A stretch of DNA of 64,000 bases from Pontibacter liquoris (GTDB lineage: Bacteria; Bacteroidota; Bacteroidia; Cytophagales; Hymenobacteraceae): positions 1,612,001 to 1,676,000 of the forward strand of contig NZ_JALEBG010000001.1 in the NCBI RefSeq assembly GCF_022758235.1, read 5' to 3'. Positions 1 to 64,000 of the stretch are shown one piece after another; within the stretch, counting starts at the first letter, position 1; each line of letters starts with the position of its first letter. A program made the position numbers and the translations under genes. The notes below the pieces were generated by a model that saw only the letters and a program-made list of their open reading frames with translations, searched no databases and was not told where the DNA came from.

Positions 1-1568
1 AAGACAAACGGTATACGATTGCCCCGGTTACAAAAAAGATGCTGCAGAAGCTGCCTGATGAGGTAGTGGTGAATGTCTACCTGGAGGGCGACTTCCCGGC
101 AGGCTTTAAGCGGCTGCAGCAGGCGGTGCGGGAAACCCTGGACGAGTTCAGGATCTATGCAGACGGAAATATCCGCTATAATTTTATTGATCCGACAGCC
201 ATTTTGGATGAAAAGCAACGAACGGCCTTTTACCAGACTTTAGCCAAGAAAGGAATCATCCCCACCAACCTGCACGCCACAGAAGAAGGCAAGCAGGTGG
301 AGCGGCTGGTTTTTCCGGGGGCGACGGTGACCTATAAAGGCAAGGAAACGGCTGTGAACCTGCTGAAAGGAAACCTGGCTGCCTCGCCAGACGAGCGCCT
401 GAACCAGTCGGTAGAAGGCGTGGAGTATGAACTGGCTTCTGCTATCCGGAAAATGGCCTTCCAGGGCACCAAGACTATCGGTTACATTACCGGGCAGGGC
501 GAGCTGGAATTGCCGCAGGTAGAGGATCTGCTTGGCTCCCTGCAGGAATATTACCGTGTGGCGCGGGGCGATCTGGCCCAGATTCCCTCGCTGAAAGGCC
601 TCGACCTGATTCTGATTGCCAAACCCACCAAATCTTTTTCCGAAGCAGACAAGTATAAGATCGATCAGTTTATCATGAACGGCGGTAAGGCAATCTTTTT
701 TGTGGATGCCCTGAATGCCAACATGGACAGCGTAGGAGCAGGCGGCATGTTTGCCCTGCCGTATAACCTGAACTTGGATGATCTGTTCTTCCGCTACGGC
801 CTGCGGCTGAACCCAACGATGATCATGGACATGAACTCGGGCTTTATTCCAATGGTAACGGGGTATATGGGCGATAAGCCGCAGACCGAAATGATCAACT
901 GGCGCTTTTATCCGCTGATCAACAGTTTTAGTAAGCACCCGATCACGCGTAACCTGGATGCCGTTTACACCAAGTTTGTAGGCACTATCGATACCGTAAA
1001 GGCCGAGGGCATCCGGAAAACACCGCTGCTCTTTACCTCCCGGTACTCGCGCGTGTTGCAGGTGCCCGTGCCGGTTACACTGGAGGAGGCGCGCATGGAA
1101 GTGAAACCGGAGCTGTTCCAGGCCGGGCCGCAGCCGGTGGGCTATTTGCTGGAAGGGAAATTTACTTCTTTGTTCCGGCACCGCCGCGCGCCCCAGGGAG
1201 CAGCCGACCAGCAGGTGCGGGAGCAGGGGGTAGCCTCTAAGATCGCCGTGTTTTCGGATGGCGACCTGGTGCGCAACGAGATCGATCCCCGGACAAACAG
1301 GCCCTATGAATTGGGCTTTGACCGCTACAGCAACGTGACCTTTGCCAACAAGGAACTGGCTATGAATACGGTGCATTACCTGCTCGACGCCGAAGGCCTG
1401 ATCAACGTAAGAAGCAAAGAAATCGAACTGCGCCCGCTCGATAAGGTGCGCGTGAAAGAAGAGAAAACCTACTGGCAACTGCTGAACCTGGTTGCGCCGC
1501 TTGTGCTGTTGCTGCTCTTTGGCTTGGCGCGCTTTTACCTGCGCAAGCGTAAGTATGCGCGTTTTTAA
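1..1568 (+). CDS. gldG: Gliding motility ABC transporter substrate-like protein GldG (5' end outside window)
   Basis: The reading frame is open from the first base (codons in phase with position 3), so the gene begins upstream; an internal ATG at 39 is not the real start. The visible part begins with the conserved GldG stretch around APVTKKMLQKL and DFPAGFKRLQ. It has the extracytoplasmic ABC-transport-type domain through the middle and ends with one hydrophobic segment (near LLNLVAPLVLLLLFGLARF) and a basic tail. GldF and GldG form the membrane part of the GldAFG complex needed for gliding in Flavobacterium (family knowledge); gldF would be expected just upstream. A gap of 105 bp separates it from dnaN, which has its own promoter. 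Confidence 0.93.
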   Translation, partial: DKRYTIAPVTKKMLQKLPDEVVVNVYLEGDFPAGFKRLQQAVRETLDEFRIYADGNIRYNFIDPTAILDEKQRTAFYQTLAKKGIIPTNLHATEEGKQVERLVFPGATVTYKGKETAVNLLKGNLAASPDERLNQSVEGVEYELASAIRKMAFQGTKTIGYITGQGELELPQVEDLLGSLQEYYRVARGDLAQIPSLKGLDLILIAKPTKSFSEADKYKIDQFIMNGGKAIFFVDALNANMDSVGAGGMFALPYNLNLDDLFFRYGLRLNPTMIMDMNSGFIPMVTGYMGDKPQTEMINWRFYPLINSFSKHPITRNLDAVYTKFVGTIDTVKAEGIRKTPLLFTSRYSRVLQVPVPVTLEEARMEVKPELFQAGPQPVGYLLEGKFTSLFRHRRAPQGAADQQVREQGVASKIAVFSDGDLVRNEIDPRTNRPYELGFDRYSNVTFANKELAMNTVHYLLDAEGLINVRSKEIELRPLDKVRVKEEKTYWQLLNLVAPLVLLLLFGLARFYLRKRKYARF

Positions 1569-1640
1569 AAAAAGTGGCCTTAAAGAGATAAAAACCCAAA
1601 AAGGAGCGGCTCAGCAGCTAGTATAAATGCGAAATATTTA

Positions 1641-1648
1641 TAACTTTG
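1641..1648 (+). promoter_or_regulatory. Bacteroidota -7 box for dnaN
   Basis: TAACTTTG matches the Bacteroidota -7 consensus TAnnTTTG and lies 25 bp before the dnaN ATG. No clear TTTG -33 element is present at the expected distance. Confidence 0.6.
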
Positions 1649-1673
1649 TCCAAATAACATTATAGCAAGCATA

Positions 1674-2798
1674 ATGAAATTTATCGTCTCTTCTTCTGCT
1701 CTTTTGAAGCAGCTATCCAGCATAAACGGCGTAGTAACCAACAATCCGGTGGTTCCTATTCTCGAAAATTTTCTCTTTGAGATAAACAACAGCACGCTCA
1801 CCATTACCGCAAGTGACCTGGAAACCTCCATGATCACCGAGCTGGCTGTGGAAGCACGCGAGAACGGGCGCATAGCGGCGCCTGCCAAGATCCTGCTGGA
1901 GACACTGAAAAACCTGCCGGACCAGCCGGTAACGTTTACCATAGACGAAGAGACCTATACCATCGAGATCAGTTCATCAAACGGCCGATACAAACTGTCT
2001 GGCGAGAACGCGACGGATTTTCCGCGTGTGCCGGTGGTACAGGGCGCAAACGCCATTGAGATCCCTTCGAACGTATTGGCGAGAGCTATTAACAAAACCA
2101 TCTTTGCCGTGAGCAGCGACGAGCTTCGCCCGGCTATGACTGGTATCTTTGTGCAGCTGCGCAACGACAATGTAACGTTTGTAGCCACTGATGGCCACCG
2201 CCTCCTGCGTTATCGCCGTGTAGACATCTCGACCAAACAGGAAGCATCGCTGATCATTCCGCGCAAAGCCTTCACCTTGCTTAAGTCTACACTGCCTACC
2301 GAGCCAACAGCCGTGCGGGTAGAGTTTAACCAATCTAACGCTTTCTTCAGTTTCGATAACATCCGCATGATCTGCCGCCTGATCGACGAGCGTTACCCGG
2401 ATTATGAGAATGTGATTCCGGTACAGAACCCGAACAAGCTCGTGATCGACCGTCTGGATCTGTTAAGCTCTGTACGTCGTATTTCCATTTACTCGAATAA
2501 AACCACGCACCAAATCCGCTTGAAATTAACAGGTTCTGAGCTGCAGGTATCCGCTGAGGACCTGGACTTCTCGAACGAGGCAAACGAGCGCCTTTCCTGC
2601 CAGTATGAAGGTGAGGACATGGAGATTGGTTTCAATGCCAAGTTCCTTACCGAAATGCTCAACAACCTGGATTCGGATGAGATCACCTTCGAGCTTTCGA
2701 CGCCAAACCGTGCCGGTTTGCTTATGCCGCTTGCCAACGAAGAAAATGAAAATGTGCTGATGCTGGTAATGCCGGTAATGCTAAACAACTACGTATAA
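1674..2798 (+). CDS. dnaN: DNA polymerase III subunit beta (sliding clamp)
   Basis: This is the ring-shaped processivity clamp that tethers DNA polymerase III to DNA. The 374-residue length is normal for DnaN. The N-terminus (MKFIVSSSALLKQLSSINGV), the domain-2 motif around RPAMTGIFVQ and TDGHRLLRYR, and the C-terminal LMLVMPVMLNNYV, which ends the clamp and helps form the partner-binding pocket, are all typical. The ATG at 1674 follows a good -7 box by 25 bp. It sits after gldG and faces the convergent nuclease-family gene across a strong hairpin. No copy of the over-represented TATACTT word was noticed inside it. Confidence 0.98.
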   Translation: MKFIVSSSALLKQLSSINGVVTNNPVVPILENFLFEINNSTLTITASDLETSMITELAVEARENGRIAAPAKILLETLKNLPDQPVTFTIDEETYTIEISSSNGRYKLSGENATDFPRVPVVQGANAIEIPSNVLARAINKTIFAVSSDELRPAMTGIFVQLRNDNVTFVATDGHRLLRYRRVDISTKQEASLIIPRKAFTLLKSTLPTEPTAVRVEFNQSNAFFSFDNIRMICRLIDERYPDYENVIPVQNPNKLVIDRLDLLSSVRRISIYSNKTTHQIRLKLTGSELQVSAEDLDFSNEANERLSCQYEGEDMEIGFNAKFLTEMLNNLDSDEITFELSTPNRAGLLMPLANEENENVLMLVMPVMLNNYV

Positions 2799-2820
2799 GC
2801 ATTCACTTTCTATTTATAGA

Positions 2821-2858
2821 AGCAGGAAAGGCGAACTTGATAGTTCGCCTTTCCTGCT
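2821..2858. terminator. Hairpin between convergent dnaN and EEP-family gene
   Basis: A perfect 16-bp stem (2821-2836 with 2843-2858) closes a 6-base loop. It lies 22 bp after the dnaN stop, between two converging genes. There is no long T-run, so it may act as a bidirectional or structure-only terminator. Confidence 0.75.
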
Positions 2859-2911
2859 TATAGGCCTGTTCATACTTTGTGCTACAGCCTTGGAAGTATA
2901 AAATGGCTCTC

Positions 2912-3961
2912 TTATTTCGACTCCCGCACCTGAATATAAATCGGGAAGTGGTCGGAGTAGCCGCCAAAGTAGGTCGTGCCGGAGAAAGTGCCCCGCGGCG
3001 TGTTTTTATACTTGCCGTAAAGGAATTTTATTTTTTCCGGATTATAAATATGTTCCGACCCGCGAATATACTCCAGCCCACGGCCATCTATAAGTGATTT
3101 GGAGATCATGATCTGGTCCAACATCATAAAGTCACCCCTGCTGTAGAAGCTACCCTGGCCATTTACAAAGGCCATGTAAAAGGTATTGAACAGCTCTTTG
3201 TTGTAATAAGGGTTTGGCCGGCCAGTGGCTTTCAGCACGTCCTTGATGACGGGTGCCGCCGGTTCTGCATCAAAATCACCCATCACAATGATGCGGGCAT
3301 CTTTGTTGGCTACCTGCAGGGCCGTGATCTCTTTCCGGAGAGCAAGAGCGGCAGCACGCAGGTTACTGTCTTCCTGGGTGTTTCGGCGCATGCGTGCGGG
3401 CCAATGATTGATGAACAGCGTGACAGGCTCGCCCTGCAATTCTCCGTTTACCTGCAAAATGCCGCCGGACGAAGGTTGCGAACGGCCATTGTCTATTTTA
3501 ATGATCTGCTGCGAAGTTGGTTTAAAAGCCCTCGGCTTATAGAGCAGCGCTATATCCAGCCCCTGTTCACCTGGCAGGTTAACGTGAATGATGCTATACT
3601 TGCTTTTGCGTAATTCATTGCTGTTTACAAGGTCCTGCACGACCTGCACATTCTCTACCTCCGCCAGGCCGATCACTTCCGGCCCGTTTCCGCCGCCTAT
3701 TTCCCGGATTACTCCGGCGATATTGGCAATCTTACGGGCATACTTTTCCTGCGTCCAGTTCAGCTCGCCCTCCGGCAAAAAAGGGTCATCGTCAGTGTTC
3801 GGATCGTTTATGGTGTCATATAGCTTCTCGGTATTATAAAAAGCAATAGTCTGTGGTTTACCTTTTTTTGAAAGGTTAAAAGTGCTCAGCGGTACCTTAG
3901 CGCAGCCGGCCAGTAAGATGATCGTAAAAAAGAGAAAGAGGGTTTTAATTCCGTAGTGCAT
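2912..3961 (-). CDS. Endonuclease/exonuclease/phosphatase family lipoprotein
   Basis: The 349-residue product starts with a lipoprotein signal (hydrophobic run then LAGC, Cys at about residue 20), so it is probably membrane-anchored outside the cytoplasm. The EEP fold motifs are in order: FYNTEKLYD near residue 42, the metal-binding Glu in GLAEVENV, NHWPARM, the catalytic Asp in VMGDFDAEP, and the closing YSDHFPI. EEP proteins cleave phosphodiester bonds in nucleic acids, lipids or nucleotides; the substrate cannot be told from the sequence. Secreted members in Bacteroidota may scavenge phosphate from extracellular DNA (inference). It is monocistronic. Confidence 0.88.
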   Translation of the reverse strand: MHYGIKTLFLFFTIILLAGCAKVPLSTFNLSKKGKPQTIAFYNTEKLYDTINDPNTDDDPFLPEGELNWTQEKYARKIANIAGVIREIGGGNGPEVIGLAEVENVQVVQDLVNSNELRKSKYSIIHVNLPGEQGLDIALLYKPRAFKPTSQQIIKIDNGRSQPSSGGILQVNGELQGEPVTLFINHWPARMRRNTQEDSNLRAAALALRKEITALQVANKDARIIVMGDFDAEPAAPVIKDVLKATGRPNPYYNKELFNTFYMAFVNGQGSFYSRGDFMMLDQIMISKSLIDGRGLEYIRGSEHIYNPEKIKFLYGKYKNTPRGTFSGTTYFGGYSDHFPIYIQVRESK

Positions 3962-4037
3962 CGTGTAACTTTGTACCTATATATTTCCTAAACCATATTA
4001 CGAGATATCTATACTACAAAGTTTAAATTTTGAGAAA

Positions 4038-4385
4038 ATGAAGAAATCTGAAATATACTTTAGCATCGCATTGGATGATAAAAGCATTCCGGAAGCCATT
4101 AGCTGGCGTGCGACCGATGCCGGTGAGAAGATCCATTTTGCCAAAGCCATCAATATTTCCCTCTGGGACCGTGATGAGGCCGGCACTATGAAGATCGATC
4201 TCTGGACAAAAGATATGCCGGTAGATGAAATGAAATACTTCTACATTGATACCATCGGAGCCATGGCGCAGAGCATTGCCACCGCTACCAGCGACGATGT
4301 GATGGCCCAGAAAATGCGTGCCCTTTGCCAGGAACTGACCAAGCACGTAGAACAGGAGCAGAAAGACAACAAAGGCAATGCCTAA
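4038..4385 (+). CDS. gldC: Gliding motility protein GldC
   Basis: This 115-residue soluble protein matches GldC from start (MKKSEIYFSIALDD) through the conserved central WRATDAG and LWTKDMPVDEMKYFY segments. GldC is a small cytoplasmic protein of Bacteroidota, first found through gliding-motility genetics and encoded beside gldB in Flavobacterium; its biochemical role is not settled. Here it stands alone, with no gldB next to it. The ATG lies 17 bp after an AT-rich stretch, and the gene ends at a strong terminator. Confidence 0.9.
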   Translation: MKKSEIYFSIALDDKSIPEAISWRATDAGEKIHFAKAINISLWDRDEAGTMKIDLWTKDMPVDEMKYFYIDTIGAMAQSIATATSDDVMAQKMRALCQELTKHVEQEQKDNKGNA

Positions 4386-4388
4386 AAT

Positions 4389-4420
4389 AAAAAGGGCCAC
4401 TCCGGAGAGTGGCCCTTTTT
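4389..4420. terminator. Bidirectional terminator after gldC
   Basis: A 9-bp GC-rich stem (4394-4402 with 4407-4415) with loop CGGA is flanked by A-run and T-run tails. It serves gldC on the plus strand and the convergent small secreted protein on the minus strand. Confidence 0.92.
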
Positions 4421-4454
4421 GTTGTATAGGAAGGAAGCATTACGCTTCCAATTT

Positions 4455-4952
4455 TTACTTTATACTTGCAGTCGCAGTTCCGGCAGTTACTGTAGTGGCG
4501 TCGGCAAGCTCTTTAGCGCTTTCCGGGGCCGTTAAGCTGGCCATAAACTCTTTTTCTGTCTGGTCATAAGCCTTACGATCACCAAAGTAATCGTTGTACT
4601 GCTCGGTGCTCAGCACGTTTTCCAGCGCCAGGTCACGGGTAGCGCACACCTCTTTGCACTTCTGGTCGATCAGCGCCTGGTTACCGGCAAACTGCTGCTC
4701 AATGGCCATTTTCTTGGCTACTACGTCTTTGTTCAGCTCCCTTACTTTGCGGGACTGGTAATTGTTAAGACCTAATTCACGCACCATTTTATCAGAAAGT
4801 GTTGCCGCTCTCTTTTCTACAACCACACCTGCTTTGTTTTCAACTGTAGATGCTGTTTTATTTTCTGAGGTTCTTGTTTTTGTATTGCCACTGGCGTGGA
4901 CAGCACAAGCACCTCCAAACATCATACAAGCGATCATCATTAGCTTTTTCAT
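4455..4952 (-). CDS. Small secreted protein of unknown function, Spy/CpxP-like composition
   Basis: The 165-residue product has a signal peptide (MKKLMMIACMMFGGACAVHAS) and then a charged, helix-rich mature part. The segment from about residue 52 (LSDKMVRELGLNNYQSRKVRELN, read with breaks) followed by a Lys/Glu-rich helix resembles periplasmic Spy/CpxP-like proteins, in which helices begin after a loop-Leu-xx-Gln motif. Two Cys about four residues apart (KCKEVC) sit mid-protein. No enzyme motif is visible. It converges on gldC across a shared terminator. The assignment to the Spy-like group is inference. Confidence 0.7.
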   Translation of the reverse strand: MKKLMMIACMMFGGACAVHASGNTKTRTSENKTASTVENKAGVVVEKRAATLSDKMVRELGLNNYQSRKVRELNKDVVAKKMAIEQQFAGNQALIDQKCKEVCATRDLALENVLSTEQYNDYFGDRKAYDQTEKEFMASLTAPESAKELADATTVTAGTATASIK

Positions 4953-5069
4953 GGTCTTTTCCTTTCGTATTTAGTTTGTTTTATTTCTCGTTAATAACAT
5001 ACAGCCGTGTAAATTAATTCCGGTAGTATGATTAATAAGTATACGAGTTATAGTGCACATATGATGCCA

Positions 5070-5103
5070 AAAAACCGCCAAAGCGTGTGCCAGGGCGGTT
5101 TTT
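5070..5103 (-). terminator. Terminator of dcd
   Basis: Arms AAAAACCGCC (5070-5079) and GGCGGTTTTT (5094-5103) pair perfectly around a 14-base loop, 22 bp beyond the dcd stop. On the minus strand the hairpin ends in a T-run. Confidence 0.85.
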
Positions 5104-5125
5104 ATACTCTATTTTTCAGGTTATT

Positions 5126-5662
5126 TTACCATTCATTGCGCCACATCATCGACTCTACAGGCGTAATGGAACGGTGATTATACTTGGCGTTCTGTTTAGT
5201 ATTGTAGTAGTTTTCGATGCCACCTTTTACTTCAAAGTAAATCAGCTGGCCGATGGGCATACTATAGTAAACACGCACGGGCTGGGACACAGAAATCTCC
5301 AGTGTCCAGGTATTGCAGAAGCCTACATCGCCTTTACCGGCTGTAGCATGAATATCAATGCCCAGGCGGCCTACGCTGGATTTCCCTTCCAGAAAAGGCA
5401 CATGGGCGTGTGTTTCGGTATACTCCAGGGTTACGCCCAGGTACAGGGTGCCGGGTTGTAAAACAAAGCCTTCTTCCGGAATCTCAAAGATGTCGATCTC
5501 GTTGTGCTTGCGGGCATCCAGCACCTCGTCTTTGTAAGTGGCCAGGTAGCGGCCCAGGTGCACGTCGTAGGAGTTGGTGCCCAGGCAGGCGCGGTCAAAG
5601 GGTTCTACCAGGATGGTGCCTTTTTCAACTTCCTCTAAAATCTGCTTATCGGTTAATATCAT
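5126..5662 (-). CDS. dcd: dCTP deaminase
   Basis: It deaminates dCTP to dUTP for dTTP synthesis. I place the start at the ATG at 5662 (MILTDKQI), which gives the usual 178 residues; the frame stays open further upstream but that part does not look like the family. Visible motifs are the N-terminal NSYDVHLG, the GKSSVGRLGI segment that corresponds to the family RSSxxR motif, the TAGKGDVGF turn, TLEISV carrying the catalytic Glu, and PIGQLIYFEV. A dUTPase-like relative is the only real alternative. It has its own terminator. Confidence 0.93.
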   Translation of the reverse strand: MILTDKQILEEVEKGTILVEPFDRACLGTNSYDVHLGRYLATYKDEVLDARKHNEIDIFEIPEEGFVLQPGTLYLGVTLEYTETHAHVPFLEGKSSVGRLGIDIHATAGKGDVGFCNTWTLEISVSQPVRVYYSMPIGQLIYFEVKGGIENYYNTKQNAKYNHRSITPVESMMWRNEW

Positions 5663-5775
5663 GTGTGTGGGATAACTTCTGTAAAAGTAATCAATAAAGG
5701 GAATATGCCGCAAAAGTAGCGCGGAGTTTTCCCGTGCCGCTGGCATAAGCACGTTCCTATGCTTTGGAGAAAACA

Positions 5776-5809
5776 AGAACGGCAGCTCCTTTTCAAGGGC
5801 TGCCGTTCT
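5776..5809 (-). terminator. Terminator of hemL
   Basis: An 11-bp perfect stem (5776-5786 with 5799-5809) lies 17 bp past the hemL stop. On the minus strand it is followed by a T-rich stretch. Confidence 0.85.
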
Positions 5810-5826
5810 GCTGGACTTTTTAGCTG

Positions 5827-7125
5827 CTAAAGGTTATGCGCTTCCTGCAGGGCTTCCAGGTTTGCCTGAAGATACTTTTCTACCAGCTCGTCGGAGATAA
5901 CAGTAGAGACAAAGAGTGTTTCGTACTGCGAAGGAGCCAGGTAGATGCCGCGCTGCAGCATGCCGTTGAAATAACGCCCGAAGAGTGCGGTGTCGGATGT
6001 TTTAGCTGTATCAAAATCGCAAACGGGCTGCTCGGTAAAGAAAATACTGAACATGGAGCCTACGCAGTTAATGGTATAGCGAAAGCCCAGCTGCTGCATG
6101 TTTTGCTGCATGCCTGCTACCATTTTGAGTGTGGTATTCTCCAGCTGGGTGTATACTTCCGGGTGGTCGTGGAGGTAGGTCAGCATGGCCATTCCCGCCG
6201 ACATGGCGATCGGGTTGCCCGATAAGGTGCCCGCCTGGTAAACCGGACCGGCCGGTGCCACATAATCCATCAGTTCCTTTTTACCGCCATAAGCGCCCAC
6301 CGGCATACCGCCGCCGATTATTTTACCCAGTGTGCTCATGTCCGGTGTTACGCCGTACAACTGCTGCGCACCGCCCGGGGCAAGCCGGAAACCGGTCATC
6401 ACCTCGTCAAAGATCAACACAATACCTTCTTTGTCGCAGAGGTCACGCAGGCCCTGCAAAAAGCCTGCTTCCGGGGTAACGAGGCCCATGTTACCGGCTA
6501 CAGGCTCCAGTATAATGGCGGCCACCTGTCCTTTATTGGCGGCTACCAGCGTCTCCACCGTCTGCAAGTTGTTGTAAGGGACTGTCAGGGTGTCATTGGC
6601 GGTGCCTTTGGTCACGCCCGGGCTGTCGGGTACGCCCAGGGTAATAGCGCCGCTCCCGGCCGAGATCAGGAAAGAATCGCCATGACCATGGTAGCAGCCT
6701 TCAAACTTGATGATCTTGTCGCGGCCGGTGTAGCCACGCGCCACCCGTATGGCCGACATGGTCGCTTCGGTACCGGAGTTTACCATGCGCACCTTCTCGA
6801 TGCTGGGCACCATACTTACAATCAGCTCAGCGATCTCGATTTCCTTGCGGGTAGGAGCGCCAAAAGACAGCGAGTGAGGGATGGCTTCCAACACGGCTTT
6901 CTCTACCAGGGCAGGGGCATGGCCCAGGATCATGGGGCCCCATGAATTGATCAGGTCGATGTAGCGGTTGCCATCTTCATCTTCCATGTAAGGGCCTTTG
7001 GCCGATACCATGAAACGGGGATTTCCGCCTACGGCCCGGAACGCCCTTACCGGCGAATTTACGCCACCAGGAATACTGTTTTGGGCGCGCAGGAAAAGTT
7101 CGTTGCTAATGGGTGCTTGTATCAT
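5827..7125 (-). CDS. hemL: Glutamate-1-semialdehyde 2,1-aminomutase
   Basis: This PLP enzyme makes 5-aminolevulinate from glutamate-1-semialdehyde, the last step of the C5 route to haem. At 432 residues it has normal length. It shows the N-terminal PGGVNSPVRAF, the NSGTEATMSAIR phosphate-binding turn, FDEVMTGFR with the PLP-contacting Asp, and the PLP lysine in LGKIIGGGMPVGAYGG. The presence of hemL implies the tRNA-Glu dependent (HemA) pathway. It lies 32 bp downstream of the TPR/periplasmic-binding gene and may be co-transcribed with it. Confidence 0.98.
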   Translation of the reverse strand: MIQAPISNELFLRAQNSIPGGVNSPVRAFRAVGGNPRFMVSAKGPYMEDEDGNRYIDLINSWGPMILGHAPALVEKAVLEAIPHSLSFGAPTRKEIEIAELIVSMVPSIEKVRMVNSGTEATMSAIRVARGYTGRDKIIKFEGCYHGHGDSFLISAGSGAITLGVPDSPGVTKGTANDTLTVPYNNLQTVETLVAANKGQVAAIILEPVAGNMGLVTPEAGFLQGLRDLCDKEGIVLIFDEVMTGFRLAPGGAQQLYGVTPDMSTLGKIIGGGMPVGAYGGKKELMDYVAPAGPVYQAGTLSGNPIAMSAGMAMLTYLHDHPEVYTQLENTTLKMVAGMQQNMQQLGFRYTINCVGSMFSIFFTEQPVCDFDTAKTSDTALFGRYFNGMLQRGIYLAPSQYETLFVSTVISDELVEKYLQANLEALQEAHNL

Positions 7126-7157
7126 AAGATTGTCGGTTCTAAGTATACTTTGTCTGA

Positions 7158-8858
7158 TTAAAAAACAGGATTCACTACGGTAAGTTGCAGGTTATCGAGT
7201 TTCGTGATGGGTACATACTGGTTATCGGGTTGCAGCTCGCCAGGCTTTTGTGTGGTGCTATACCCATGCCCCGGGTAAAATACGCCCTGCTGAATGCCTT
7301 GCGCCGCCAGCTGCTGGTTGAACTGCGGCCCGAACTGCTGGAGCCTGGTACCAAAGTAATACAGCATTTCAAAACCGGCATACGCATACATAGATGGGGG
7401 CAGGTTATACTTGCTGATGTATTTGCTGCGAAACCAATCGTTGACTGGGTTATACTTGTTCACATACTTGGGGCTGATGAAGTAAGCTTCCAGGTTGTCC
7501 AGTTGCTGTAAAGAGATCTGGTTGATATCAAGCCAGTTCTCGTAGGTGATCAGCGGCAACCGGGGAGCTTTGCCCTGCAACAGGCTAATGGTGTTTACGG
7601 CTGCTGTCATTTTCTCTGAAAAAACAGCCAGGTGCCCGGCATCTTCCAGCGCCAGGCCGTTAAAAATGGCTGCCGTGGCCCCGGCCTGGCTGGAGCTGAT
7701 CTTTTTATACACTTTCACTTTGCCGCCTAGCCGCAGGAACTGCCGCCGGTAATGACCGGCAAAGGTGGTGTCGTCCTTCGTATTTTCGAACAGGATAACC
7801 GCTGTTTTCGGATTGAAGTGCTGGTACGCGAATGTGGCAGCCTGCTTTGCCTGTGTGGCAACAGACGCCTCGAAGAGAAACACATGCTCATTGCCTTTTG
7901 CAATATCGGTATCCTGCGAGAGCGGGTTGATGACGTTGATGTTGTTTTGGGCTGCAAAGCGCGCCGCAACTTTTGCCGTGGATTTGTATACCGGCCCGAT
8001 CACCAGGTCCATTTGCTGCAGCTCCGGCAGCCTGAGCAGGTTACTGGTAGCAGTTGTGTCGGCACTCGCATCGTAGGCCAGCAGGTTAATGCGGATACCT
8101 TGCGCTGCTAATGAGTCTTGGGCCAGTTTCATACCGGCATACAGATCCGTTACAAACTGGTTTTTGCGGGCTGTCTGCGAAAGCGGCTGGTTCAGCTGAA
8201 AGGGTAGGAGCACCGCCACATCAAAGCCTTGCCCGCTCAGGGCATCCTTGCTCAGGTAGCGGTTGCGGTCTAAGTTAAAGCGCTGCACAATGCGTTCCAG
8301 GGTTTGCCGATCTTCCGGGCGGTACCAGCCACCTATCAGCTTATCAGCATACACCTGCGCTACGGTTTTATCTGATCCAAAGCGTTTGAGCAATTGCTCG
8401 TATGCCGGTCGGCTGTTGAGCCTGGTCAGGTAATAGCGCTTGAGGCCTTCGGCATCCGCTTCCAGGGCAGACCCATCCAGTTCCTGCAGCTTGCTCAGGG
8501 CGCGTTCATAATCTCCCTGCTCAAACAAAACATTGGCCAGCAGGTAATCCGCATCCTTCATACCTGCCCAGTCGGGATGTTGGTTCTGCAACTGTAACAG
8601 CATCTGATATGCCTCTTTGGTCTTGTTGCCTTTCAGGGCAGCGAGCGCGTAAAAATAGGAAGCTTCCGGTGCATACGGGTTTTCTGAGCTCGTCAGGGGC
8701 TTTAACTCGGCCATTGCCTGGTCGTAGCGCTGCTGCTGTAGCAGCACTTTGCCGTTACTGTAAGCCGTGGCAGCATCCTGCACCTGCGCCTGCACGGGCA
8801 GCGCCAGCAAACCCGCCAGCAGCAAGCCGGCTATGTTTTTCCAGAAGTTTTTCTTCAT
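7158..8858 (-). CDS. Secreted TPR plus periplasmic-binding-fold protein (ABC substrate-binding-like)
   Basis: The 566-residue product has a signal peptide ending in PVQAQ. Residues about 25-170 are helical repeats with TPR-like spacing (AYSNGKVLLQQQRYDQA, ALAALKGNKTKEAY). From about 210 to the end the sequence is a type-1 periplasmic-binding fold of the Leu/Ile/Val-receptor type: FDVAVLLPF, DLVIGPVYKST, NVINPLSQDTDI and AGFEMLYYFG. Standalone proteins of this build are common in Bacteroidota without a partner permease, as here. The layout recalls LpoA, which regulates peptidoglycan synthases through TPR and PBP-1 folds, but that role is only a possibility. Confidence 0.85.
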   Translation of the reverse strand: MKKNFWKNIAGLLLAGLLALPVQAQVQDAATAYSNGKVLLQQQRYDQAMAELKPLTSSENPYAPEASYFYALAALKGNKTKEAYQMLLQLQNQHPDWAGMKDADYLLANVLFEQGDYERALSKLQELDGSALEADAEGLKRYYLTRLNSRPAYEQLLKRFGSDKTVAQVYADKLIGGWYRPEDRQTLERIVQRFNLDRNRYLSKDALSGQGFDVAVLLPFQLNQPLSQTARKNQFVTDLYAGMKLAQDSLAAQGIRINLLAYDASADTTATSNLLRLPELQQMDLVIGPVYKSTAKVAARFAAQNNINVINPLSQDTDIAKGNEHVFLFEASVATQAKQAATFAYQHFNPKTAVILFENTKDDTTFAGHYRRQFLRLGGKVKVYKKISSSQAGATAAIFNGLALEDAGHLAVFSEKMTAAVNTISLLQGKAPRLPLITYENWLDINQISLQQLDNLEAYFISPKYVNKYNPVNDWFRSKYISKYNLPPSMYAYAGFEMLYYFGTRLQQFGPQFNQQLAAQGIQQGVFYPGHGYSTTQKPGELQPDNQYVPITKLDNLQLTVVNPVF

Positions 8859-8879
8859 ATTAAAATGCTTTTAAGGCAT

Positions 8880-8935
8880 AAGACACAAGGCGCAGCATGA
8901 TCCGGTTTAAGGGAGCACCCTGCGTCTTGTGTCTT
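8880..8935. terminator. Hairpin downstream of guaA (terminator-like or intergenic repeat)
   Basis: Arms at 8880-8895 and 8920-8935 pair over 16 positions with one G-T. The word GACACAAG in each arm resembles a repeat type I remember from other Bacteroidota. It fills the gap after the guaA stop, but the minus strand lacks a T-run, so terminator function is uncertain. Confidence 0.55.
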
Positions 8936-8953
8936 TTATCCTGTCTCTCTGTT

Positions 8954-10483
8954 TTACTCCCACTCAATGGTAGCCGGCGGTTTCGAGCTGATGTCGTACA
9001 CCACGCGGTTTACCCCTTTTACTTTGTTGATGATCTCGTTGGACACATCGGCCAGGAACTCGTACGGTAATCGGCACCAGTCCGCTGTCATCCCATCCAC
9101 GCTGCTTACGGCGCGCAGGGCTACCACGTTCTCGTAGGTGCGCTCATCGCCCATCACGCCCACCGATTGCACGGGGGTAAGGATGGCGCCGGCTTGCCAC
9201 ACATCGTTATATAGCCCCGATTTTTTCAGGTTGCTGATAAAGATATGGTCTACCTGCTGCAGCACGTGTACTTTCTCGGGGGTAATGTCGCTCAGGATGC
9301 GGATAGCCAGGCCAGGGCCCGGGAACGGATGGCGGCCAAGTATGGCATCGTCGATGTGGAGTGTTTTGCCAACCAACCGTACTTCGTCTTTGAAAAGCGT
9401 TTTCAGGGGCTCCACCACCTGAAGTTTCATAAAGTCAGGCAGGCCGCCCACGTTGTGGTGCGATTTGATGGTAGCCGAAGGTCCTTTCACGCTCATCGAC
9501 TCGATCACATCGGGGTAAATAGTGCCCTGTGCCAGCCACTTCACGTCTTCTATCTGGTGCGCTTCGTCATCAAAAACCTCTATAAACACGCGGCCAATGG
9601 CTTTACGCTTCTGCTCCGGATCAGTTAAGCCAGCCAGCGCCGTGTAGAACTTCTGCTTGGCATCCACGCCTTTCACGTTCAAGCCCATGTGCTTGTAGGA
9701 ATCCAGTACGGTTTCGAACTCATCTTTGCGCAGTAGCCCGTTATCTACAAAAATGCAATACAGGTTTTTACCGATGGCATGGTGAATGAGCATAGCTGCC
9801 ACACTCGAATCGACGCCGCCGGAGAGACCCAGCACCACTTTGTCGTTGCCCAATTGTTCTTTCAGGCTTGCCACGGTTGCCTCTACAAACTGTTCGGAGG
9901 TCCAATCTTGCTGGCAACCGCAGATATGCACCACAAAGTTACGCAGCAGGGTTTTTCCTTCGTCGGAGTGGGTCACTTCGGGGTGAAACTGGATGCCATA
10001 CGTTTCCTGGCCTTTCAGTTTGTATGCTGCCACGCGCACGCTTTCGGTGCTGGCAATTACTTCTATGTTACTAGGGATTTCCTTGATCGTATCGCCATGC
10101 GACATCCAAACCACCGAGCCCAGGGTGAGTTCTTTCAGCAGGCGGTCGGCGCTGTGCAATTCACTCAGGCGGGCACGACCATACTCGCGAATGGTTGAGG
10201 GTGTTACCTCCCCGCCAAGTTCTTGGGCGATATACTGCGCACCATAACAAACTCCTAATACCGGAAGCTTGCCCAGAAACTGAGACAGGTCGATGGTGGG
10301 ATGCTCTTCGTCGCGGACGGAGCAGGGGCTGCCTGAAAGGATAACACCTTTCACATCGTCGGTTAGAGCAGGGATGTTGTTAAAAGGGTATATTTCGCAA
10401 TATACATTGAGCTCCCGTACCCTTCTTGCGATAAGCTGGGTGTACTGCGAGCCGAAATCGAGGATAAGAATTTTTTCTGGCAT
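8954..10483 (-). CDS. guaA: GMP synthase (glutamine-hydrolysing)
   Basis: It converts XMP to GMP with glutamine as ammonia donor. The class-I glutamine amidotransferase part (residues 1 to about 195) has the nucleophile Cys in GVCYGAQY and the His/Glu pair in FHPEVTHSD. The ATP-pyrophosphatase part has the P-loop [11 protein letters not shown] near residue 222, and the C-terminal dimerisation domain ends PPATIEWE. I chose the ATG at 10483 (509 residues, [15 protein letters not shown]); an in-frame TTG at 10489 overlaps the promoter box. The -7 box ends three bases before this ATG, suggesting a leaderless or nearly leaderless mRNA. Confidence 0.97.
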
Positions 10484-10486
10484 GCG

Positions 10487-10494
10487 CAAAGGTA
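10487..10494 (-). promoter_or_regulatory. -7 box of guaA abutting the start codon
   Basis: The minus strand reads TACCTTTG at 10494-10487, an exact TAnnTTTG match, and ATG follows after three bases. A TTG about 21 bp upstream could be the -33 element. Transcription would start at or within a base or two of the ATG. Confidence 0.65.
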
Positions 10495-11311
10495 AGGTGC
10501 TTTTACAGTTTTTGCCAATTTAATTCCATGAAAGGCGTTGCGCTTCGTGTAATTAAAGGATGGCAAGTAGCGTGTTTGTGTGGAAATATATCCTTGGGTG
10601 TTGCCGTGAGGGGTGGTAGGCTGTGGTATTTTGATTGCTCTTGCGCTGTACTTGGTAGTGGTAGTTTGATGCTACTCCATTCTTTGACTATATCTAGTAG
10701 TTGGCTGTATTGCTCAGTTTTATACTTACGGCTATACTCTTTAGCTAACTTTCTTCCGCAGTCTTATACTTGCCTTGTTTTATCTTATACTTTAGAGCGC
10801 TCCAAGCCCGCGGGTGCTCGTCCTCGGGCATCGCGCTGCTTTCATTTCCTGCCTTCGTACCTCAGGCTGCCTCACTAGCGTTCGTCACCGGAAATTCTCG
10901 AGGCGCTCAACCCAAGGACTGGGATCTGTTCGATAGCAGTTGTTTATACTTTACTGAAGTATAAGTATAAACCTTCTCTCCTTGCCTCTTTCTTTTTGTC
11001 ATCCTGAAAGGATCCTGGTGGAAGGGAGGTTAAGCTCTTACTACACTGCTTATACCTCACCAGCAGCATTAGCCAGCTCCCCTCCTTAATCAAGGAGGGG
11101 CAGGGGTGATTTGACCCGGTATTACACCGCTTATACTTCAAAAAAGAACCAACACCCGAACGCCATCTACCTTGATTATAAATAGGAGCCCTTAAGAAAA
11201 AGGTAGAAGCCTAATACAGGACAAAGGAGCTGCAAAATGCTAAACAGTAGCTACATCCCGGCTAAACAGCCAGGCCTCCTCTATATTTTAGCAATTTTAT
11301 TACCACTCATA
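10495..11311. other. Long intergenic region between guaA and ffs, with repeat relics
   Basis: No convincing gene is present; open frames here are short and lack homology signals. The region contains seven copies of TATACTT/AAGTATA, three of them packed within 10945-10969. It also contains a GC-rich segment (about 10795-10910), a segment beginning CATCCTGAAAGGATCC near 11000, and a perfect hairpin at 11079-11100. The last two resemble dispersed intergenic repeats I remember from other Bacteroidota genomes. Confidence 0.6.
11079..11100. repeat. Short intergenic hairpin repeat (CCCCTCCTT family)
   Basis: CCCCTCCTT (11079-11087) pairs perfectly with AAGGAGGGG (11092-11100) around AATC, and GCAGGGGTGATT follows. 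From memory, very similar segments recur between genes in many Bacteroidota. The copy number in this genome cannot be seen from one window. Confidence 0.6.
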
Positions 11312-11342
11312 TTTGCAGGTAAACAAATTCTTACTACCTTTG
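11312..11342 (+). promoter_or_regulatory. Consensus Bacteroidota promoter of ffs
   Basis: TTTG at 11312-11315, a 19-bp spacer and TACCTTTG at 11335-11342 form the best promoter in the window. The RNA would start about 4 bases later. Confidence 0.85.
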
Positions 11343-11345
11343 CAA

Positions 11346-11447
11346 CGGCAAATCGGCACGGCCAGCTCCCGCCGAACTCCCCCAGGCACGGAAGTGAGCA
11401 AGGGTAGGCGGTTGAGCGGCGCGATGTTGGTTTGCCACTTTTTTTTT
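11346..11447 (+). ncRNA. ffs: Signal recognition particle RNA, small bacterial (4.5S) type
   Basis: The core CCCCCAGGCACGGAAG with GAGCAAGGGTA (about 11380-11406) is the conserved SRP apical domain, with the GGAA tetraloop and the asymmetric internal loop that binds the Ffh M domain. Flanking pieces pair in order: CCGCC with GGCGG, GCTC with GAGC, ATCG with CGAT, and GGCAAA (11346) with TTTGCC (11431-11436). This gives a single hairpin of about 100 nt. A nine-base T-run (11439-11447) ends it, and a consensus promoter lies directly before it. The partner protein gene ffh is in the same window at 32221. Confidence 0.93.
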
Positions 11448-11609
11448 GCTCCTACCTTAAGGATTTCTCCTTTCACTTCCTCCATACTTCCTGATTACGT
11501 TGGCATTCCTGCCCTAACCGGGAGCCATACTTTGTTACCGCTTCACGCTTACTTATCCGCTAACTGCAACCCGTTATTCCGGTAGTTTTCTATCTTTTCC
11601 CTAATGTCT

Positions 11610-11639
11610 TTTGTGTTAGTATAGATTGCGTTAGATTTG
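11610..11639 (+). promoter_or_regulatory. Promoter of the transaldolase gene
   Basis: TTTG at 11610-11613, an 18-bp spacer and TAGATTTG at 11632-11639 match the Bacteroidota consensus, 24 bp before the ATG. It also argues against an upstream start, which would overlap the promoter. Confidence 0.7.
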
Positions 11640-11663
11640 TGGGTAAATCTACATCTCAGCATT

Positions 11664-12320
11664 ATGAAATTCTTTATAGATACTGCGAACCTACAGGAGA
11701 TCCGGGAGGCACACGACCTGGGTGTGTTGGACGGCGTTACCACCAATCCGTCGCTGATGGCCAAAGAAGGTATTTTCGGCCACGACAATGTCATTGCCCA
11801 TTATAAGAAGATCTGCGACATCGTGGACGGTGATATCAGCGCCGAGGTAATTGCCACCGATTTTGAAGGAATGGTGCGCGAAGGCGAATTTCTGGCTGAG
11901 TTGCATCCCAATATTGTAGTGAAAGTGCCCATGATCAAGGACGGTATCAAAGCGATCCGCTACTTTAGTGATAAAGGCATTAAAACGAATTGCACGCTGG
12001 TGTTCTCTGCCGGACAGGCCTTATTAGCCGCCAAAGCAGGAGCTACCTACGTATCCCCTTTTGTAGGCCGTTTGGATGATGTTTCAACAGATGGCATGCA
12101 GCTCATCGAACAGATCGTTCATATCTATGCCAACTATGGTTACCAGACGCAGGTACTGGCCGCTTCGGTGCGCCACGTGATGCACCTGGTGCAGTGTGCC
12201 GAGATCGGCGCCGATGTGGTTACCTGCCCGCTTTCTGTTATCACAGGCCTGCTGAACCATCCGCTTACGGATATCGGCCTTCAGAAATTTCTGGCTGACC
12301 ACGCGAAAGGAAACAAATAA
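11664..12320 (+). CDS. tal: Transaldolase, small type (TalC/fructose-6-phosphate aldolase family)
   Basis: The 218-residue product is of the short transaldolase subfamily, which moves dihydroxyacetone units in the pentose phosphate pathway. It begins [14 protein letters not shown], has [13 protein letters not shown], the Schiff-base lysine in VVKVPM (about residue 86), [17 protein letters not shown], and SPFVGRLDD. The related fructose-6-phosphate aldolase shares all these motifs and cannot be excluded from sequence alone. The start at 11664 agrees with the promoter 24 bp upstream. Confidence 0.93.
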
Positions 12321-12329
12321 GTTAATTAC

Positions 12330-12397
12330 GAGTTACGAATTACGAATGCTCAAGGAAAAGCTTCTCTGTCGCCCTCCTGATTCGTAATTCGTAATTC
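12330..12397. repeat. AT-rich inverted repeat between tal and a small gene
   Basis: An 18-bp arm with repeated TTACGAA units (12330-12347) pairs with 12380-12397, with one G-T wobble and a 32-base loop. It is the type of TTACGAAT-rich palindrome I recall from Bacteroidota intergenic DNA. It may end the tal transcript, though no clean T-run follows. Confidence 0.7.
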
Positions 12398-12416
12398 TTA
12401 ATTCATAATTCCTGAA

Positions 12417-12620
12417 ATGTATATCATCAAAGTAAAAGGCAAGGCTAAAATTCCGGATTATATCCAGCTGCGCGACAGTAATTTTGTGCTGATTGCTTAT
12501 TTTAGAGCCGACCGGCCGCTCAAGAACCTCGACCGTTATGGGTTGGAGGGCAAAGAAGACGCCCTGGCAAGTGTCATAGAATCACTTGAGTTTGGCAAAC
12601 TACAGAAATTAGAGCTTTAA
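12417..12620 (+). CDS. Small conserved-looking protein upstream of ftsE
   Basis: The 67-residue product begins MYIIKVKGKAKIPDYIQLRD and is mixed alpha/beta in pattern, without signal peptide, membrane segment or Cys. It ends 6 bp before the FtsE-like ATPase gene, so the two are probably co-translated. I do not recognise a named family. Its codon use matches its neighbours and its stop is tightly spaced to the next start, both of which favour a real gene. A role with the downstream ATPase is inference from position only. Confidence 0.7.
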   Translation: MYIIKVKGKAKIPDYIQLRDSNFVLIAYFRADRPLKNLDRYGLEGKEDALASVIESLEFGKLQKLEL

Positions 12621-12626
12621 CCTGTT

Positions 12627-13337
12627 ATGAATTTCTCATCTTCTCCCGTTGTTTCGCTGCGCGATGTAGCCATTTACCAGGATGTGAATACTATTCTGAG
12701 CAATGTCAGTTTTGATATTGAGAAAGGAGAATTTGTGTACCTGGTGGGCCGCACCGGAAGCGGGAAAAGCTCGCTGCTCAAAACGCTCTATGCCGACCTG
12801 CCGCTGCTTGCCGGCCACGCAGCTGTTGCCGACTTTAAGCTTACCAAATTACCCCGCAAGCAGGTACCTTACCTGCGGCGCAAGATCGGCATCATCTTCC
12901 AGGACTTTCAGTTACTCTTCGACCGCACGGTGGCCGAAAACCTGAGCTTTGTGTTGCGCGCGACCGGCTGGAAGGACTCCTCTAAAATAAAGCAGCGCAT
13001 TTCAGAAGTACTGATGCGTGTGGGCCTTGATGCTGCCGCAAGCAAAATGCCCCACCAGCTTTCGGGTGGCGAGCAGCAACGCATTGTTATTGCACGCGCG
13101 CTTTTAAATGAGCCGGTAATCCTTTTTGCTGATGAACCGACCGGAAACCTGGATCCCATGGTAGCTGATGGCATCATGCAGCTTTTCCTGGAGATCAACA
13201 ACAGTGGCACAGCTGTGCTGATGGCTACGCACAATTACGAGATCATCAACCATTACCCCAAGCGGGTGCTCAAGTGCGAAAGCGGCAAAGTGCTGGACTC
13301 GCAGGTAGAGCAATTCACGCTAACCAACGGCTACTAA
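12627..13337 (+). CDS. ftsE: ABC transporter ATPase, FtsE-like
   Basis: The 236-residue ABC ATPase has Walker A GRTGSGKSS (residues 41-49), Q-loop FQDFQLL, signature LSGGEQQR, and Walker B VILFADEPTGNLD followed by the switch His in MATHNYE. The closest family is FtsE, the ATPase that with FtsX activates cell-wall hydrolases at division. LolD/MacB-type ATPases look similar, but the short loop FDRTVAENLSFVLRATGW is FtsE-like. No ftsX lies next to it, which is also common in Bacteroidota. It follows the 67-residue protein by 6 bp. Confidence 0.85.
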   Translation: MNFSSSPVVSLRDVAIYQDVNTILSNVSFDIEKGEFVYLVGRTGSGKSSLLKTLYADLPLLAGHAAVADFKLTKLPRKQVPYLRRKIGIIFQDFQLLFDRTVAENLSFVLRATGWKDSSKIKQRISEVLMRVGLDAAASKMPHQLSGGEQQRIVIARALLNEPVILFADEPTGNLDPMVADGIMQLFLEINNSGTAVLMATHNYEIINHYPKRVLKCESGKVLDSQVEQFTLTNGY

Positions 13338-13590
13338 AGGATCCTTCTTTTTCTGAGGCTGATCTGTCCTACTGTAGCTCCTGCATGTGAGCGCCTGCAG
13401 AGCTCCGGTGCTTTGATGGATAGTGTCGTGTGCGCCATACTACTTGTTACATTGCACCCACCAGTACCACATCACACCTAGCTTTTCGGGTATAAACCAC
13501 CTGTCCGCTTACCTTTCAGTTTGGCAATACGACCTGCCGCAATTTCCCTTTTGAGGAGGAGGGAAGCGATGAATCCTGCTACCGGAACCT

Positions 13591-13598
13591 TATCTTTG
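13591..13598 (+). promoter_or_regulatory. -7 box before the DegT-family aminotransferase
   Basis: TATCTTTG is an exact TAnnTTTG match 31 bp upstream of the ATG at 13630. No clear -33 TTTG is visible. Confidence 0.55.
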
Positions 13599-13629
13599 CC
13601 TACACCCAGGTTATACTTAGCAAACGCGC

Positions 13630-14736
13630 ATGGAAGATATTAAAATGACAGACCAGAAGGCGCTGTATGCCCGGCTCAAACCCGAGCTGGATGCTGCCTT
13701 TACGGCGGTAATGGAAAGTATGTCGTTCACGGAAGGGCCGCAGGTGCAGCAGCTTGCCGATCGGATACAAGCCTACTTGCCTGTGGCGGTGGCATTTCCC
13801 TGCGCTGCTGACGGATCGACGTTGCGCGTTGCCTTGCAGGCACTGGCGCTTCCTGCCGGCGCAGCCGTAATACTTCCGGCTTTCGGAGATGCTGCCCTGG
13901 CCGAAACCGTGCTGCGGTTGGGGCTCACTCCTGTATTTGCTGATGTGCAGGCTGATACTTTTACGCTGGACCCGGAAGCCGTGGCGCAGGCGATCACGCC
14001 TACGACCAGAGCGATACTACCAGTGCACCTATTTGGGCAATGTGCCGCCATGGAACCCTTGCTGGCTCTTACCCGCAAGTATGATCTGAAGGTGGTGGAG
14101 GATAATTCGCAGGCCTTTGGCGCCGTTTATAGCTGGCCCGGTGGGCAGCGTCAGAAAGCGGGTACCATGGGCCACTGCAGTATCTCCTCTTTTTTTCCGG
14201 CAAAGCCGCTGGCCGGGCAGGGCGAAGGGGCGGCCATTTGCACCAATGAAGCGAATGTAGCAGCTAAGGTGCGCCATTTCTTTGAAGCGGGTGAGGGAAC
14301 TGCGCCGTTAGATGCCCTGCAAGCCGCCATGCTTACAGTAAAGCTAAAGTATACGGACGCCTACCACGCTGGTAAAATTCCGGTTGCACAGTACTATGAC
14401 ACAGCTTTTGCGCAGGTGCCAGGCGTGCAGCCTCCAGTTTGTGCAGCGTATAGTTCACACGTTTACCAGCAGTATGTTATATCGGTTGCACCCAAACTGC
14501 GGGACGGGTTACAAGCGCACCTGCGGGATAACTATATTCCAAGTATGGTTTATTATCCGCAGCCTTTGCACCTGCAGGAGGCTTTTGGGCACCTGGGCTA
14601 CAAGCAGGGCGATTTTCCGGTAGCTGAAAAACTCAGTCAGTCACTCCTGTCGCTGCCCATGCACTCGGAGTTAAAGCAGGACCAGCTGGCCTATATCTGC
14701 GGGCAGGTGCAGGATTTTATGCAAAAGCAAGTATAG
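13630..14736 (+). CDS. DegT/DnrJ/EryC1/StrS family sugar aminotransferase
   Basis: The 368-residue PLP protein belongs to the family that aminates nucleotide-linked keto-sugars. The fold is clear: ALQALALPAG...VILPAF, LPVHLFGQCAAM, the PLP-contacting VVEDNSQAFGA, and the internal lysine in SSFFPAKPLAGQGEGAA. The loop after the lysine lacks the usual LGALGDGG form, so it may be a divergent subgroup. An alternative start is the ATG at 13645. It stands alone on the plus strand ahead of the Wzx-like flippase, so it probably supplies an amino-sugar for surface glycan; the substrate is unknown. Confidence 0.87.
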   Translation: MEDIKMTDQKALYARLKPELDAAFTAVMESMSFTEGPQVQQLADRIQAYLPVAVAFPCAADGSTLRVALQALALPAGAAVILPAFGDAALAETVLRLGLTPVFADVQADTFTLDPEAVAQAITPTTRAILPVHLFGQCAAMEPLLALTRKYDLKVVEDNSQAFGAVYSWPGGQRQKAGTMGHCSISSFFPAKPLAGQGEGAAICTNEANVAAKVRHFFEAGEGTAPLDALQAAMLTVKLKYTDAYHAGKIPVAQYYDTAFAQVPGVQPPVCAAYSSHVYQQYVISVAPKLRDGLQAHLRDNYIPSMVYYPQPLHLQEAFGHLGYKQGDFPVAEKLSQSLLSLPMHSELKQDQLAYICGQVQDFMQKQV

Positions 14737-14757
14737 CTGCCAGGTAAAACAAAGGCT

Positions 14758-16245
14758 TTACAGCGAAACGCCCGTGATGCTGTATACGATCTTCTTCAGC
14801 CACTCGTTCAGAGCAGGGAATACGTTCAGGCCCAGTGTGAGGCTGCTATAAATCAGTGTGATCAGCAAGGAGCGAACGGCAATATCCAGGTACGAATTAC
14901 CCAGGTATGGCAGCAGGTAAGAAGTCCCCAACGCTACCGCTGCAATAACTGTAATGGTAACCGAGCTCCAGGCAAAAGGCTGTATCCGGTAAACCCACTG
15001 CACAAAGAACAGCCGCAGCAGGTTAATGAGCACATAGGAAAGCATGGAGGCGAAGGCGGCTCCGTTAATGCCATAAAGCGGAATAAAGTAGTAATTGGTC
15101 CAGACGGTAACGCCTGCCAGCACCACGTTAAAGAGCAGGTCCCAGCGGTACTTGGCCGAAGTAGCCAGGATGATGCCGTTGATGCCGGTAGCCAGGTCGA
15201 TGAGACGCGCCATCGACAGAAACAGCACCACATACTTGCCCGCCCGATACGTATCGGGCATAAAAGAAAATAGGTTATCGATGTTGGCCCAGATGCCGAT
15301 AAACAGCAGCAGCCCTATAACCAGGTTAATGAGCGTGATCTGCTTGTAGAGCTGCTCCATTTTTATCATATCCTGGTCTTTCCAGTACTCGGCCACCTGC
15401 GGAAAAGCAATCTTAAAGATAGAACGGGCCGGGATCATGATGGCACTCGTCATAAAAAAGGCGGTGGTATACACCCCGTTATCGCTCAGGCTGTAGGCAC
15501 TGATCATGACCTGGTCTACCGTAGTGATGATGGTGACCGAGATATTGCCAAGGAAAGTAAAAAAGCCATAGAAGAGCATTTCCCGCAACGGAATCAGCTT
15601 CATACCTGCCCAAGAAGGCCGCAGGAAAAGCTGCCGCAGCCACAGGGTATAAACGATCAGCACCAAGGCTATGGCCGAGTTGATCCCGATGTAGAGCAGC
15701 ACAAACTGCTGAAAGTCCATCCATCCAACCGCATAAGCTAAAATCAGCAGCGTGGTGAGCAACCGCAGCAGGAAGTCCTGCACAAAAGATGATACAATGG
15801 TTTTAAAGAGCGAGCGCAGGTAGGCGGTAAACAGGTTAAAGAGCAGCGTAAACAGCGCCAGCGGGATGATATAGAAATAATAATCGACAAACAGGGGCGA
15901 GTTCGCCTGATAGTAATCGACTATAACGGGCTTAAAGAGCAGAAAAATTCCTGTAATAAGCGCAAACCCCACCATGGGCACCGACAGCAGCAGAAACAAA
16001 AAGCCATGGTGGCGCTCCTCCTTGTTGCGGAAATAGGGGAAATAGCGCACACTCATGTTCACAAAACCCAAGGCCCCGAATTGCGCAAACATCATCGAAA
16101 CAGAAGTCAGCAGCCGGGTGAGGCCTACCTGGTCCGGCTCCAGGTAATTGGGAAAGAGCAGGATGGTATTCACATACCCGATCACAATGCCGGCGTAGGA
16201 GATAATGGTATTCCAGATACCTTCGCGCTGAAGTTTTTTACTCAT
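14758..16245 (-). CDS. Wzx-like oligosaccharide flippase (MOP superfamily)
   Basis: The 495-residue integral membrane protein has about 14 hydrophobic segments and an N-terminal amphipathic start (MSKKLQREGIWNTIISYAG). This matches polysaccharide flippases that move lipid-linked oligosaccharide across the inner membrane. The segment around YFPYFRNKEERHHGFLF and the mid-protein TVDQVMISAYSLSDNGVY are typical of the Bacteroidota branch. It lies next to an amino-sugar aminotransferase and near the pseudaminic acid cluster, so the exported unit may carry those sugars (inference). A -7 box precedes it. Confidence 0.9.
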   Translation of the reverse strand: MSKKLQREGIWNTIISYAGIVIGYVNTILLFPNYLEPDQVGLTRLLTSVSMMFAQFGALGFVNMSVRYFPYFRNKEERHHGFLFLLLSVPMVGFALITGIFLLFKPVIVDYYQANSPLFVDYYFYIIPLALFTLLFNLFTAYLRSLFKTIVSSFVQDFLLRLLTTLLILAYAVGWMDFQQFVLLYIGINSAIALVLIVYTLWLRQLFLRPSWAGMKLIPLREMLFYGFFTFLGNISVTIITTVDQVMISAYSLSDNGVYTTAFFMTSAIMIPARSIFKIAFPQVAEYWKDQDMIKMEQLYKQITLINLVIGLLLFIGIWANIDNLFSFMPDTYRAGKYVVLFLSMARLIDLATGINGIILATSAKYRWDLLFNVVLAGVTVWTNYYFIPLYGINGAAFASMLSYVLINLLRLFFVQWVYRIQPFAWSSVTITVIAAVALGTSYLLPYLGNSYLDIAVRSLLITLIYSSLTLGLNVFPALNEWLKKIVYSITGVSL

Positions 16246-16262
16246 GGGTTATAGCAGAGGGG

Positions 16263-16270
16263 CAAAGGTA
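16263..16270 (-). promoter_or_regulatory. -7 box of the flippase gene
   Basis: The minus strand reads TACCTTTG (16270-16263), 17 bp before the ATG at 16245, giving a very short leader. Confidence 0.55.
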
Positions 16271-16362
16271 GCTTTAAAAAGCACATACATGCCATCATTC
16301 AGGCTATGGAAAGTTTTGCCGGCAGCCAGCTACGTGGCATAAAGCAGCTTGCGTTGCTACAG

Positions 16363-18354
16363 TTATTTGGCTACCTCCAACCAGCCTTTGTATACTTTGC
16401 CGGTGCTGCGGCTGGTGAACTGGTAGTAATACATGCCGGTGGGTACTCCTGCCGCCGACCAGTCGTTGCCATAGCTTTCGCTTTGAAAAACGGATTTGCC
16501 CCAGCGGTTAAAGATCTCCAGGCGTGTGGTATGCTGCTCTATCCCTTTCAACACAAAGGCATCATTTTTACCATCACCGTTCGGTGTAATGATGTTGGGA
16601 ATCTCGGGGCACTCTTCTGCCACAACTGTAATGGTAAAGTTGTAGGTGCAGCCATACACCGTATAAAATACCTGGTAGGCACCGGGCGTGCTCACGTTAA
16701 TGGTTTGGGTGGTCTGCCCGGTGCTCCAGCGGTACGTTGCGCCGGCTACTTCCGCGCCGATGGTTATCTTCTCTCCATAGCAGGTCGTAACTTCCTCCGG
16801 AAAAACATAGGCAGGCACGGAATGCTTTGTTACGACCAACTCGTCGGTGGTTGAGCATCCGGCAGTATTCGTGGCCGTTAACGTATAGGTGCCCGGCTGG
16901 GTAATGGCAATGCTTGCCGTAGTAGCACCCGTGCTCCATAGGTAGCTGTAGTATTCAGGATTGCCTTTCGGTGCTGAGAGGACGAATGTTTCGTTGGGAC
17001 ATACAATTCTATCGGGTCCCAGATCCAAAATGGGCGGCGCAACTTCCTTTACAACCAGCGTGCCCCTGCTAATACAGCCGTTTTCTTCTACTATAGCCTC
17101 GTACTGCCCTCCCTTGGTGATCTGAATGCTGTTGCCCGTAGCACCTGTGCTCCAGGTTACCTTGCCACTCGCCGTAACGGAGAGAACGGCTGTAGAACCG
17201 CTACAAATAGTGGCAGGTCCGTTAATGTTGATAGCGCCGGCAAACGAGTTGTTCACAACATACTCGCCATAGGCAGCTGATTCTGTTTTTAGCAGGACAG
17301 AAGAAAGGGTGGTATCTGCAGCCACCGACCAGGTAGCGTCGGTGTTATCCTGCCTGTTGAATAAGGTCGATTTGCAGGAGATCGCACTCTGCTCCAGGCA
17401 TAGTTTATACTTACCGGTAGCGCCTCCCACTTTATACACACCGTAATATTCCTTTACTTCCGCTGGATTCGAAATACCGCTCACAGAATTCGGGGCAGAC
17501 GCCACCTGGTAGAGGTGCATGCCTTTAATAGCTTTGTCTGCCTGCACTACTGAAAACGTTGCAAGCCCAGTTGGTAACCGGAGTGGGGTAGCCCAGTTAC
17601 TAGGGTATAGGTAAACGCTTTTATCCCCGACAGGCGCACCAGAGAGTGTCCAGGCCGTAGCCGGGTTCATGTTGCGGAAGGTGCCGTTGATGTGCAAAGG
17701 GCTATGATCCGTTACAGAGTAGCCGGATGTATTGTCGAAGTTGAAATAAGCCACCAGCCCTGGCTCACTTGCAGTAAGTTTATGACACATGCGCTGCCGG
17801 ATTTCCTCCTGCGTGAGGGCCCGATTCCAGACTCTTACTTCATCCTCCGTGCCACTGAAATTCTCATTATCTGAGATAAAGTCTTTTCCTAAAGCCATTG
17901 GGGCTGTATTTGTTAGATCTGTATCTTGGTAGCCTGTAACTTCCTGGCTCTGTAGTATCCCATTGACATAGATCTGCCAGGTTCCTTTCGTACATACCCC
18001 CACTAAATGATGCCAGTTGTTATCATTCACATTGTCATTGGAGTACCCAGAGTTCCTGTATAGCCCAGAGCCGTCTCTACCTGCAAAAGCGGCCTTGCCA
18101 TACTTGATGATAAGGTGGTAGCCTCGGTCGGAGTACCGGTCATACTTCCCTAAAATCCAGTGATACTTGGCAGAGTTCGTTTTTACCCAAGCCTCAACCG
18201 TTACCGAGTTTGTTATACCCCGGTTTTGATTACTGCAATCAACATAGTCATCATAGCCGTTGAACTGGAGAGAGTTACCAGGTCCTTGGGCGTAAGTACT
18301 TCGGAAGGTAAAGCAAAAGAGAAGACCGAGTAAGATGCGAAGGAATGTTTTCAA
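16363..18354 (-). CDS. T9SS type-B secreted protein with LamG and Ig-like domains
   Basis: The 663-residue product starts at a TTG (18354) followed by a clear signal peptide (KTFLRILLGLLFCFTF). Residues about 28-210 form a LamG/concanavalin-like domain (NGYDDYVDCSNQNRG, NNWHHLVGVC, DEVRVWNRALTQEEI). The middle has repeated Ig/PKD-like segments with the recurring TWSTGATG/YLWSTGATT pattern. The end is the gliding-motility-associated type-B sorting domain (NIITPNGDGKNDAF, IFNRWGKSVFQS, GMYYYQF). It should cross the outer membrane by the type IX secretion system and be attached to or released from the surface. The ligand is unknown. Confidence 0.9.
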   Translation of the reverse strand: MKTFLRILLGLLFCFTFRSTYAQGPGNSLQFNGYDDYVDCSNQNRGITNSVTVEAWVKTNSAKYHWILGKYDRYSDRGYHLIIKYGKAAFAGRDGSGLYRNSGYSNDNVNDNNWHHLVGVCTKGTWQIYVNGILQSQEVTGYQDTDLTNTAPMALGKDFISDNENFSGTEDEVRVWNRALTQEEIRQRMCHKLTASEPGLVAYFNFDNTSGYSVTDHSPLHINGTFRNMNPATAWTLSGAPVGDKSVYLYPSNWATPLRLPTGLATFSVVQADKAIKGMHLYQVASAPNSVSGISNPAEVKEYYGVYKVGGATGKYKLCLEQSAISCKSTLFNRQDNTDATWSVAADTTLSSVLLKTESAAYGEYVVNNSFAGAININGPATICSGSTAVLSVTASGKVTWSTGATGNSIQITKGGQYEAIVEENGCISRGTLVVKEVAPPILDLGPDRIVCPNETFVLSAPKGNPEYYSYLWSTGATTASIAITQPGTYTLTATNTAGCSTTDELVVTKHSVPAYVFPEEVTTCYGEKITIGAEVAGATYRWSTGQTTQTINVSTPGAYQVFYTVYGCTYNFTITVVAEECPEIPNIITPNGDGKNDAFVLKGIEQHTTRLEIFNRWGKSVFQSESYGNDWSAAGVPTGMYYYQFTSRSTGKVYKGWLEVAK

Positions 18355-18400
18355 AGTGATAGGGGAAAAGGAGATTGAACTATAAATATATAGCTTCGCC

Positions 18401-19681
18401 TTAATTTACCCCAATAAATTCTTTGATAAATCGGAGAGCCAGTTCACCGCTTCGCCCGTCGTAGGCAGTACCGACGGTGGCATTATAGTACTGCGCCCGC
18501 AAATAAACTTCAGGCTTTTGGCTCAGGTGCTGTTCCAGCAGCAGCGCCAGCGAATCCGGGTCCTGCACAGTATCTATCAGGCCGTGCTGCACAAAGCCAT
18601 AATAGTCGTGCAATTTTTCGTGCGGATTGAAATTATAAAAGATCGACCATACATTCAGCAGCACTGCCTCCAGATGGATGCCGGAGTTGCCGCTGATCTG
18701 CACATCTAGCTTCCGCAAATAATCGAACGTATGCTCTTGGGCCGCAGAAGAAAGGCTGATATTCGGAAACAAGGTCAATAGAAAGGTAAAGTCCCGCTTG
18801 TCGCGCGGATGGGGCCGCAGAATGAGGCTTACCTGCGGAAAGCCCTCAGCCAGTGTACGGACCAGTTGCTCTGTTTCGGGCATCAGGTCCATTAAATTAC
18901 CACCAATGCCAATTGTCCGGATAGTGCGATGCTGGTTTCGGTAGGGAACAAAAGCATCTGCCTTCGGCATGCCGATGAATTCAACCAGACCAGCTACCGG
19001 GCCACAAGCCTTATACTTGTCGAGCGAATCCTGCCCCTCCAGCAGGCTTAAATCAAACAGCAGCGGTGGGAAAATGGTACTCACGCTGGCATGCTGCACA
19101 TAAATTGTTTTTATGCCTAACGCCTTTGCGGCCAGCAGCATGGCGCGCGCATCGGGGTTATGGTCGTTGGCAAACACAATAGCCTGCGGTTTATACTTGC
19201 GGAGCTTGCGCAGGTATACTTCATAAAAGCCCACGGCATCAAAAAGAATATCAGGGAAGCGTTTGGTAATATGGGGCTTATACTTCAGGAACTGGAAGTA
19301 TAAAGGGATGAACCGGTAGTAGTATAGCAGCTTCCTGCGAAGTGAAAGGCGCTCCACAACCGGGTTATACTTACCAATCTCTTTGTTTTGGCCGGCCACA
19401 AAAACTGCTTCCGGTAAGCCCTGCTGCACAAAAGTTAGGCTGTCATAGTTGTTCTGGCTCACCACATACAGCCATACTTCCCCTTTTAGTTTGTCGGGGT
19501 GCTCTACCTGCTGAAACAGATTGCCCAGGAGCCGCACTACGGTGTAGCCCGCCATTTTGAGCACGCGTTTAAAAGGACTGGTAGGCGAAACGGCATTTTT
19601 AGCACTTTCCGGAAGCTGGTAAAAGCCCTCGGAGAAGTGCAGGTGCAGGATGTTGCGGTAGCGGTTATACCACGCGTTCAT
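18401..19681 (-). CDS. Candidate nonulosonic acid (pseudaminic acid) transferase, GT-B-like
   Basis: The 426-residue protein has no signal peptide and looks like a two-lobed GT-B protein. One lobe has KPQAIVFANDHNPDARAML and IKTIYVQHASVSTIFPPL; the other has TIGIGGNLMD, SLILRPHPRDKRDF and ISGNSGIHLEAVLLNVW. The RPHP and SGxSG(I)HLEA pattern resembles CDP-glycerol/polysialyl-type transferases. It is the last gene of the pseudaminic acid operon, 3 bp after pseI, so a role in moving pseudaminic acid onto its acceptor is the best guess. The family name is not certain. Confidence 0.65.
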   Translation of the reverse strand: MNAWYNRYRNILHLHFSEGFYQLPESAKNAVSPTSPFKRVLKMAGYTVVRLLGNLFQQVEHPDKLKGEVWLYVVSQNNYDSLTFVQQGLPEAVFVAGQNKEIGKYNPVVERLSLRRKLLYYYRFIPLYFQFLKYKPHITKRFPDILFDAVGFYEVYLRKLRKYKPQAIVFANDHNPDARAMLLAAKALGIKTIYVQHASVSTIFPPLLFDLSLLEGQDSLDKYKACGPVAGLVEFIGMPKADAFVPYRNQHRTIRTIGIGGNLMDLMPETEQLVRTLAEGFPQVSLILRPHPRDKRDFTFLLTLFPNISLSSAAQEHTFDYLRKLDVQISGNSGIHLEAVLLNVWSIFYNFNPHEKLHDYYGFVQHGLIDTVQDPDSLALLLEQHLSQKPEVYLRAQYYNATVGTAYDGRSGELALRFIKEFIGVN

Positions 19682-19684
19682 GAG

Positions 19685-20728
19685 CTACAGCAGATCCCAG
19701 GAAAGAGGCGTGCCGGCTTTTATACTTTTGGTGGCAGCTTTGCCGAGCAACTCTTCATAATGTTTCGGCGCCAGTCCGAGTCCCGGGCGAATAATCCGGA
19801 TGTTTTCTTTTGTAAATGCTTCGCCTGCGGTAATGTCTTTGGCGGCATACACGGAGCGCTTGAAAAGACGGCTTTTCTCCTCGGCACGCTGCACGCCATA
19901 TTGTACATAGCCCAGCGCCTGCCATGCCCTTTCCGATTCGATCACTAACGAAGACAGTTCCGCCGGTTCCAGTGAGAAAGCGGCATCCACGCCGCCGTCC
20001 GCACGACGCAGGGTGAAGTGTTTTTCAATGACAGTAGCTCCAAAAGCAACGGCAGCCACAGCAACGCCCACGCCCATGGTATGATCGGAGAGGCCTACTT
20101 GCACGCCAAATAGCTCGCGCATGTGCGGAATAGTAAGCAGGTTAGTGTTTTGGGGCGTAGCCGGGTAAGTGCTGGTGCATTTAAGCAGTATCAGCTGCTG
20201 GCAACCGGCCTGCCGTAAAACGTTTACCGCATCATCCAACTCTGAGATCGTCGCTGCCCCCGTGCTCATGATTACGGGTTTGCCGGTAGCGGCTACCTTG
20301 CGCAGCAACGGATGATCGGTATTTTCAAAAGAGGCAATTTTATACACCGGCGCTCCAAGTTCTTCCAGGAAATCCACAGCCGTTTCATCAAAAGGAGAGG
20401 AGAAAGCAATGAGGCCACGCTCTCTGGCCCGATCAAAAATAGGTTTGTGCCACTCCCAGGGCGTATATGCTTCTTTGTAAAGATCATAAAGCTCCCGGCC
20501 TTTCCACAGCGAGTTTTCATCGGCAATGGTGAAAGCGCCCGGCAGCGTCATGGTATCGGCGGTGTATGTTTGCAGTTTGATGGCATCGGCGCCGGCATCG
20601 GCAGCAGCATCGACAATAGCCAGGGCCCGCTTCAGCGAATGGTTATGGTTGCCCGACATTTCGGCAATGATGAAAGGCCTGTTTCCTGGTCCTACCTGGC
20701 GGCCGGCAATGGCAATTTCGTGTGTCAT
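19685..20728 (-). CDS. pseI: Pseudaminic acid synthase
   Basis: It condenses 2,4-diacetamido-2,4,6-trideoxy-L-altrose with phosphoenolpyruvate to make pseudaminic acid. The NeuB barrel (residues about 1-270) shows FIIAEMSGNHNHSLKRAL, DAIKLQTYTADTMT, KIASFENTDHPLL, STGAATISELDDAV, LLKCTSTYPA, GLSDHTMG and EKHFTL. The C-terminal SAF (antifreeze-like) domain runs from about residue 285. The NHNHSLKRAL and TADTMTLPG features fit PseI better than sialic acid (NeuB) or legionaminic acid (LegI) synthases, as do the flanking pse genes. It starts 2 bp after the pseG-pseH fusion. Confidence 0.92.
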   Translation of the reverse strand: MTHEIAIAGRQVGPGNRPFIIAEMSGNHNHSLKRALAIVDAAADAGADAIKLQTYTADTMTLPGAFTIADENSLWKGRELYDLYKEAYTPWEWHKPIFDRARERGLIAFSSPFDETAVDFLEELGAPVYKIASFENTDHPLLRKVAATGKPVIMSTGAATISELDDAVNVLRQAGCQQLILLKCTSTYPATPQNTNLLTIPHMRELFGVQVGLSDHTMGVGVAVAAVAFGATVIEKHFTLRRADGGVDAAFSLEPAELSSLVIESERAWQALGYVQYGVQRAEEKSRLFKRSVYAAKDITAGEAFTKENIRIIRPGLGLAPKHYEELLGKAATKSIKAGTPLSWDLL

Positions 20729-20730
20729 AG

Positions 20731-22218
20731 TTATACTTCTTGTGGCGGCACCAGCCCGAGCACAAAACGGTGTGCTTCCGGATGCTGCTCCGAGGCAGGG
20801 CCATTGGTAAAGCCTGCTTTCTCAAACGCGCGGACCGAGGCGGTATTATCCAGCTGCACCAAGCCTTCTATCTCTTGAATGTCGGCCCGTTCCTTTCTAA
20901 GCTGTTCTACTCCTTTCAGCAGCACCGTATGGCCTAAACCCTGGCCCCGGTATGCTTTGCTGATCAGGTAGCTGATCGTAGCTGTGTCTCCTTTTATATC
21001 AAACCGGATCTGGGCGACAGGGTCACCGTTTACCACTGCAAGGTAGATGATACAATTCGGATCGGCAAGTTTGACGTGAAACCACTGGCGATGGTTTTCC
21101 AGCGGAATAGGCGCGGGGTTAAAAGAGCGACGGCGCACCTCGGGGTCGTTGTTCCACTCGTAAAGCAGGTGCATGTCTTCTTCCGAAACCTTGCGCAAAG
21201 TGGTTAGGGTACGTAGCCGGAAAGAATGGAATACCTGCTGTAGCCTAACATCGCTTTGCCCGTCATAATACTGCCGCTGCACCTGTAACTGCGCTCCAAA
21301 GGCCGGTCTCAGGTCTTCTGTTTTTAAACTAGCAAAAGATTCATAGGGATGAGCAATGCCGCTGGCGGTCAGAAAGGTATAAAAAGCCTGCTGGTTTTCG
21401 GCTGTCTGCAATATAAAGAGCGCGCCGCCAACGGCAGCATACTCCTGGGCAACCCCACTGGCCGATGTAACTGCTACAGGGCATTGTTGCATGAGCCGGC
21501 ACATGGCGTCGGCAGCCAGGTTCTGGTGCAGGGCAAAAGCCGGATGCTTTTTAAGCCAGCGCTGCAGCTCCACAACATGCTTGTAGGCGCCGCCAACTAC
21601 TATTTCTACCTGGGTTATACTTTTTAACCGGACCAGTTCTTTTGCCACCTGCAAGGTATGATTCTCCGGGTCGGCCCCGCCCATATTCAGCAACACGCGC
21701 ACCTTATCAGCCGGAAAGTTTCTTGCCTGGCTGGCAGCCTGTAAGAACGGCTGGCGCAACAGCGCATACTTCGGGCCGAGCAGTAGCTGGGTATATGGAG
21801 CAGTCCTGTAAGCGTCTTTCGTTACGCCTCCCGCCTGGTTCAGCACAGCGTCGGCTACAAAGGGGTACGCGTGGATGTCATCGAGGCAGATCAGGGGGCA
21901 GCCTTTGCTTTTTATACTTTGCTGGTAAGCCGTGTCAAAGGAATAGCCATCGAGCACCACCACCACATCAGGGGCAATGTAAGCGGCCAGTTCATGTATA
22001 AAGCGGTCTTCGGTAGGTGGGCTTGCGGGCAGCATGATCACCCCATGGCAAGTCTGCTGCAGCAGTTCCCGCAGCTCAGCGGAAGGGGCCTGTATGGCAA
22101 ACACGCACTCAAATTCGTCACGCAGCATAGCCGCCAGGGCCATCGAGCGTACCACATGGCCCAACCCGATCTTGTTGTTGCCGTCTGCCCTGAAAATGAT
22201 GCGGGTTTTGTTTGCCAT
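20731..22218 (-). CDS. pseG: PseG-PseH fusion: UDP-sugar hydrolase plus GNAT N-acetyltransferase
   Basis: Residues 1 to about 330 match PseG, the GT-B-fold hydrolase that removes UDP from UDP-2,4-diacetamido-trideoxy-L-altrose. They include the N-terminal IIFRADGNNKIGLGHVVRSMALA, with the catalytic-loop GxGHxxR, then LDDIHAY, LNMGGADPENHT and TSASGVAQEYAAVG. From about 335 to 490 a GNAT domain follows (EWNNDPEVRRRSFN, ISYLISKAYRGQGLGHTVL, NTASVRAFEKAGF) and matches the PseH role of N4-acetylation. No separate pseH is seen in the cluster, so this one polypeptide probably performs two consecutive steps. It lies 4 bp after the cytidylyltransferase and 2 bp before pseI. Confidence 0.9.
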   Translation of the reverse strand: MANKTRIIFRADGNNKIGLGHVVRSMALAAMLRDEFECVFAIQAPSAELRELLQQTCHGVIMLPASPPTEDRFIHELAAYIAPDVVVVLDGYSFDTAYQQSIKSKGCPLICLDDIHAYPFVADAVLNQAGGVTKDAYRTAPYTQLLLGPKYALLRQPFLQAASQARNFPADKVRVLLNMGGADPENHTLQVAKELVRLKSITQVEIVVGGAYKHVVELQRWLKKHPAFALHQNLAADAMCRLMQQCPVAVTSASGVAQEYAAVGGALFILQTAENQQAFYTFLTASGIAHPYESFASLKTEDLRPAFGAQLQVQRQYYDGQSDVRLQQVFHSFRLRTLTTLRKVSEEDMHLLYEWNNDPEVRRRSFNPAPIPLENHRQWFHVKLADPNCIIYLAVVNGDPVAQIRFDIKGDTATISYLISKAYRGQGLGHTVLLKGVEQLRKERADIQEIEGLVQLDNTASVRAFEKAGFTNGPASEQHPEAHRFVLGLVPPQEV

Positions 22219-22222
22219 GCGT

Positions 22223-23035
22223 TTACTTTTCTAGCTTTTGCAAAGTTTTGTCAAATCCTCCCAGCTTTAAGATACGCTTTGCCTCTTCCAGTTCCTCCTG
22301 CTCGTTTGCGAATGCCTTGCGCTGCGTGTTTCCCTCGTTTATGGCTGCTAGCCAGGGATACTGCTGCAGCAGCTGAGCTATCTCCGGAAATCCAAATAAA
22401 TGGCCCGGCTTATACAAGTTGCTATAAAGCAGCGAGGCGAGCGCATAATCTGTCGGGTAATCTACGGTAAGGCGAAGCTTTTTGATATCGGAGGCGATTG
22501 GCACCTCCTGCGTTTTGAACATACTTTCGCGCCTGATGTAAGGGGTTACGTGTTCCCGGTCAGAGTGAGCAGTGGCTGCTGTCCGGGCCTTTTGCAACGC
22601 GGCAAAAGAGATCACTTCAATATTGGTACCGAGCGGCAAGCCTTCGGTTATGGTGTAATCCACTCCTGCCTGCAGGTGCTGCTGTACGGCCGCATCAATT
22701 GTTTCCGGCATAATAAAAGGGTTGTCCCCGGTGAGCCGTACGGCAATATTCAGCTTATAAATTGCTGCGGCAGCTGCAAACCGGTTCAGCACATCCTCGG
22801 CATCGCCCCGAAAGCAGGCTATTCCATTGTCAGAACAAAACTGCGCAATAACATCATCTGATGCCTGAGTGGTAGTGGCAATGATAACCTGTTCGATGGC
22901 GCTTGCCTGTTGCGCGCGATCTACCACATGGGCCAGCAGTGCGGGGCCGCTGCCAAACGGGAGCAGAAGCAGGGCCTTGCCTGGCAGCCGCTCCGAGCCG
23001 GAGCGCACCTGTATAATGGCGCCTGTTCTTACCAT
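22223..23035 (-). CDS. SpsF-type cytidylyltransferase, probable CMP-pseudaminic acid synthetase
   Basis: The 270-residue protein begins with the nucleotide-sugar pyrophosphorylase signature GAIIQVRSGSERLPGKAL. It continues with IEQVIIATTTQASDD, RGDAEDVLNRF, VRLTGDNPFIMPE and SDREHVTPYIRR, as in SpsF/CMP-KDO-synthetase-like proteins. In the pse cluster this fills the PseF step, activating pseudaminic acid with CTP. The start overlaps the SDR gene by 7 bp. The C-terminal tail of about 30 residues is rich in Glu/Lys. Assigning pseudaminic acid as substrate rests on context. Confidence 0.82.
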   Translation of the reverse strand: MVRTGAIIQVRSGSERLPGKALLLLPFGSGPALLAHVVDRAQQASAIEQVIIATTTQASDDVIAQFCSDNGIACFRGDAEDVLNRFAAAAAIYKLNIAVRLTGDNPFIMPETIDAAVQQHLQAGVDYTITEGLPLGTNIEVISFAALQKARTAATAHSDREHVTPYIRRESMFKTQEVPIASDIKKLRLTVDYPTDYALASLLYSNLYKPGHLFGFPEIAQLLQQYPWLAAINEGNTQRKAFANEQEELEEAKRILKLGGFDKTLQKLEK

Positions 23036-23817
23036 GCTGTCCAGCCTCCATCCAGCACTAAGTTCTGGCCCGTCATGTAAGCGGATGCATCAGAGGCCAG
23101 GTATACAAAAGCTCCTCTCAGATCATCAGGTGTACCGATCCTACCTAAGGGATTTTTCTTTTTTAGCCGGTCAACAAAGCCTTCATCCTGCTGCACGTTC
23201 GGGCTGGGGAAAGGGCCAGGCGTAACGGCATTTACGGTGACGCCATACTTGCCCAGATAACAGGCAAAGTAGCGCGTGAGCTGTAGCACGCCGGCTTTTG
23301 CTGCACCGTAATGCGGCGGATTGAGCGATGCCAGGCTTTCCTCATAAATACTAAAATCAGGCGATACTAGGCCATACATGGAGGATACATTGATGATCCG
23401 GCCGCCTCGTTCCTTTAAATAAGGAATAACTTCCCGGATACAGCGGTACACACTATTCAGGTTGCCGTCGATACCGTAAGCCCATTCCTCATCGGTCAGC
23501 TGTTCGGGGTTTTGCCCTTTGGAGTAAAAAGCATTGTTTACCAGCACATCCAGGCTGCCCTCTTTGGCGGCAACGGTGCGGAAGGCCTGTTGCACACTCT
23601 CCATACTGGCAATATCGCATTGCTCAAAATGGATGTTCGGGAGCTTTGCCTCTTCAAAGGCTGCGGTATACTTCTCTTCGCTTCGGCCCAGCACATATAC
23701 TCGCGCACCGGCTTCGGCCAGGCCCAGGGTAATAGCCGTCCCAAGGTAGCCATAGCCCCCGGTTACCAGCGTTACTTTATTTTGCAGTGAGAAGAGGGAA
23801 TTGAGAGGTGTACTCAT
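23029..23817 (-). CDS. Short-chain dehydrogenase/reductase in the pseudaminic acid operon
   Basis: The 262-residue classical SDR has the cofactor motif VTGGYGYLGTAIT near residue 17, a central NNAFYSKGQ, the catalytic Ser in NVSSMYGLVSP, Tyr and Lys in HYGAAKAGVLQ, and the terminal LVLDGGWTAW. It overlaps the cytidylyltransferase start by 7 bp and the aldo/keto reductase end by 4 bp, so all three are translated together. No reductase is needed for plain pseudaminic acid, so the enzyme may make a modified nonulosonic acid or a related sugar. Its substrate is unknown. Confidence 0.88.
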   Translation of the reverse strand: MSTPLNSLFSLQNKVTLVTGGYGYLGTAITLGLAEAGARVYVLGRSEEKYTAAFEEAKLPNIHFEQCDIASMESVQQAFRTVAAKEGSLDVLVNNAFYSKGQNPEQLTDEEWAYGIDGNLNSVYRCIREVIPYLKERGGRIINVSSMYGLVSPDFSIYEESLASLNPPHYGAAKAGVLQLTRYFACYLGKYGVTVNAVTPGPFPSPNVQQDEGFVDRLKKKNPLGRIGTPDDLRGAFVYLASDASAYMTGQNLVLDGGWTAW

Positions 23818-24704
23818 GTTTTAGGCCAGTTGTAAGGCAAAAGGATCGCCTCGTTTTCTTCCTTAAAGCTATTTAATTGTGGCAGTAAGGCATCGTTTAA
23901 TTGGATGGTGCTGTAGCGGATATTCTGTTGCAGGGTCTCCAGACTTTCTACGCCCATCACTACATGGGTAATATGCGGATTGCCGAGCACAAAACCAAGT
24001 AGCATGGCGCCCAGAGGCACCCCGCATTGGTGGGCGAGTTGGTGCAGGCCAGCAATTTTGCCGGCAATGGGAGCGAAGAAGGGCGGCAAACTTTCCTGGG
24101 AAAGGAAGTATAAACCCTGCAGGAACACCGATCGGACATGCGTTTGGATACACTGCTGTTGAAAGCGGGGGAGCACAGCCTCAAAGCGGCGGTCAAAAAT
24201 GCTGTAAGGAAACTGCACAATATCAATCGAAGCCTGCTGCGCTAAAAGTTCTTCAGCCTCCCAGGGATGATAAAGCGAAACGCCGATCTTCTCTACCAGG
24301 CCAGCAGCCTTCAGTTCTTGGAGCTCTGCTAAAACGCCCGGGTTTTGCTCATACGTGCTGTAGCTGTGCAGCAGATACCCGTATAATTTTGTAACACCAA
24401 GCCGCTCCAGCGATTCGGCTAGGGCTTGCCTGATACTTTTCTCCGGCTGGTTGGGCGGGTACTTGGAAATAATCCGAAAGGAGAGTGGAGTGCCCTGCAA
24501 AGCAGACTGGATCGTGCTTTCGCTTTCGCCGTAAGCGGCGGCGGTATCCAGCGTGTTGATGCCGGCTGCCAATGCCTGGGTAAATATAGCCTTTACCTGC
24601 GGAGACTGCAGCTGCCCTTGCTTGTTGCTGATCCCGTAATCTAACCCGAACTGGGCGGTGCCTATGATCAGCTTCGAAATAATATCTTCTTTAGAGAGAA
24701 CCAA
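23814..24704 (-). CDS. Aldo/keto reductase in the pseudaminic acid operon
   Basis: The 296-residue AKR has the conserved LIIGTAQFGLDYGISNKQGQ start, LDTAAAYGESESTI with the catalytic Asp and Tyr, ISKYPPN with the Lys, and LLHSYSTYE with the His. The only plausible start is TTG at 24704, because no in-frame ATG or GTG lies between it and an upstream stop at 24723-24725. It overlaps the SDR start by 4 bp and begins the tight part of the operon. Related AKRs in spsF-type sugar clusters act on unknown substrates. Confidence 0.85.
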   Translation of the reverse strand: MVLSKEDIISKLIIGTAQFGLDYGISNKQGQLQSPQVKAIFTQALAAGINTLDTAAAYGESESTIQSALQGTPLSFRIISKYPPNQPEKSIRQALAESLERLGVTKLYGYLLHSYSTYEQNPGVLAELQELKAAGLVEKIGVSLYHPWEAEELLAQQASIDIVQFPYSIFDRRFEAVLPRFQQQCIQTHVRSVFLQGLYFLSQESLPPFFAPIAGKIAGLHQLAHQCGVPLGAMLLGFVLGNPHITHVVMGVESLETLQQNIRYSTIQLNDALLPQLNSFKEENEAILLPYNWPKT

Positions 24705-24842
24705 GGAGGTATGTCTTAGCCATTAATGAAAAATTATACTGCTGATTTTGTAGCAATCAACCACCTGTAAAAGCATTTTATAGCGTGTTGGTACGCAGGC
24801 AAAATCCCTTTAACTACCCCTCTGGAATTATGGCTATGCGCT

Positions 24843-26048
24843 TCATCCGATAAATTCCTTCACCTTCTGGATCACAAATTCCTGTTCTTCCGGTGTCAGG
24901 CTTGGGTACATGGGCAGGCTAAGGCACTGGCTGTAGTAATTTTCAGCCTCCGGAAAATCTCCTTTTTTAAAACCAAGATTCCGGTAATAGGGCATGGTAT
25001 GCGCCGGAATATAATGCACCTGCGCAAAAATGTTGTGCTGGCGCAGGAAATCGTATAGCCCTTTGCGGTCCTGCACGCGGATGACGTACAGGTGATAGGC
25101 ATGGCCTGTTTCCCCGTTCCTGCCCAGCGCGGCAGGGTTAGTTTGCAGCACGTCTATGTCGTTTATACCTGCAAAAGCCTCGTCGTATACTTTGGCAATG
25201 CCTTTGCGGCGCGCCAGGTTGGCGTCGGCGCGTTGTAATTGCGTGAGGCCGAGGGCACAAAGCATATCCGGAATCCGATAGTTAAAGCCCAGGTCCTGCA
25301 TTTCCATGTACCAGCCGCCGTGGTTTTCTTCCAGCAGCGCAGGGTCGCGCGTAATGCCGTGGGTGCGCAGCTTGAGCAGTTTCTGGTAGAGTTCCGAGTT
25401 ATTAGTGGTCACCATGCCGCCCTCGCCGGTGGCAATGTGCTTTACAGGGTGAAACGAGAAGATCGCCAGGTCGGCATACCTGCCGTTGCCGCACAGCTGT
25501 TTGTTGCCCTGGCTGTCGTAAAAAAAGCCGCCCGGTGAGTGAGCCGCATCCTCTATGATCCACAGTCCGAACTCATCGGCGAGCTTACGGTATTCTTCCA
25601 GGTTCACGGGGTTGCCCGCAAAATCGACGGGAATGATCCCCTCAAAATATCCTTTGGGCTTGCTCTCGAGCAAGGCTCGTACTTTGGCTATATCCAGCAA
25701 CGCTGTTTGAGCGTTGATATCGGCAAAAGCCACTGTGCCGCCGCAGTAGCGCACGCAGTTAGCTGAGGCGGCAAACGTAATGGGTGTCGTGATCACCCGT
25801 GATTCCTCGTTTACGCCCAGCGCCAGGGTGCACAGGTGCAGCGCAGCCGTACCATTGCTGACAGCCACCGCATACTTAGCGCCGATGTAATGGGCAAAAG
25901 CTTGCTCAAACGCTTCTACCTTTGGTCCCTGCGTCAGGTAATCCGACTGCAATGTTTCTACCACCGCATCAATATCATCCTGGGTGATATGCTGGCGGCC
26001 GTAAGGAATAGGCTGCTTAGGAGTTCCGAATTCTGAGTTCTGAGTCAC
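24843..26048 (-). CDS. pseC: UDP-4-amino-4,6-dideoxy-N-acetyl-beta-L-altrosamine transaminase
   Basis: PseC puts an amino group on C4 of the PseB product. The 401-residue protein is a DegT-family enzyme with the PseC-type start IPYGRQHITQDDIDAV and LQSDYLTQGP. It also has SNGTAALHLCTLAL, VDFAGNPVNLEEY, the IIEDAAHSPG PLP site, the PLP lysine in FSFHPVKHIATGEGG, and MPYYRNLGFKKGDFP near the end. The start is a GTG at 26048 inside a short ACTCAGAA-type repeat, and no ATG lies before the conserved region. It is separated by 111 bp from pseB and by 138 bp from the aldo/keto reductase. Confidence 0.92.
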   Translation of the reverse strand: MTQNSEFGTPKQPIPYGRQHITQDDIDAVVETLQSDYLTQGPKVEAFEQAFAHYIGAKYAVAVSNGTAALHLCTLALGVNEESRVITTPITFAASANCVRYCGGTVAFADINAQTALLDIAKVRALLESKPKGYFEGIIPVDFAGNPVNLEEYRKLADEFGLWIIEDAAHSPGGFFYDSQGNKQLCGNGRYADLAIFSFHPVKHIATGEGGMVTTNNSELYQKLLKLRTHGITRDPALLEENHGGWYMEMQDLGFNYRIPDMLCALGLTQLQRADANLARRKGIAKVYDEAFAGINDIDVLQTNPAALGRNGETGHAYHLYVIRVQDRKGLYDFLRQHNIFAQVHYIPAHTMPYYRNLGFKKGDFPEAENYYSQCLSLPMYPSLTPEEQEFVIQKVKEFIG

Positions 26049-26060
26049 GCGTTCTATTTA

Positions 26061-26158
26061 ATTAGAAATGAGAAATTAAAAATTAGAAATTGAGTAAGCT
26101 TAGTAAGATGTCTGTACTCTTAATGATTTATAATTTCTAATTCATAATTTTTAATTGT
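26061..26158. repeat. AT-rich imperfect inverted repeat between pseB and pseC
   Basis: Segments with ATTAGAAAT and AATTAAAAATTA units at 26061-26093 are partly complementary to 26129-26158. It is similar in style to the repeat at 12330-12397 but not identical in sequence. Confidence 0.5.
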
Positions 26159-26159
26159 T

Positions 26160-27179
26160 TTACGCAGTAAAACCGGGGTCCACGTGCTGGCGGATCTGGT
26201 CGCGGAGCTGCGCTACATTCAGCCAGTCGGTGTTGGTGCCGGAGTTATACTTAAAGCCCATTTCCACCATTCTGCCTTTGTGCGTTTTCAGGAATTCTTC
26301 GGTGGTCCAGGTAGGGGTGGAGGGCAGGATGATGTAGTACTTATCGAGCTCCACGGTGTTGAGTGAGTCGGTTTCGGTGATCATTTCCTCGTGCAGCTTT
26401 TCGCCCGGCCGGATGCCCACAATCTCCTGCCGGCAATCCGGACCGATCGCCTCGGCCATGTCCGTGATCACGTAAGATGGAATTTTCGGCACAAAGATCT
26501 CTCCGCCCCAGTGGTTTTCCAGCGCATGGAACACGAGTTCCACGCCTTCCTCCAGTGAGATATTGAAGCGCGTCATCTCCGGGTGTGTAATGGGCAGCAC
26601 GCCTTCCGAGCGCTTCTTTAAAAAGAAAGGTACCACCGACCCGCGGGAGCCGATCACGTTGCCGTAGCGCACCACCGAGAAACGGATGTCACGCTTGCCT
26701 TTCATGTTGTTGGCGGCCACAAAAAGCTTGTCGGAGCAAAGCTTGGTAGCACCATACAGGTTAATAGGAGCGGCCGCCTTGTCGGTCGAGAGCGCCACCA
26801 CGTCTTTAACGCCACTGTCCAGGGCAGCATTGATGATGTTCTCGGCTCCCAGTACGTTGGTCTTGATGCATTCCATCGGATTATACTCGGCGGCGGGCAC
26901 CTGTTTCATCGCGGCCGCATGCACAATAATGTCGATGCCCTCGCAGGCACGCTTAAAGCGCTCGCCATCGCGCACGTCGCCAATAAAATACCGGATGGAT
27001 TTATACTTGCTGTGCGGAAAAACCTGCGACATCTCGAATTGCTTCAGCTCATCGCGGGAGTAGATCACCAGGCGTTTTACATCCGGGAAGCGGGCGTATA
27101 CCATCTCCACGAATTTTTTGCCAAACGAGCCTGTGCCGCCTGTTACCAGAATAGACTTATGATTGAGGTCTAATGCCAT
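26160..27179 (-). CDS. pseB: UDP-N-acetylglucosamine 4,6-dehydratase (inverting)
   Basis: PseB starts the pseudaminic acid path by C4 oxidation, C6 dehydration and C5 inversion of UDP-GlcNAc. The 339-residue extended SDR has ILVTGGTGSFGKKF, RDELKQFEMSQVF, FIGDVRDGERFKRA, AAAMKQVPAAEYNP, the STDKAAAPINLYGATK region in which Asp-Lys replaces the usual residues and Tyr/Lys are catalytic, and RYGNVIGSRGSVVPFF. These are diagnostic for PseB/FlaA1. It is the first gene of the cluster; the region 27180-27368 should hold the operon promoter. Confidence 0.96.
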   Translation of the reverse strand: MALDLNHKSILVTGGTGSFGKKFVEMVYARFPDVKRLVIYSRDELKQFEMSQVFPHSKYKSIRYFIGDVRDGERFKRACEGIDIIVHAAAMKQVPAAEYNPMECIKTNVLGAENIINAALDSGVKDVVALSTDKAAAPINLYGATKLCSDKLFVAANNMKGKRDIRFSVVRYGNVIGSRGSVVPFFLKKRSEGVLPITHPEMTRFNISLEEGVELVFHALENHWGGEIFVPKIPSYVITDMAEAIGPDCRQEIVGIRPGEKLHEEMITETDSLNTVELDKYYIILPSTPTWTTEEFLKTHKGRMVEMGFKYNSGTNTDWLNVAQLRDQIRQHVDPGFTA

Positions 27180-27368
27180 GTTTTGTTTTGTATCTGATGC
27201 GCCAACCTTGAATCCGGCTGGTTTGGCTGCAAGTTAATTATTTAATTGCGGATAGTTGGAGGGTTCAATTGCTAAATTGTTAGGTGGTTTCTTTCCTGCA
27301 TCACGCATTACTTTCAACTCTTAACTCTTAACTATAAATCGTACCTTTCGGTTTATACTTGCTCCTGT

Positions 27369-28469
27369 ATGTTAAAGAAGGTATTCTTCCGGCTGCTGCA
27401 CCTGGCCGGTTATTATTTCCGGTATAGTTCGGTGCTGCATCATCCTTCCAAAAAGGAAATGGCCCCGGGGAGTGTGGTAAAATTTGACACCGCGGAAACA
27501 GCTTTCCTGGAGAGATCGGCAGCTAGCTTTAACTATAGCATCGATTATAGCCTGGGCTACCGACAGAAAGCGCCCTATCTGGTGCGGCTTTCAAACGTGT
27601 ATTTTCTGGGCCATACCGGTGCACTGGTGATGGAGGGGAAGCTGGTAGTGGAGTCGGTGTTTGATACGAGCAGGTTAGCCAAGTCACCGGCCTTTAAAAC
27701 GCCCGCGCTGCTCACTCCTAAGTATAAAAGCGGGCTTTATACTTCGGTGCTGCACCTGCCCTGGGCGGAGAAGAATAACTATCACTGGTTTTTCGATTGC
27801 CTGCCACGGCTATACTTTCTGCTACTACAGGTATCCGAACCACTTCACATCATCATGCGCCGTGACTTGCCGGACTACCAGCTGCAAACGCTTCAGTTCA
27901 TACTTAGAGATCACCCGAATGCGCAGGTGGTGTTTATCGGGAAGCACGAAAAATGGGAGCTTGCCGAGTTTATACTTCCCTCGTTTGTGGCAAATTCGCA
28001 AAGCGGGTTTTTGCCTGCGCCTATTGCTGCCTGGTTGCGGGACAAAGTATGGCAGGGGTATCACGTACAGCCCGGAAGCCGGAAAAGACGCCTATACATC
28101 AGCCGGGCCGCTGCCAAAACGCGCCGCCTGCTCAACGAGCTGGAGCTGCTGGCACTGCTTGCCCGGTATGGTTTTGATGTGGTGCGGGCCGAAGAGCTAA
28201 GCTATCAGCAGCAGGTGCAGCTGTTCTTCGAAGCCGAGGTGGTGATAGGCCCGCATGGCGCCGGCATGACCAATGTACTTTTTGCGGCACAGTGTCAGGT
28301 GCTGGAGTTTCATCCGGCCAACCTCATCAAAACGCATTACTTCCTGCTCTGCAAAGGCCTTGACTTTCCCTATTCCGCTATAATAGGTTCTGCCGGCGAT
28401 GTGCAGGAGAATTATACTGTGGATGTGCGGGAGGTGGAACTATGGCTGGAGAAGCGGTTTGGGGAGTAA
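27369..28469 (+). CDS. Glycosyltransferase family 61 protein (DUF563)
   Basis: The 366-residue protein carries the GT61/DUF563 signature in its second half: RRLYISRAAAKTRRLLNE, VVRAEELSYQQQVQLFFEA and VIGPHGAGMTNVLFAAQCQVLEFHP. An earlier NNYHWFFDCLPRLYFLL is also typical. Such enzymes transfer xylose, GlcNAc or other sugars, and bacterial members sit in surface polysaccharide loci. It is divergent to the pse operon. It contains four TATACTT/AAGTATA words (27720, 27738, 27811, 27971) in three different reading frames. Confidence 0.88.
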   Translation: MLKKVFFRLLHLAGYYFRYSSVLHHPSKKEMAPGSVVKFDTAETAFLERSAASFNYSIDYSLGYRQKAPYLVRLSNVYFLGHTGALVMEGKLVVESVFDTSRLAKSPAFKTPALLTPKYKSGLYTSVLHLPWAEKNNYHWFFDCLPRLYFLLLQVSEPLHIIMRRDLPDYQLQTLQFILRDHPNAQVVFIGKHEKWELAEFILPSFVANSQSGFLPAPIAAWLRDKVWQGYHVQPGSRKRRLYISRAAAKTRRLLNELELLALLARYGFDVVRAEELSYQQQVQLFFEAEVVIGPHGAGMTNVLFAAQCQVLEFHPANLIKTHYFLLCKGLDFPYSAIIGSAGDVQENYTVDVREVELWLEKRFGE

Positions 28470-28549
28470 TAGTATAGATAGGAATTTAGCTGTTGTATAT
28501 TATATATGCTATATTAACACTTGCTAAGAAAACAAACCAGCTGTTACTG

Positions 28550-29269
28550 ATGAAAAAAACGCTCTTACTGCTTGCCTTAACTTTTTGCAGCATCTCGTGC
28601 ATGGGACAAATTAAAATTATCCCTAAAATAGGTGTAGTTGTGTCTTCTCAATCTTTAGAATTTGGCAAATTTGAGAGTAGAAACTATAGGCAGTTACAGA
28701 ACAAAGTAGGTTTAACAGCTGGGGTTGGAATAGCCAGTGAATTATCACAGAGTATCAGTATAATAACTGATATTGAATATGTTGAACTCGGGTTTATAGA
28801 TAATTTAAAAACGCCCTGGACAATTACGAAAGATATTTATAAGTTAAAGTATCTTATAGCACCTATCGGACTTAAATACTATATTTCAAGTAATCAGACG
28901 TTTAATTTCTTCTTATCTCCTGGGGTTTATGGCGGTTTATTTCTGGAAGGAAAACATATTTACAGCGAAGACAGAAAAGAACATTATTATCATTATAACC
29001 CTTCTTTCTGGAATGGCGAAAGATATATAAAAGTAAATGACAGAAGGTACAATTATGACCAGTTTGACTGGGGTATTAAATTGGGTGTTGGAACTGATAT
29101 TAATATAGGAAAAAATCAGTTTGTGATAGATGCCCAATATTCTTTAGGGATGTCAAATGTACATGAAAGAATAGTAGATGATTTGTATGAAAGCGGCGCC
29201 GATGGTAAAAATAGGTTCTTCAGCTTAAGTGTTGGCTATCTTCTGCCTGTCTGGCGAAAAGGTTACTAG
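28550..29269 (+). CDS. Outer-membrane beta-barrel protein (porin-like), AT-rich
   Basis: I chose the ATG at 28550, which gives a 239-residue protein with a clean signal peptide (MKKTLLLLALTFCSISCMGQ). The mature part alternates polar and apolar residues with aromatic belts (LTAGVGIASELSQSISIITDIEYVELGF, read in pieces; YLIAPIGLKYYIS; FDWGIKLGVGTDINIG; FFSLSVGYLLPVW), as in small 8-strand Bacteroidota barrels. It is visibly AT-richer than its neighbours, with many AAA/TAT/ATA codons, suggesting transfer or relaxed selection. The function is unknown. Confidence 0.8.
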   Translation: MKKTLLLLALTFCSISCMGQIKIIPKIGVVVSSQSLEFGKFESRNYRQLQNKVGLTAGVGIASELSQSISIITDIEYVELGFIDNLKTPWTITKDIYKLKYLIAPIGLKYYISSNQTFNFFLSPGVYGGLFLEGKHIYSEDRKEHYYHYNPSFWNGERYIKVNDRRYNYDQFDWGIKLGVGTDINIGKNQFVIDAQYSLGMSNVHERIVDDLYESGADGKNRFFSLSVGYLLPVWRKGY

Positions 29270-29315
29270 CATCTTATTCAATTAAATCGGTAATTTTCTT
29301 TTAATTTCTTCCCAG

Positions 29316-29894
29316 ATGATCAATGATGTAAAGATATTAGACACGCAGGTGCTGTCCGACAACTGGTATGTGCTCCGGAAGATCACGTACGAATACCGCA
29401 AGAAAGACGGCAGTCGGCAACAACAAAGCCGAGAGGCATATGACAGGGGCAATGGCGCCACCATTCTACTTTATAACAAAGCACAAAAAACGGTTATTCT
29501 GACACGCCAGTTCCGCCTGCCCTCGTTTATAAACGGAAACGAATCGGGCATGCTGATCGAGGCCTGTGCGGGATTGCTGGACCAGGATAACCCGGAAGAT
29601 TGCATCAGGCGCGAAACTGAAGAAGAAACCGGGTATAAAGTGACCGACGTGCGCAAGATTTTCGAAGCCTATATGTCGCCGGGTTCTGTGACCGAGATCC
29701 TGCACTTCTTTATTGCTGAATATTCTAAGGCTATGAAAGTGCATGAGGGCGGCGGCGTAGCGCATGAAGAAGAGAACATCGAGGTGCTGGAAATGCCGCT
29801 GCAGCAGGCGCTGGAATTGATCGGAAACGGTCAGATAAAGGATGGCAAAACCATCATGCTGCTACAGTACATCAAGCTGCATAACATACTTTAA
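29316..29894 (+). CDS. nudK: Nudix hydrolase, GDP-mannose pyrophosphatase-like
   Basis: The 192-residue protein has a full Nudix box beginning [22 protein letters not shown] (read in two parts) near residue 90, with the metal-binding REtEEE. Before it come [24 protein letters not shown] and GMLIEACAG; after it, [20 protein letters not shown]. This matches the NudK group, which splits GDP-mannose. Such an enzyme near sugar-nucleotide genes could tune GDP-sugar pools (inference). ADP-ribose pyrophosphatase is the nearest alternative. Confidence 0.85.
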
Positions 29895-30064
29895 AGCGGC
29901 CATACCACAGCTTATACTTGCTGTCTGCCTCAATTTAAGGTTCTTCTGACCACCTACGGCTCATAATAATCTGCTAAATTGCCATCGCATTGGCTTGTAG
30001 CGGCAAGTGAAAGGCTGTATACTTTTACCGGCGCTTACCCGTTCATAGCTCAAAAACTAATCTG

Positions 30065-30637
30065 ATGGAGTCCCTGCTGCACGAGAACAAGACCTTTGAA
30101 AAAGTAATTTATGCTGGCAAGCAGGTGCTGAACAGGGAGTTTGAGAACTGCACGTTTAAAGCCTGCGACTTTTCCGGGAGTGATTTTTCGCATAGCCGCT
30201 TTTCCGACTGCCTGTTTATAGGCTGTAATTTAGCTAATCTGAAGCTCAAGCGAAGTTCGCTCAACGGTGCCACCTTTAGAGAATGTAAGCTGGTTGGCAT
30301 CAATTTCAGCGAGTGCGAGGAGTTCCTCTTCCAGGTAGCGTTCGAGAACTGCCTGTTGGATTACGCCTCGTTCATGAACAGGAAAATGCCCAAGACTCAC
30401 TTCCGCCATACCTCCCTGAAAGGCGCTGTGTTCGTGAACGCTACTTTAACGAAAGCAGTGTTTGACCATACCGATCTGGCCGGCGCCGAGTTTAAGAACA
30501 CGCAGCTCCAGGAAGCTAATTTTACCACAGCTTATAACTTCGACATCGATCCGGAGCACAACAACATCCGGCGGGCCCGCTTTTCGCCTGATGGCTTAAC
30601 CGGGCTGCTTACGCGACATCAGATCATTTTAGGCTGA
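30065..30637 (+). CDS. Pentapeptide-repeat protein
   Basis: The 190-residue protein consists of tandem A(D/N)LxX-type pentapeptides: FENCTFKACDFSGSDFSHSRF, CNLANLKLKRSSLNGATF, TSLKGAVFVNATLTKAVFDHTDLAGAEF (in pieces). These form a right-handed four-sided helix. Its size and build are close to Qnr/McbG proteins, which mimic DNA and protect gyrase. Many chromosomal relatives have no known role. The tail after YNFDIDPEHNNIRRARF is also typical of the Qnr-like group. It ends 6 bp from the convergent GT4 gene. Confidence 0.88.
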   Translation: MESLLHENKTFEKVIYAGKQVLNREFENCTFKACDFSGSDFSHSRFSDCLFIGCNLANLKLKRSSLNGATFRECKLVGINFSECEEFLFQVAFENCLLDYASFMNRKMPKTHFRHTSLKGAVFVNATLTKAVFDHTDLAGAEFKNTQLQEANFTTAYNFDIDPEHNNIRRARFSPDGLTGLLTRHQIILG

Positions 30638-30643
30638 CAGAAC

Positions 30644-31987
30644 TTAAGGCAGCTCCCAGGGCTGGTCCGCCACTACATCCTTAATAATGGTAGCCAGTTG
30701 CTCGGTCAGGGCCTTGCGCGAATACCGCTCATAGTTAATGTAGGGCAGGTCCATGTTAGGGTTTACTTTCCAGGCACGGCTCATTTGCGTCATGTGGTCG
30801 AGCATCAGCTCGTACGCGGCATAGTGGAAAAGGCGGCCCGCGCCGCACTCATCTATAATATGGTCGGTATCGGAATGCACAGGACCCAGGCAAATGATCT
30901 GCTTGTTGGAGGCCAGGTATTCGAACAGCTTACCGGGCACGTTGGCATACACGCTCGGCACATCAGCAATAGCCAGCAGCAGGGCGGTACTTTCCATCAG
31001 GTACTTAATGGCCTTGTCGTGGGGCACGTAAGGTATAAACTCGGTAATGCCCAGCACGCCCGCCTTCTCAATGCGCTGCTTTACACCATCCGAAACCTTG
31101 CCCACAAAGCGCAGTTTATAGTTGATCTCGCTGTGTACCGACATTAAATGGGCCATTACTTTAAGAAACACATCTATGTTGTAGTTCTCGGTAATGGTAC
31201 CGGCGTAGGTGATCAGAAAAGTGTCCTTTGGAGGGGTGGACGGGTATTTAAAATCGTCTTCGTCGTAGCCATTCGGGATAACATGGATTTTTTCGGCCGC
31301 GAGTTTGTAGGGCTTGCTTTGAAACAGGCGCTTGGTGTCTTCGCTCGTTACAATTACGGCGTCGGCCTGCTCCAGCACCTGCCGCTCATACTTCTCGTCC
31401 AGGCGCCGGGCCAGCGGCGTGTGGTATAGCTCGTCGTAGTAATGGATGTTGGTCCAGGGGTCACGCAGGTCGGCAATCCACTTGATGTTGTGCTTCTGGC
31501 GCAGTTGCAGACCGATCAGCTGTGTGGAGTGGGGCGGACTGGTGGTCAGCACGGCCTTATACTTATCTGTTTCCAGCAGTTCTTCCGCTTTTTTGAGGGC
31601 ATGTTTGTTCCAGCCCACGCGGGCATCCGGAATAAACAGGTTGCCACGTACAAACTTAAATACTTTGTCGAGCAGGGTGTCTTTGGCCTTTTGGTTGGCA
31701 AAGCCGCTGTAGGGGATCTCCTTTTTGCCCGAAAGCTTTTTGTAATACTCAAACGGCTCGGAAGTAGGTGTTTTGTAAACGGCCAGGTCTTCAGGAACTT
31801 CATGCAGGAAAGTATTGTCCACAAGAGGGTAGGAGGCCTGCTTTTCGTCTACAGTAAGTATGGTTGGCGTAATGCCAAAAGCCGGAAAGTATTTTACAAA
31901 CTTGAGGCCGCGCTGCACGCCCGGTCCGCCTGAGGGTGGCCAGTAATAGGATATATAAAGGAGATCTAACGCGTCTGTTTTTTCCAA
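30644..31987 (-). CDS. Glycosyltransferase family 4 protein
   Basis: The 447-residue GT-B protein has an N-terminal acceptor lobe (LYISYYWPPSGGPGVQRGLKF, VLTTSPPHSTQLIG, WIADLRDPW). Its donor lobe has HVIPNGYDEDDF, LITYAGTI, GVLGITEFIPYVPHDKAIKYL and the donor-binding PGKLFEYLASNKQI. The only visible start is TTG at 31987; codons upstream stay open but contain no ATG. Members of this branch act on cell-surface glycans, and the sugar cannot be predicted. It faces the pentapeptide gene. Confidence 0.88.
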   Translation of the reverse strand: MEKTDALDLLYISYYWPPSGGPGVQRGLKFVKYFPAFGITPTILTVDEKQASYPLVDNTFLHEVPEDLAVYKTPTSEPFEYYKKLSGKKEIPYSGFANQKAKDTLLDKVFKFVRGNLFIPDARVGWNKHALKKAEELLETDKYKAVLTTSPPHSTQLIGLQLRQKHNIKWIADLRDPWTNIHYYDELYHTPLARRLDEKYERQVLEQADAVIVTSEDTKRLFQSKPYKLAAEKIHVIPNGYDEDDFKYPSTPPKDTFLITYAGTITENYNIDVFLKVMAHLMSVHSEINYKLRFVGKVSDGVKQRIEKAGVLGITEFIPYVPHDKAIKYLMESTALLLAIADVPSVYANVPGKLFEYLASNKQIICLGPVHSDTDHIIDECGAGRLFHYAAYELMLDHMTQMSRAWKVNPNMDLPYINYERYSRKALTEQLATIIKDVVADQPWELP

Positions 31988-32191
31988 AGCTGCAAGTAGG
32001 TTATCTGAACTATCAAATATAAAAATATTCTGCTTGTTAAACTTTACGGGTAGCTAATTTTGCTGTTGTGTGCTTTTTTGAATCTGAGAGCATCCTCTAA
32101 AGTATAAACAGGTAGGGCGGCCGCCAGGATGCTGGTATACAGTAGCCTTGTAATTCGCGCAGCATAATTCGTAAATAACTTAGATATTCCT

Positions 32192-32199
32192 TATTTTTG
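32192..32199 (+). promoter_or_regulatory. -7 box of ffh
   Basis: TATTTTTG matches TAnnTTTG exactly, 21 bp before the ffh ATG. There is no obvious -33 TTTG. Confidence 0.55.
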
Positions 32200-32220
32200 T
32201 AGGTAAACCAGAAGAAAGAG

Positions 32221-33555
32221 ATGTTTGATAATTTAAGTAACAAGTTAGACCGCGCCTTTAAAACGCTGAAAGGCCAGGGCAGCATCACCGAAATAAACGT
32301 AGCAGCCACCATAAAAGAGGTGCGCCGCGCGCTGGTAGATGCCGACGTTAACTATAAAGTTGCCAAAACGGTTACCGATAAGATCAAAGACGAGGCCATG
32401 GGCCGCGATGTGCTGATCTCCGTATCGCCGGGCCAGCTGATGGTCAAGATCGTGTACGAGGAGCTTACCCAGCTGATGGGCGGTGAAAAGCAGGACATCA
32501 CCATCAAGGGCGATCCGGCTGTGATCCTGATAGCCGGTCTGCAGGGTTCCGGTAAAACCACGTTTACAGGTAAACTGGCTAACTATCTTAAAAAGCAGAA
32601 CCGCAATGTGCTGGTGGCTGCCTGCGACGTGTACCGTCCGGCGGCCATTAACCAGCTGCAGGTGCTGGCCGAGCAGGTGGGCGTGGAAGCTTATACTGAA
32701 CTGGACAACAAGAACCCGGTTCAGATCGCCCTCAATGCCATTGAGCATGCCCGCAAAACAAACAAGAAAGTAGTGATCATCGATACTGCCGGCCGACTGG
32801 CTGTGGACGAGGCGATGATGAAAGAAATAGCCGAGATAAAGGCAGCCGTGAAGCCAACCGAAACCCTGTTCGTGGTAGACTCCATGACGGGCCAGGATGC
32901 GGTGAACACAGCCAAGACCTTTAACGAACGCATCAACTTCGACGGCGTGGTACTGACCAAGCTGGATGGTGACTCGCGCGGTGGCGCAGCCCTTTCGATC
33001 CGGGCGGTTGTAGAAAAGCCGATCAAGTTTATCTCGACAGGCGAGAAAATGGAAGCACTCGACCTGTTCTACCCCGATCGTATGGCCCAACGGATCCTGG
33101 GCATGGGTGATGTGATCTCGCTGGTTGAGCGTGCGCAGCAGGCCTTTGATGAGGACGAAGCCAAGCGCATCAACAAAAAGATTCGCAAGAACCAGTTCAA
33201 CTTCGATGACTTCCTCACGCAGCTGGAGCAGATCAAGAAGATGGGCGATATCAAAGACCTGGTGGGTATGATACCGGGTGTGGGCAAAGCCCTGAAAGAT
33301 GTGGAGATCGACGAGAACGCCTTTAAGCCGATCGAAGCGATCATTAAATCCATGACGCCGCAGGAACGTGAAAACCCGGACCTGATCAGTGGCAGCCGCC
33401 GTGCCCGTATAGCCAAAGGCAGCGGCACCGACATCACGCAGGTAAACAACCTGATGAAGCAGTTCAACGACATGCGTAAAATGATGCGCTCGATGAACAA
33501 AATGTCGGGCAAGCGCGGTGGGCTGGGCAACCTGGCCAACATGATGAAGCGCTAA
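32221..33555 (+). CDS. ffh: Signal recognition particle protein Ffh
   Basis: Ffh binds the 4.5S RNA and signal sequences of nascent membrane proteins. The 444-residue protein has the N domain, then the GTPase G domain (GLQGSGKTTFTGKLA near residue 106, DTAGRLAVDE, TKLDGDSRGGAA). The Met-rich M domain follows from about residue 300 (GMIPGVGKALKDVEID, SGSRRARIAKGSGTDITQVN, MRKMMRSMNKMSGKRGGLGN). The matching ffs RNA lies at 11346 in the same window. No TATACTT word was noticed inside this gene. Confidence 0.98.
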   Translation: MFDNLSNKLDRAFKTLKGQGSITEINVAATIKEVRRALVDADVNYKVAKTVTDKIKDEAMGRDVLISVSPGQLMVKIVYEELTQLMGGEKQDITIKGDPAVILIAGLQGSGKTTFTGKLANYLKKQNRNVLVAACDVYRPAAINQLQVLAEQVGVEAYTELDNKNPVQIALNAIEHARKTNKKVVIIDTAGRLAVDEAMMKEIAEIKAAVKPTETLFVVDSMTGQDAVNTAKTFNERINFDGVVLTKLDGDSRGGAALSIRAVVEKPIKFISTGEKMEALDLFYPDRMAQRILGMGDVISLVERAQQAFDEDEAKRINKKIRKNQFNFDDFLTQLEQIKKMGDIKDLVGMIPGVGKALKDVEIDENAFKPIEAIIKSMTPQERENPDLISGSRRARIAKGSGTDITQVNNLMKQFNDMRKMMRSMNKMSGKRGGLGNLANMMKR

Positions 33556-33576
33556 GCAGCCAACAACCTTTGGTAC

Positions 33577-33617
33577 AAAAAAGCCGGCCATACTTCACTA
33601 AGTATGGCCGGCTTTTT
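33577..33617. terminator. Bidirectional terminator between ffh and guanine deaminase gene
   Basis: A 13-bp stem (33583-33595 with 33600-33612), flanked by an A-run and a T-run, lies between the two converging genes. Confidence 0.93.
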
Positions 33618-34092
33618 ATTTCTCCTTATTTTCTTCCTGCTGCTCCCATTCAGTAAATGCCTGCAGGGCTTCCTTGTGTAAAAGCTGCTGCATGGGGATG
33701 GCCCGGTCGGGCAGCTCCTTTTCTAGTTCCTGGTATATAAAGGCATCATCGAAACCGATACGGGCAGCATCCTGCCGGGTGTTGCCATAGTATACCTTGC
33801 GGAAACGCGCCCAGTAAATGGCGCCCAGGCACATGGGGCAGGGCTCGCAGCTGGTATATAGGTCGCAGTCCGAGAGCTCGGGTGTGCCCAGGTGCTGGCT
33901 TGCCTTCCGGATCGCTTCTACTTCGGCATGAGCGGTCGGGTCGTTGGAGCGGAGCACATTGTTAAAGCCCTGCGCAATGATTTCGCCGTTGCGTACCACC
34001 ACCGCTCCAAAAGGGCCGCCAAAGCCTTCTCTCATCTTCTCCAGTGATAAGCGGATGGCTGCCCGCATAAAGTCTTCCTGCTCCTTGTTCAT
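33616..34092 (-). CDS. guaD: Nucleoside/guanine deaminase family protein
   Basis: The 158-residue cytidine-deaminase-fold protein has zinc motifs HAEVEAIR (His and catalytic Glu) and CEPCPMCLGAIYWA (two Cys). It also has the YYGNTRQDAARIGFDDAFIY segment typical of the Bacillus-type guanine deaminase, which turns guanine into xanthine. tRNA adenosine deaminase TadA is related but usually lacks this IGFDDAFIY ending. The stop lies within the shared terminator. Confidence 0.85.
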   Translation of the reverse strand: MNKEQEDFMRAAIRLSLEKMREGFGGPFGAVVVRNGEIIAQGFNNVLRSNDPTAHAEVEAIRKASQHLGTPELSDCDLYTSCEPCPMCLGAIYWARFRKVYYGNTRQDAARIGFDDAFIYQELEKELPDRAIPMQQLLHKEALQAFTEWEQQEENKEK

Positions 34093-34724
34093 CGAATTCT
34101 CGGGTTTGATTGGCGTTTATACGAGTACTGCCCTGCTGTAGCATTGCCAGACTACAAGTATGATTTACGGTACGTCTACAGGTTCTTAACCGATTACGTA
34201 CGGATCGGGTTACATGCCATACCAGGTAGGTGGGTAATTGGCTATTGAGCTGCGCATAGTACCTGGCCGGTAGCGGAGCCTCCGGAAGTATAAGCACCTT
34301 TTCATCAGCAGAAACAGGAAGCCTGATAATCGGCCTGGAAGTATAAAAGGCGGAAAGGGCAAATCAGAAAGTTTCCGGCAAAAAATAGCTTACACCTCAC
34401 TTGTGCCTTTTCCTGCATACTCGTGGTGTAAGCTATTACGAACGTTGCTTTAACTACCCGCGCACAAACCAGATGGCCCGGCGTAGTTAGCTAAAATGTA
34501 TTTCGAATGGACTGCAGCAGATGCCTGCCGCTTCTTTAATGTACGCGCCCGCGAAGGTACGGTTCCTGTTTACCCCTGAAATAAAAGCAGAACTTTTGCA
34601 GATGGGTAAATATTCTGTTTTCCAGTCATTTAAGTTATCCTATCTAACTATATACCTTAATATATCAAATATGGCTTGGCTTCCGTATCAAAGGCAGGAC
34701 GTTCATTATAAACTAAAATAAAAC
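34093..34724. other. 632-bp intergenic region with one long inverted repeat
   Basis: No coding frame here looks real; the longest (34521-34721) has unlikely composition. The region has two AAGTATA words (about 34285 and 34339) and a 13-bp perfect inverted repeat at 34384-34396 and 34425-34437. It becomes very AT-rich just before the lipoprotein gene, where that gene's promoter is expected, but no exact TAnnTTTG was found. Confidence 0.6.
34384..34437. repeat. 13-bp perfect inverted repeat with 28-base loop
   Basis: AATAGCTTACACC and GGTGTAAGCTATT pair exactly. There is no T-run and no adjacent gene end within 280 bp, so it does not look like a terminator. Confidence 0.8.
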
Positions 34725-35336
34725 ATGAAAAAGCAATTAAACCTATGCCTGTGTATGCTGCTAACCTTGGCTATGCTGGCCGGATGTTCCACCACGAAAG
34801 AAGCCGAGAACGATGTACAGGATGAACTGGGAGACTTCCGGAACTGGGTCAATACCACTACCGGTTCTGTAGCCGACAAAACCGAGGAAGACTGGCAGCA
34901 GGCCAAAGAAGATTTTAAAATGCGTACCCAGGAACTGGACCAGAAGCAGGAACACTTTTCGGGTGAAGTGAAGCAGGATTACCAGCACCTGAAGCAGCAG
35001 TTTACCGAAGCCGATGAAATGTACCAGAGCAGCCACATGGAAGCCCAGAAAGTAGAATGGCAGCGCAACCTGCTCGGTACCTATGCCGATCTTTCCACCA
35101 TCAACGAAACCAATGTGCGCGAAGCCTATATCACCTTTATGGATAACGTGCGCGAGCAGCGCAAAAACTGGACGGACAAAGAATGGGAAATGGCTAAAGT
35201 CGTGCTCAACTCGCTCGACGAACGCAGAAAAGCCATCACTGCTGACATTCCGACCGATAGCCAAATAAAGATCAAGGCACTGCAGATGGAATTCCATACC
35301 CTGGAAACCGGCGCTGATGCAAGCGATAACGATTAA
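34725..35336 (+). CDS. Lipoprotein of unknown function, helical
   Basis: The 203-residue product has a lipoprotein signal peptide (MLLTLAMLAGCST, Cys about residue 22). A long charged, Gln/Glu/Lys-rich helical body follows (WQQAKEDFKMRTQELDQKQEHF, read in pieces; DYQHLKQQFTEADEMYQ), which may be a coiled coil. No catalytic motif is seen. It probably sits on the periplasmic face of a membrane. Its end overlaps the convergent DUF429-like gene by 4 bp. Confidence 0.78.
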   Translation: MKKQLNLCLCMLLTLAMLAGCSTTKEAENDVQDELGDFRNWVNTTTGSVADKTEEDWQQAKEDFKMRTQELDQKQEHFSGEVKQDYQHLKQQFTEADEMYQSSHMEAQKVEWQRNLLGTYADLSTINETNVREAYITFMDNVREQRKNWTDKEWEMAKVVLNSLDERRKAITADIPTDSQIKIKALQMEFHTLETGADASDND

Positions 35337-35932
35337 ACGATGATGCGCCCTTCGGTAGCCTCGCCGTACAGGACCGCCTGCCTTTGCAGGTGGCGGTAGC
35401 CGCTGTACCAGGCCAGCAGGCTGTCGAACTGGTGCCAGTTGCGAACAGGCTCCTTTAAAGGAAAAGGCAACAGCTGCTGCAGTGCTTCGGAAAAGGCTGG
35501 AAGTGCTGCAGCAGTTGTTTTATACCCTTGCAGGTCGGGGAAAAGCAGCCGCACCAACTGGCGCGGGTAGGTTTCGAGCACCGCAATTCCGTGAGGTGCC
35601 AGTTCAGCCCGGAGCTTCATGGCACGGGCCGTTAACCCGCCAAGAAACATCGGCGACATGCCCTGCACTTCCTTGTCGGCAGCACGGTAAAAGAAATCAG
35701 CTGCCGACGCGCCTGTACCCTGTACATAAACGGCTGGTAAGGTGAGCGGGGCATCTATAAAGAGCACCCTGGCGCTCAGGCGGCGCACCAGTTCCAGTAT
35801 AAACGCATCGGCATCCTGCCCGCTTTCACTTTGCCACACCTGCACCTGCTGCCCGTTAACGGCAGCCAGGGCTGTCGTGCCGGCCAGCCTGGCACCAAAA
35901 TCAATCCCAACGTGGAATGGTAGTTCTGTCAT
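35333..35932 (-). CDS. DUF429-like predicted RNase H-fold nuclease
   Basis: The 199-residue protein starts with FHVGIDFGARLAGTTALAA, the first strand of an RNase H-like fold with an Asp. RVLFIDAPLTLP follows with the second acidic strand, then FLGGLTARAMKLR, ETYPRQLVRLLFP, and a terminal FDSLLAWYSGYRHL with an acidic residue. These are the features of the DUF429 family, predicted but not well shown to be nucleases. It overlaps the lipoprotein gene by 4 bp at the 3' end. Confidence 0.75.
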   Translation of the reverse strand: MTELPFHVGIDFGARLAGTTALAAVNGQQVQVWQSESGQDADAFILELVRRLSARVLFIDAPLTLPAVYVQGTGASAADFFYRAADKEVQGMSPMFLGGLTARAMKLRAELAPHGIAVLETYPRQLVRLLFPDLQGYKTTAAALPAFSEALQQLLPFPLKEPVRNWHQFDSLLAWYSGYRHLQRQAVLYGEATEGRIIV

Positions 35933-36134
35933 AAAACGGTTCAGTCATGGGGTATTCCTGGTGATTTCTATTTACTCGCTGCTGTCGGGTTGCTGCTCCT
36001 GGCTTGTTACATATTTGATTTTATTGTGGCAGACAAACGGCTTGCCTCAGGGGCTTAGCTGGTTATACTTTGTTTTTGGGCCCTGGTTCTGCTACTTTTA
36101 TACTTCCTTTCAAAACAAAAGGAAAGGGTGAATC

Positions 36135-37043
36135 ATGCAACATACTACACCAGAAGCCAGACCGGAATTATACTTGGTCCGGGCGTTTACCCAGACAGCA
36201 GCAGGCGGCAATGCCGCCGGGGTCGTGCTCCATGCCGATACTTTGGAGCAGGCACAAAAGCAGCAGATAGCTGCCAACCTGGGCTTGTCCGAAACTGCCT
36301 TTGCTTCAAAATCAATGGTAGGCGATGTGAAAGTGGAGTTCTTTACGCCGAACCGCCAGATACCGCATTGTGGCCATGCCACAGTGGCTACCTTTGGCTT
36401 GCTGTTGCAAAAAGGGCTGGTGCAGGAACCCGGCGCTATAAAAGAATCGATTGAAGGAATAAGAGAGATAAGTCTGATACATAACAAAGTATACCAGCAG
36501 CAGATGGCTCCTAAGTATACGTTCCTGTCAGCGCTGGAGGTTAGCACGCAGGAGGTAGCTGCTTCCCTGAATCTGCCTGCTGGCTATACTTTTTTATCGG
36601 AGCCCGTGGTGGCAAATACCGGTGTGAACTTTCTGTTGCTGCAACTTCCGGGCACAGCCGAACTGCAGGCGCTGCAACCCGACCAGGAACGTATAGCAGC
36701 TATTTCGCGGGAGCTGGACCTGGTTGGCTATTATGTGTTCACCACCGGGGCGGATGGGGCCGATGCCACTACGCGCATGTTTGCTCCCAGCTACGGCATC
36801 CCTGAAGAATCTGCTACCGGCATGGCTGCCGGACCGCTGGCCTGCCATCTGCATGATCATCTGGGGTATAACAAGGAAAGCTTTAACATACTACAGGGCT
36901 ACCTGATGCAGCCTCCGTCGCCGAGCCAGCTGGAAGTGCAGCTGCAAACCAACGGCGAAGGCCACATAACAGGATTAAAGGCAGGAGGCGCGGCAATTAT
37001 CGTACAGCAATTGCCGCTGCAGGTGCCGACGTCTCAGGCTTAA
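36135..37043 (+). CDS. PhzF family isomerase/epimerase
   Basis: The 302-residue protein has the PhzF two-domain fold signature: LVRAFTQTAAGGNAAGVVL, the general-base Glu in LGLSETAF, FFTPNRQIPHCGHATVATFGLL, and the second-half RMFAPSYGIPEESATGMAAGPLACHL. Phenazine genes are absent, so it is probably a general PhzF-like isomerase of unknown substrate. Its last 47 bp overlap the end of the convergent deacetylase gene. Confidence 0.87.
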   Translation: MQHTTPEARPELYLVRAFTQTAAGGNAAGVVLHADTLEQAQKQQIAANLGLSETAFASKSMVGDVKVEFFTPNRQIPHCGHATVATFGLLLQKGLVQEPGAIKESIEGIREISLIHNKVYQQQMAPKYTFLSALEVSTQEVAASLNLPAGYTFLSEPVVANTGVNFLLLQLPGTAELQALQPDQERIAAISRELDLVGYYVFTTGADGADATTRMFAPSYGIPEESATGMAAGPLACHLHDHLGYNKESFNILQGYLMQPPSPSQLEVQLQTNGEGHITGLKAGGAAIIVQQLPLQVPTSQA

Positions 37044-37932
37044 AGCTGCCCACCATACTTTTGTGCAGGGTGCCGGCGCTCCAGTAGCCGCTGGCTATAA
37101 TGCGGCGGATGGTATAGAGGGGTTCCTGTTCATCGCGGTGTGTGGCCAGCTGAAAGGCTGCTGTCATACCACGTTGCTTCAGTTCCGGAATGGCCTGTTC
37201 GTTCCATAATCCGAAGGGATACGCAAAGTATTTGATGGGCTTTCCGGTGATCTCCTCCAATTGCCTGGTGGGTTTCTCTATTTGCGTGAGCCAATCCGTG
37301 CCTTCATACTTCTTCACGTTGTGGTGATCCCAGGTATGGGAACCGATTTCATGGCCTTTGTCCGAGAGTTCTTTTACCTGCGCCCGCGTCATATAGCGCG
37401 GCCTTCCCAGCGAAACCGTCATCACAAAAAAGACCCCTTTGTAGCCATACTTCTCCAGCACTGGCAGGGCCGTGGTATACTGGTCCAGCACAGTATCGTC
37501 GAAGGTGAGCATCACGGGCTTGGGAGGCAGCGGCCGGCCATTGTTCAGGTAGTCCAGCAGCTGGTCTGGTAGGATGGTCTGGTAGCCGCTGTCGGCCAGC
37601 ATTTTGATCTGCTCTTCAAACCGCGCCACCGGCACAATGTAATCTTTGGCTTGCTTGGAGTCTGAGGAGCGCCAGTCCCGGATCTGGTGGTAGCACAAAA
37701 TGGGCACCTGCTGCCGGGCAAGTATGGTAGCGGCATCGGCCGGCATTCCGGTTTCGGCCGTTAAGGTCGCCTGGGTCGGAGATGCGGTTTCTGTTTGGGC
37801 CTGGGGCGCAGTGGCATTGTGGCGAACTACAACATCGGCTGGTAAGGCAATCGTTTTCGTGTTTTCACAGGCAAAAAGCGCAACGGCACATAGGCCGAGC
37901 GCAGGAATCGTTAAGCGTAAGCGGGGAAGCAT
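36997..37932 (-). CDS. Polysaccharide deacetylase family lipoprotein
   Basis: The 311-residue product has a lipoprotein-like signal (ALGLCAVALFACEN, Cys about residue 22). A low-complexity Ala/Thr/Gln linker follows, then a NodB domain: VPILCYHQIRDW, LTFDDTVLDQYTTALPVLEKYGYKGVFF, and the zinc-binding HEIGSHTWDHHN. It removes N-acetyl groups from an amino-sugar polymer at the cell surface (family role). The usual TFDDG is TFDDT here, keeping both Asp residues. The last 47 bp are shared antisense with phzF. Confidence 0.85.
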   Translation of the reverse strand: MLPRLRLTIPALGLCAVALFACENTKTIALPADVVVRHNATAPQAQTETASPTQATLTAETGMPADAATILARQQVPILCYHQIRDWRSSDSKQAKDYIVPVARFEEQIKMLADSGYQTILPDQLLDYLNNGRPLPPKPVMLTFDDTVLDQYTTALPVLEKYGYKGVFFVMTVSLGRPRYMTRAQVKELSDKGHEIGSHTWDHHNVKKYEGTDWLTQIEKPTRQLEEITGKPIKYFAYPFGLWNEQAIPELKQRGMTAAFQLATHRDEQEPLYTIRRIIASGYWSAGTLHKSMVGSFKPETSAPAAAIAVR

Positions 37933-38180
37933 AAGGGTTCGGTTTATTTGCCCTCAAAGTACAAATTATCCGGTTGATTGTATGCCCCAGACAAGGCTTT
38001 TGCTTTTTTTATTTTCTGAAGGAAAATGCGCTCTGAATGATTTTGTGACACATTTTGAAAATAAAAAGACACTTATACCTGTGGGAAATCATCAGACCTG
38101 CCAGTTCTTCAGATATAGTTATAATTTAAGTTTTATACTACAATATGCTGATAAAAAGAAGTCTGGCAGCACGGCAGGCA

Positions 38181-39380
38181 TCAGGATTGATACCTGCCGG
38201 TGATGTTCTCGAGGTACTTCTGGCCCGAGCCTGTGTTGAGCAGCAGAATACGGTCGGAGGAGTGCAGGTAACCAGTATCTTTCAGGTGGCAGGCAGCCAT
38301 CCAGAGCGCGGCGCCTTCCGGGGCAACAAACAAGCCTTCGTGGCGGCTTAGCTCCCGGAGGCCGGTCAACATTTGCTCGTCGCTTATACTTAACGCCGTT
38401 CCACCGGATTCGCGCAACACCTGCAGCATCATTGGCTCACCTATCGGGCGCGGCACCGCCAGGCCGTTGGCAATGGTCGGCTTGCCGACATACTGCTGCG
38501 CGTTAGGTTGTAGCCCCAGGAAAGTATCTACTAGGGGCTGGCAGTTGGCCGCCTGCACCGCAATCATGCGGGGCAGTTCTGTGTCGGCCGGGAGCCAGCC
38601 AAGCGCCAGCATCTCCTGAAAAGCTTTCCAGATACCGATCAAGCCTGTGCCGCCGCCAGCGGGGTAAAGGATGATCTCGGGCAAGGTCCAGTTGAGCTGT
38701 TCGGCAATCTCAAAGCCCATCGTTTTCTTTCCTTCCAGCCGGTAGGGTTCCTTTAAGGTAGATGCATCAAGTAGCTGATTGTCAGCGTTGATTTCCTTTG
38801 CTTTGGCAGAGCAATCTGTGATCAGGCCATCTACCAGTACCACGTCAGCGCCGTACCAGTAGCATTCCTCCTGAAAGGCCTTTGGGGTATGGCGCGGCAT
38901 CACGACCACCGCCCGCATGTCGGCTTTGGCACAGTAAGCGGCCATGGCTACACCGGCATTTCCGGCGGTTGGAATAATGCAGCCTTCTACTCCTAATTCT
39001 TTTGCCTTGGAAATAGCCATGCTCAGGCCACGCGCTTTAAACGAGCCGGTGGGATTCTGGCCTTCGTCTTTCAGCTGCAGGTGATCAAAGCCATACTTAC
39101 TGCCTAGGTTGGCAAGCTTAAGGATGGGTGTAAAGCCTTCACCAAGGCTCACGATGTTTTCATCTGCCAGCACCGGTAGCAGCTCGCGGTAGCGCCACAT
39201 GGTAGCCTCCCGGGTTTGTAACTTATCGCGGAAAAGCGGGCGTTTCAGGTCATAGCGGCTTACTAGCGGCAGGTGGCAGCAGGTTGATACCGTTTGAAGT
39301 ATAAAAGGGGTATGTGGGGTGCCGCAGGCAGAACAGATGAGCTTGCTGAGGCGGCTTTTTGTGGTTGTTATTGTTTCCAT
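38181..39380 (-). CDS. thrC: Threonine synthase
   Basis: It converts O-phosphohomoserine to threonine with PLP. The ATG at 39380 gives 399 residues; the frame is open further upstream, but that part looks non-coding. There is a short N-terminal Cys-x-x-Cys motif (CSACGTPH). YRELLPVLADENIVSLGEGFTPI, the PLP lysine in QNPTGSFKARGLS, TAGNAGVAMAAYCA and the glycine loop YPAGGGTGLIG follow, as in the long archaeal/plant-type ThrC. No other thr genes are nearby, so it is a lone copy. Confidence 0.92.
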   Translation of the reverse strand: METITTTKSRLSKLICSACGTPHTPFILQTVSTCCHLPLVSRYDLKRPLFRDKLQTREATMWRYRELLPVLADENIVSLGEGFTPILKLANLGSKYGFDHLQLKDEGQNPTGSFKARGLSMAISKAKELGVEGCIIPTAGNAGVAMAAYCAKADMRAVVVMPRHTPKAFQEECYWYGADVVLVDGLITDCSAKAKEINADNQLLDASTLKEPYRLEGKKTMGFEIAEQLNWTLPEIILYPAGGGTGLIGIWKAFQEMLALGWLPADTELPRMIAVQAANCQPLVDTFLGLQPNAQQYVGKPTIANGLAVPRPIGEPMMLQVLRESGGTALSISDEQMLTGLRELSRHEGLFVAPEGAALWMAACHLKDTGYLHSSDRILLLNTGSGQKYLENITGRYQS

Positions 39381-39558
39381 GGTATTCCTAATTCTACGTG
39401 AAATAGGGCATAGGCTATGAGGAAACAAAATGGATATTCGGAATAGGCTATGAGGATATGGAATAATGCATAGTTTATATACTACTTCTGATTTACCGGA
39501 TTTGGCTTAGTTTCCATACTTTCATTTGTTATAAAAGAGGAGAAGGTCAGAGGCTAAA

Positions 39559-39711
39559 ATGAATTCGCTGAATCTAATCCACCTGTACCAGGAAAATGGT
39601 CTAAAGCTTGAGCAGTTATGCGACAACTTAAATGAGTTAGGATATAGATATAAGACGCCTCGCGAAGACTTACCGAACAGGCAGTATAGCGATGTTGCTG
39701 AAAGGAGTTGA
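39559..39711 (+). CDS. Possible 50-residue protein or gene fragment
   Basis: The frame starts ATG at 39559 and stops at 39711. It encodes MNSLNLIHLYQENGLKLEQ, then a helical stretch LCDNLNELGYRYKTPRE and a short polar tail. The spacing resembles a helix-turn-helix start (I..L...NGLKLEQLCDNLNELGYR), as seen in recombinase or small regulator tails. A strong terminator follows 5 bp later, which supports transcription through it. It lies in the AT-rich island with the TIR gene. It may be a remnant of a mobile gene; confidence is low. Confidence 0.4.
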   Translation: MNSLNLIHLYQENGLKLEQLCDNLNELGYRYKTPREDLPNRQYSDVAERS

Positions 39712-39715
39712 AAAA

Positions 39716-39744
39716 AGAAAGGAGACCGTTTAGGTCTCCTTTCT
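39716..39744. terminator. Terminator at the TIR gene end
   Basis: A perfect 12-bp stem (39716-39727 with 39733-39744) has a 5-base loop, between the small plus-strand frame and the TIR gene on the minus strand. Confidence 0.9.
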
Positions 39745-39748
39745 TCAT

Positions 39749-40960
39749 TTAGCGCTTTAACGTTCTACCCGTCACTCTGACTGGTTGCTTCGGCTTTGTT
39801 ATCAGTTTCTTAAGGGCTTCAATTTCTTCTGTGTATGTAGACGAAGGTTCTAATTCCAAGCTCAGTATTTTCGCTAAGTCCTCTATCAACCTCTGTATTT
39901 GTGCCGCATTAGTGGCACTCAGTGCATTAATTCCTGTTAGTGGAGGATTCAATAACGATGTGCCAGCAGGATCACAAATTATTGGTAACATTGGTAGCTT
40001 TGAACCCCATCTCGCCCCCAATTCAAAAGTTACATAATTAGAATCTACACTATTGCTGGTTATTACCGCAATAAAAGCTTTTGATTTAAAGATTTCCTCC
40101 CGTAGTGATTCGTCAGTATCTACTCCGGCAGATAACCTGTATTCATTAAGGCTTGTACACCTTATACTTTTAGACCTTATATGGAGTGCCTTCCTAATAA
40201 CATTTACAAGTGCTTTAGTGACTTCTGCGTCTTTGCTACTATGGCTAATGAAAATATCCATTGTAAAATGTTGTTCTGAGTTTGGGGTAGTTGTGGGTAT
40301 AACCATCATTCGGTCTTTATTTAGATGTCCATAATCTCCTTCTATATAATTTCGGGTAACATCTTCCCCACCTACTTCTAGAACTCTTGGCTCAAGATAC
40401 ATTTTACCATAGAAGTCTACGGTATACTTCATTTTATCATAAGAAAATTCAATAAACTTTTTTGAGGTTTTTAAATCTTTAAACTTAAAAATCTTTATTT
40501 TCAAAAGGTTTTTTAACAAAAATCTTTCTCCATTGATAAATAAGTCAGCTTTACCATAGTTATAAGCATCTATAATCAAGTCTAATTCACCTTGATCAAT
40601 GTGTAAAATGTTATAGCATCTACTGTCATTTTCAATATATAAATTAAATATATTCATCTGATGATCTTTGCTATTTCCTGAATTAAGGATTTGCTGTTCA
40701 GCCTGAAACCCTCCACGACCTATAAGTAGCTTAGCTTTGCCTTTACTAGTAAGTATAAGGGTTGTACCTTCTCTAGAAGTGGAGTCTTCTAAATTCATTA
40801 TTAGTTCTCTATTTTCTAAAGCTTCAGCTATTTCCTCAGCAAGCCCATCATTGCCATCACAGATTGTTATAGCTTCTGCCAATTGGAGTTGGCCATTAGC
40901 AGATTTGTAGATGTGAGAGAGTACTCTGTCATAATACTTTACGTCTTCGGCTTTTATCAT
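39749..40960 (-). CDS. TIR-domain protein with N-terminal winged-helix-like domain; candidate defence effector
   Basis: I chose the ATG at 40960 (MIKAEDVKYY, 403 residues); a TTG lies three codons upstream. Residues about 10-80 look like a winged helix (VLSHIYKSANGQLQLAEA, then LTSKGKAKLL). Residues about 95-225 are an unrecognised domain rich in beta strands. Residues about 234-370 are a bacterial TIR domain: MDIFISHSSKDAEVTKAL, LREEIFKSKAFIAVITSNS, and NYVTFELGARWG with the probable catalytic Glu 313. Bacterial TIR domains often cleave NAD+ or make signalling nucleotides during anti-phage defence. The gene is AT-rich against its neighbours, suggesting transfer. The TIR is C-terminal, and no partner gene is obvious. 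Confidence 0.82.
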   Translation of the reverse strand: MIKAEDVKYYDRVLSHIYKSANGQLQLAEAITICDGNDGLAEEIAEALENRELIMNLEDSTSREGTTLILTSKGKAKLLIGRGGFQAEQQILNSGNSKDHQMNIFNLYIENDSRCYNILHIDQGELDLIIDAYNYGKADLFINGERFLLKNLLKIKIFKFKDLKTSKKFIEFSYDKMKYTVDFYGKMYLEPRVLEVGGEDVTRNYIEGDYGHLNKDRMMVIPTTTPNSEQHFTMDIFISHSSKDAEVTKALVNVIRKALHIRSKSIRCTSLNEYRLSAGVDTDESLREEIFKSKAFIAVITSNSVDSNYVTFELGARWGSKLPMLPIICDPAGTSLLNPPLTGINALSATNAAQIQRLIEDLAKILSLELEPSSTYTEEIEALKKLITKPKQPVRVTGRTLKR

Positions 40961-41199
40961 AACGTTCAAATTGCAAACACAGGAGTTCTTGGGGACCTAG
41001 GCATCGAGTACATTATAATTTTATTACAATATACTCATATTATGAATGTCCTCTAATCAAGGGTCGCTATTCTTTTTACCTTTTTTATTTTCAGCATAGT
41101 AATTCTTTAGGGGCTTTAACTGATACTGCTTCAGTATCTTATATTTAAGTAGTCCTTTATTTTCTTACAGGAACTTGCTGAATAAATACTCTATAAATT
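40961..41199. other. AT-rich intergenic region upstream of the TIR gene
   Basis: These 239 bp are strongly AT-rich and should contain the TIR promoter on the minus strand. I see TTTG words there but no full TAnnTTTG. Confidence 0.5.
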
Positions 41200-42105
41200 T
41201 TAATCTTTTAGGGAATAACGGCGCTTGGTAAACTGTATAAAATCTTTGTAGGGATAATTGTTCTCGGTGCCTTTGCGCTGGATGAAGTTGAAGGTCCGTT
41301 TCACAGTCAGGTCCTGAATCTTTACTTCGACCAACTCGCCGGATAAAAGCTCTTTGCTCACCGCCTGCCGGGGCAGAAAAGAAAGGCAGGTATCGACCCG
41401 CACAAAATTTTTAAGCGCCTCAGTGCCCCCCAACCGGATTTTAATCGGAAAGTCATGGAGCCGGTGGCCCCGCTTTGCCAAGGCCTCCTCCAGCACTGCC
41501 AGGGTGCCAGAGCCGGACTCGCGGAGCGCCAATGGGATTTCGAGAAGGTCTTTCACTTCCAGTTGTTGCTTTTTCAGCGGGTTTTTGGAGGAGCATACCG
41601 CAATCACTTCGTCTGTGAGAAAGGGCGTATAGGTCACGTTGCTCACTTTGTTGATGCCTTCCACAATTCCCATGTCAATTTCATGGTCCAGCAGGGCTTT
41701 GAGGATGTTCTCGCTGTTGCGGTTCTTGAGTGTGAGCTGTACGTTAGGGTGCAGCTGCAGGTAAGCCGACATGACAGGTGGCAGCACATAAAGCGAGATG
41801 GTGGTGCTGGCCCCTAAGACCATACTTACCTTTGGCGTGAATTGCTCGTTTATGTCGCGCAGGTTGTGGTATAGCTCGTTTTGCAGCTGTTTTACTTCCA
41901 GAATTTTATCATAGAGCAGTTTGCCGGCGGGCGTCAGCGAAATAGAATTGCCCAGCCGTTCAAACAAGCCCGTCTGGTACTGCTCTTCCAGGGCCTTTAC
42001 CTGCTTGCTGATGGCTGACTGGCTGATAAAAAGCGTCTGGCTGGCCTTGGTGAAACTCAGAAGCCGGGCTACTTCCAGAAATACTTCGTGCTTGTGCGAG
42101 AGCAT
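41200..42105 (-). CDS. LysR-family transcriptional regulator
   Basis: The 301-residue protein has the LysR winged HTH at residues about 1-60 (FLEVARLLSFTKASQTLFISQSAISKQVKALEEQ, in pieces) and a type-2 periplasmic-binding effector domain from about 90 (GIVEGINKVSNVTYTPFL, LALRESGSGTLAVLEEAL). RESGSGT is typical of the CbbR/CysB-like branch. It lies between the TIR gene and a VIT1-like transporter, all on the minus strand but with gaps, so its targets are not clear. The first codons (MLSHKHEVFLEVAR) fit the family start. Confidence 0.92.
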   Translation of the reverse strand: MLSHKHEVFLEVARLLSFTKASQTLFISQSAISKQVKALEEQYQTGLFERLGNSISLTPAGKLLYDKILEVKQLQNELYHNLRDINEQFTPKVSMVLGASTTISLYVLPPVMSAYLQLHPNVQLTLKNRNSENILKALLDHEIDMGIVEGINKVSNVTYTPFLTDEVIAVCSSKNPLKKQQLEVKDLLEIPLALRESGSGTLAVLEEALAKRGHRLHDFPIKIRLGGTEALKNFVRVDTCLSFLPRQAVSKELLSGELVEVKIQDLTVKRTFNFIQRKGTENNYPYKDFIQFTKRRYSLKD

Positions 42106-42224
42106 GGGCTAAGGTTTTAAGCTTTAATGCGCCTGATAAGCGGCAACCGGGAGTGAAGTTACAGCAAAGGGGGCAGTTGCCAAAGGTACATGCTTTCAGA
42201 ACAGTTATTTTCCTGGGGAGGTTC

Positions 42225-42923
42225 TTATACCAGGCTGTTAAAGGCCGTTGCCACCAGGAAAGCCGCCGCGGCAGCAGCTACCCCGATCAGGGTTACTTTT
42301 AAAGCGCCAGCCACAGGTGGCTGCCCTGTCATTTTGCTCTTGAAATAGCCAAACATCATCAGGCAAAGGATGGTGAGCCCCGCAGAAATAACAAGGCCCT
42401 GGCGGGGCGTATCGGAGACGACGTATCCCAGCAGTGGGATCAACCCACCGATGGCGTAAGAGGTGCCGATGGTGGCCGCACTGTTGCGGGCCCGTTTCGG
42501 GTGAGGCTCCTCCAGGCCCAGTTCATACTTCATCATAAACTGTACCCAGCGGTCTTTGTCTTTGGCGAGTGCCTCGCTTATAGTATGCTGGGCTTCAGGG
42601 CTTAATCCGTATTCAGCAAAAATTAACTTTACTTCTGCTTTCTCTCTTTCCGGTACCTTTTCTACTTCTTCATACTCCCGTTGCAACTCCGCCTGGTAAT
42701 GCTCCTGTTCTGTTTTTCCGGCCAGGTAACCTCCCAATCCCATCGCAATGCTGCCCGCCACAATCTCGGCTATACCTGCCGTAATAATCACGACATTGCT
42801 GTCTACGGAGCCGCTTAAACCTGCTGCCAAAGCAAACGGAACAGTCAGCCCGTCCGACATGCCGATCACTGCATCCGTGATGAAATCAGAACTGCGGAGG
42901 TGTTCTTCCTGGTGTAAGTGCAT
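42225..42923 (-). CDS. VIT1/CCC1-family metal transporter
   Basis: The 232-residue membrane protein has the family start (RSSDFITDAVIGMSDGLTVPFALAAGLSG) and IAEIVAGSIAMGLGGYLAGKTEQEHY. A charged cytoplasmic metal-binding loop rich in Glu follows (REYEEVEKVPEREKAE), then three hydrophobic segments at the end. VIT1/CCC1 proteins move Fe2+ or Mn2+ out of the cytoplasm. The metal is not predictable. It precedes the LysR gene by 119 bp on the same strand. Confidence 0.9.
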   Translation of the reverse strand: MHLHQEEHLRSSDFITDAVIGMSDGLTVPFALAAGLSGSVDSNVVIITAGIAEIVAGSIAMGLGGYLAGKTEQEHYQAELQREYEEVEKVPEREKAEVKLIFAEYGLSPEAQHTISEALAKDKDRWVQFMMKYELGLEEPHPKRARNSAATIGTSYAIGGLIPLLGYVVSDTPRQGLVISAGLTILCLMMFGYFKSKMTGQPPVAGALKVTLIGVAAAAAAFLVATAFNSLV

Positions 42924-43012
42924 CGTGGGGATGGTTTTATAGGCCCATAGGGTAAACGATAGCGGCGCTCAATATCAAGATACAAACAGGTACAAAACGA
43001 ACGGAAGCAGGT

Positions 43013-43579
43013 TTATGCCAGCAGTGCTCGTTTGATGGTGTGTATCTGGCGGAGGTGGTGGTCGAAATGATCCTGCAAAAAGGAGAGGGTTTGCCGGATT
43101 GTGAGCGGCCCGACATACGGATGCCGGAAAAGACATTTGTCCATCAGGTTAACGGGTAGCGCGGTGAGCACATCTTCCAGCGAAAAACGCACTTCATCCC
43201 AGTCGGCACGTAAATAGGCAAGCGAGCAAGTAGCAGGCACCGTTGCAACAGAGGCCGGTGCTTTAAATTTTTTTCCGGATAACAGCGCCAACTTTAGCAG
43301 CAGCGATTGCATTTCCCGGGCAATGCTGTTGGATATTAAATCATCGGGCTGGCTTACCTTGTGCTGCACAGCATACACCGTCTGCTTTTCGGTAAGCAGC
43401 AGGTGCGCGATGATCTGGTTCACCGACCATTTGCCCTCTGCAGGAGCACTATTTAGCAAGCCTTCCTCCAGTCCTTCCAGCTCATCCAGCAGGCGGTTGC
43501 GGGTTTGCTCTAAGTGCAGGTAGCGGGCTTCCAAAGCAGGGTTCATTGGCGGATTGTGCGTATAAACGGCAAAACTCAT
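43013..43579 (-). CDS. DinB-family protein
   Basis: The 188-residue protein is a four-helix bundle of the DinB/YfiT type: RLLDELEGLEEGLLNSAPAEGKWSVNQIIAHLL, then LRADWDEVRFSLEDVL and LQDHFDHHLRQIHTIKRAL, with His residues (IIAHLL, DHFDHHLRQ) that bind a metal in the family. DinB-like proteins include thiol transferases and hydrolases of varied function. The start may instead be the ATG at 43546 (MNPALEARYL), which begins the family region. Confidence 0.83.
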   Translation of the reverse strand: MSFAVYTHNPPMNPALEARYLHLEQTRNRLLDELEGLEEGLLNSAPAEGKWSVNQIIAHLLLTEKQTVYAVQHKVSQPDDLISNSIAREMQSLLLKLALLSGKKFKAPASVATVPATCSLAYLRADWDEVRFSLEDVLTALPVNLMDKCLFRHPYVGPLTIRQTLSFLQDHFDHHLRQIHTIKRALLA

Positions 43580-43773
43580 GATTGTATGAAGTATAATGGT
43601 GTTAAATCTAACAAAAATTTAATTAAATGCAACATGCCGGGGTATGTAAGTATAAGCAAGTAGTTGAGTGTTAGTTTAATCAACAAAAGGTTTTATGCCA
43701 ACCAATAGGATTAAATAGGAGTCATGGCATGCTATTGTTTTTGTTGCGTACTTTGCCCTGCAAACGCACGGAT

Positions 43774-44490
43774 ATGAACGAGAAGAATGACCCGATGGGA
43801 GCCGCCTTGCTGGACTTCCTGCGAAGTGGCCGCGAGGCTGAGATTGTAGTTGAGAGCAACCTGGCAGAGGAAGATGTGATTCCGGTGCCTTACCTGTTCC
43901 GCGCATGGGATGAAATGCCCGAGATTGAGCAAATGGCCCTGGAAGCCTGCCAGGGAACAGTGCTGGACATAGGAGCAGGCTCCGGCTGCCATGCGCTGGC
44001 CTTGCAGGAGCGGGGACTAGACGTAACAGCTTTGGACGTATCGGCAGGTGCCGTGGAAGCCATGCAACAGCAAGGGGTAAAGCAGGTGCTGCGCCAGGAT
44101 TTCTTTGAACTGAAGGGGCAGACGTATGACACGTTGCTGCTGCTGATGAACGGCGTAGGCATTGCCGGCCACCTGGCGGGGTTGGAGCGGCTGCTCGAAC
44201 ATGCCCGCACGCTGCTGCGCCCGGGCGGGCAGCTGTTGCTCGAGTCCACAGACATTCTCTACATGTATGAAGACGAGGACGGCTCTGTGCTCCTGGACCT
44301 GAACGCAGGCTATTACGGCGAGGTGAAGTATAACATGCGCTACAATGACCAGGAAAGCGGCTGGTTTAACTGGCTTTTTGTGGATGCCGCCATCCTGCAG
44401 GATTATGCCCAAAAGCACGGCTTTGAAACGGAAGTGCTTTATGAAGGCGAAGCCGGTAATTACCTGGCCAGGCTGACGCTGCAGGGGTAG
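43774..44490 (+). CDS. Class I SAM-dependent methyltransferase
   Basis: I chose the ATG at 43774 (MNEKNDPMGAALLDFL, 238 residues). Motif I is VLDIGAGSGCHALALQERG near residue 70. ALDVSAGAVEAM with the acidic ribose-binding residue follows, then YDTLLLLMNGVGIAGHLAGLERLL and LLRPGGQLLLES. Similar stand-alone methyltransferases are common in Bacteroidota without known substrate. No RNA or protein-modification partner is adjacent. Confidence 0.88.
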   Translation: MNEKNDPMGAALLDFLRSGREAEIVVESNLAEEDVIPVPYLFRAWDEMPEIEQMALEACQGTVLDIGAGSGCHALALQERGLDVTALDVSAGAVEAMQQQGVKQVLRQDFFELKGQTYDTLLLLMNGVGIAGHLAGLERLLEHARTLLRPGGQLLLESTDILYMYEDEDGSVLLDLNAGYYGEVKYNMRYNDQESGWFNWLFVDAAILQDYAQKHGFETEVLYEGEAGNYLARLTLQG

Positions 44491-44832
44491 ACGGTAAGTA
44501 TAAACTATTTACCGCTTCAAAATAAAATCACCTACCTGTAAACAAAGGCGGATTTCAAATCCGCTGATTATTGTGCTTTCGGATTAAATTCCGAAAGAGC
44601 TGAAGTACGATATTTTCAGATTACAAAGTCGGAAGAGCATAAACTGAGTTAGAAGGAGCCGAGCTCGGATCTTAAGCGGCCAAGTATAATCAGCAATATT
44701 CGTGGTACAACTGGGCAGTAGGAGGATAGTTGCTTTCATACCGGGAGCATCAACCGGCAGCAATTTGCCGTACGTATACTTGTTTTGCCTGGCTACCTGT
44801 TGGATAGCCCGCTTAAGTATACGTAGCAGCAC
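44491..44832. other. 342-bp intergenic region with two short hairpins
   Basis: No gene is seen. There are two perfect palindromic hairpins (44548-44564 and 44576-44597) in a segment that looks like a dispersed-repeat relic (about 44545-44690), and four TATACTT/AAGTATA words. Confidence 0.6.
44548..44597. repeat. Twin short hairpins of a probable dispersed repeat
   Basis: GCGGATTT (44548-44555) pairs with AAATCCGC (44557-44564), and CTTTCGGA (44576-44583) pairs with TCCGAAAG (44590-44597). Both have 8-bp perfect arms and share the GGA core. Confidence 0.6.
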
Positions 44833-45789
44833 ATGGACAAACGAGTCGCCTCTACCTGGAACATCACCAAGCAAACCTTTAAGGAGTTTGTAGATGATAA
44901 CCCCTTGGATTATGCCGCCATCATCGGGTTTTATACGATCTTCTCATTACCGGCGGTGCTCATCATCACCATTCGTATTGCGGGAGCAGCCTTTGGTCAG
45001 GAAGCCGTAAAAGGGCAGGTGGTGAGTCAGCTTGGCGGTATTGTAGGCCGCAGCAGCGCCAGCCAGTTTCAGAGCATTATCGAGAATGCAAATGTTTCCG
45101 AAGCCAGCACCATCGGCACCATCGTAGGTGTAGCCACCATGATCTTTTCAGCCACTACCGTTTTTGTGGCACTCCAGGATTCGCTTAATGCGATGTGGGA
45201 AGTAAAGGCAAAACCGGGAAAGGGCTGGTTGAAGCTGATTATCAACCGCGTATTGTCCTTAGCACTAGTGGTAAGTATGGGCTTCCTGCTGCTGGTGTCG
45301 CTTTCTGTGGATGTGGTGATGGGCATTATCTATGATTTCCTGCAGCAGCAGTTCTCAGGGCTGGCCGTATACTTTATTACAGCTGCCAATCTGCTGCTTT
45401 CCCTCGTGATCAGTACCATTATTTTTGCAGGCATTTACCGGTTTCTTCCCGATGCTAAGATCCGGTGGAAAAATGTGTGGGTGGGTGCTGCGGTGACGGC
45501 TGTTCTTTTTGTACTTGGTAAATTTGTACTCAACATCTACTTTCAGCACGACCCACTGGCCGATACCTATGGTGCTGCCGGCTCGCTCGTTCTCATCCTG
45601 GTGTGGGTCTATTATTCGGCGGTAATTCTGCTATTCGGCGCGGAGTTTACGCAGGTATACTCCAAAGCGCACGAGAAATACATTGAGCCCGATGATACGG
45701 CAGTGAAAGTAAAAAAGAAGGAAGTTGAAATTGACACCGATACGGGCCAGGTAGAAGTGAAAGAAAAAGAAAAAGGCGACTCGTTATGA
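44833..45789 (+). CDS. YihY/BrkB-family membrane protein
   Basis: The 318-residue protein has the family's N-terminal NPLDYAAIIGFYTIFSLPAVLII and about six hydrophobic segments. It also has the diagnostic TTVFVALQDSLNAMWEV, YRFLPDAKIRWKNVWVGA and DTYGAAGSLVLILVWVYYSAVILLFGAEFTQVY. YihY/BrkB proteins are conserved inner-membrane proteins of uncertain role, once mis-called ribonuclease BN. A charged Lys/Glu tail of about 35 residues follows the last segment. Its stop codon lies in the terminator loop. Confidence 0.92.
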   Translation: MDKRVASTWNITKQTFKEFVDDNPLDYAAIIGFYTIFSLPAVLIITIRIAGAAFGQEAVKGQVVSQLGGIVGRSSASQFQSIIENANVSEASTIGTIVGVATMIFSATTVFVALQDSLNAMWEVKAKPGKGWLKLIINRVLSLALVVSMGFLLLVSLSVDVVMGIIYDFLQQQFSGLAVYFITAANLLLSLVISTIIFAGIYRFLPDAKIRWKNVWVGAAVTAVLFVLGKFVLNIYFQHDPLADTYGAAGSLVLILVWVYYSAVILLFGAEFTQVYSKAHEKYIEPDDTAVKVKKKEVEIDTDTGQVEVKEKEKGDSL

Positions 45790-45799
45790 GTCGCCTTTT
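45771..45799. terminator. Terminator shared by the BrkB-family gene and pdhB, overlapping a stop codon
   Basis: AAAAGGCGACTC (45771-45782) pairs perfectly with GAGTCGCCTTTT (45788-45799). The first arm is the end of the coding sequence and the TGA stop is at 45787-45789. A/T tails on both sides suit the convergent pdhB as well. Confidence 0.88.
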
Positions 45800-45821
45800 T
45801 TATGAAAGAAGTAAGCTTTAA

Positions 45822-46805
45822 TTAAGCTTTCTTATACATTACTTGTTTTACGGCTTCGATGGTGCGTGCTACGTTAGGCAGTGAAGCCTCGATAAGCGTA
45901 GGCGCATAAGGAAGCGGCACATCGCGGCAGGTAACGCGTTTTACCGGTGCATCCATATAATCAAAAGCATTGCTCTGGATGTGGTAAGCCAGCTCGGCAG
46001 AGATAGAGGCCAGCGGCCATGCTTCTTCTACTACTACCATGCGGTTGGTCTTCTTTACCGATTCTACCAGGGTTTTGTAATCGATCGGGCGCACGGTGCG
46101 CAGGTCAATCACTTCCGCTTCGATGCCGTCTTTTGCCAGCTCGTCGGCAGCCGCCAGGGCCACTTTCATCATTTTGCCAAACGACACCAGCGTAACATCA
46201 GTACCGGCACGCTTGATATCTGCTACGCCAATCGGGATCAGGTATTCTTCTTCCGGCACCTCACCTTTGTCGCCATACATCTGCTCCGACTCCATAAAGA
46301 TTACCGGATCATTGTCGCGGATAGCGGACTTCAGCAATCCTTTGGCGTCATATGGATTACAGGGCACGATTACTTTCAGGCCGGGGGTGTTGGCATACCA
46401 GTTCTCGAAGTTCTGCGAGTGCTGCGACGACAACATGCCCGCGCTACCAGTAGGACCGCGGAAAACCATTGGCGCACCATACTGGCCACCAGACATAGAC
46501 ATTAATTTTGCTGCAGCGTTGATCACCTGGTCAATGGCTACCAACGAGAAGTTGAAGGTCATGAACTCAATGATCGGGCGCAGGCCGTTCATGGCAGCGC
46601 CAACACCGATTCCGGCAAAACCAAGTTCTGCAATCGGGGTGTCAATTACGCGCTCCGGACCAAATTCATCCAGCATGCCCTGGCTCACTTTGTAGGCACC
46701 GTTGTATTCCGCCACTTCCTCGCCCATCAGAAACACACGCTCATCGCGGCGCATTTCCTCCGTCATGGCTTCTCGCAGGGCTTCTCTAAACTGTATACTT
46801 CGCAT
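45822..46805 (-). CDS. pdhB: Pyruvate dehydrogenase E1 component, beta subunit
   Basis: The 327-residue protein is the beta chain of the heterotetrameric 2-oxoacid dehydrogenase E1, which decarboxylates pyruvate with thiamine diphosphate. It has MGEEVAEYNGAYKVSQGM with the ThDP-activating Glu, DTPIAELGFAGIGVGAAM, FMTFNFSLVAIDQVINAAAK, FRGPTGSAGMLSSQHSQ, and the C-terminal transketolase domain VIDLRTVRPIDY. No alpha subunit lies beside it, so pdhA must be elsewhere. A branched-chain oxoacid enzyme is the nearest alternative. Confidence 0.95.
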   Translation of the reverse strand: MRSIQFREALREAMTEEMRRDERVFLMGEEVAEYNGAYKVSQGMLDEFGPERVIDTPIAELGFAGIGVGAAMNGLRPIIEFMTFNFSLVAIDQVINAAAKLMSMSGGQYGAPMVFRGPTGSAGMLSSQHSQNFENWYANTPGLKVIVPCNPYDAKGLLKSAIRDNDPVIFMESEQMYGDKGEVPEEEYLIPIGVADIKRAGTDVTLVSFGKMMKVALAAADELAKDGIEAEVIDLRTVRPIDYKTLVESVKKTNRMVVVEEAWPLASISAELAYHIQSNAFDYMDAPVKRVTCRDVPLPYAPTLIEASLPNVARTIEAVKQVMYKKA

Positions 46806-47185
46806 ATAAATGTTTAATTCTCGGTTCAGTGGGTAAAATTAAGAGAAGTCTGTGAATTTACAATGTGTTGGCCACAATTCTGCCGGATAAGTACGTTTAC
46901 CAGGTCGGAGCGCCAGGCCATGCATCATCTGTTTTGGCTTGATAAGGATGCTGCTTTTACTTTCCATCTTCTGATTTCAGCACCAAACCCGCAGGGCCGG
47001 AAGCTTTTACAGCTGCTAACCCGCTTTGTTACTGCCTTGTTTGCAGAAGCCTATCCTAAGCGAATTTGTAAAATGCGTTGCTTTGGGGCAGCGGTTGTAA
47101 ATCCTCTTCTTTGCATTCGCCGTAAATAAAAGGCACCAAAAACAAATCATCAACGTTACCGGTTGTACCAGTTCTGAACCAAAAA
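46806..47185. other. Intergenic region with no convincing gene
   Basis: A frame at 46863-47129 is open but has a composition unlike real proteins here and no recognisable motif. I see no strong repeat. Confidence 0.5.
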
Positions 47186-47217
47186 TTTGGACAGAAGTAT
47201 AAAAGGCAATAATTTTA
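47186..47217 (+). promoter_or_regulatory. Probable promoter of the PspC-like gene
   Basis: TTTG (47186-47189) and TAATTTTA (47210-47217, one mismatch to TAnnTTTG) are 20 bp apart, 20 bp before the ATG. Confidence 0.5.
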
Positions 47218-47237
47218 TAGGATAATATTGTAAATAA

Positions 47238-47456
47238 ATGAAAAGGCTGCAGTACTTTATCGAATCGCGGGCATTTGGTGTTTGTACGATGCTGGGTGAC
47301 AAACTCGGTTTTGCAACGAGCAGCATACGCCTCTCTTTTATCTATCTTTCTTTTCTGACCATGGGCTCTCCGGTGATCATATACCTGGCACTGGCCTTCT
47401 GGATGAATGTGCAAAAGCACCTCCGCCGCGAGCGTAGCACTGTCTGGGATTTATAG
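47238..47456 (+). CDS. Small PspC-domain membrane protein
   Basis: The 72-residue protein has the PspC core: GVCTMLGDKLGFATSSIRLSFIYLSFL, then a hydrophobic segment MGSPVIIYLALAFWM. It spans the membrane once or twice. PspC belongs to the phage-shock envelope-stress response in other bacteria. In Bacteroidota small PspC-only proteins are common and their role is not known. No pspA is nearby. Confidence 0.85.
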   Translation: MKRLQYFIESRAFGVCTMLGDKLGFATSSIRLSFIYLSFLTMGSPVIIYLALAFWMNVQKHLRRERSTVWDL

Positions 47457-47583
47457 ATTTTAATAAAAGGCATTTAACAAAGGATAAAAGTGCTTACAAC
47501 GAAGTATAACCTGTCCTTTAACATCGGAAAGTCTGCTAAATTAACTTAGTTACTTTTGGCGTTTTTTATCGCATCAACCATTT

Positions 47584-47644
47584 CTGGCGCAAGCGGATGC
47601 TTGTGCCCAGTCATCTATAAGGCACATGTTGACGCTTGCGCCAG
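47584..47644. repeat. Long nested intergenic hairpin
   Basis: CTGGCGCAAGCG (47584-47595) pairs perfectly with CGCTTGCGCCAG (47633-47644). Inside it TGTGCC (47602-47607) pairs with GGCACA (47621-47626). It lies between the PspC-like gene and a convergent GT2 gene, without a T-run next to it. Confidence 0.75.
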
Positions 47645-47732
47645 GAGAATACATCAGTAAGCAGCTGTACTTATTTATACTTTACCAATCGTATCTCCTC
47701 TGCTAACTTCTTTTATCAAGAGCTCCTTTGTT

Positions 47733-48761
47733 CTAATTTGATAGTTCCTGCACGGTTTTGTGCTGCCTGAAAAAGTACTCCCACACGATGCTACCTTTAT
47801 ACACGCCTGCCATCTGCGGAAATCGGCCTTTGTGCAATTGGGCACGCCGGCGCTCGCGCCAGTAGCTGCGCTTTCCTAATAAGTCGGCATGTGCCTGCAG
47901 TACAGCTTTGGCATCTTTCGTTTGCCCGGCCAGCAGCATTCTTAAGGCGGCCATCCAATCAAGCAACACGCGTAAGCCCATGGTGGGGAGCAATTCCTGC
48001 TCCGGCAAGTTTTTATAGAGCAGGGCCAGGCCGTTACGGAAGTTGAGGTAAGTTTTATGCGGATTTGATTTGTGCAAGGTGCCACCACCCACATGGTATA
48101 CCTGGCTCCGGCCATTATACATGACTTTATACCCGGCATTCTGCGCGCGCCAGCAGAAATCGATCTCTTCCATGTGCGCAAAAAAAGCAGGCTCCAGACC
48201 GCCCAGTTCCCGGAAAACGACGCTTCTGACAAACATGCAGGCACCCGTAGCCCAGAAGATCTGCTGCACATCGTTATACTGGCCCTTGTCTTCCTCCAAC
48301 GTATCGAATAGGCGGCCCCGGCAAAACGGGTAGCCAATAGCATCGAGCATACCACCGCCGGCGCCGGCATACTCCAGAAAAGCAGGATGTTGTTGCGAAA
48401 GGATCTTTGGCTGGCAAACGGCAATTTGTTTGTCTGCTTCCATCAGGCTGATGATGGAGGCTACCCAGCCTGGCGGCACGGCCACATCTGAATTAAGCAG
48501 CACATAGTAGGTTGCCTCTACCTGTTGCAACGCCTTGTTATACCCTTCGCAAAAGCCATAATTCTGGGGCAGCAGTATGAGCCGCACCTGCGGAAAATTA
48601 GCCTGCAGAAAAGCAACAGAGCCATCGGTAGAGGCATTGTCGGCTACGATCACCTCGCAGCCACTGCTGTTTGCCACTACCGATGGCAGAAATTGTTCTA
48701 AATACCTAAGGCCATTCCAGTTAAGAATGACGATGGCAGTGTGGGGGTAACTATAGGCCAA
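47733..48761 (-). CDS. Glycosyltransferase family 2 protein
   Basis: The 342-residue protein has the GT2 GT-A start AIVILNWNGLRYLEQFLPS, EVIVADNASTDGSVAFL, the metal-binding DxD-like LLNSDVAVP, and later FWATGACMFVRSVVF with EEIDFCWRAQ. This places it in the rhamnosyltransferase-like branch. The start is TTG at 48761 inside the last codons of ybaB, an 11-bp overlap that implies translational coupling. The C-terminal 100 residues are helical and basic. Confidence 0.9.
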   Translation of the reverse strand: MAYSYPHTAIVILNWNGLRYLEQFLPSVVANSSGCEVIVADNASTDGSVAFLQANFPQVRLILLPQNYGFCEGYNKALQQVEATYYVLLNSDVAVPPGWVASIISLMEADKQIAVCQPKILSQQHPAFLEYAGAGGGMLDAIGYPFCRGRLFDTLEEDKGQYNDVQQIFWATGACMFVRSVVFRELGGLEPAFFAHMEEIDFCWRAQNAGYKVMYNGRSQVYHVGGGTLHKSNPHKTYLNFRNGLALLYKNLPEQELLPTMGLRVLLDWMAALRMLLAGQTKDAKAVLQAHADLLGKRSYWRERRRAQLHKGRFPQMAGVYKGSIVWEYFFRQHKTVQELSN

Positions 48762-49086
48762 AGCTGCCGAGATCTAAGCCGGGAATATTGGGCAGCAATC
48801 CTTCGGTATTCTTTTTCATTTCTTCCTGCGCACGCTCACTGGCTGTCAGCATGGCATTGTTCACAGCGGCTACTACCAGGTCGTTTACCATGTCCTGGTC
48901 CGTGGCGTTCAGGATAGATTCATCGATCTCAATTTTGAGGAGCTTACGCTGCCCGTTGACAGTAGCCTTTACCAGGCCTGCGCCAGATTCGGCTGTTACG
49001 GTAATATGCTGTAAGTTTTCCTGTGCTTCTTTCAATTTGGCCTGGACTTCTTTCATTTTGCCCATCATGCCGAACATATCAAACAT
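48751..49086 (-). CDS. ybaB: YbaB/EbfC nucleoid-associated protein
   Basis: I chose the ATG at 49086 (MFDMFGMMGKMKEVQAKL), giving 111 residues, the normal YbaB length. The Met-rich start, HITVTAESGAGLVKATVNGQRKLLKIEID and SERAQEEMKKNTEGLLPNIPG are typical. YbaB dimers bind DNA in a tweezer-like way. A -7 box lies 52 bp upstream, so a longer N-terminus is unlikely. It overlaps the downstream GT2 gene by 11 bp. The usual recR partner is absent here. Confidence 0.93.
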   Translation of the reverse strand: MFDMFGMMGKMKEVQAKLKEAQENLQHITVTAESGAGLVKATVNGQRKLLKIEIDESILNATDQDMVNDLVVAAVNNAMLTASERAQEEMKKNTEGLLPNIPGLDLGSFGL

Positions 49087-49137
49087 AGTTTTTGAGTTAA
49101 GGGTACGTGTACAAGGCCGCATGGCTTGTGGCTGATG

Positions 49138-49145
49138 CAAATATA
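49138..49145 (-). promoter_or_regulatory. -7 box upstream of ybaB
   Basis: The minus strand reads TATATTTG, an exact TAnnTTTG match, 51 bp before the ATG. Confidence 0.55.
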
Positions 49146-49264
49146 CGTATCAAATTCATACTTTGTAAGGAGTAGGGACCTGCACTAGTATAGCTATAAT
49201 TTCGCACCGGGGTTTAGGTTAGGCAAGCTGCTTTAAAAAGTATCTATGATAGAGATGGCTCAGG

Positions 49265-51178
49265 TTAGCGCAACAAGGTAATAGTGCCGGTGCGGCGCTC
49301 GGGCGTACCGGTGGCCGTGGTGACGGTGATCTCATACGTATACACGCCTGCGGGGGCGGGCTGCCCTTTAAACGTGCCATCCCAGCCTGTTTGCGCATCC
49401 GCCGATTCATAAAGCATATTGCCCAGCCGGTTATAAATTCGCATCCGGAAGTTGCTGAAATAGCGACCCTTTATTTCCAGCACATCATTCAGTCCATCAC
49501 TATTGGGTGTAAAAGCGCTTGGTACAAACAGCAGCAAGGGTTGTTCCAGTGTCTGGATGTTGGAATAAGAAACAGCAGTTCCGTTTTTAGCCGTTGCCTT
49601 GATGCGGTAGAGCAAAAGGGATTCCGAGCCTGGTGCTTTATCAGTATAGGTGGTGCCGCTGGCAGGATAGGTGGCCAGCAGCTGTTTGTCGGAGCTAAGC
49701 AGTTCCACCGTATACGTGCCCACGCCACCGGCAAAGCCCTCATATCTGGTCCAGCTTAAGTTAATGCTTCCGTCGGGCTCAGCAACGGCTTTGAGCAGCA
49801 TCGGGCAGGCATTGTTGCTGTACCCAGCGTTGTTGCCGCAGCTATTGGTATAACTGGCCCGGTAACAAGCTCCTTGACTCAGATCCGGAGTAGAAAGGGT
49901 AAAGGAAGGCTGCACGGCTGTGGCCAGAGCTTTGTAAGGGCCGCCGGCTATACTTTGTTCCAGCTGCATTTGCTGCAACGCCTGTCCAGGTGGCACCTCC
50001 AGGGTAAGTTGCAGCTGATTATCCAGATCAAAGGTGGCGAGTAATTGGCCTTTCGGGGGCACAGCTGTGGAGACAACAGCAGCCTGTTGCGGCGCTGAAA
50101 GCGACTCTACGCCATTCGGGTAGGTGTATGCCAGCTGATAAGTATAGGTGTTGCCACAACGCACATCGGTGTCGGTATAGGTTGTAGCTGTGTAATCGGT
50201 TGAAGTATAAATACTGCCGTTTCGGTAAATCTCTGCTCGTTGCACGCTGGCCGGGGCCTTGCTCCAGGTTAGGGTTACTTTTGCCTCCGCAGGGGAAGCC
50301 GTTAAGGCTATACTTTGCACGGCATTGGAGACTTCCTGCAGCTGTGAGCGGCAGGCATCAGTTGGCCGGACACGATAGCCGGCACTTTCAGCTGTATTGA
50401 CATTTGCCAGGGTATAGCTTAGCGCAGCCTGCGTCACCTGCTGTATGGTGTCGATGGTTTGATAGGGACTGCCCGGGTTTTGCTGCCTTTCTATAGTATA
50501 GCGAAGGCCCGGCTGCAGGTTTTGCAAGGATACCTGTAACTGGCCTGTTAGGGCCTGCTGCAAAACCTCCAGTTTAACAAGATTAGGAACAGGCACGCTG
50601 CCCTGAACAGAAACAGCTTGCGTATAAATGCCCTGGCACGGAGCACCACTGTAAATACCGGTAAGGGTAAGGGTAAAATTGCCGGCTGCAGCATAGGTAT
50701 GGCTGTATTGATCGCCGGATTTTGCCGCTTGCTGCTGGCCATCACCGAAATCCAGCACATAGCTGTCGTAGTTCCGGTTAGTTACCTGTACACTTACGCG
50801 TCGGTTGGCGCACAAGGTATAGGCGAAGGTGGGGGCGAGCGCTTCCTTCACCTCAAACACCAGCGAGACCGTATCGGTGAGCGTAGCGCCGCCGTAATTG
50901 GCGATCTGCAGTACGCGGTAGCGGCCAGGAGCGTTATAGGTGTGTTTTTTATCGGGTGTAGCGGGCGTCGGAATCGGGCTATCGCTTTGATAATCGAACA
51001 CGTAATACTCGTTCTCATCGGGCACTTTGTTGCCACAATCCTGGAAGGTTACTTCCTGCCCAACGCACAGCGTTTCTATTTTCTTTCCTTTCGTATCAAA
51101 AGCTTCAAAACAGCCTGGTATACCAGATTGAGCTAGTACGCCACCCGCCTGCGCAAGTATAATCCATATAATAAGCAT
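49265..51178 (-). CDS. T9SS type-B secreted protein with PKD and fibronectin-like domains
   Basis: I chose the ATG at 51178 over a GTG at 51187; the product (637 residues) begins with a signal peptide (MLIIWIILAQAGGVLAQ). Near residue 90-185 there is a PKD domain (YVLDFGDGQQQAAKSGDQYSHTYAAAGNFTL, in pieces), followed by fibronectin-III-like repeats (VTLTWSKAPASVQRAEIYRNG; INLSWTRYEGF). The type-B sorting domain ends it (FTPNSDGLNDVLEIKG, IYNRLGNMLYES, AGVYTYEI). It should be exported by the type IX system. No enzymatic domain is seen, so it is probably an adhesin-like surface protein. Confidence 0.9.
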   Translation of the reverse strand: MLIIWIILAQAGGVLAQSGIPGCFEAFDTKGKKIETLCVGQEVTFQDCGNKVPDENEYYVFDYQSDSPIPTPATPDKKHTYNAPGRYRVLQIANYGGATLTDTVSLVFEVKEALAPTFAYTLCANRRVSVQVTNRNYDSYVLDFGDGQQQAAKSGDQYSHTYAAAGNFTLTLTGIYSGAPCQGIYTQAVSVQGSVPVPNLVKLEVLQQALTGQLQVSLQNLQPGLRYTIERQQNPGSPYQTIDTIQQVTQAALSYTLANVNTAESAGYRVRPTDACRSQLQEVSNAVQSIALTASPAEAKVTLTWSKAPASVQRAEIYRNGSIYTSTDYTATTYTDTDVRCGNTYTYQLAYTYPNGVESLSAPQQAAVVSTAVPPKGQLLATFDLDNQLQLTLEVPPGQALQQMQLEQSIAGGPYKALATAVQPSFTLSTPDLSQGACYRASYTNSCGNNAGYSNNACPMLLKAVAEPDGSINLSWTRYEGFAGGVGTYTVELLSSDKQLLATYPASGTTYTDKAPGSESLLLYRIKATAKNGTAVSYSNIQTLEQPLLLFVPSAFTPNSDGLNDVLEIKGRYFSNFRMRIYNRLGNMLYESADAQTGWDGTFKGQPAPAGVYTYEITVTTATGTPERRTGTITLLR

Positions 51179-51258
51179 GTATCTCACGTGCGGTGCTTTT
51201 GCTTCTTTACGAATATAAGTAAGTAATGCGTGGCAGGAAACCCTCTGCTATAAAAACT

Positions 51259-51290
51259 CAAAGAGCTTGCACAGTGGCGCAAGCTCTTTG
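51259..51290 (-). terminator. Terminator of the hisS-hutH unit
   Basis: CAAAGAGCTTGC (51259-51270) pairs perfectly with GCAAGCTCTTTG (51279-51290). On the minus strand a T-rich tail follows, 77 bp after the hutH stop. Confidence 0.85.
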
Positions 51291-51367
51291 GGAAAAGGAT
51301 CAGCCCTATACCAACAGTTAGGTAACAACTGACACTAGTATAACCACAAGTAAAAAGTGCGACCGTT

Positions 51368-52858
51368 TTACAACCTGCAGGTTCTCAGAAAGGCGATGCT
51401 TTGCATGATATCATAGTGCAATACCCGATCGGTAGATACAAACGATATTTTTTCGCGGTAGGAGGCGATAAGCTGCTCCAGCACCGGCGATGTTTGCAAG
51501 GGTCTTCGGAACTCGAGTGCCTGCGCTGCATTCAGCAGCTCAATGGCCAGCACACGCTCTGTATTATGCACCACCTGGTAGAGTTTGGTTGCTGCATTGG
51601 CGCCCATACTGACATGATCTTCCTGGTTGTTAGACGATGGAATGGAATCGATGGAGGCAGGGGTGCAGAGTTGTTTACTCTGGCTTACGATGGAAGCGGC
51701 TGTATATTGCGTGATCATAAAGCCCGAGTTCAGCCCCGGCTCTGCCACCAGGAAATCTGGCAGGCCGCGCAGCCCGGAGATTAGCTGGTAGGTGCGCCGC
51801 TCCGAAATGCTGCCCAGTTCGGCAACGGCAATGGCCATGAAATCTAGCGCTAATGCCAGGGGTTGCCCATGAAAATTTCCGCCGGAAACGATTTCATCTT
51901 CTTCCGGAAAAATATTCGGGTTATCTGTTACCGAATTGATCTCTGTGAGAAATACCTGCTCGGCATAGCGCAGCGCATCTTTAGAAGCGCCATGCACCTG
52001 CGGAATGCACCGGAACGAATACGGATCCTGCACATGCTGCTTTTCCTTTTGAGCCAGTTGGCTGCCTGCTAGCAGCTCCCGTATCGCCTGAGCGGTTTCA
52101 AGTTGCCCCGGATGCGGACGGAGCTGGTGAATAAGCGCATTAAACGGTTCCAGGCGACCGTCAAAAGCATCCAACGATAGCGCGCTAACCACATCGGCCT
52201 GCCGCAAAAGGCGCCGCGCCATCAGCAACGTATAAACGCCATACGCACTCATAAACTGGGTACCGTTTAGCAGAGCCAATCCTTCTTTCGCCTTCAGCGC
52301 CACCGGTTCCCAGCTGAACATCTCCAGCACATGCTCGCTAGCCAGTTTATAACCCTGGTAGTTAACTTCTCCAAGCCCCAGCAAGGGCAGGCACAAATGC
52401 GCCAGCGGAGCCAGGTCGCCACTGGCGCCCAGCGAACCTTGCTGGTATACTACCGGGTAAATGTCGCGGTTATAAAAGTCGATCAGGCGCTTTACGGTTT
52501 TAAGCTGCACCCCGCTATGGCCATAAGCCAGCGACTGAATTTTTAGCAACAGCATCAGCTTCACGATCTCCTGCGGCACCTCGGCACCCGTGCCACAGGC
52601 ATGCGACATCATCAGGTTACGTTGCAGCTGCTCCAGATCCTGCGGCGAAATCTTCTTGTTACAAAGGGAGCCAAACCCAGTGTTGATGCCATAGATACTT
52701 CTGTCGGAGCTGCTGATTTTCTGATGCAGGTATTCGTAACAGCGCACAATCCGTTGTTCTGCTTCCTCCGATAAAGCCAGCGTATACTTGTTAGCCACGA
52801 TTGCCTTGATGGCCTCAAGGGTAAGATAATTGCTGGAAATGTAGTGTATCGTGTCCAT
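51368..52858 (-). CDS. hutH: Histidine ammonia-lyase (aromatic amino acid lyase family)
   Basis: It releases ammonia from histidine to give urocanate. The ATG at 52858 (MDTIHYISSNYLTLEA, 496 residues) fits the usual length; the upstream frame overlaps hisS. The self-made MIO cofactor motif Ala-Ser-Gly is in QQGSLGASGDLAPLAHL near residue 140. YGINTGFGSL with the catalytic Tyr and SVTDNPNIFPEEDEIVSGGNFHGQP are clear. No other hut genes are in the window. It starts 10 bp after hisS, so the two are probably co-transcribed. A tyrosine/phenylalanine lyase is possible, but His is favoured. Confidence 0.9.
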   Translation of the reverse strand: MDTIHYISSNYLTLEAIKAIVANKYTLALSEEAEQRIVRCYEYLHQKISSSDRSIYGINTGFGSLCNKKISPQDLEQLQRNLMMSHACGTGAEVPQEIVKLMLLLKIQSLAYGHSGVQLKTVKRLIDFYNRDIYPVVYQQGSLGASGDLAPLAHLCLPLLGLGEVNYQGYKLASEHVLEMFSWEPVALKAKEGLALLNGTQFMSAYGVYTLLMARRLLRQADVVSALSLDAFDGRLEPFNALIHQLRPHPGQLETAQAIRELLAGSQLAQKEKQHVQDPYSFRCIPQVHGASKDALRYAEQVFLTEINSVTDNPNIFPEEDEIVSGGNFHGQPLALALDFMAIAVAELGSISERRTYQLISGLRGLPDFLVAEPGLNSGFMITQYTAASIVSQSKQLCTPASIDSIPSSNNQEDHVSMGANAATKLYQVVHNTERVLAIELLNAAQALEFRRPLQTSPVLEQLIASYREKISFVSTDRVLHYDIMQSIAFLRTCRL

Positions 52859-52868
52859 GTGCCGGCTT

Positions 52869-54266
52869 TTAGTGGGTGAGCTGCGCGATGATTTCCCCAA
52901 TTGTGAGATCCTGCTGTTCACCAAGCTGCATGTTGCGCAGTTTTAGTTTGCCGCTGGCCATTTCCTCCGAGCCGATCAACAGTACATAAGGGATACTTTT
53001 CTGATCGGCATACCCCATTTGCTTTTTGAGCTTGGCCGCTTCAGGGTATAACTCCGAAGCAATACCGGCATCCCGCAGTTGCTGCAACAAAGGCAGCGCA
53101 TACAGTTCAGATGCTTTATCGAATTGCACCAGTAATACCTTGGTGCCTACCTGGCTGCTGTCCGGGAACAGCTGCAGCTCCTCCAGTACATCATAGATTC
53201 TATCTACGCCAAACGAGAAGCCCACACCCGACACGCCCGGCAGGCCAAACATGCCGGTCAGGTTATCATAACGGCCACCGCCGCTGATGCTGCCCATACT
53301 TACATTGTTCACTTTCACCTCAAATATGCAGCCCGTATAATAGGAGAGGCCCCGCGCCAGGGTAACATCCAGCAGTAGCCTTGGATGGCCCGAGGCATTC
53401 TGGGCCGTTAATGCCTGGCTGTTGAGCCCCTGAAGGTACGTCCATACTTCCTGCAGATCCTGCAAACCGCGCTTCCCTTCGGCGGTAGCACCAAGTATAG
53501 CCTGCAGCTGCGCCATAATTTCTTCGTTGCTGCCACTTAAAGTATAAAGCGGCTCTAGTTTGGTAACGGCCTCTTCCGAAATACCGCGTTCCAGCAGTTC
53601 TTTACGCACGCCTTCCTGTCCGATCTTATCCAGCTTATCAATGGCCACACAAATATCGCCTTCACGCCCTTTCTCGCCAATGGCCTCGGCTATGCCGGCC
53701 AGAATACCCCGGTGGTTGATTTTGATCGTGAAATCGGTGAGTCCGAGTGCAGTCAGCACTTCGTTGATCATCTGTACGATCTCAGCTTCGCATAGCAGCG
53801 AAGAAGTGCCCACCACATCGGCATCGCACTGGTAAAACTCGCGGTAGCGCCCTTTCTGCGGACGATCGGCGCGCCACACTGGCTGAATCTGGTACCGCTT
53901 GAACGGGAAAGTGATCTCGTTGCGGTTCATCACCACATAGCGGGCAAAAGGTACCGTTAAATCATAACGTAAGGCCTTCTCCGATATTTTTCGCGTAAGC
54001 GCTTTGGAGCCTTCAGCAATGTCTACGGAGGTAGTTTTTGACAGGAAGTCGCCCGAGTTGAGGATCTTGAATATCAGCTGATCTCCTTCTTCGCCATACT
54101 TGCCTGTCAGCACTGAGAGTTGCTCCATGGCCGGTGTTTCCAGGGGCAGGTAGCCGTATTTTTCAAAGGTGCGGCGGATCACGCCAAAAATATAGTTACG
54201 TTTGACCACCACAGCGGGGCCAAAATCGCGGGTTCCTTTCGGTATCGTTGGTTTTTCTTTGCTCAT
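52869..54266 (-). CDS. hisS: Histidyl-tRNA synthetase
   Basis: The 465-residue class II synthetase charges tRNA-His. It has KPTIPKGTRDFGP at the start, the motif-2 region DLTVPFARYVVMN and RYQIQPVWRADRPQKGRYREFYQCDADVVG. The His-specific ARGLSYYTGCIFEV and GGGRYDNLTGMFG follow, with motif-3-like GVGFSFGVDRI and a C-terminal anticodon domain. A small hairpin (54270-54289) lies directly before the start codon on the transcript. It is followed at 10 bp by hutH. Confidence 0.97.
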   Translation of the reverse strand: MSKEKPTIPKGTRDFGPAVVVKRNYIFGVIRRTFEKYGYLPLETPAMEQLSVLTGKYGEEGDQLIFKILNSGDFLSKTTSVDIAEGSKALTRKISEKALRYDLTVPFARYVVMNRNEITFPFKRYQIQPVWRADRPQKGRYREFYQCDADVVGTSSLLCEAEIVQMINEVLTALGLTDFTIKINHRGILAGIAEAIGEKGREGDICVAIDKLDKIGQEGVRKELLERGISEEAVTKLEPLYTLSGSNEEIMAQLQAILGATAEGKRGLQDLQEVWTYLQGLNSQALTAQNASGHPRLLLDVTLARGLSYYTGCIFEVKVNNVSMGSISGGGRYDNLTGMFGLPGVSGVGFSFGVDRIYDVLEELQLFPDSSQVGTKVLLVQFDKASELYALPLLQQLRDAGIASELYPEAAKLKKQMGYADQKSIPYVLLIGSEEMASGKLKLRNMQLGEQQDLTIGEIIAQLTH

Positions 54267-54269
54267 GCT

Positions 54270-54289
54270 TTCGCCAGTTTGCCGGCGAA
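54270..54289 (-). promoter_or_regulatory. Hairpin immediately upstream of the hisS start
   Basis: TTCGCC (54270-54275) pairs with GGCGAA (54284-54289), with an 8-base loop, ending 3 bases before the ATG. It could mask the start region in the mRNA. A TAACTTCG box (one mismatch to TAnnTTTG) overlaps its upstream end. Confidence 0.4.
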
Positions 54290-54510
54290 GTTACTAAAAG
54301 TGTCGGAAAGGTGAGGGGTGTTATAAAAATACGATATTTAAGGAGGTAAAGTGATTTAATTATATTCACAGCAATGTACCTACATCTTATGCCTATTGAA
54401 TTCTGAATCTAACAAGTATGGCTGTGTTTAGAAGTAGGATTGATTTTAGTGCTTGTTTTAATTGCATGCTAATAGTAATATTGCCAGAATATTAACTTAT
54501 ACCTTAATAC

Positions 54511-55347
54511 GTGTTTTCAGTACCTCGTTCAGTAGACCTTTGCATTCTGATCCCATGTTTTAATAACCTGCCTGGTATGATCAGATCTGTGCAGAGCATC
54601 CGGTATACGGAAGGAAAGTATGCTGTTATACTCGTAGATGACGGAAGTACCCCCCCTTTGATGTTGCCTGAGTTAAAACTGGCTTTAAGCCCAGCAGTGC
54701 CGCTGCATCTTATATCCCTTGGGGAAAATTCGGGAATAACGGGTGCCCTGAATGCTGGTTTAAGATGGATATTGCACAACCTTCAAACACGCTATATTGC
54801 CCGCTTGGATTGTGGCGATGTATGCCATGCAGATCGTTTTTTTAGACAAGTAGCCTACCTGGATGCACATCAAGATGTTGGCCTATTGGGTAGCTGGTGT
54901 ACATTTAAACAGACTTATTCATCATTTCAGTACAATTATACTACGCCAACAGAGCATAATCTGATCCAACGTGAGATGTACTTCCGGAACGTTTTTATTC
55001 ATCCTACTGTCATTTTCAGATCAACGCTATTGAACAAGGTAGGTTTATACCCGGAGGCATTTCAGTATGTGGAGGACTATGCATTGTTCTGGAAAATTTT
55101 GCAGGAGTCAAAAGGCAAGATACTGGATGAACTGCTAGTAACCTGCGAAATAAATAAAGCAGGCATCTCCATTAAAAATCGCAAGGCCCAGTTGCAGGGT
55201 AGAAAACACGTAATAAAAGCTTTTGGTGAATCTTTTTTTTTAAAATTTTTGGGAGAGGTGAAATTGATTATCTTGGGAATGATACCATATCATATGGTTA
55301 TGCATTTGAAAGAAAAATTTACTAGGACAGGAATTGCATTTATTTGA
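54511..55347 (+). CDS. Glycosyltransferase family 2 protein
   Basis: The 278-residue protein starts at GTG (54511). The GT-A signature is DLCILIPCFNNLPGMIRSV, VILVDDGSTPP, NSGITGALNAGLRWI and RLDCGDVCHADRF, with an acidic metal-binding triplet. The tail is basic, with a hydrophobic stretch (KLIILGMIPYHMVMHL). It opens the AT-rich plus-strand glycan locus. Donor and acceptor are unknown. Confidence 0.87.
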   Translation: MFSVPRSVDLCILIPCFNNLPGMIRSVQSIRYTEGKYAVILVDDGSTPPLMLPELKLALSPAVPLHLISLGENSGITGALNAGLRWILHNLQTRYIARLDCGDVCHADRFFRQVAYLDAHQDVGLLGSWCTFKQTYSSFQYNYTTPTEHNLIQREMYFRNVFIHPTVIFRSTLLNKVGLYPEAFQYVEDYALFWKILQESKGKILDELLVTCEINKAGISIKNRKAQLQGRKHVIKAFGESFFLKFLGEVKLIILGMIPYHMVMHLKEKFTRTGIAFI

Positions 55348-55522
55348 AATAGCTGCTTTAAACACAATATTATAAATAGGATGCAAAATATTTATCAGTA
55401 AAATATTTCAGAGTGCTATTTTATTTGAAAAAATAATATAATTTCGTGCAAATAAGTACCTGTCAGGAAAGGCTTATTTCCTTAAAAAATCACGAAAGTA
55501 CAGTATCCTAGTTACCGCTTAC

Positions 55523-56644
55523 ATGATTATAGTACACGTTGTCGAACCCTTTGCAGCTGGCGTAGCTTTATTCGTGAAGTCCCTTACGGAAGCAATGCCA
55601 AATGAGTTACATATTGTGATTCATGGTGAAAGAAAATTAGTGATGTCGGCAAAAGAAGTAAAGAAGACGTTCCCAAAAGGAAATGTTAGGTTTATCCGTT
55701 GGAAGTCGGCACAACGCGCGCTCAATCCCTTCAAAGATTTTCTGGCCTTTACGGAATTGTACAAAGTCTTAAGGCGGCTTAAACACAGGAATTTGGTGGA
55801 TGCCGTGCATCTTCATTCTTCCAAAAGTGGGCTTCTTGGCCGCATCGCCTGCCGCCTGGCAGGAATCGACAAATATGTGTATACTCCTAATGGTGCTCCG
55901 TTTCTATCAGGTGCGAATGCCGTTCTAAACTATTTCTACCAACAACTTGAAAAGTTAGGTAATATGGTCGGAGGTGAAGTAGTATGTTGTTCTGCTTCTG
56001 AACAAGATGAATATATAAAATTAGGGATCAATGCTACCCATGTTAACAATGGCATTGCCTTACCTGATATTCAGAAGGGTGATCGTAAGTATAACAAAGA
56101 AAAGTTTATAGTTATAACCACAGGCCGCATAGAGGAACAAAAGAATCCTTTGTTATTCAACGAAATAGCGGCGTACTTCAAAGAGTTAGCTGAGTTTGAA
56201 TTTATCTGGGCTGGCGACGGTCAGGAAAAAGGCTGCCTGACAGCAACAAACATTACTGTTACCGGTTGGGTAGCGGCTGAGGAGATTAATCGCCTTGTTG
56301 CTCAGGCAGATATGTATATTTCTACTTCTGTTTTCGAAGGTCTTTCTTTTGGTGTACTGGAAGCTTTGGCTTTACGGAAGCCGGTACTCCTAAGTGATTG
56401 TGTGGGAAATAAGGATGTGGTGAAAAAAGGTGTAAACGGGGATATCTTCTCAAGTAAAAGAGAAGCTATCGTGAAGATTCTGAGCTTTGCCAATAACCGG
56501 GATATGATGGAGATAATGGGGCAACACTCACAAGCTATATGCAGCTCCAAATTTGATATGCACCGAAACTTCCAGGGGTATAAGCAAATTTACCAGACCA
56601 GGCCAATGCTAGCTCCCCAAACTGATTTAAGAACAGCAGTTTAA
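55523..56644 (+). CDS. Glycosyltransferase family 4 protein
   Basis: The 373-residue GT-B enzyme begins MIIVHVVEPFAAGVALFVKS and has VHLHSSKSGLLGRIACRLAG and YTPNGAPFLSG. Its donor lobe has ITTGRIEEQKNPLLFNEI, WAGDGQE and FEGLSFGVLEALALRKPVLLSD, with the E-x7-E donor motif. It is similar to the capsular/O-antigen branch acting on N-acetylated sugars. It lies 176 bp after the GT2 and 20 bp before the small coiled-coil protein. Confidence 0.9.
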   Translation: MIIVHVVEPFAAGVALFVKSLTEAMPNELHIVIHGERKLVMSAKEVKKTFPKGNVRFIRWKSAQRALNPFKDFLAFTELYKVLRRLKHRNLVDAVHLHSSKSGLLGRIACRLAGIDKYVYTPNGAPFLSGANAVLNYFYQQLEKLGNMVGGEVVCCSASEQDEYIKLGINATHVNNGIALPDIQKGDRKYNKEKFIVITTGRIEEQKNPLLFNEIAAYFKELAEFEFIWAGDGQEKGCLTATNITVTGWVAAEEINRLVAQADMYISTSVFEGLSFGVLEALALRKPVLLSDCVGNKDVVKKGVNGDIFSSKREAIVKILSFANNRDMMEIMGQHSQAICSSKFDMHRNFQGYKQIYQTRPMLAPQTDLRTAV

Positions 56645-56664
56645 TTTTTAGTACTACTTACTTC

Positions 56665-57042
56665 ATGTTGCTTATGGGCGAAGCTTTACTACTACCTCAG
56701 GATGACAATCATCCTCACTTGTTAGAAAGTATTTATAAATCAATAGAAGTTATTCATCACCAGCTCTTGCATGATCTTAAAATCAAGCAGGAAGCGATGC
56801 AGCTCCTGATTGAGAAAACAACTATGCTTGAAAATGTGATTGAAAGAAAGGATCAGCGGATTAGCGAACTGAATGCGGATTTGGAGGTGAATAGGCGCAT
56901 ATCGGATGGTAAGCGGCAGTTAGTTAATAAATTACTCAATGATATTGATCGCTTACAGCAGGATGTGGAGTGGTATAAGCGGACGTATGAGAGCAGGAGT
57001 TTGATAGGGACTTTGAAACAAAAGATCATAAAGTTTGGCTAA
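56665..57042 (+). CDS. Small coiled-coil protein in the glycan locus
   Basis: The 125-residue protein has no signal or membrane segment. From about residue 20 it is a continuous amphipathic coil (IYKSIEVIHHQLLHDL, IEKTTMLENVIERKDQRISELNADLEVN in pieces), then VEWYKRTYESRSLIGTLKQKII. Such coil-plus-WYxxTYExRS tails appear in multi-domain methyltransferase/glycosyltransferase proteins, such as the next gene. It might be a scaffold or a separated piece of such a protein. The start could be the ATG at 56674. Confidence 0.7.
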   Translation: MLLMGEALLLPQDDNHPHLLESIYKSIEVIHHQLLHDLKIKQEAMQLLIEKTTMLENVIERKDQRISELNADLEVNRRISDGKRQLVNKLLNDIDRLQQDVEWYKRTYESRSLIGTLKQKIIKFG

Positions 57043-57203
57043 ACGGAAGATAGATGAAACCCAAACTATGCTAATGAAATCCTATAAAAGTTTATGCTTC
57101 ATAAAATTTGTGTAAGATTATCTTTAACCTTACAAATTCTAGTTTATGCCCATTCAAACTTATTTTCTTATTTAAACGATTAATTAATTTTAATATTTTA
57201 GTT

Positions 57204-60200
57204 TTGGAGTTTACTGGAGAACGCTTCCTTCCAATAGAAGGATTAATAGAGGATGAGATTGGAATTGAGCACTTACACCGCTATTACTCGTCACTAGATT
57301 TAGTTAATAACAAAGTAGTATTAGATTTGGCTTGTGGCGAAGGATATGGCTCGGCTTTATTAGCGACTGTAGCTAAGGAAGTGTGTGGTGTAGATATAGA
57401 TCAATCTTGTATTGATCATGCCAAGCAAAAGTACGGTTCTAAAAATAGCAATTTAACATTTCTTCAAGGAAATGTTACGCAAGTACCATTAACAACTAAT
57501 TCAGTCGATGTAGTAGTTTCATTTGAAACTATTGAACATCTTGATGGGCCAACACAGCATGCCTTTTTAAAAGAGATAAGAAGAGTATTAAAGCATGACG
57601 GAAAGTTATTAATCTCAACACCAGATAAGAACAACTACTCGCTTAGGTATTCTTATGTTAATGAATTTCATATTAAGGAGTTTACTAAGAAAGAGTTCTT
57701 TAGCTTCTTAAACCACTACTTCGATTACTCGACAGAATACTTGCAAGGATTTGAGATAGTTAGTGCTATTACAGAAACAAATACTCCAAAAACGGGAAAG
57801 TTAAAGGTTTGTAATTTGTTTCAATCTTCAAAAACCTTTTCCCGGAAGTACCTAATTGCTATTTGTAGTAATCAGCCTTTTGATCTTGAAAATAATTTTT
57901 CCTCCGTGGTCTTCGGGGTCAAGAAAGATTATCAGGAATTGAAAGATAGGATGGTGGAAATGAATGCACATATCGAAGAATTAGGTGCTTGGGGTAAGAG
58001 CTTAGATGAGGTAATTCTGCAAAAAGACGCAACAGTTACAGATTTGCAAAATAAGTTAATAAGCCAGTCACATACCATGCAAGAACTTTTAGCTCAAACT
58101 AGTGCATATAATGAACAATTGCAGAAGCAAACGGATGAATTACTTCATCATACTACAACTATTCAAAATAAAGATATTCAGGTGCAGGAGTTAAGTGAGC
58201 GCCTAACCAACAAGAATATTCAGGTGCAGGAGTTAAATGAGCGCCTAACCAACAAGAATATTCAGGTGCAGGAGTTAAATGAGCGCCTAACCAACAAGAA
58301 TATTCAGGTGCAGGAGTTAAATGAGCGCCTAACCAACAAGAATATTCAGGTGCAGGAGTTAAATGAGCGCCTAACCAACAAGAATATTCAGGTGCAGGAG
58401 TTAAATGAGCGCCTAACCAACAAGAATATTCAGGTGCAGGAGTTAAGTGAGCGCCTAACCAACAAGAATATTCAGGTGCAGGAATTAAATGAGCGCCTGG
58501 TATACAAGGATGAGGCTATATCTAATCATGAGAATAGTTGCCAAGCTGCTTCACAATTGATTAAGCAGTTGGAGCAACAGCTATACAATAAAGACAGCCA
58601 ATATAATGTGGCTGAAAGTGAAAATAAGTTGCTTCGAAGTACTATTGAAACCTTGACAGAGAATATTAATAATTTAAGTTCAGATAAGGATTCCTTAGAA
58701 AAATACATTAGTGATCTTAAAGAGAGTATAAATCACTCTTTCTCTACCACTTCTAAGTTAGAACAAGATCTAAGTGATTGTAATAACATTATTCTGGATC
58801 AGAAGCAAAGAATACATGTTCTTTACCAACAGAATGATAATTTAAACGGAAGGTTAGATGAGATCTTTACCTCAGAAGGATGGAAACTTCTAAATATTTA
58901 TTATAATATAAAAGGAAAGTGGTTACCAGAGGATACAAGTAGATACAAGTATCTGAAAAAGGCTGTTAATAAAGTCAGAGGAAAAAAGGAAAACTATTAC
59001 ACATTACAAACCTATAATCTACCTGCTGTTCAAGAAGATGTATCTCATCCTTCAGCTTCGGATTTGGAAACTTTGTTAAATACTGCTGTCGAATATGAAA
59101 TTATAAAGCTGCCATTTTTCGATCTGCCAATTGCATCTATAGTGATTCCTGCTTACAATGCCTGGGAGATGAATTATAAATGTATCAAATCAATAAATGA
59201 AAATACACATGGAGTAAGCTATGAGGTGATTATTGGTGATGATGCTTCTTCAGACGATACTCAAAACATAGGAATGTATGTTGAAAATATTGTTAGTATC
59301 CGAAATAGTAGTAATGTAGGGTTTTTGCATAACTGTAATAATGCAGCGAAGCATGCGAAAGGAAAGTATATTCTTTTTCTGAATAATGATACTGAAGTTA
59401 AACCAGGTTGGCTAAGTTCATTGGTTGAATTGTTGGAGAAAGACGCTAGCATTGGCATGGCTGGGTCTAAATTAATTTACCCTGATGGAAGATTACAGGA
59501 GGCTGGAGGCATAATCTGGAAAGATGCTTCTGGATGGAATTTTGGCCATAGGCAATCTCCAGAAGCCCCTGAGTTTAATTATGTTAAAGAAGTAGATTAT
59601 ATTTCTGGGGCAAGCATATTAATAAGAACAAGCCTCTGGAAAGAAATAGGAGGGTTTGACAGTTTATATACCCCTGCCTATTACGAAGACACTGACTTAG
59701 CTTTTGAAGTAAGAAAACGTGGGTATAAAGTTGTATATCAACCCTTATCTGAGGTTATTCATTACGAGGGCTATTCACATGGTACTGAGCAAAGAGAAGG
59801 AATCACAGGCAAAGAAATAAAAGCATACCAGCAGGTGAACTTTGGAAAGTTTTATGAAAAATGGAAAGATGTTCTGGATAAGGATCATTTTCCTAACGCT
59901 GAAAATGTGTTCTGGGCTAAAGATAGAAGTAAAGGCAAAAAAACGATCTTGTTTGTTGATCATTATGTGCCTTTCTATGATAAAGATGCTGGCTCAAGAA
60001 ACACGTTCATGTTACTGCAATTACTAGCAGAGACTGGTTACAACGTGAAGTTTATAGGGGATAATTTCTATAAGCATGAGCCATATACAACTACTCTTCA
60101 GCAAATGGGAATTGAGGTTTTATATGGAGCTTGGTACAGAGATAATTGGGAAAGCTGGGCGTTAGAAAATAAAAGTAAAATTGACTTTGTTTATTTAAGT

Positions 60201-61034
60201 AGGCCACATATTTCCATTAAATACATTGATTTTATTTGCAATAACTTAAATGCAAAGGTGATTTATTTTGGACATGATCTCCATTATTTAAGAGAGTTAA
60301 AACAGTATCAGGTTGAAGGAAGAAAAGAGCTCTTAGAATCTTCAGCAAAATGGAAAAAGTTAGAGTTAGAATTGTTCAGCAAATCGGATTTAGTCCTTAC
60401 CGTAAGTGAAGATGAAAAAACGATCATAAATAATGATCTGAATATCCAGCATGTAATTAAGCTACCCTTATTTTATTATGATAATTTCAAACCAGTAATT
60501 ACTGATTTTGCTGATAGGAAAGATATTTTATTCGTCGGTGGTTTCGGACATTCACCAAATGTAGACGGTATTATTTGGTTCTGTAAACAGGTGTGGCCAC
60601 AAATTTCAGCAAGCATTCCGGACGTTAATTTTATTATTGCTGGTTCAAATCCTCCACAAGAAATCTATGAATTGTCATCACCTCGCATTCATGTTAAAGG
60701 ATATGTGACAGATTTCGAACTCCAAGCTTTATATAACTCTGTGAGATTAGTGGTAATACCATTACGTTATGGAGCTGGGGTTAAAGGTAAAACAGTAGAA
60801 GCCATGTACAACGGCCTTCCTATTGTTACAACAAGTTTTGGAGTAGAGGGCCTATCAGGTATAGAAAACGTGATTCAGACATGTCAAAGTGAAGAAGAGT
60901 TTTCTTCTCAAGTAATTGATTATTATTCTTCAATCCAAAATTTAGAGATTAAAAGTGCAATAGAACTTGATTATGTTCAGGCGCATTTCTCTAGAGACGC
61001 AATGCTTACCGTAGTTAATGAGATCTTTAGCTAA
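57204..61034 (+). CDS. Methyltransferase / tandem-repeat coiled coil / GT2 / GT4 fusion
   Basis: I chose TTG at 57204 (M-EFTGERFLPIEG), the usual start of this methyltransferase type; an upstream TTG at 57108 would add an unlikely AT-rich stretch. The product has 1276 residues. Residues about 20-180 are a SAM methyltransferase (VVLDLACGEGYGSALLA, FETIEHLDGP). About 250-540 is a coiled coil containing eight copies of a 14-residue unit (residues 324-435). A GWKLLNIYYNIKGKW linker follows. About 643-880 is GT2 (SIVIPAYNAWEM, FLNNDTEVKPGW) and about 911-1276 is GT4 (ILFVDHYVPFYDKDAGSR, VVIPLRYGAGVKGKTVEAM). One chain thus has one methyl- and two sugar-transfer centres separated by a coil, suited to building and perhaps measuring a glycan. 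Confidence 0.9.
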   Translation: MEFTGERFLPIEGLIEDEIGIEHLHRYYSSLDLVNNKVVLDLACGEGYGSALLATVAKEVCGVDIDQSCIDHAKQKYGSKNSNLTFLQGNVTQVPLTTNSVDVVVSFETIEHLDGPTQHAFLKEIRRVLKHDGKLLISTPDKNNYSLRYSYVNEFHIKEFTKKEFFSFLNHYFDYSTEYLQGFEIVSAITETNTPKTGKLKVCNLFQSSKTFSRKYLIAICSNQPFDLENNFSSVVFGVKKDYQELKDRMVEMNAHIEELGAWGKSLDEVILQKDATVTDLQNKLISQSHTMQELLAQTSAYNEQLQKQTDELLHHTTTIQNKDIQVQELSERLTNKNIQVQELNERLTNKNIQVQELNERLTNKNIQVQELNERLTNKNIQVQELNERLTNKNIQVQELNERLTNKNIQVQELSERLTNKNIQVQELNERLVYKDEAISNHENSCQAASQLIKQLEQQLYNKDSQYNVAESENKLLRSTIETLTENINNLSSDKDSLEKYISDLKESINHSFSTTSKLEQDLSDCNNIILDQKQRIHVLYQQNDNLNGRLDEIFTSEGWKLLNIYYNIKGKWLPEDTSRYKYLKKAVNKVRGKKENYYTLQTYNLPAVQEDVSHPSASDLETLLNTAVEYEIIKLPFFDLPIASIVIPAYNAWEMNYKCIKSINENTHGVSYEVIIGDDASSDDTQNIGMYVENIVSIRNSSNVGFLHNCNNAAKHAKGKYILFLNNDTEVKPGWLSSLVELLEKDASIGMAGSKLIYPDGRLQEAGGIIWKDASGWNFGHRQSPEAPEFNYVKEVDYISGASILIRTSLWKEIGGFDSLYTPAYYEDTDLAFEVRKRGYKVVYQPLSEVIHYEGYSHGTEQREGITGKEIKAYQQVNFGKFYEKWKDVLDKDHFPNAENVFWAKDRSKGKKTILFVDHYVPFYDKDAGSRNTFMLLQLLAETGYNVKFIGDNFYKHEPYTTTLQQMGIEVLYGAWYRDNWESWALENKSKIDFVYLSRPHISIKYIDFICNNLNAKVIYFGHDLHYLRELKQYQVEGRKELLESSAKWKKLELELFSKSDLVLTVSEDEKTIINNDLNIQHVIKLPLFYYDNFKPVITDFADRKDILFVGGFGHSPNVDGIIWFCKQVWPQISASIPDVNFIIAGSNPPQEIYELSSPRIHVKGYVTDFELQALYNSVRLVVIPLRYGAGVKGKTVEAMYNGLPIVTTSFGVEGLSGIENVIQTCQSEEEFSSQVIDYYSSIQNLEIKSAIELDYVQAHFSRDAMLTVVNEIFS
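58173..58508 (+). repeat. Eight tandem 42-bp coding repeats
   Basis: Units start at 58173, 58215, 58257, 58299, 58341, 58383, 58425 and 58467. Each encodes xIQVQELxERLTNK (two heptads; the last ends LVYK). The units differ by only a few bases, including AGT or AAT for the variable residue. Such identity points to recent expansion by slippage or recombination. Confidence 0.97.
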
Positions 61035-61081
61035 GGTTTTCCCATATCATATTCCTGTATTAATTAACTCGTAATCATTGA

Positions 61082-61858
61082 ATGATAAGCACTAATAAGT
61101 TGAAAGGGCCGGATCCGACTGTTTCCGTCTTCTTTCATAATTATTATGGGAACGATAGTAAGTGGATTAATTTCTTTTCAAGCAACTTAACGAAACCATT
61201 TACTTTATTTTACAATTGTGTAAACAATTCTTATCACAGAGTTGCTGGCACCGGTAATGCGGTTGTAAAGCCATCGATTATTTCCGGCGATATCTCACAG
61301 AAGATTTACATCAAAGAGTCTTCTAATAAAGGAAAAGATATAGGAGGGAAATTAGTATTGATGGATGCATACCTAAAATCTAACTTTAAAAGTGATTATA
61401 TTCTTGTTATGCACGATAAGAACAGTCCTTATCATACAAATAGCATTCAGTGGAATAATGATCTACTCCGAATTGCAGAAAATAAATTGCAGGATACTAT
61501 AAAAACTTTGTTTTCTAATGATTCTCAAATTGGCATTATTGCCTCTAAAAATGCGATTAGAAATGAGTTACATAATAACCAAAAGAGTTCAAACTATACG
61601 AACTCTCCGTTAATAGAAGATTTATTAAACAGGTATAAGATAAATCCTAAGTCTTTAGAATATGTTGCCGGTACAATGTATTGGGTTAGAGCCAGCATAT
61701 ATGAGACTTTTTTTAGAGAGTTCAATCCTTTACAAATTCGTGCAAGTTTAGAAAGTGGTAATATAATGGATGAAGATAAGCCTTCTCATACACATGCCTG
61801 GGAAAGACTATTTAGTTGGATGGTAACTTCTGAAGGATACAAAATTGAAGGGATATAA
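61082..61858 (+). CDS. RgpF-like (rhamnan synthesis F family) protein
   Basis: The 258-residue protein has the signature of rhamnan synthesis protein F: VSVFFHNYYGND, ESSNKGKDIGGKLVLMDAYL, YILVMHDKNSPYH, LEYVAGTMYWVRASIYE, and a closing HAWERLFSWMV. RgpF helps assemble rhamnose-rich polymers in streptococci and is present in many other surface-glycan loci. This copy is a single domain, shorter than full-length RgpF. Its stop overlaps the next start (TAATG), so both are co-translated. Confidence 0.85.
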   Translation: MISTNKLKGPDPTVSVFFHNYYGNDSKWINFFSSNLTKPFTLFYNCVNNSYHRVAGTGNAVVKPSIISGDISQKIYIKESSNKGKDIGGKLVLMDAYLKSNFKSDYILVMHDKNSPYHTNSIQWNNDLLRIAENKLQDTIKTLFSNDSQIGIIASKNAIRNELHNNQKSSNYTNSPLIEDLLNRYKINPKSLEYVAGTMYWVRASIYETFFREFNPLQIRASLESGNIMDEDKPSHTHAWERLFSWMVTSEGYKIEGI

Positions 61859-62709
61859 TGTTCTGCAAACCATACTATTTACTTCATCATGATCAAGTTT
61901 CCGCGATAAAATCTCCTGTCGGAGATAATACTGTAATTGGGATTAAACTCAATACTAATTTAAGTGAAATACTGCACGTATTTCATATTGTGAGTAACAT
62001 CAACTATACAGATCGATTTTGTCTTTGTGTCAATTTAGCCCTGATAACTGATCAAGCGGCTATAGAAGCTATCTTATCTTTTTTCTTTTTTCAAAATTAT
62101 GATAAGCCTCTGGGCATACCTCAATTATTGGTACAGTATGAAGAGAATGCTATTTATAATGATTTCATAGAATTGTTCTCAAAGTCTGCAGCACTACAAG
62201 GCTTTAACCAAATCAATGTAGTATGTGTCAATCCGGATAAAAGCGTCTGTGCACTTCTTTCAGCTGATAAGCTGCTAGATATCAGAACTGTATATCAAAG
62301 GTGTTTAGATCAACTTCCACTTAAAGTAGATATTAACCTATATATATCTGTCTTTGGACTCAAGGACATAATAGAATTAAATATAGCATTAGAAGAAGAA
62401 GAAAGTTTATATAAACAACAAAACTTGAATGGTTATAGATTGGCTGAAGAATATAAGAAACTTGTTGATTGCGTTAATCAGTTGGAATTAATAAACAAAG
62501 CAGCAAAGCAAGAAATTGATAACCAATATACATTTAATCAGATTTTAAAATCAGGTTCTCACGCTGTTTACCTGCAAAATTACTATGATAACGAATATGA
62601 AATTTTGCCATTATGGTATAAACAACTGGGACATATTATAAAAGTGCTAACGGGGAAAAGATCCTTACGATCTTTATTCGATAACAATATTACAAAGTAC
62701 GAAAATTGA
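61858..62709 (+). CDS. Unrecognised protein of the glycan locus
   Basis: The 283-residue protein begins MFCKPYYLLHHDQVSAIK. Residues 20-190 look like alternating strands and helices (LHVFHIVSNINYTDRFCLCVNLALI; INLYISVFGLKDIIELNIALEEEE in pieces), followed by a helical, charged stretch. A conserved-looking tail has YYDNEYEILPLWYKQLGHIIKVLTGKRSLRSLF. I cannot assign a family. The tail resembles linkers that follow coiled coils in large glycosyltransferases. It is coupled by overlapping stop/start codons on both sides (61856-61860 and 62706-62709), so it probably works with its neighbours. Confidence 0.75.
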   Translation: MFCKPYYLLHHDQVSAIKSPVGDNTVIGIKLNTNLSEILHVFHIVSNINYTDRFCLCVNLALITDQAAIEAILSFFFFQNYDKPLGIPQLLVQYEENAIYNDFIELFSKSAALQGFNQINVVCVNPDKSVCALLSADKLLDIRTVYQRCLDQLPLKVDINLYISVFGLKDIIELNIALEEEESLYKQQNLNGYRLAEEYKKLVDCVNQLELINKAAKQEIDNQYTFNQILKSGSHAVYLQNYYDNEYEILPLWYKQLGHIIKVLTGKRSLRSLFDNNITKYEN

Positions 62710-64000
62710 AATATTGGCTCCTTACAACTGAGTACCCTCCCTTTTACGGAGGCGGTATAAGTACTTACTGTTTAAATACAGCAAAGATGATGTCCCGTGA
62801 AGGGCATGACGTTTCAATCTTTATCAACGACAGTTCTGTTAGCGATATTGTGACTGAAATAACGGATGACGGCAGAGTCATTCGTTTTAATCCAAACCGG
62901 TGCAAATCGGCAGCATTTCTCGGCCATGTTACAAACATCAGCTATGAGTTTGCCTTTGTTCTGAAGCAGTTTGTGGAGGATGAAGGTAAGCCTGATATGA
63001 TTGAAGCGCAAGAATATCAAGGCATAGCGTATTACATTTTGCAATTCAAACATTTACAATATGACTGGTGTAAGAACATCCCAGTAATCATTACCATGCA
63101 TTCTCCAGCGTTCCTATACCTGGAATATAATCATGTACCACTTTTCAAATACCCAAACTATTGGATTGGCGAAATGGAACGGTTTTGTATACAGGCCGCA
63201 GATGTTGTTGTTTCTCCAAGCCAATTTTTAATCAGTGAAGTAGAGAAAAGATTTAAATACAACCATTCCGATTTTTTTGTTGTTCCAAATCCATTCGAGT
63301 TTAAAGACATTAATCAAAAGAAAAGCATAACACCCAAGCAGGAAGATATAGCCTTTTTTGGTAAACTTTCTGCGCAGAAAGGAACTTTTCTGCTTCTTCA
63401 TTATTTTGCCAGGCTATGGGAAAAAGGCTTTTGTGAGCCTTTGTGTTTGATTGGTGGCCAGGATATAGTCTATCATCCGGAGGGCAGAACCATGGGGGAT
63501 GTTGTCAGAAGAAAGTATAAAGTATACATTGATAGAGGATTACTTCGACTGGAAAACCAGGTTTCTCCTGCAGAGATAGAGGATCGGCTGAGCAGGGCTA
63601 AAGTAGTTATTGTCCCTAGCGCAGTGGATAATCTTCCATATGTAGTGTTAGAGATGATGAGTCTTGGTTTAGTGGTATTAGTTTCGAAACAGGGTGGTCA
63701 GGCTGAAATAGTTGCAAATGGTATAAATGGCTTCATTTTTGATCACGATGAAGCGGATAGCTTTGAGGTGCAATTAAAGAAAATTTTAGATTTAACAGCC
63801 GAACAAAGGGCTGATATCAGTGCCAATGCTGTATTAAGGATTGCAAGTACTTATAATTTTAAAACAATTTATAATCAGAAGATAAAGGCAATACAGACAG
63901 CTATTGAGAGAGCCCATATTTTAAAACCATTCCCGTTCATCAGACAGCAAGAGCCGACGGTAGTTGTTACTCCAATATCTTCGAATGATATCCTTTCTGT
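62706..64000 (+). CDS. Glycosyltransferase family 4 protein (3' end outside window)
   Basis: The frame opens with TTG at 62706, overlapping the previous TGA, and stays open to the last base (431 complete codons seen). It begins KYWLLTTEYPPFYGGGISTY, the usual GT4 start with the glycine loop. It continues with PDMIEAQEYQGIAYY, IITMHSPAFLYL, PNPFEFKDIN, FFGKLSAQKGTFLLL and the donor site PSAVDNLPYVVLEMMSLGLVV, with a Glu pair. After the GT4 part it continues (TVVVTPISSNDILS), so another domain may follow outside the window. Confidence 0.88.
   Translation, partial: MKYWLLTTEYPPFYGGGISTYCLNTAKMMSREGHDVSIFINDSSVSDIVTEITDDGRVIRFNPNRCKSAAFLGHVTNISYEFAFVLKQFVEDEGKPDMIEAQEYQGIAYYILQFKHLQYDWCKNIPVIITMHSPAFLYLEYNHVPLFKYPNYWIGEMERFCIQAADVVVSPSQFLISEVEKRFKYNHSDFFVVPNPFEFKDINQKKSITPKQEDIAFFGKLSAQKGTFLLLHYFARLWEKGFCEPLCLIGGQDIVYHPEGRTMGDVVRRKYKVYIDRGLLRLENQVSPAEIEDRLSRAKVVIVPSAVDNLPYVVLEMMSLGLVVLVSKQGGQAEIVANGINGFIFDHDEADSFEVQLKKILDLTAEQRADISANAVLRIASTYNFKTIYNQKIKAIQTAIERAHILKPFPFIRQQEPTVVVTPISSNDILS

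Follow-up and report, generated by a model that had tools for sequence, protein, structure and literature searches.

Introduction

Single-chain proteins that join a chain terminator to a polymerase through a coiled coil have been characterized in Klebsiella pneumoniae O12 (WbbB) and O7 (ORF6) (PMC11231755). For the Escherichia coli O9 serogroup and for K. pneumoniae O12, the length of the coil has been established as a ruler (PMC11231755). WbbB of K. pneumoniae O12 and Raoultella comprises a Kdo transferase, a coil and two glycosyltransferases (GTs) (PMC11231755, PMC9587256), and O7 ORF6 carries a methyltransferase-kinase, a domain resembling a carbohydrate-binding domain (CBM), a coil and two GT2 domains on one chain (PMC11231755). 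The transporter subunit Wzt of E. coli O9a has a domain that reads the cap, and uncapped chains stay unexported (PMC10629545, PMC3482155); in E. coli O8, termination by a methyltransferase alone is enough (PMC3482155). For WbdD, the O9a terminator, a value of roughly 20 nm has been given (PMC5082667). Coil rulers for glycan length have so far been tested in a few enterobacterial systems.

The locus described here lies in a 64,000-nucleotide stretch of the Pontibacter liquoris genome (the window), where an initial annotation had proposed a WbdD-like ruler fused to its own glycosyltransferases. The concept of a fused terminator, coil and polymerase is already known, and the O12 and O7 precedents were not mentioned in that annotation.

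Domain architecture of the fusion protein

Pfam assigns Methyltransf_11 to residues 40-137 of the fusion protein (1.1e-22), Glycos_transf_2 to residues 645-767 (3.6e-24) and Glyco_trans_1_4 to residues 1106-1240 (1.8e-21). The structure models agree, so the order first read from the DNA, namely methyltransferase, long coil, GT2 and GT4 on one protein, holds (Table 1). By sequence comparison, the TTG start of the gene matches homologues that open with M-(L)-x-F-T-G-E. The GT2-GT4 half is modeled confidently by AlphaFold2 (mean pLDDT 85.7, pTM 0.82), and in a fold comparison the GT4 domain matches TarM 7qd7 (Z 30.2, 339 residues, rmsd 2.9).

The methyltransferase keeps its SAM motif and all 33 of the 33 columns that are invariant in 20 homologues; its solved structural neighbors include 3l8d, 1ve3 and CgnL 7pd7. 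WbdD was considered as its nearest relative and rejected, since in a profile search it scores 8e-6, well behind many generic SAM methyltransferases. WbdD is also not among the 50 matches listed in the fold comparison of this domain, which is uninformative by itself. Neither Pfam nor AlphaFold2 places a kinase-sized segment between the methyltransferase (end ~225) and the coil (start ~231), and the protein thus lacks the bifunctional methyltransferase-kinase makeup of WbdD proper (O9a). The fusion enzyme is probably responsible for both synthesis and capping of a surface glycan; the GT2-GT4 pair would be the polymerase, in a locus that also encodes other GTs, and the methyltransferase would be the capping enzyme.

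Table 1. Features of the fusion gene and its locus. Positions are numbered from the first nucleotide of the window, and residues are those of the fusion protein.
Feature	Position	Strand	Remarks
GT2	54511..55347	+	first gene of locus, conserved; putative adapter GT
GT4	55523..56644	+	second gene of locus, conserved; putative adapter GT
Small coil protein, 125 aa	56665..57042	+	C-terminal end WYKRTYESRSLIGTLKQKI; in every examined relative of the locus
MT-coil-GT2-GT4 fusion gene	57204..61034	+	TTG start, 1276 aa, single ORF
Class I SAM methyltransferase (MT) domain	57204..57878	+	residues 1-225; SAM motif VVLDLACGEGYG
Coiled-coil spacer	57894..58892	+	residues ~231-563; single heptad register, proline-free over 236-555
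Eight in-frame 42-bp tandem units	58173..58508	+	14 aa (two heptads) each; 112 residues
Coil-closing segment SEGWKLL..YY.IKGKWLP...RYKYLKK	58869..59010	+	kept in relatives; proposed amphipathic membrane or assembly segment
GT2 (GT-A) domain	59121..59788	+	Pfam and model
GT4 (GT-B) domain	59919..60933	+	Pfam, model and fold comparison
RgpF-like protein	61082..61858	+	Pfam RgpF matches the G502 orthologue, not the window protein
283-aa protein	61858..62709	+	no known family; in most related loci
GT4-GT2 protein, 721 aa	62706..64000	+	extends beyond the window to 64871
Wzm	64876-65673		outside the window, after the GT4-GT2 gene
Wzt, 266 aa	65680-66480		outside the window; ATPase domain only, without Wzt_C
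O-antigen-ligase-like gene	66516-67766	-	outside the window

The tandem array and the coil

The gene holds a single array by TRF, with a period of 42, 7.7 copies and a score of 629; read in frame it gives exactly eight units. The unit translates to the 14-residue sequence NIQVQELNERLTNK. At the DNA level units 2-6 are identical, and relative to these unit 1 differs by 2 nt, unit 7 by 1 and unit 8 by 6. The eight near-identical 42-bp units of exactly two heptads described in the initial annotation are confirmed in both number and register. An assembly artefact was dropped as the main reading of the array because the outer units have differences of their own; a miscount of the identical central units is possible, the figure of eight being that of the assembly.

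A COILS scan follows one unbroken heptad register from ~231 to 563 and assigns 221 residues to the coil, whereas shuffled versions of the stretch average 57; these figures are approximate, as the scan is a re-implementation with an approximate matrix. In the same scan the repeat core reads V-L-L-K, with lysine at one of its four core positions. AlphaFold2 places helices at 243-325, 345-490 and 495-555, with breaks at 326-344 and 491-494, the first of which includes most of unit 1 and falls below pLDDT 50 over 326-340. The COILS register agrees with one continuous coil and the low-confidence gap at 326-344 does not, such that the coil itself is well supported by prediction, and a single unbroken rod is not proven. 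At the standard coiled-coil rise of 0.1485 nm per residue, one unit would measure ~2.1 nm, the array ~16.6 nm and the whole coil ~49 nm, if it forms one straight rod; the value given for WbdD is roughly 20 nm (PMC5082667).

Locus organization and the transporter

An ABC transporter, Wzm/Wzt, is present in the locus, as in the terminator-polymerase family. Its Wzt, however, lacks the C-terminal carbohydrate-binding domain that reads the cap in that family; a genome search for PF14524 (Wzt_C) gave no match at E <= 1, and Wzt is equally short in relatives with the same locus. The region 54511-66480 has a GC content of 0.366, against 0.505 for window positions 1-54000, and its middle genes vary from congener to congener, resembling a cassette set between constant export genes. 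Just downstream of the window, at L065:12883-19744 (~72883-79747 in window numbering), lies another glycan locus, which is of the Wzx/Wzy type and encodes a flippase and two Wzy_C proteins.

The outer frame (GT4, coil protein, GT4-GT2 protein, Wzm and short Wzt) is common to four other Bacteroidota (G451, G452, G502 and G742) and to three congeners (G753, G750 and G035), one genome per species being compared. In the three congeners the fusion gene is absent and other glycosyltransferases occupy its place, beside a Wzt that is 84-91% identical. A search of congeneric species found no full-length homologues, only single-domain matches. Within the closest loci the spacer between methyltransferase and GT2 measures 415 residues in the window protein, 319 in G502 and 174 in G742. 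Among these loci the array occurs only in the window protein; it is missing from G502 and G742, although both have the gene as well as the locus, and from the split proteins of G451. G451 encodes the methyltransferase-coil half and the coil-GT half as two separate proteins, which argues that a covalent spacer is not essential. In a single case, G452, the SAM motif is lost and the coil much shortened, with GT2-GT4 kept.

Several smaller genes of the locus recur with it. The tail of the 125-aa coil protein also closes the split methyltransferase-coil protein of G451, and the same motif sits on a glycosyltransferase-like protein of G035; this recurrence suggests a shared docking or membrane tail. 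The RgpF-like and 283-aa proteins (61082-62709) are found in most related loci and neither was detected in G750, and in G035 the tail of the 283-aa protein is fused onto a larger protein.

The wider family of coil-GT2-GT4 fusions

A survey of 395 genomes of the phylum found GT2-GT4 relatives mostly joined to other partners. Beyond it, 23 MT-coil-GT2-GT4 fusions were identified in Bacillota, Pseudomonadota, Myxococcota, an Acidobacteria bin and Pseudodesulfovibrio. Wzt is in view for 20 of these 23 and is CBM-sized in 19, and Pfam confirmed Wzt_C in all three of the Wzt proteins tested from fusion loci. Other distal modules found ahead of GT2-GT4 are a methyltransferase with a kinase-like domain, a kinase-like domain alone, a pyruvyltransferase, a sulfotransferase and a GT2. 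The ~280-residue domain of L101 and its relatives is called 'kinase-like' because visual inspection shows a D-x-E-W motif and because O7 sets a precedent; sequence searches of Pfam and the PDB identified no kinase in it. From sequence, an interchangeable module at the coil tip combined with a constant GT pair is consistent with a capping role. Two loci (L091:5015-7816 and L116:5182-8133) encode coil-GT2-GT4 proteins preceded by fused FrhB-type and pyruvyltransferase domains, making these proteins candidate pyruvate-capping rulers.

Across 26 fusions the spacer between methyltransferase and GT2 ranges from 174 to 762 residues (CV 0.40), against a CV of 0.02 for the methyltransferase part and 0.009 for the GT2-GT4 part. 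A spacer that is the most variable part, and an array that is lineage-specific, are what one would expect of an evolutionarily adjustable feature. Of 84 proteins, 11 have strong tandem arrays in the N-terminal extension, and none has one in its GT part. Their period is a multiple of seven codons in 9 of 11 cases (P ~1e-6, assuming all codon periods equally likely), a tally that leaves out L131 and adds the window protein. L131 was excluded because its 39-bp array is Gly/Pro-rich and not coil. A Peregrinibacteria relative (L093) carries a separate 42-bp array of 10.5 copies, and a homologue on a Pseudodesulfovibrio profundus plasmid (L061:5798-9427) has nine 54-bp (18-aa) coil units at 99% identity, which are not whole heptads. 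The seven-residue pattern of a coil may by itself favor slippage by heptad multiples, and the 9 of 11 is therefore evidence for maintenance of the register but not for selection on length. Overall, these comparisons indicate that tandem arrays in the coil arose repeatedly and independently, nearly always as whole heptads.

Models of function

The explanation we prefer, tentatively and at close to an even chance for the reading as a whole, is that the protein is a terminator-coil-polymerase fusion of an ABC-transporter-dependent glycan pathway, in which coil length shapes chain length. Its layout would be that of O7 ORF6 and O12 WbbB, except that a methyltransferase is the sole distal module. 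The GT2-GT4 half would elongate a lipid-linked glycan at the membrane, with the coil keeping the methyltransferase tens of nanometers off. Growth would end once the chain, long enough to reach the methyltransferase, is methylated at its non-reducing end. The cap would not license export in this lineage, because Wzt has no carbohydrate-binding domain, and the coil would act on chain length only via a race between extension, capping and export. Within this explanation the eight units, which amount to about a third of the coil, were added recently and without disturbing its register. The explanation starts from the observed anatomy, register, spacer variability and locus, the missing CBM, and the absence of the gene beside the sister-species transporter; from these we infer a methyltransferase that works at the end of the chain, a GT2-GT4 polymerase and, here, a glycan length set by the coil.

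In favor of a ruler are the MT-coil-GT2-GT4 order, the Wzm/Wzt pair, the CBM-sized Wzt in 19 of 20 other loci, the exchange of the distal module among cap-type enzymes, the spacer CV of 0.40, the confinement of arrays to the N-terminal part, G452, where loss of the SAM motif goes with a much shortened coil, and two precedents, namely the experimentally established single-chain rulers (PMC11231755) and methyltransferase-only termination in O8 (PMC3482155). Against it are the short, CBM-less Wzt, the congeners without the gene, the helix breaks predicted by AlphaFold2, the lysine at one in four core positions and the split halves of G451. Since Wzt is short (266 aa) here and in relatives, and the genome search gave no Wzt_C match, a ruler cannot use cap-dependent export as in O9a; together with the gene-less congeners, and with the dead methyltransferase and short coil of G452, this argues that the cap is probably not an export license here.

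A possible but less probable alternative gives the coil the role of a tether or assembly scaffold, which would oligomerize the protein and dock the coil proteins of the locus, leaving the methyltransferase to decorate chain residues or an early acceptor; length would then be weakly constrained and the repeats neutral. The other coil proteins give this good support, above all the 125-aa protein in every examined relative, whose tail recurs on the split G451 methyltransferase-coil protein and the GT-like protein of G035. Separately encoded G451 halves, a transporter that has no cap-reading domain and serves beside other enzymes in congeners, and a spacer as variable in length as a neutral linker also fit a scaffold. 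However, cap-type enzymes predominate among the distal modules of the family, most Wzt in view are CBM-sized, and heptad register is held in nearly all strong arrays, so coil formation is under constraint; the one case in which the coil shortens along with loss of the methyltransferase motif (G452) also speaks for the ruler. A dead extension on a two-domain glycosyltransferase, with the methyltransferase a structural relic, is highly improbable: G452 offers a precedent, having lost its SAM motif and retained GT2-GT4, but the window protein has the motif and every one of the invariant columns.

A stronger form of the ruler explanation would make the array a contingency locus, in which slippage or recombination changes the number of units among members of the species and thereby surface glycan length. 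Units 1-7 differ by only 0-2 nt, with five identical, the array is missing from the G502, G742 and split G451 proteins, and a whole-unit change preserves frame and register. We nevertheless regard this form as unlikely, as unit 8 has drifted by 6 nt and there is no known link between unit number and glycan length. Moreover, known phase-variable genes have short repeats, and units as long as 42 bp should gain or lose copies at a much lower rate. The heptad repeats of the coil-GT2-GT4 fusions might form an evolvable dial, in which whole-unit gain or loss resets the distance from a swappable cap to a constant polymerase, and hence surface-glycan length, here even without cap-dependent export; this generalization is doubtful.

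Comparison with known systems

The WbdD-type analogy drawn in the initial annotation is borne out by the domain order and the coil, and fails at a Wzt without a cap-reading domain and at three congeners that have the same transporter but not the gene. Like WbdD of E. coli O9a and O8, the window protein has its methyltransferase at the far end of a coil (PMC3482155, PMC5082667), but WbdD and the polymerase WbdA are separate proteins, whereas the window modules form one chain; O9a/O8 export also relies on the Wzt CBM, which the window Wzt is without. WbbB shares with the window protein the union of termination, spacer and polymerization on a single chain, with a Kdo glycosyltransferase in place of the methyltransferase as terminator. 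O7 ORF6 and the window protein both have a distal methyltransferase, a long coil, two C-terminal GT domains and an ABC-transporter locus; the window protein differs in having no kinase-sized domain, GT2-GT4 rather than GT2-GT2, a tandem array and a CBM-less Wzt. Vibrio cholerae O1 Ogawa also combines a terminal methyl group with a CBM-less ABC transporter, and methyltransferase loss leaves export running; no coil ruler is described for it there (PMC10629545). On this account, terminal methylation can go together with a CBM-less transporter (PMC10629545).

By analogy, the window protein is built, and probably works, like the WbdD, WbbB and O7 ORF6 type; we do not call it a full member because its Wzt is without a cap-reading domain. 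An export system that should need no cap, yet has a repeat-built, ruler-like coil, is a new twist on this theme. A CBM-less transporter would part the two roles of the cap, growth stop and export license, that are coupled in E. coli O9a, and a spacer family of identical two-heptad units would supply a natural length series for direct tests of the ruler model. The large family in which an interchangeable module (methyltransferase, methyltransferase with kinase-like domain, pyruvyltransferase, sulfotransferase or GT) precedes coil-GT2-GT4 is new. As far as the literature shows, this locus and its relatives further add to the published systems a coil built from repeats, the repeated independent origin of such repeats, and a CBM-less export setting.
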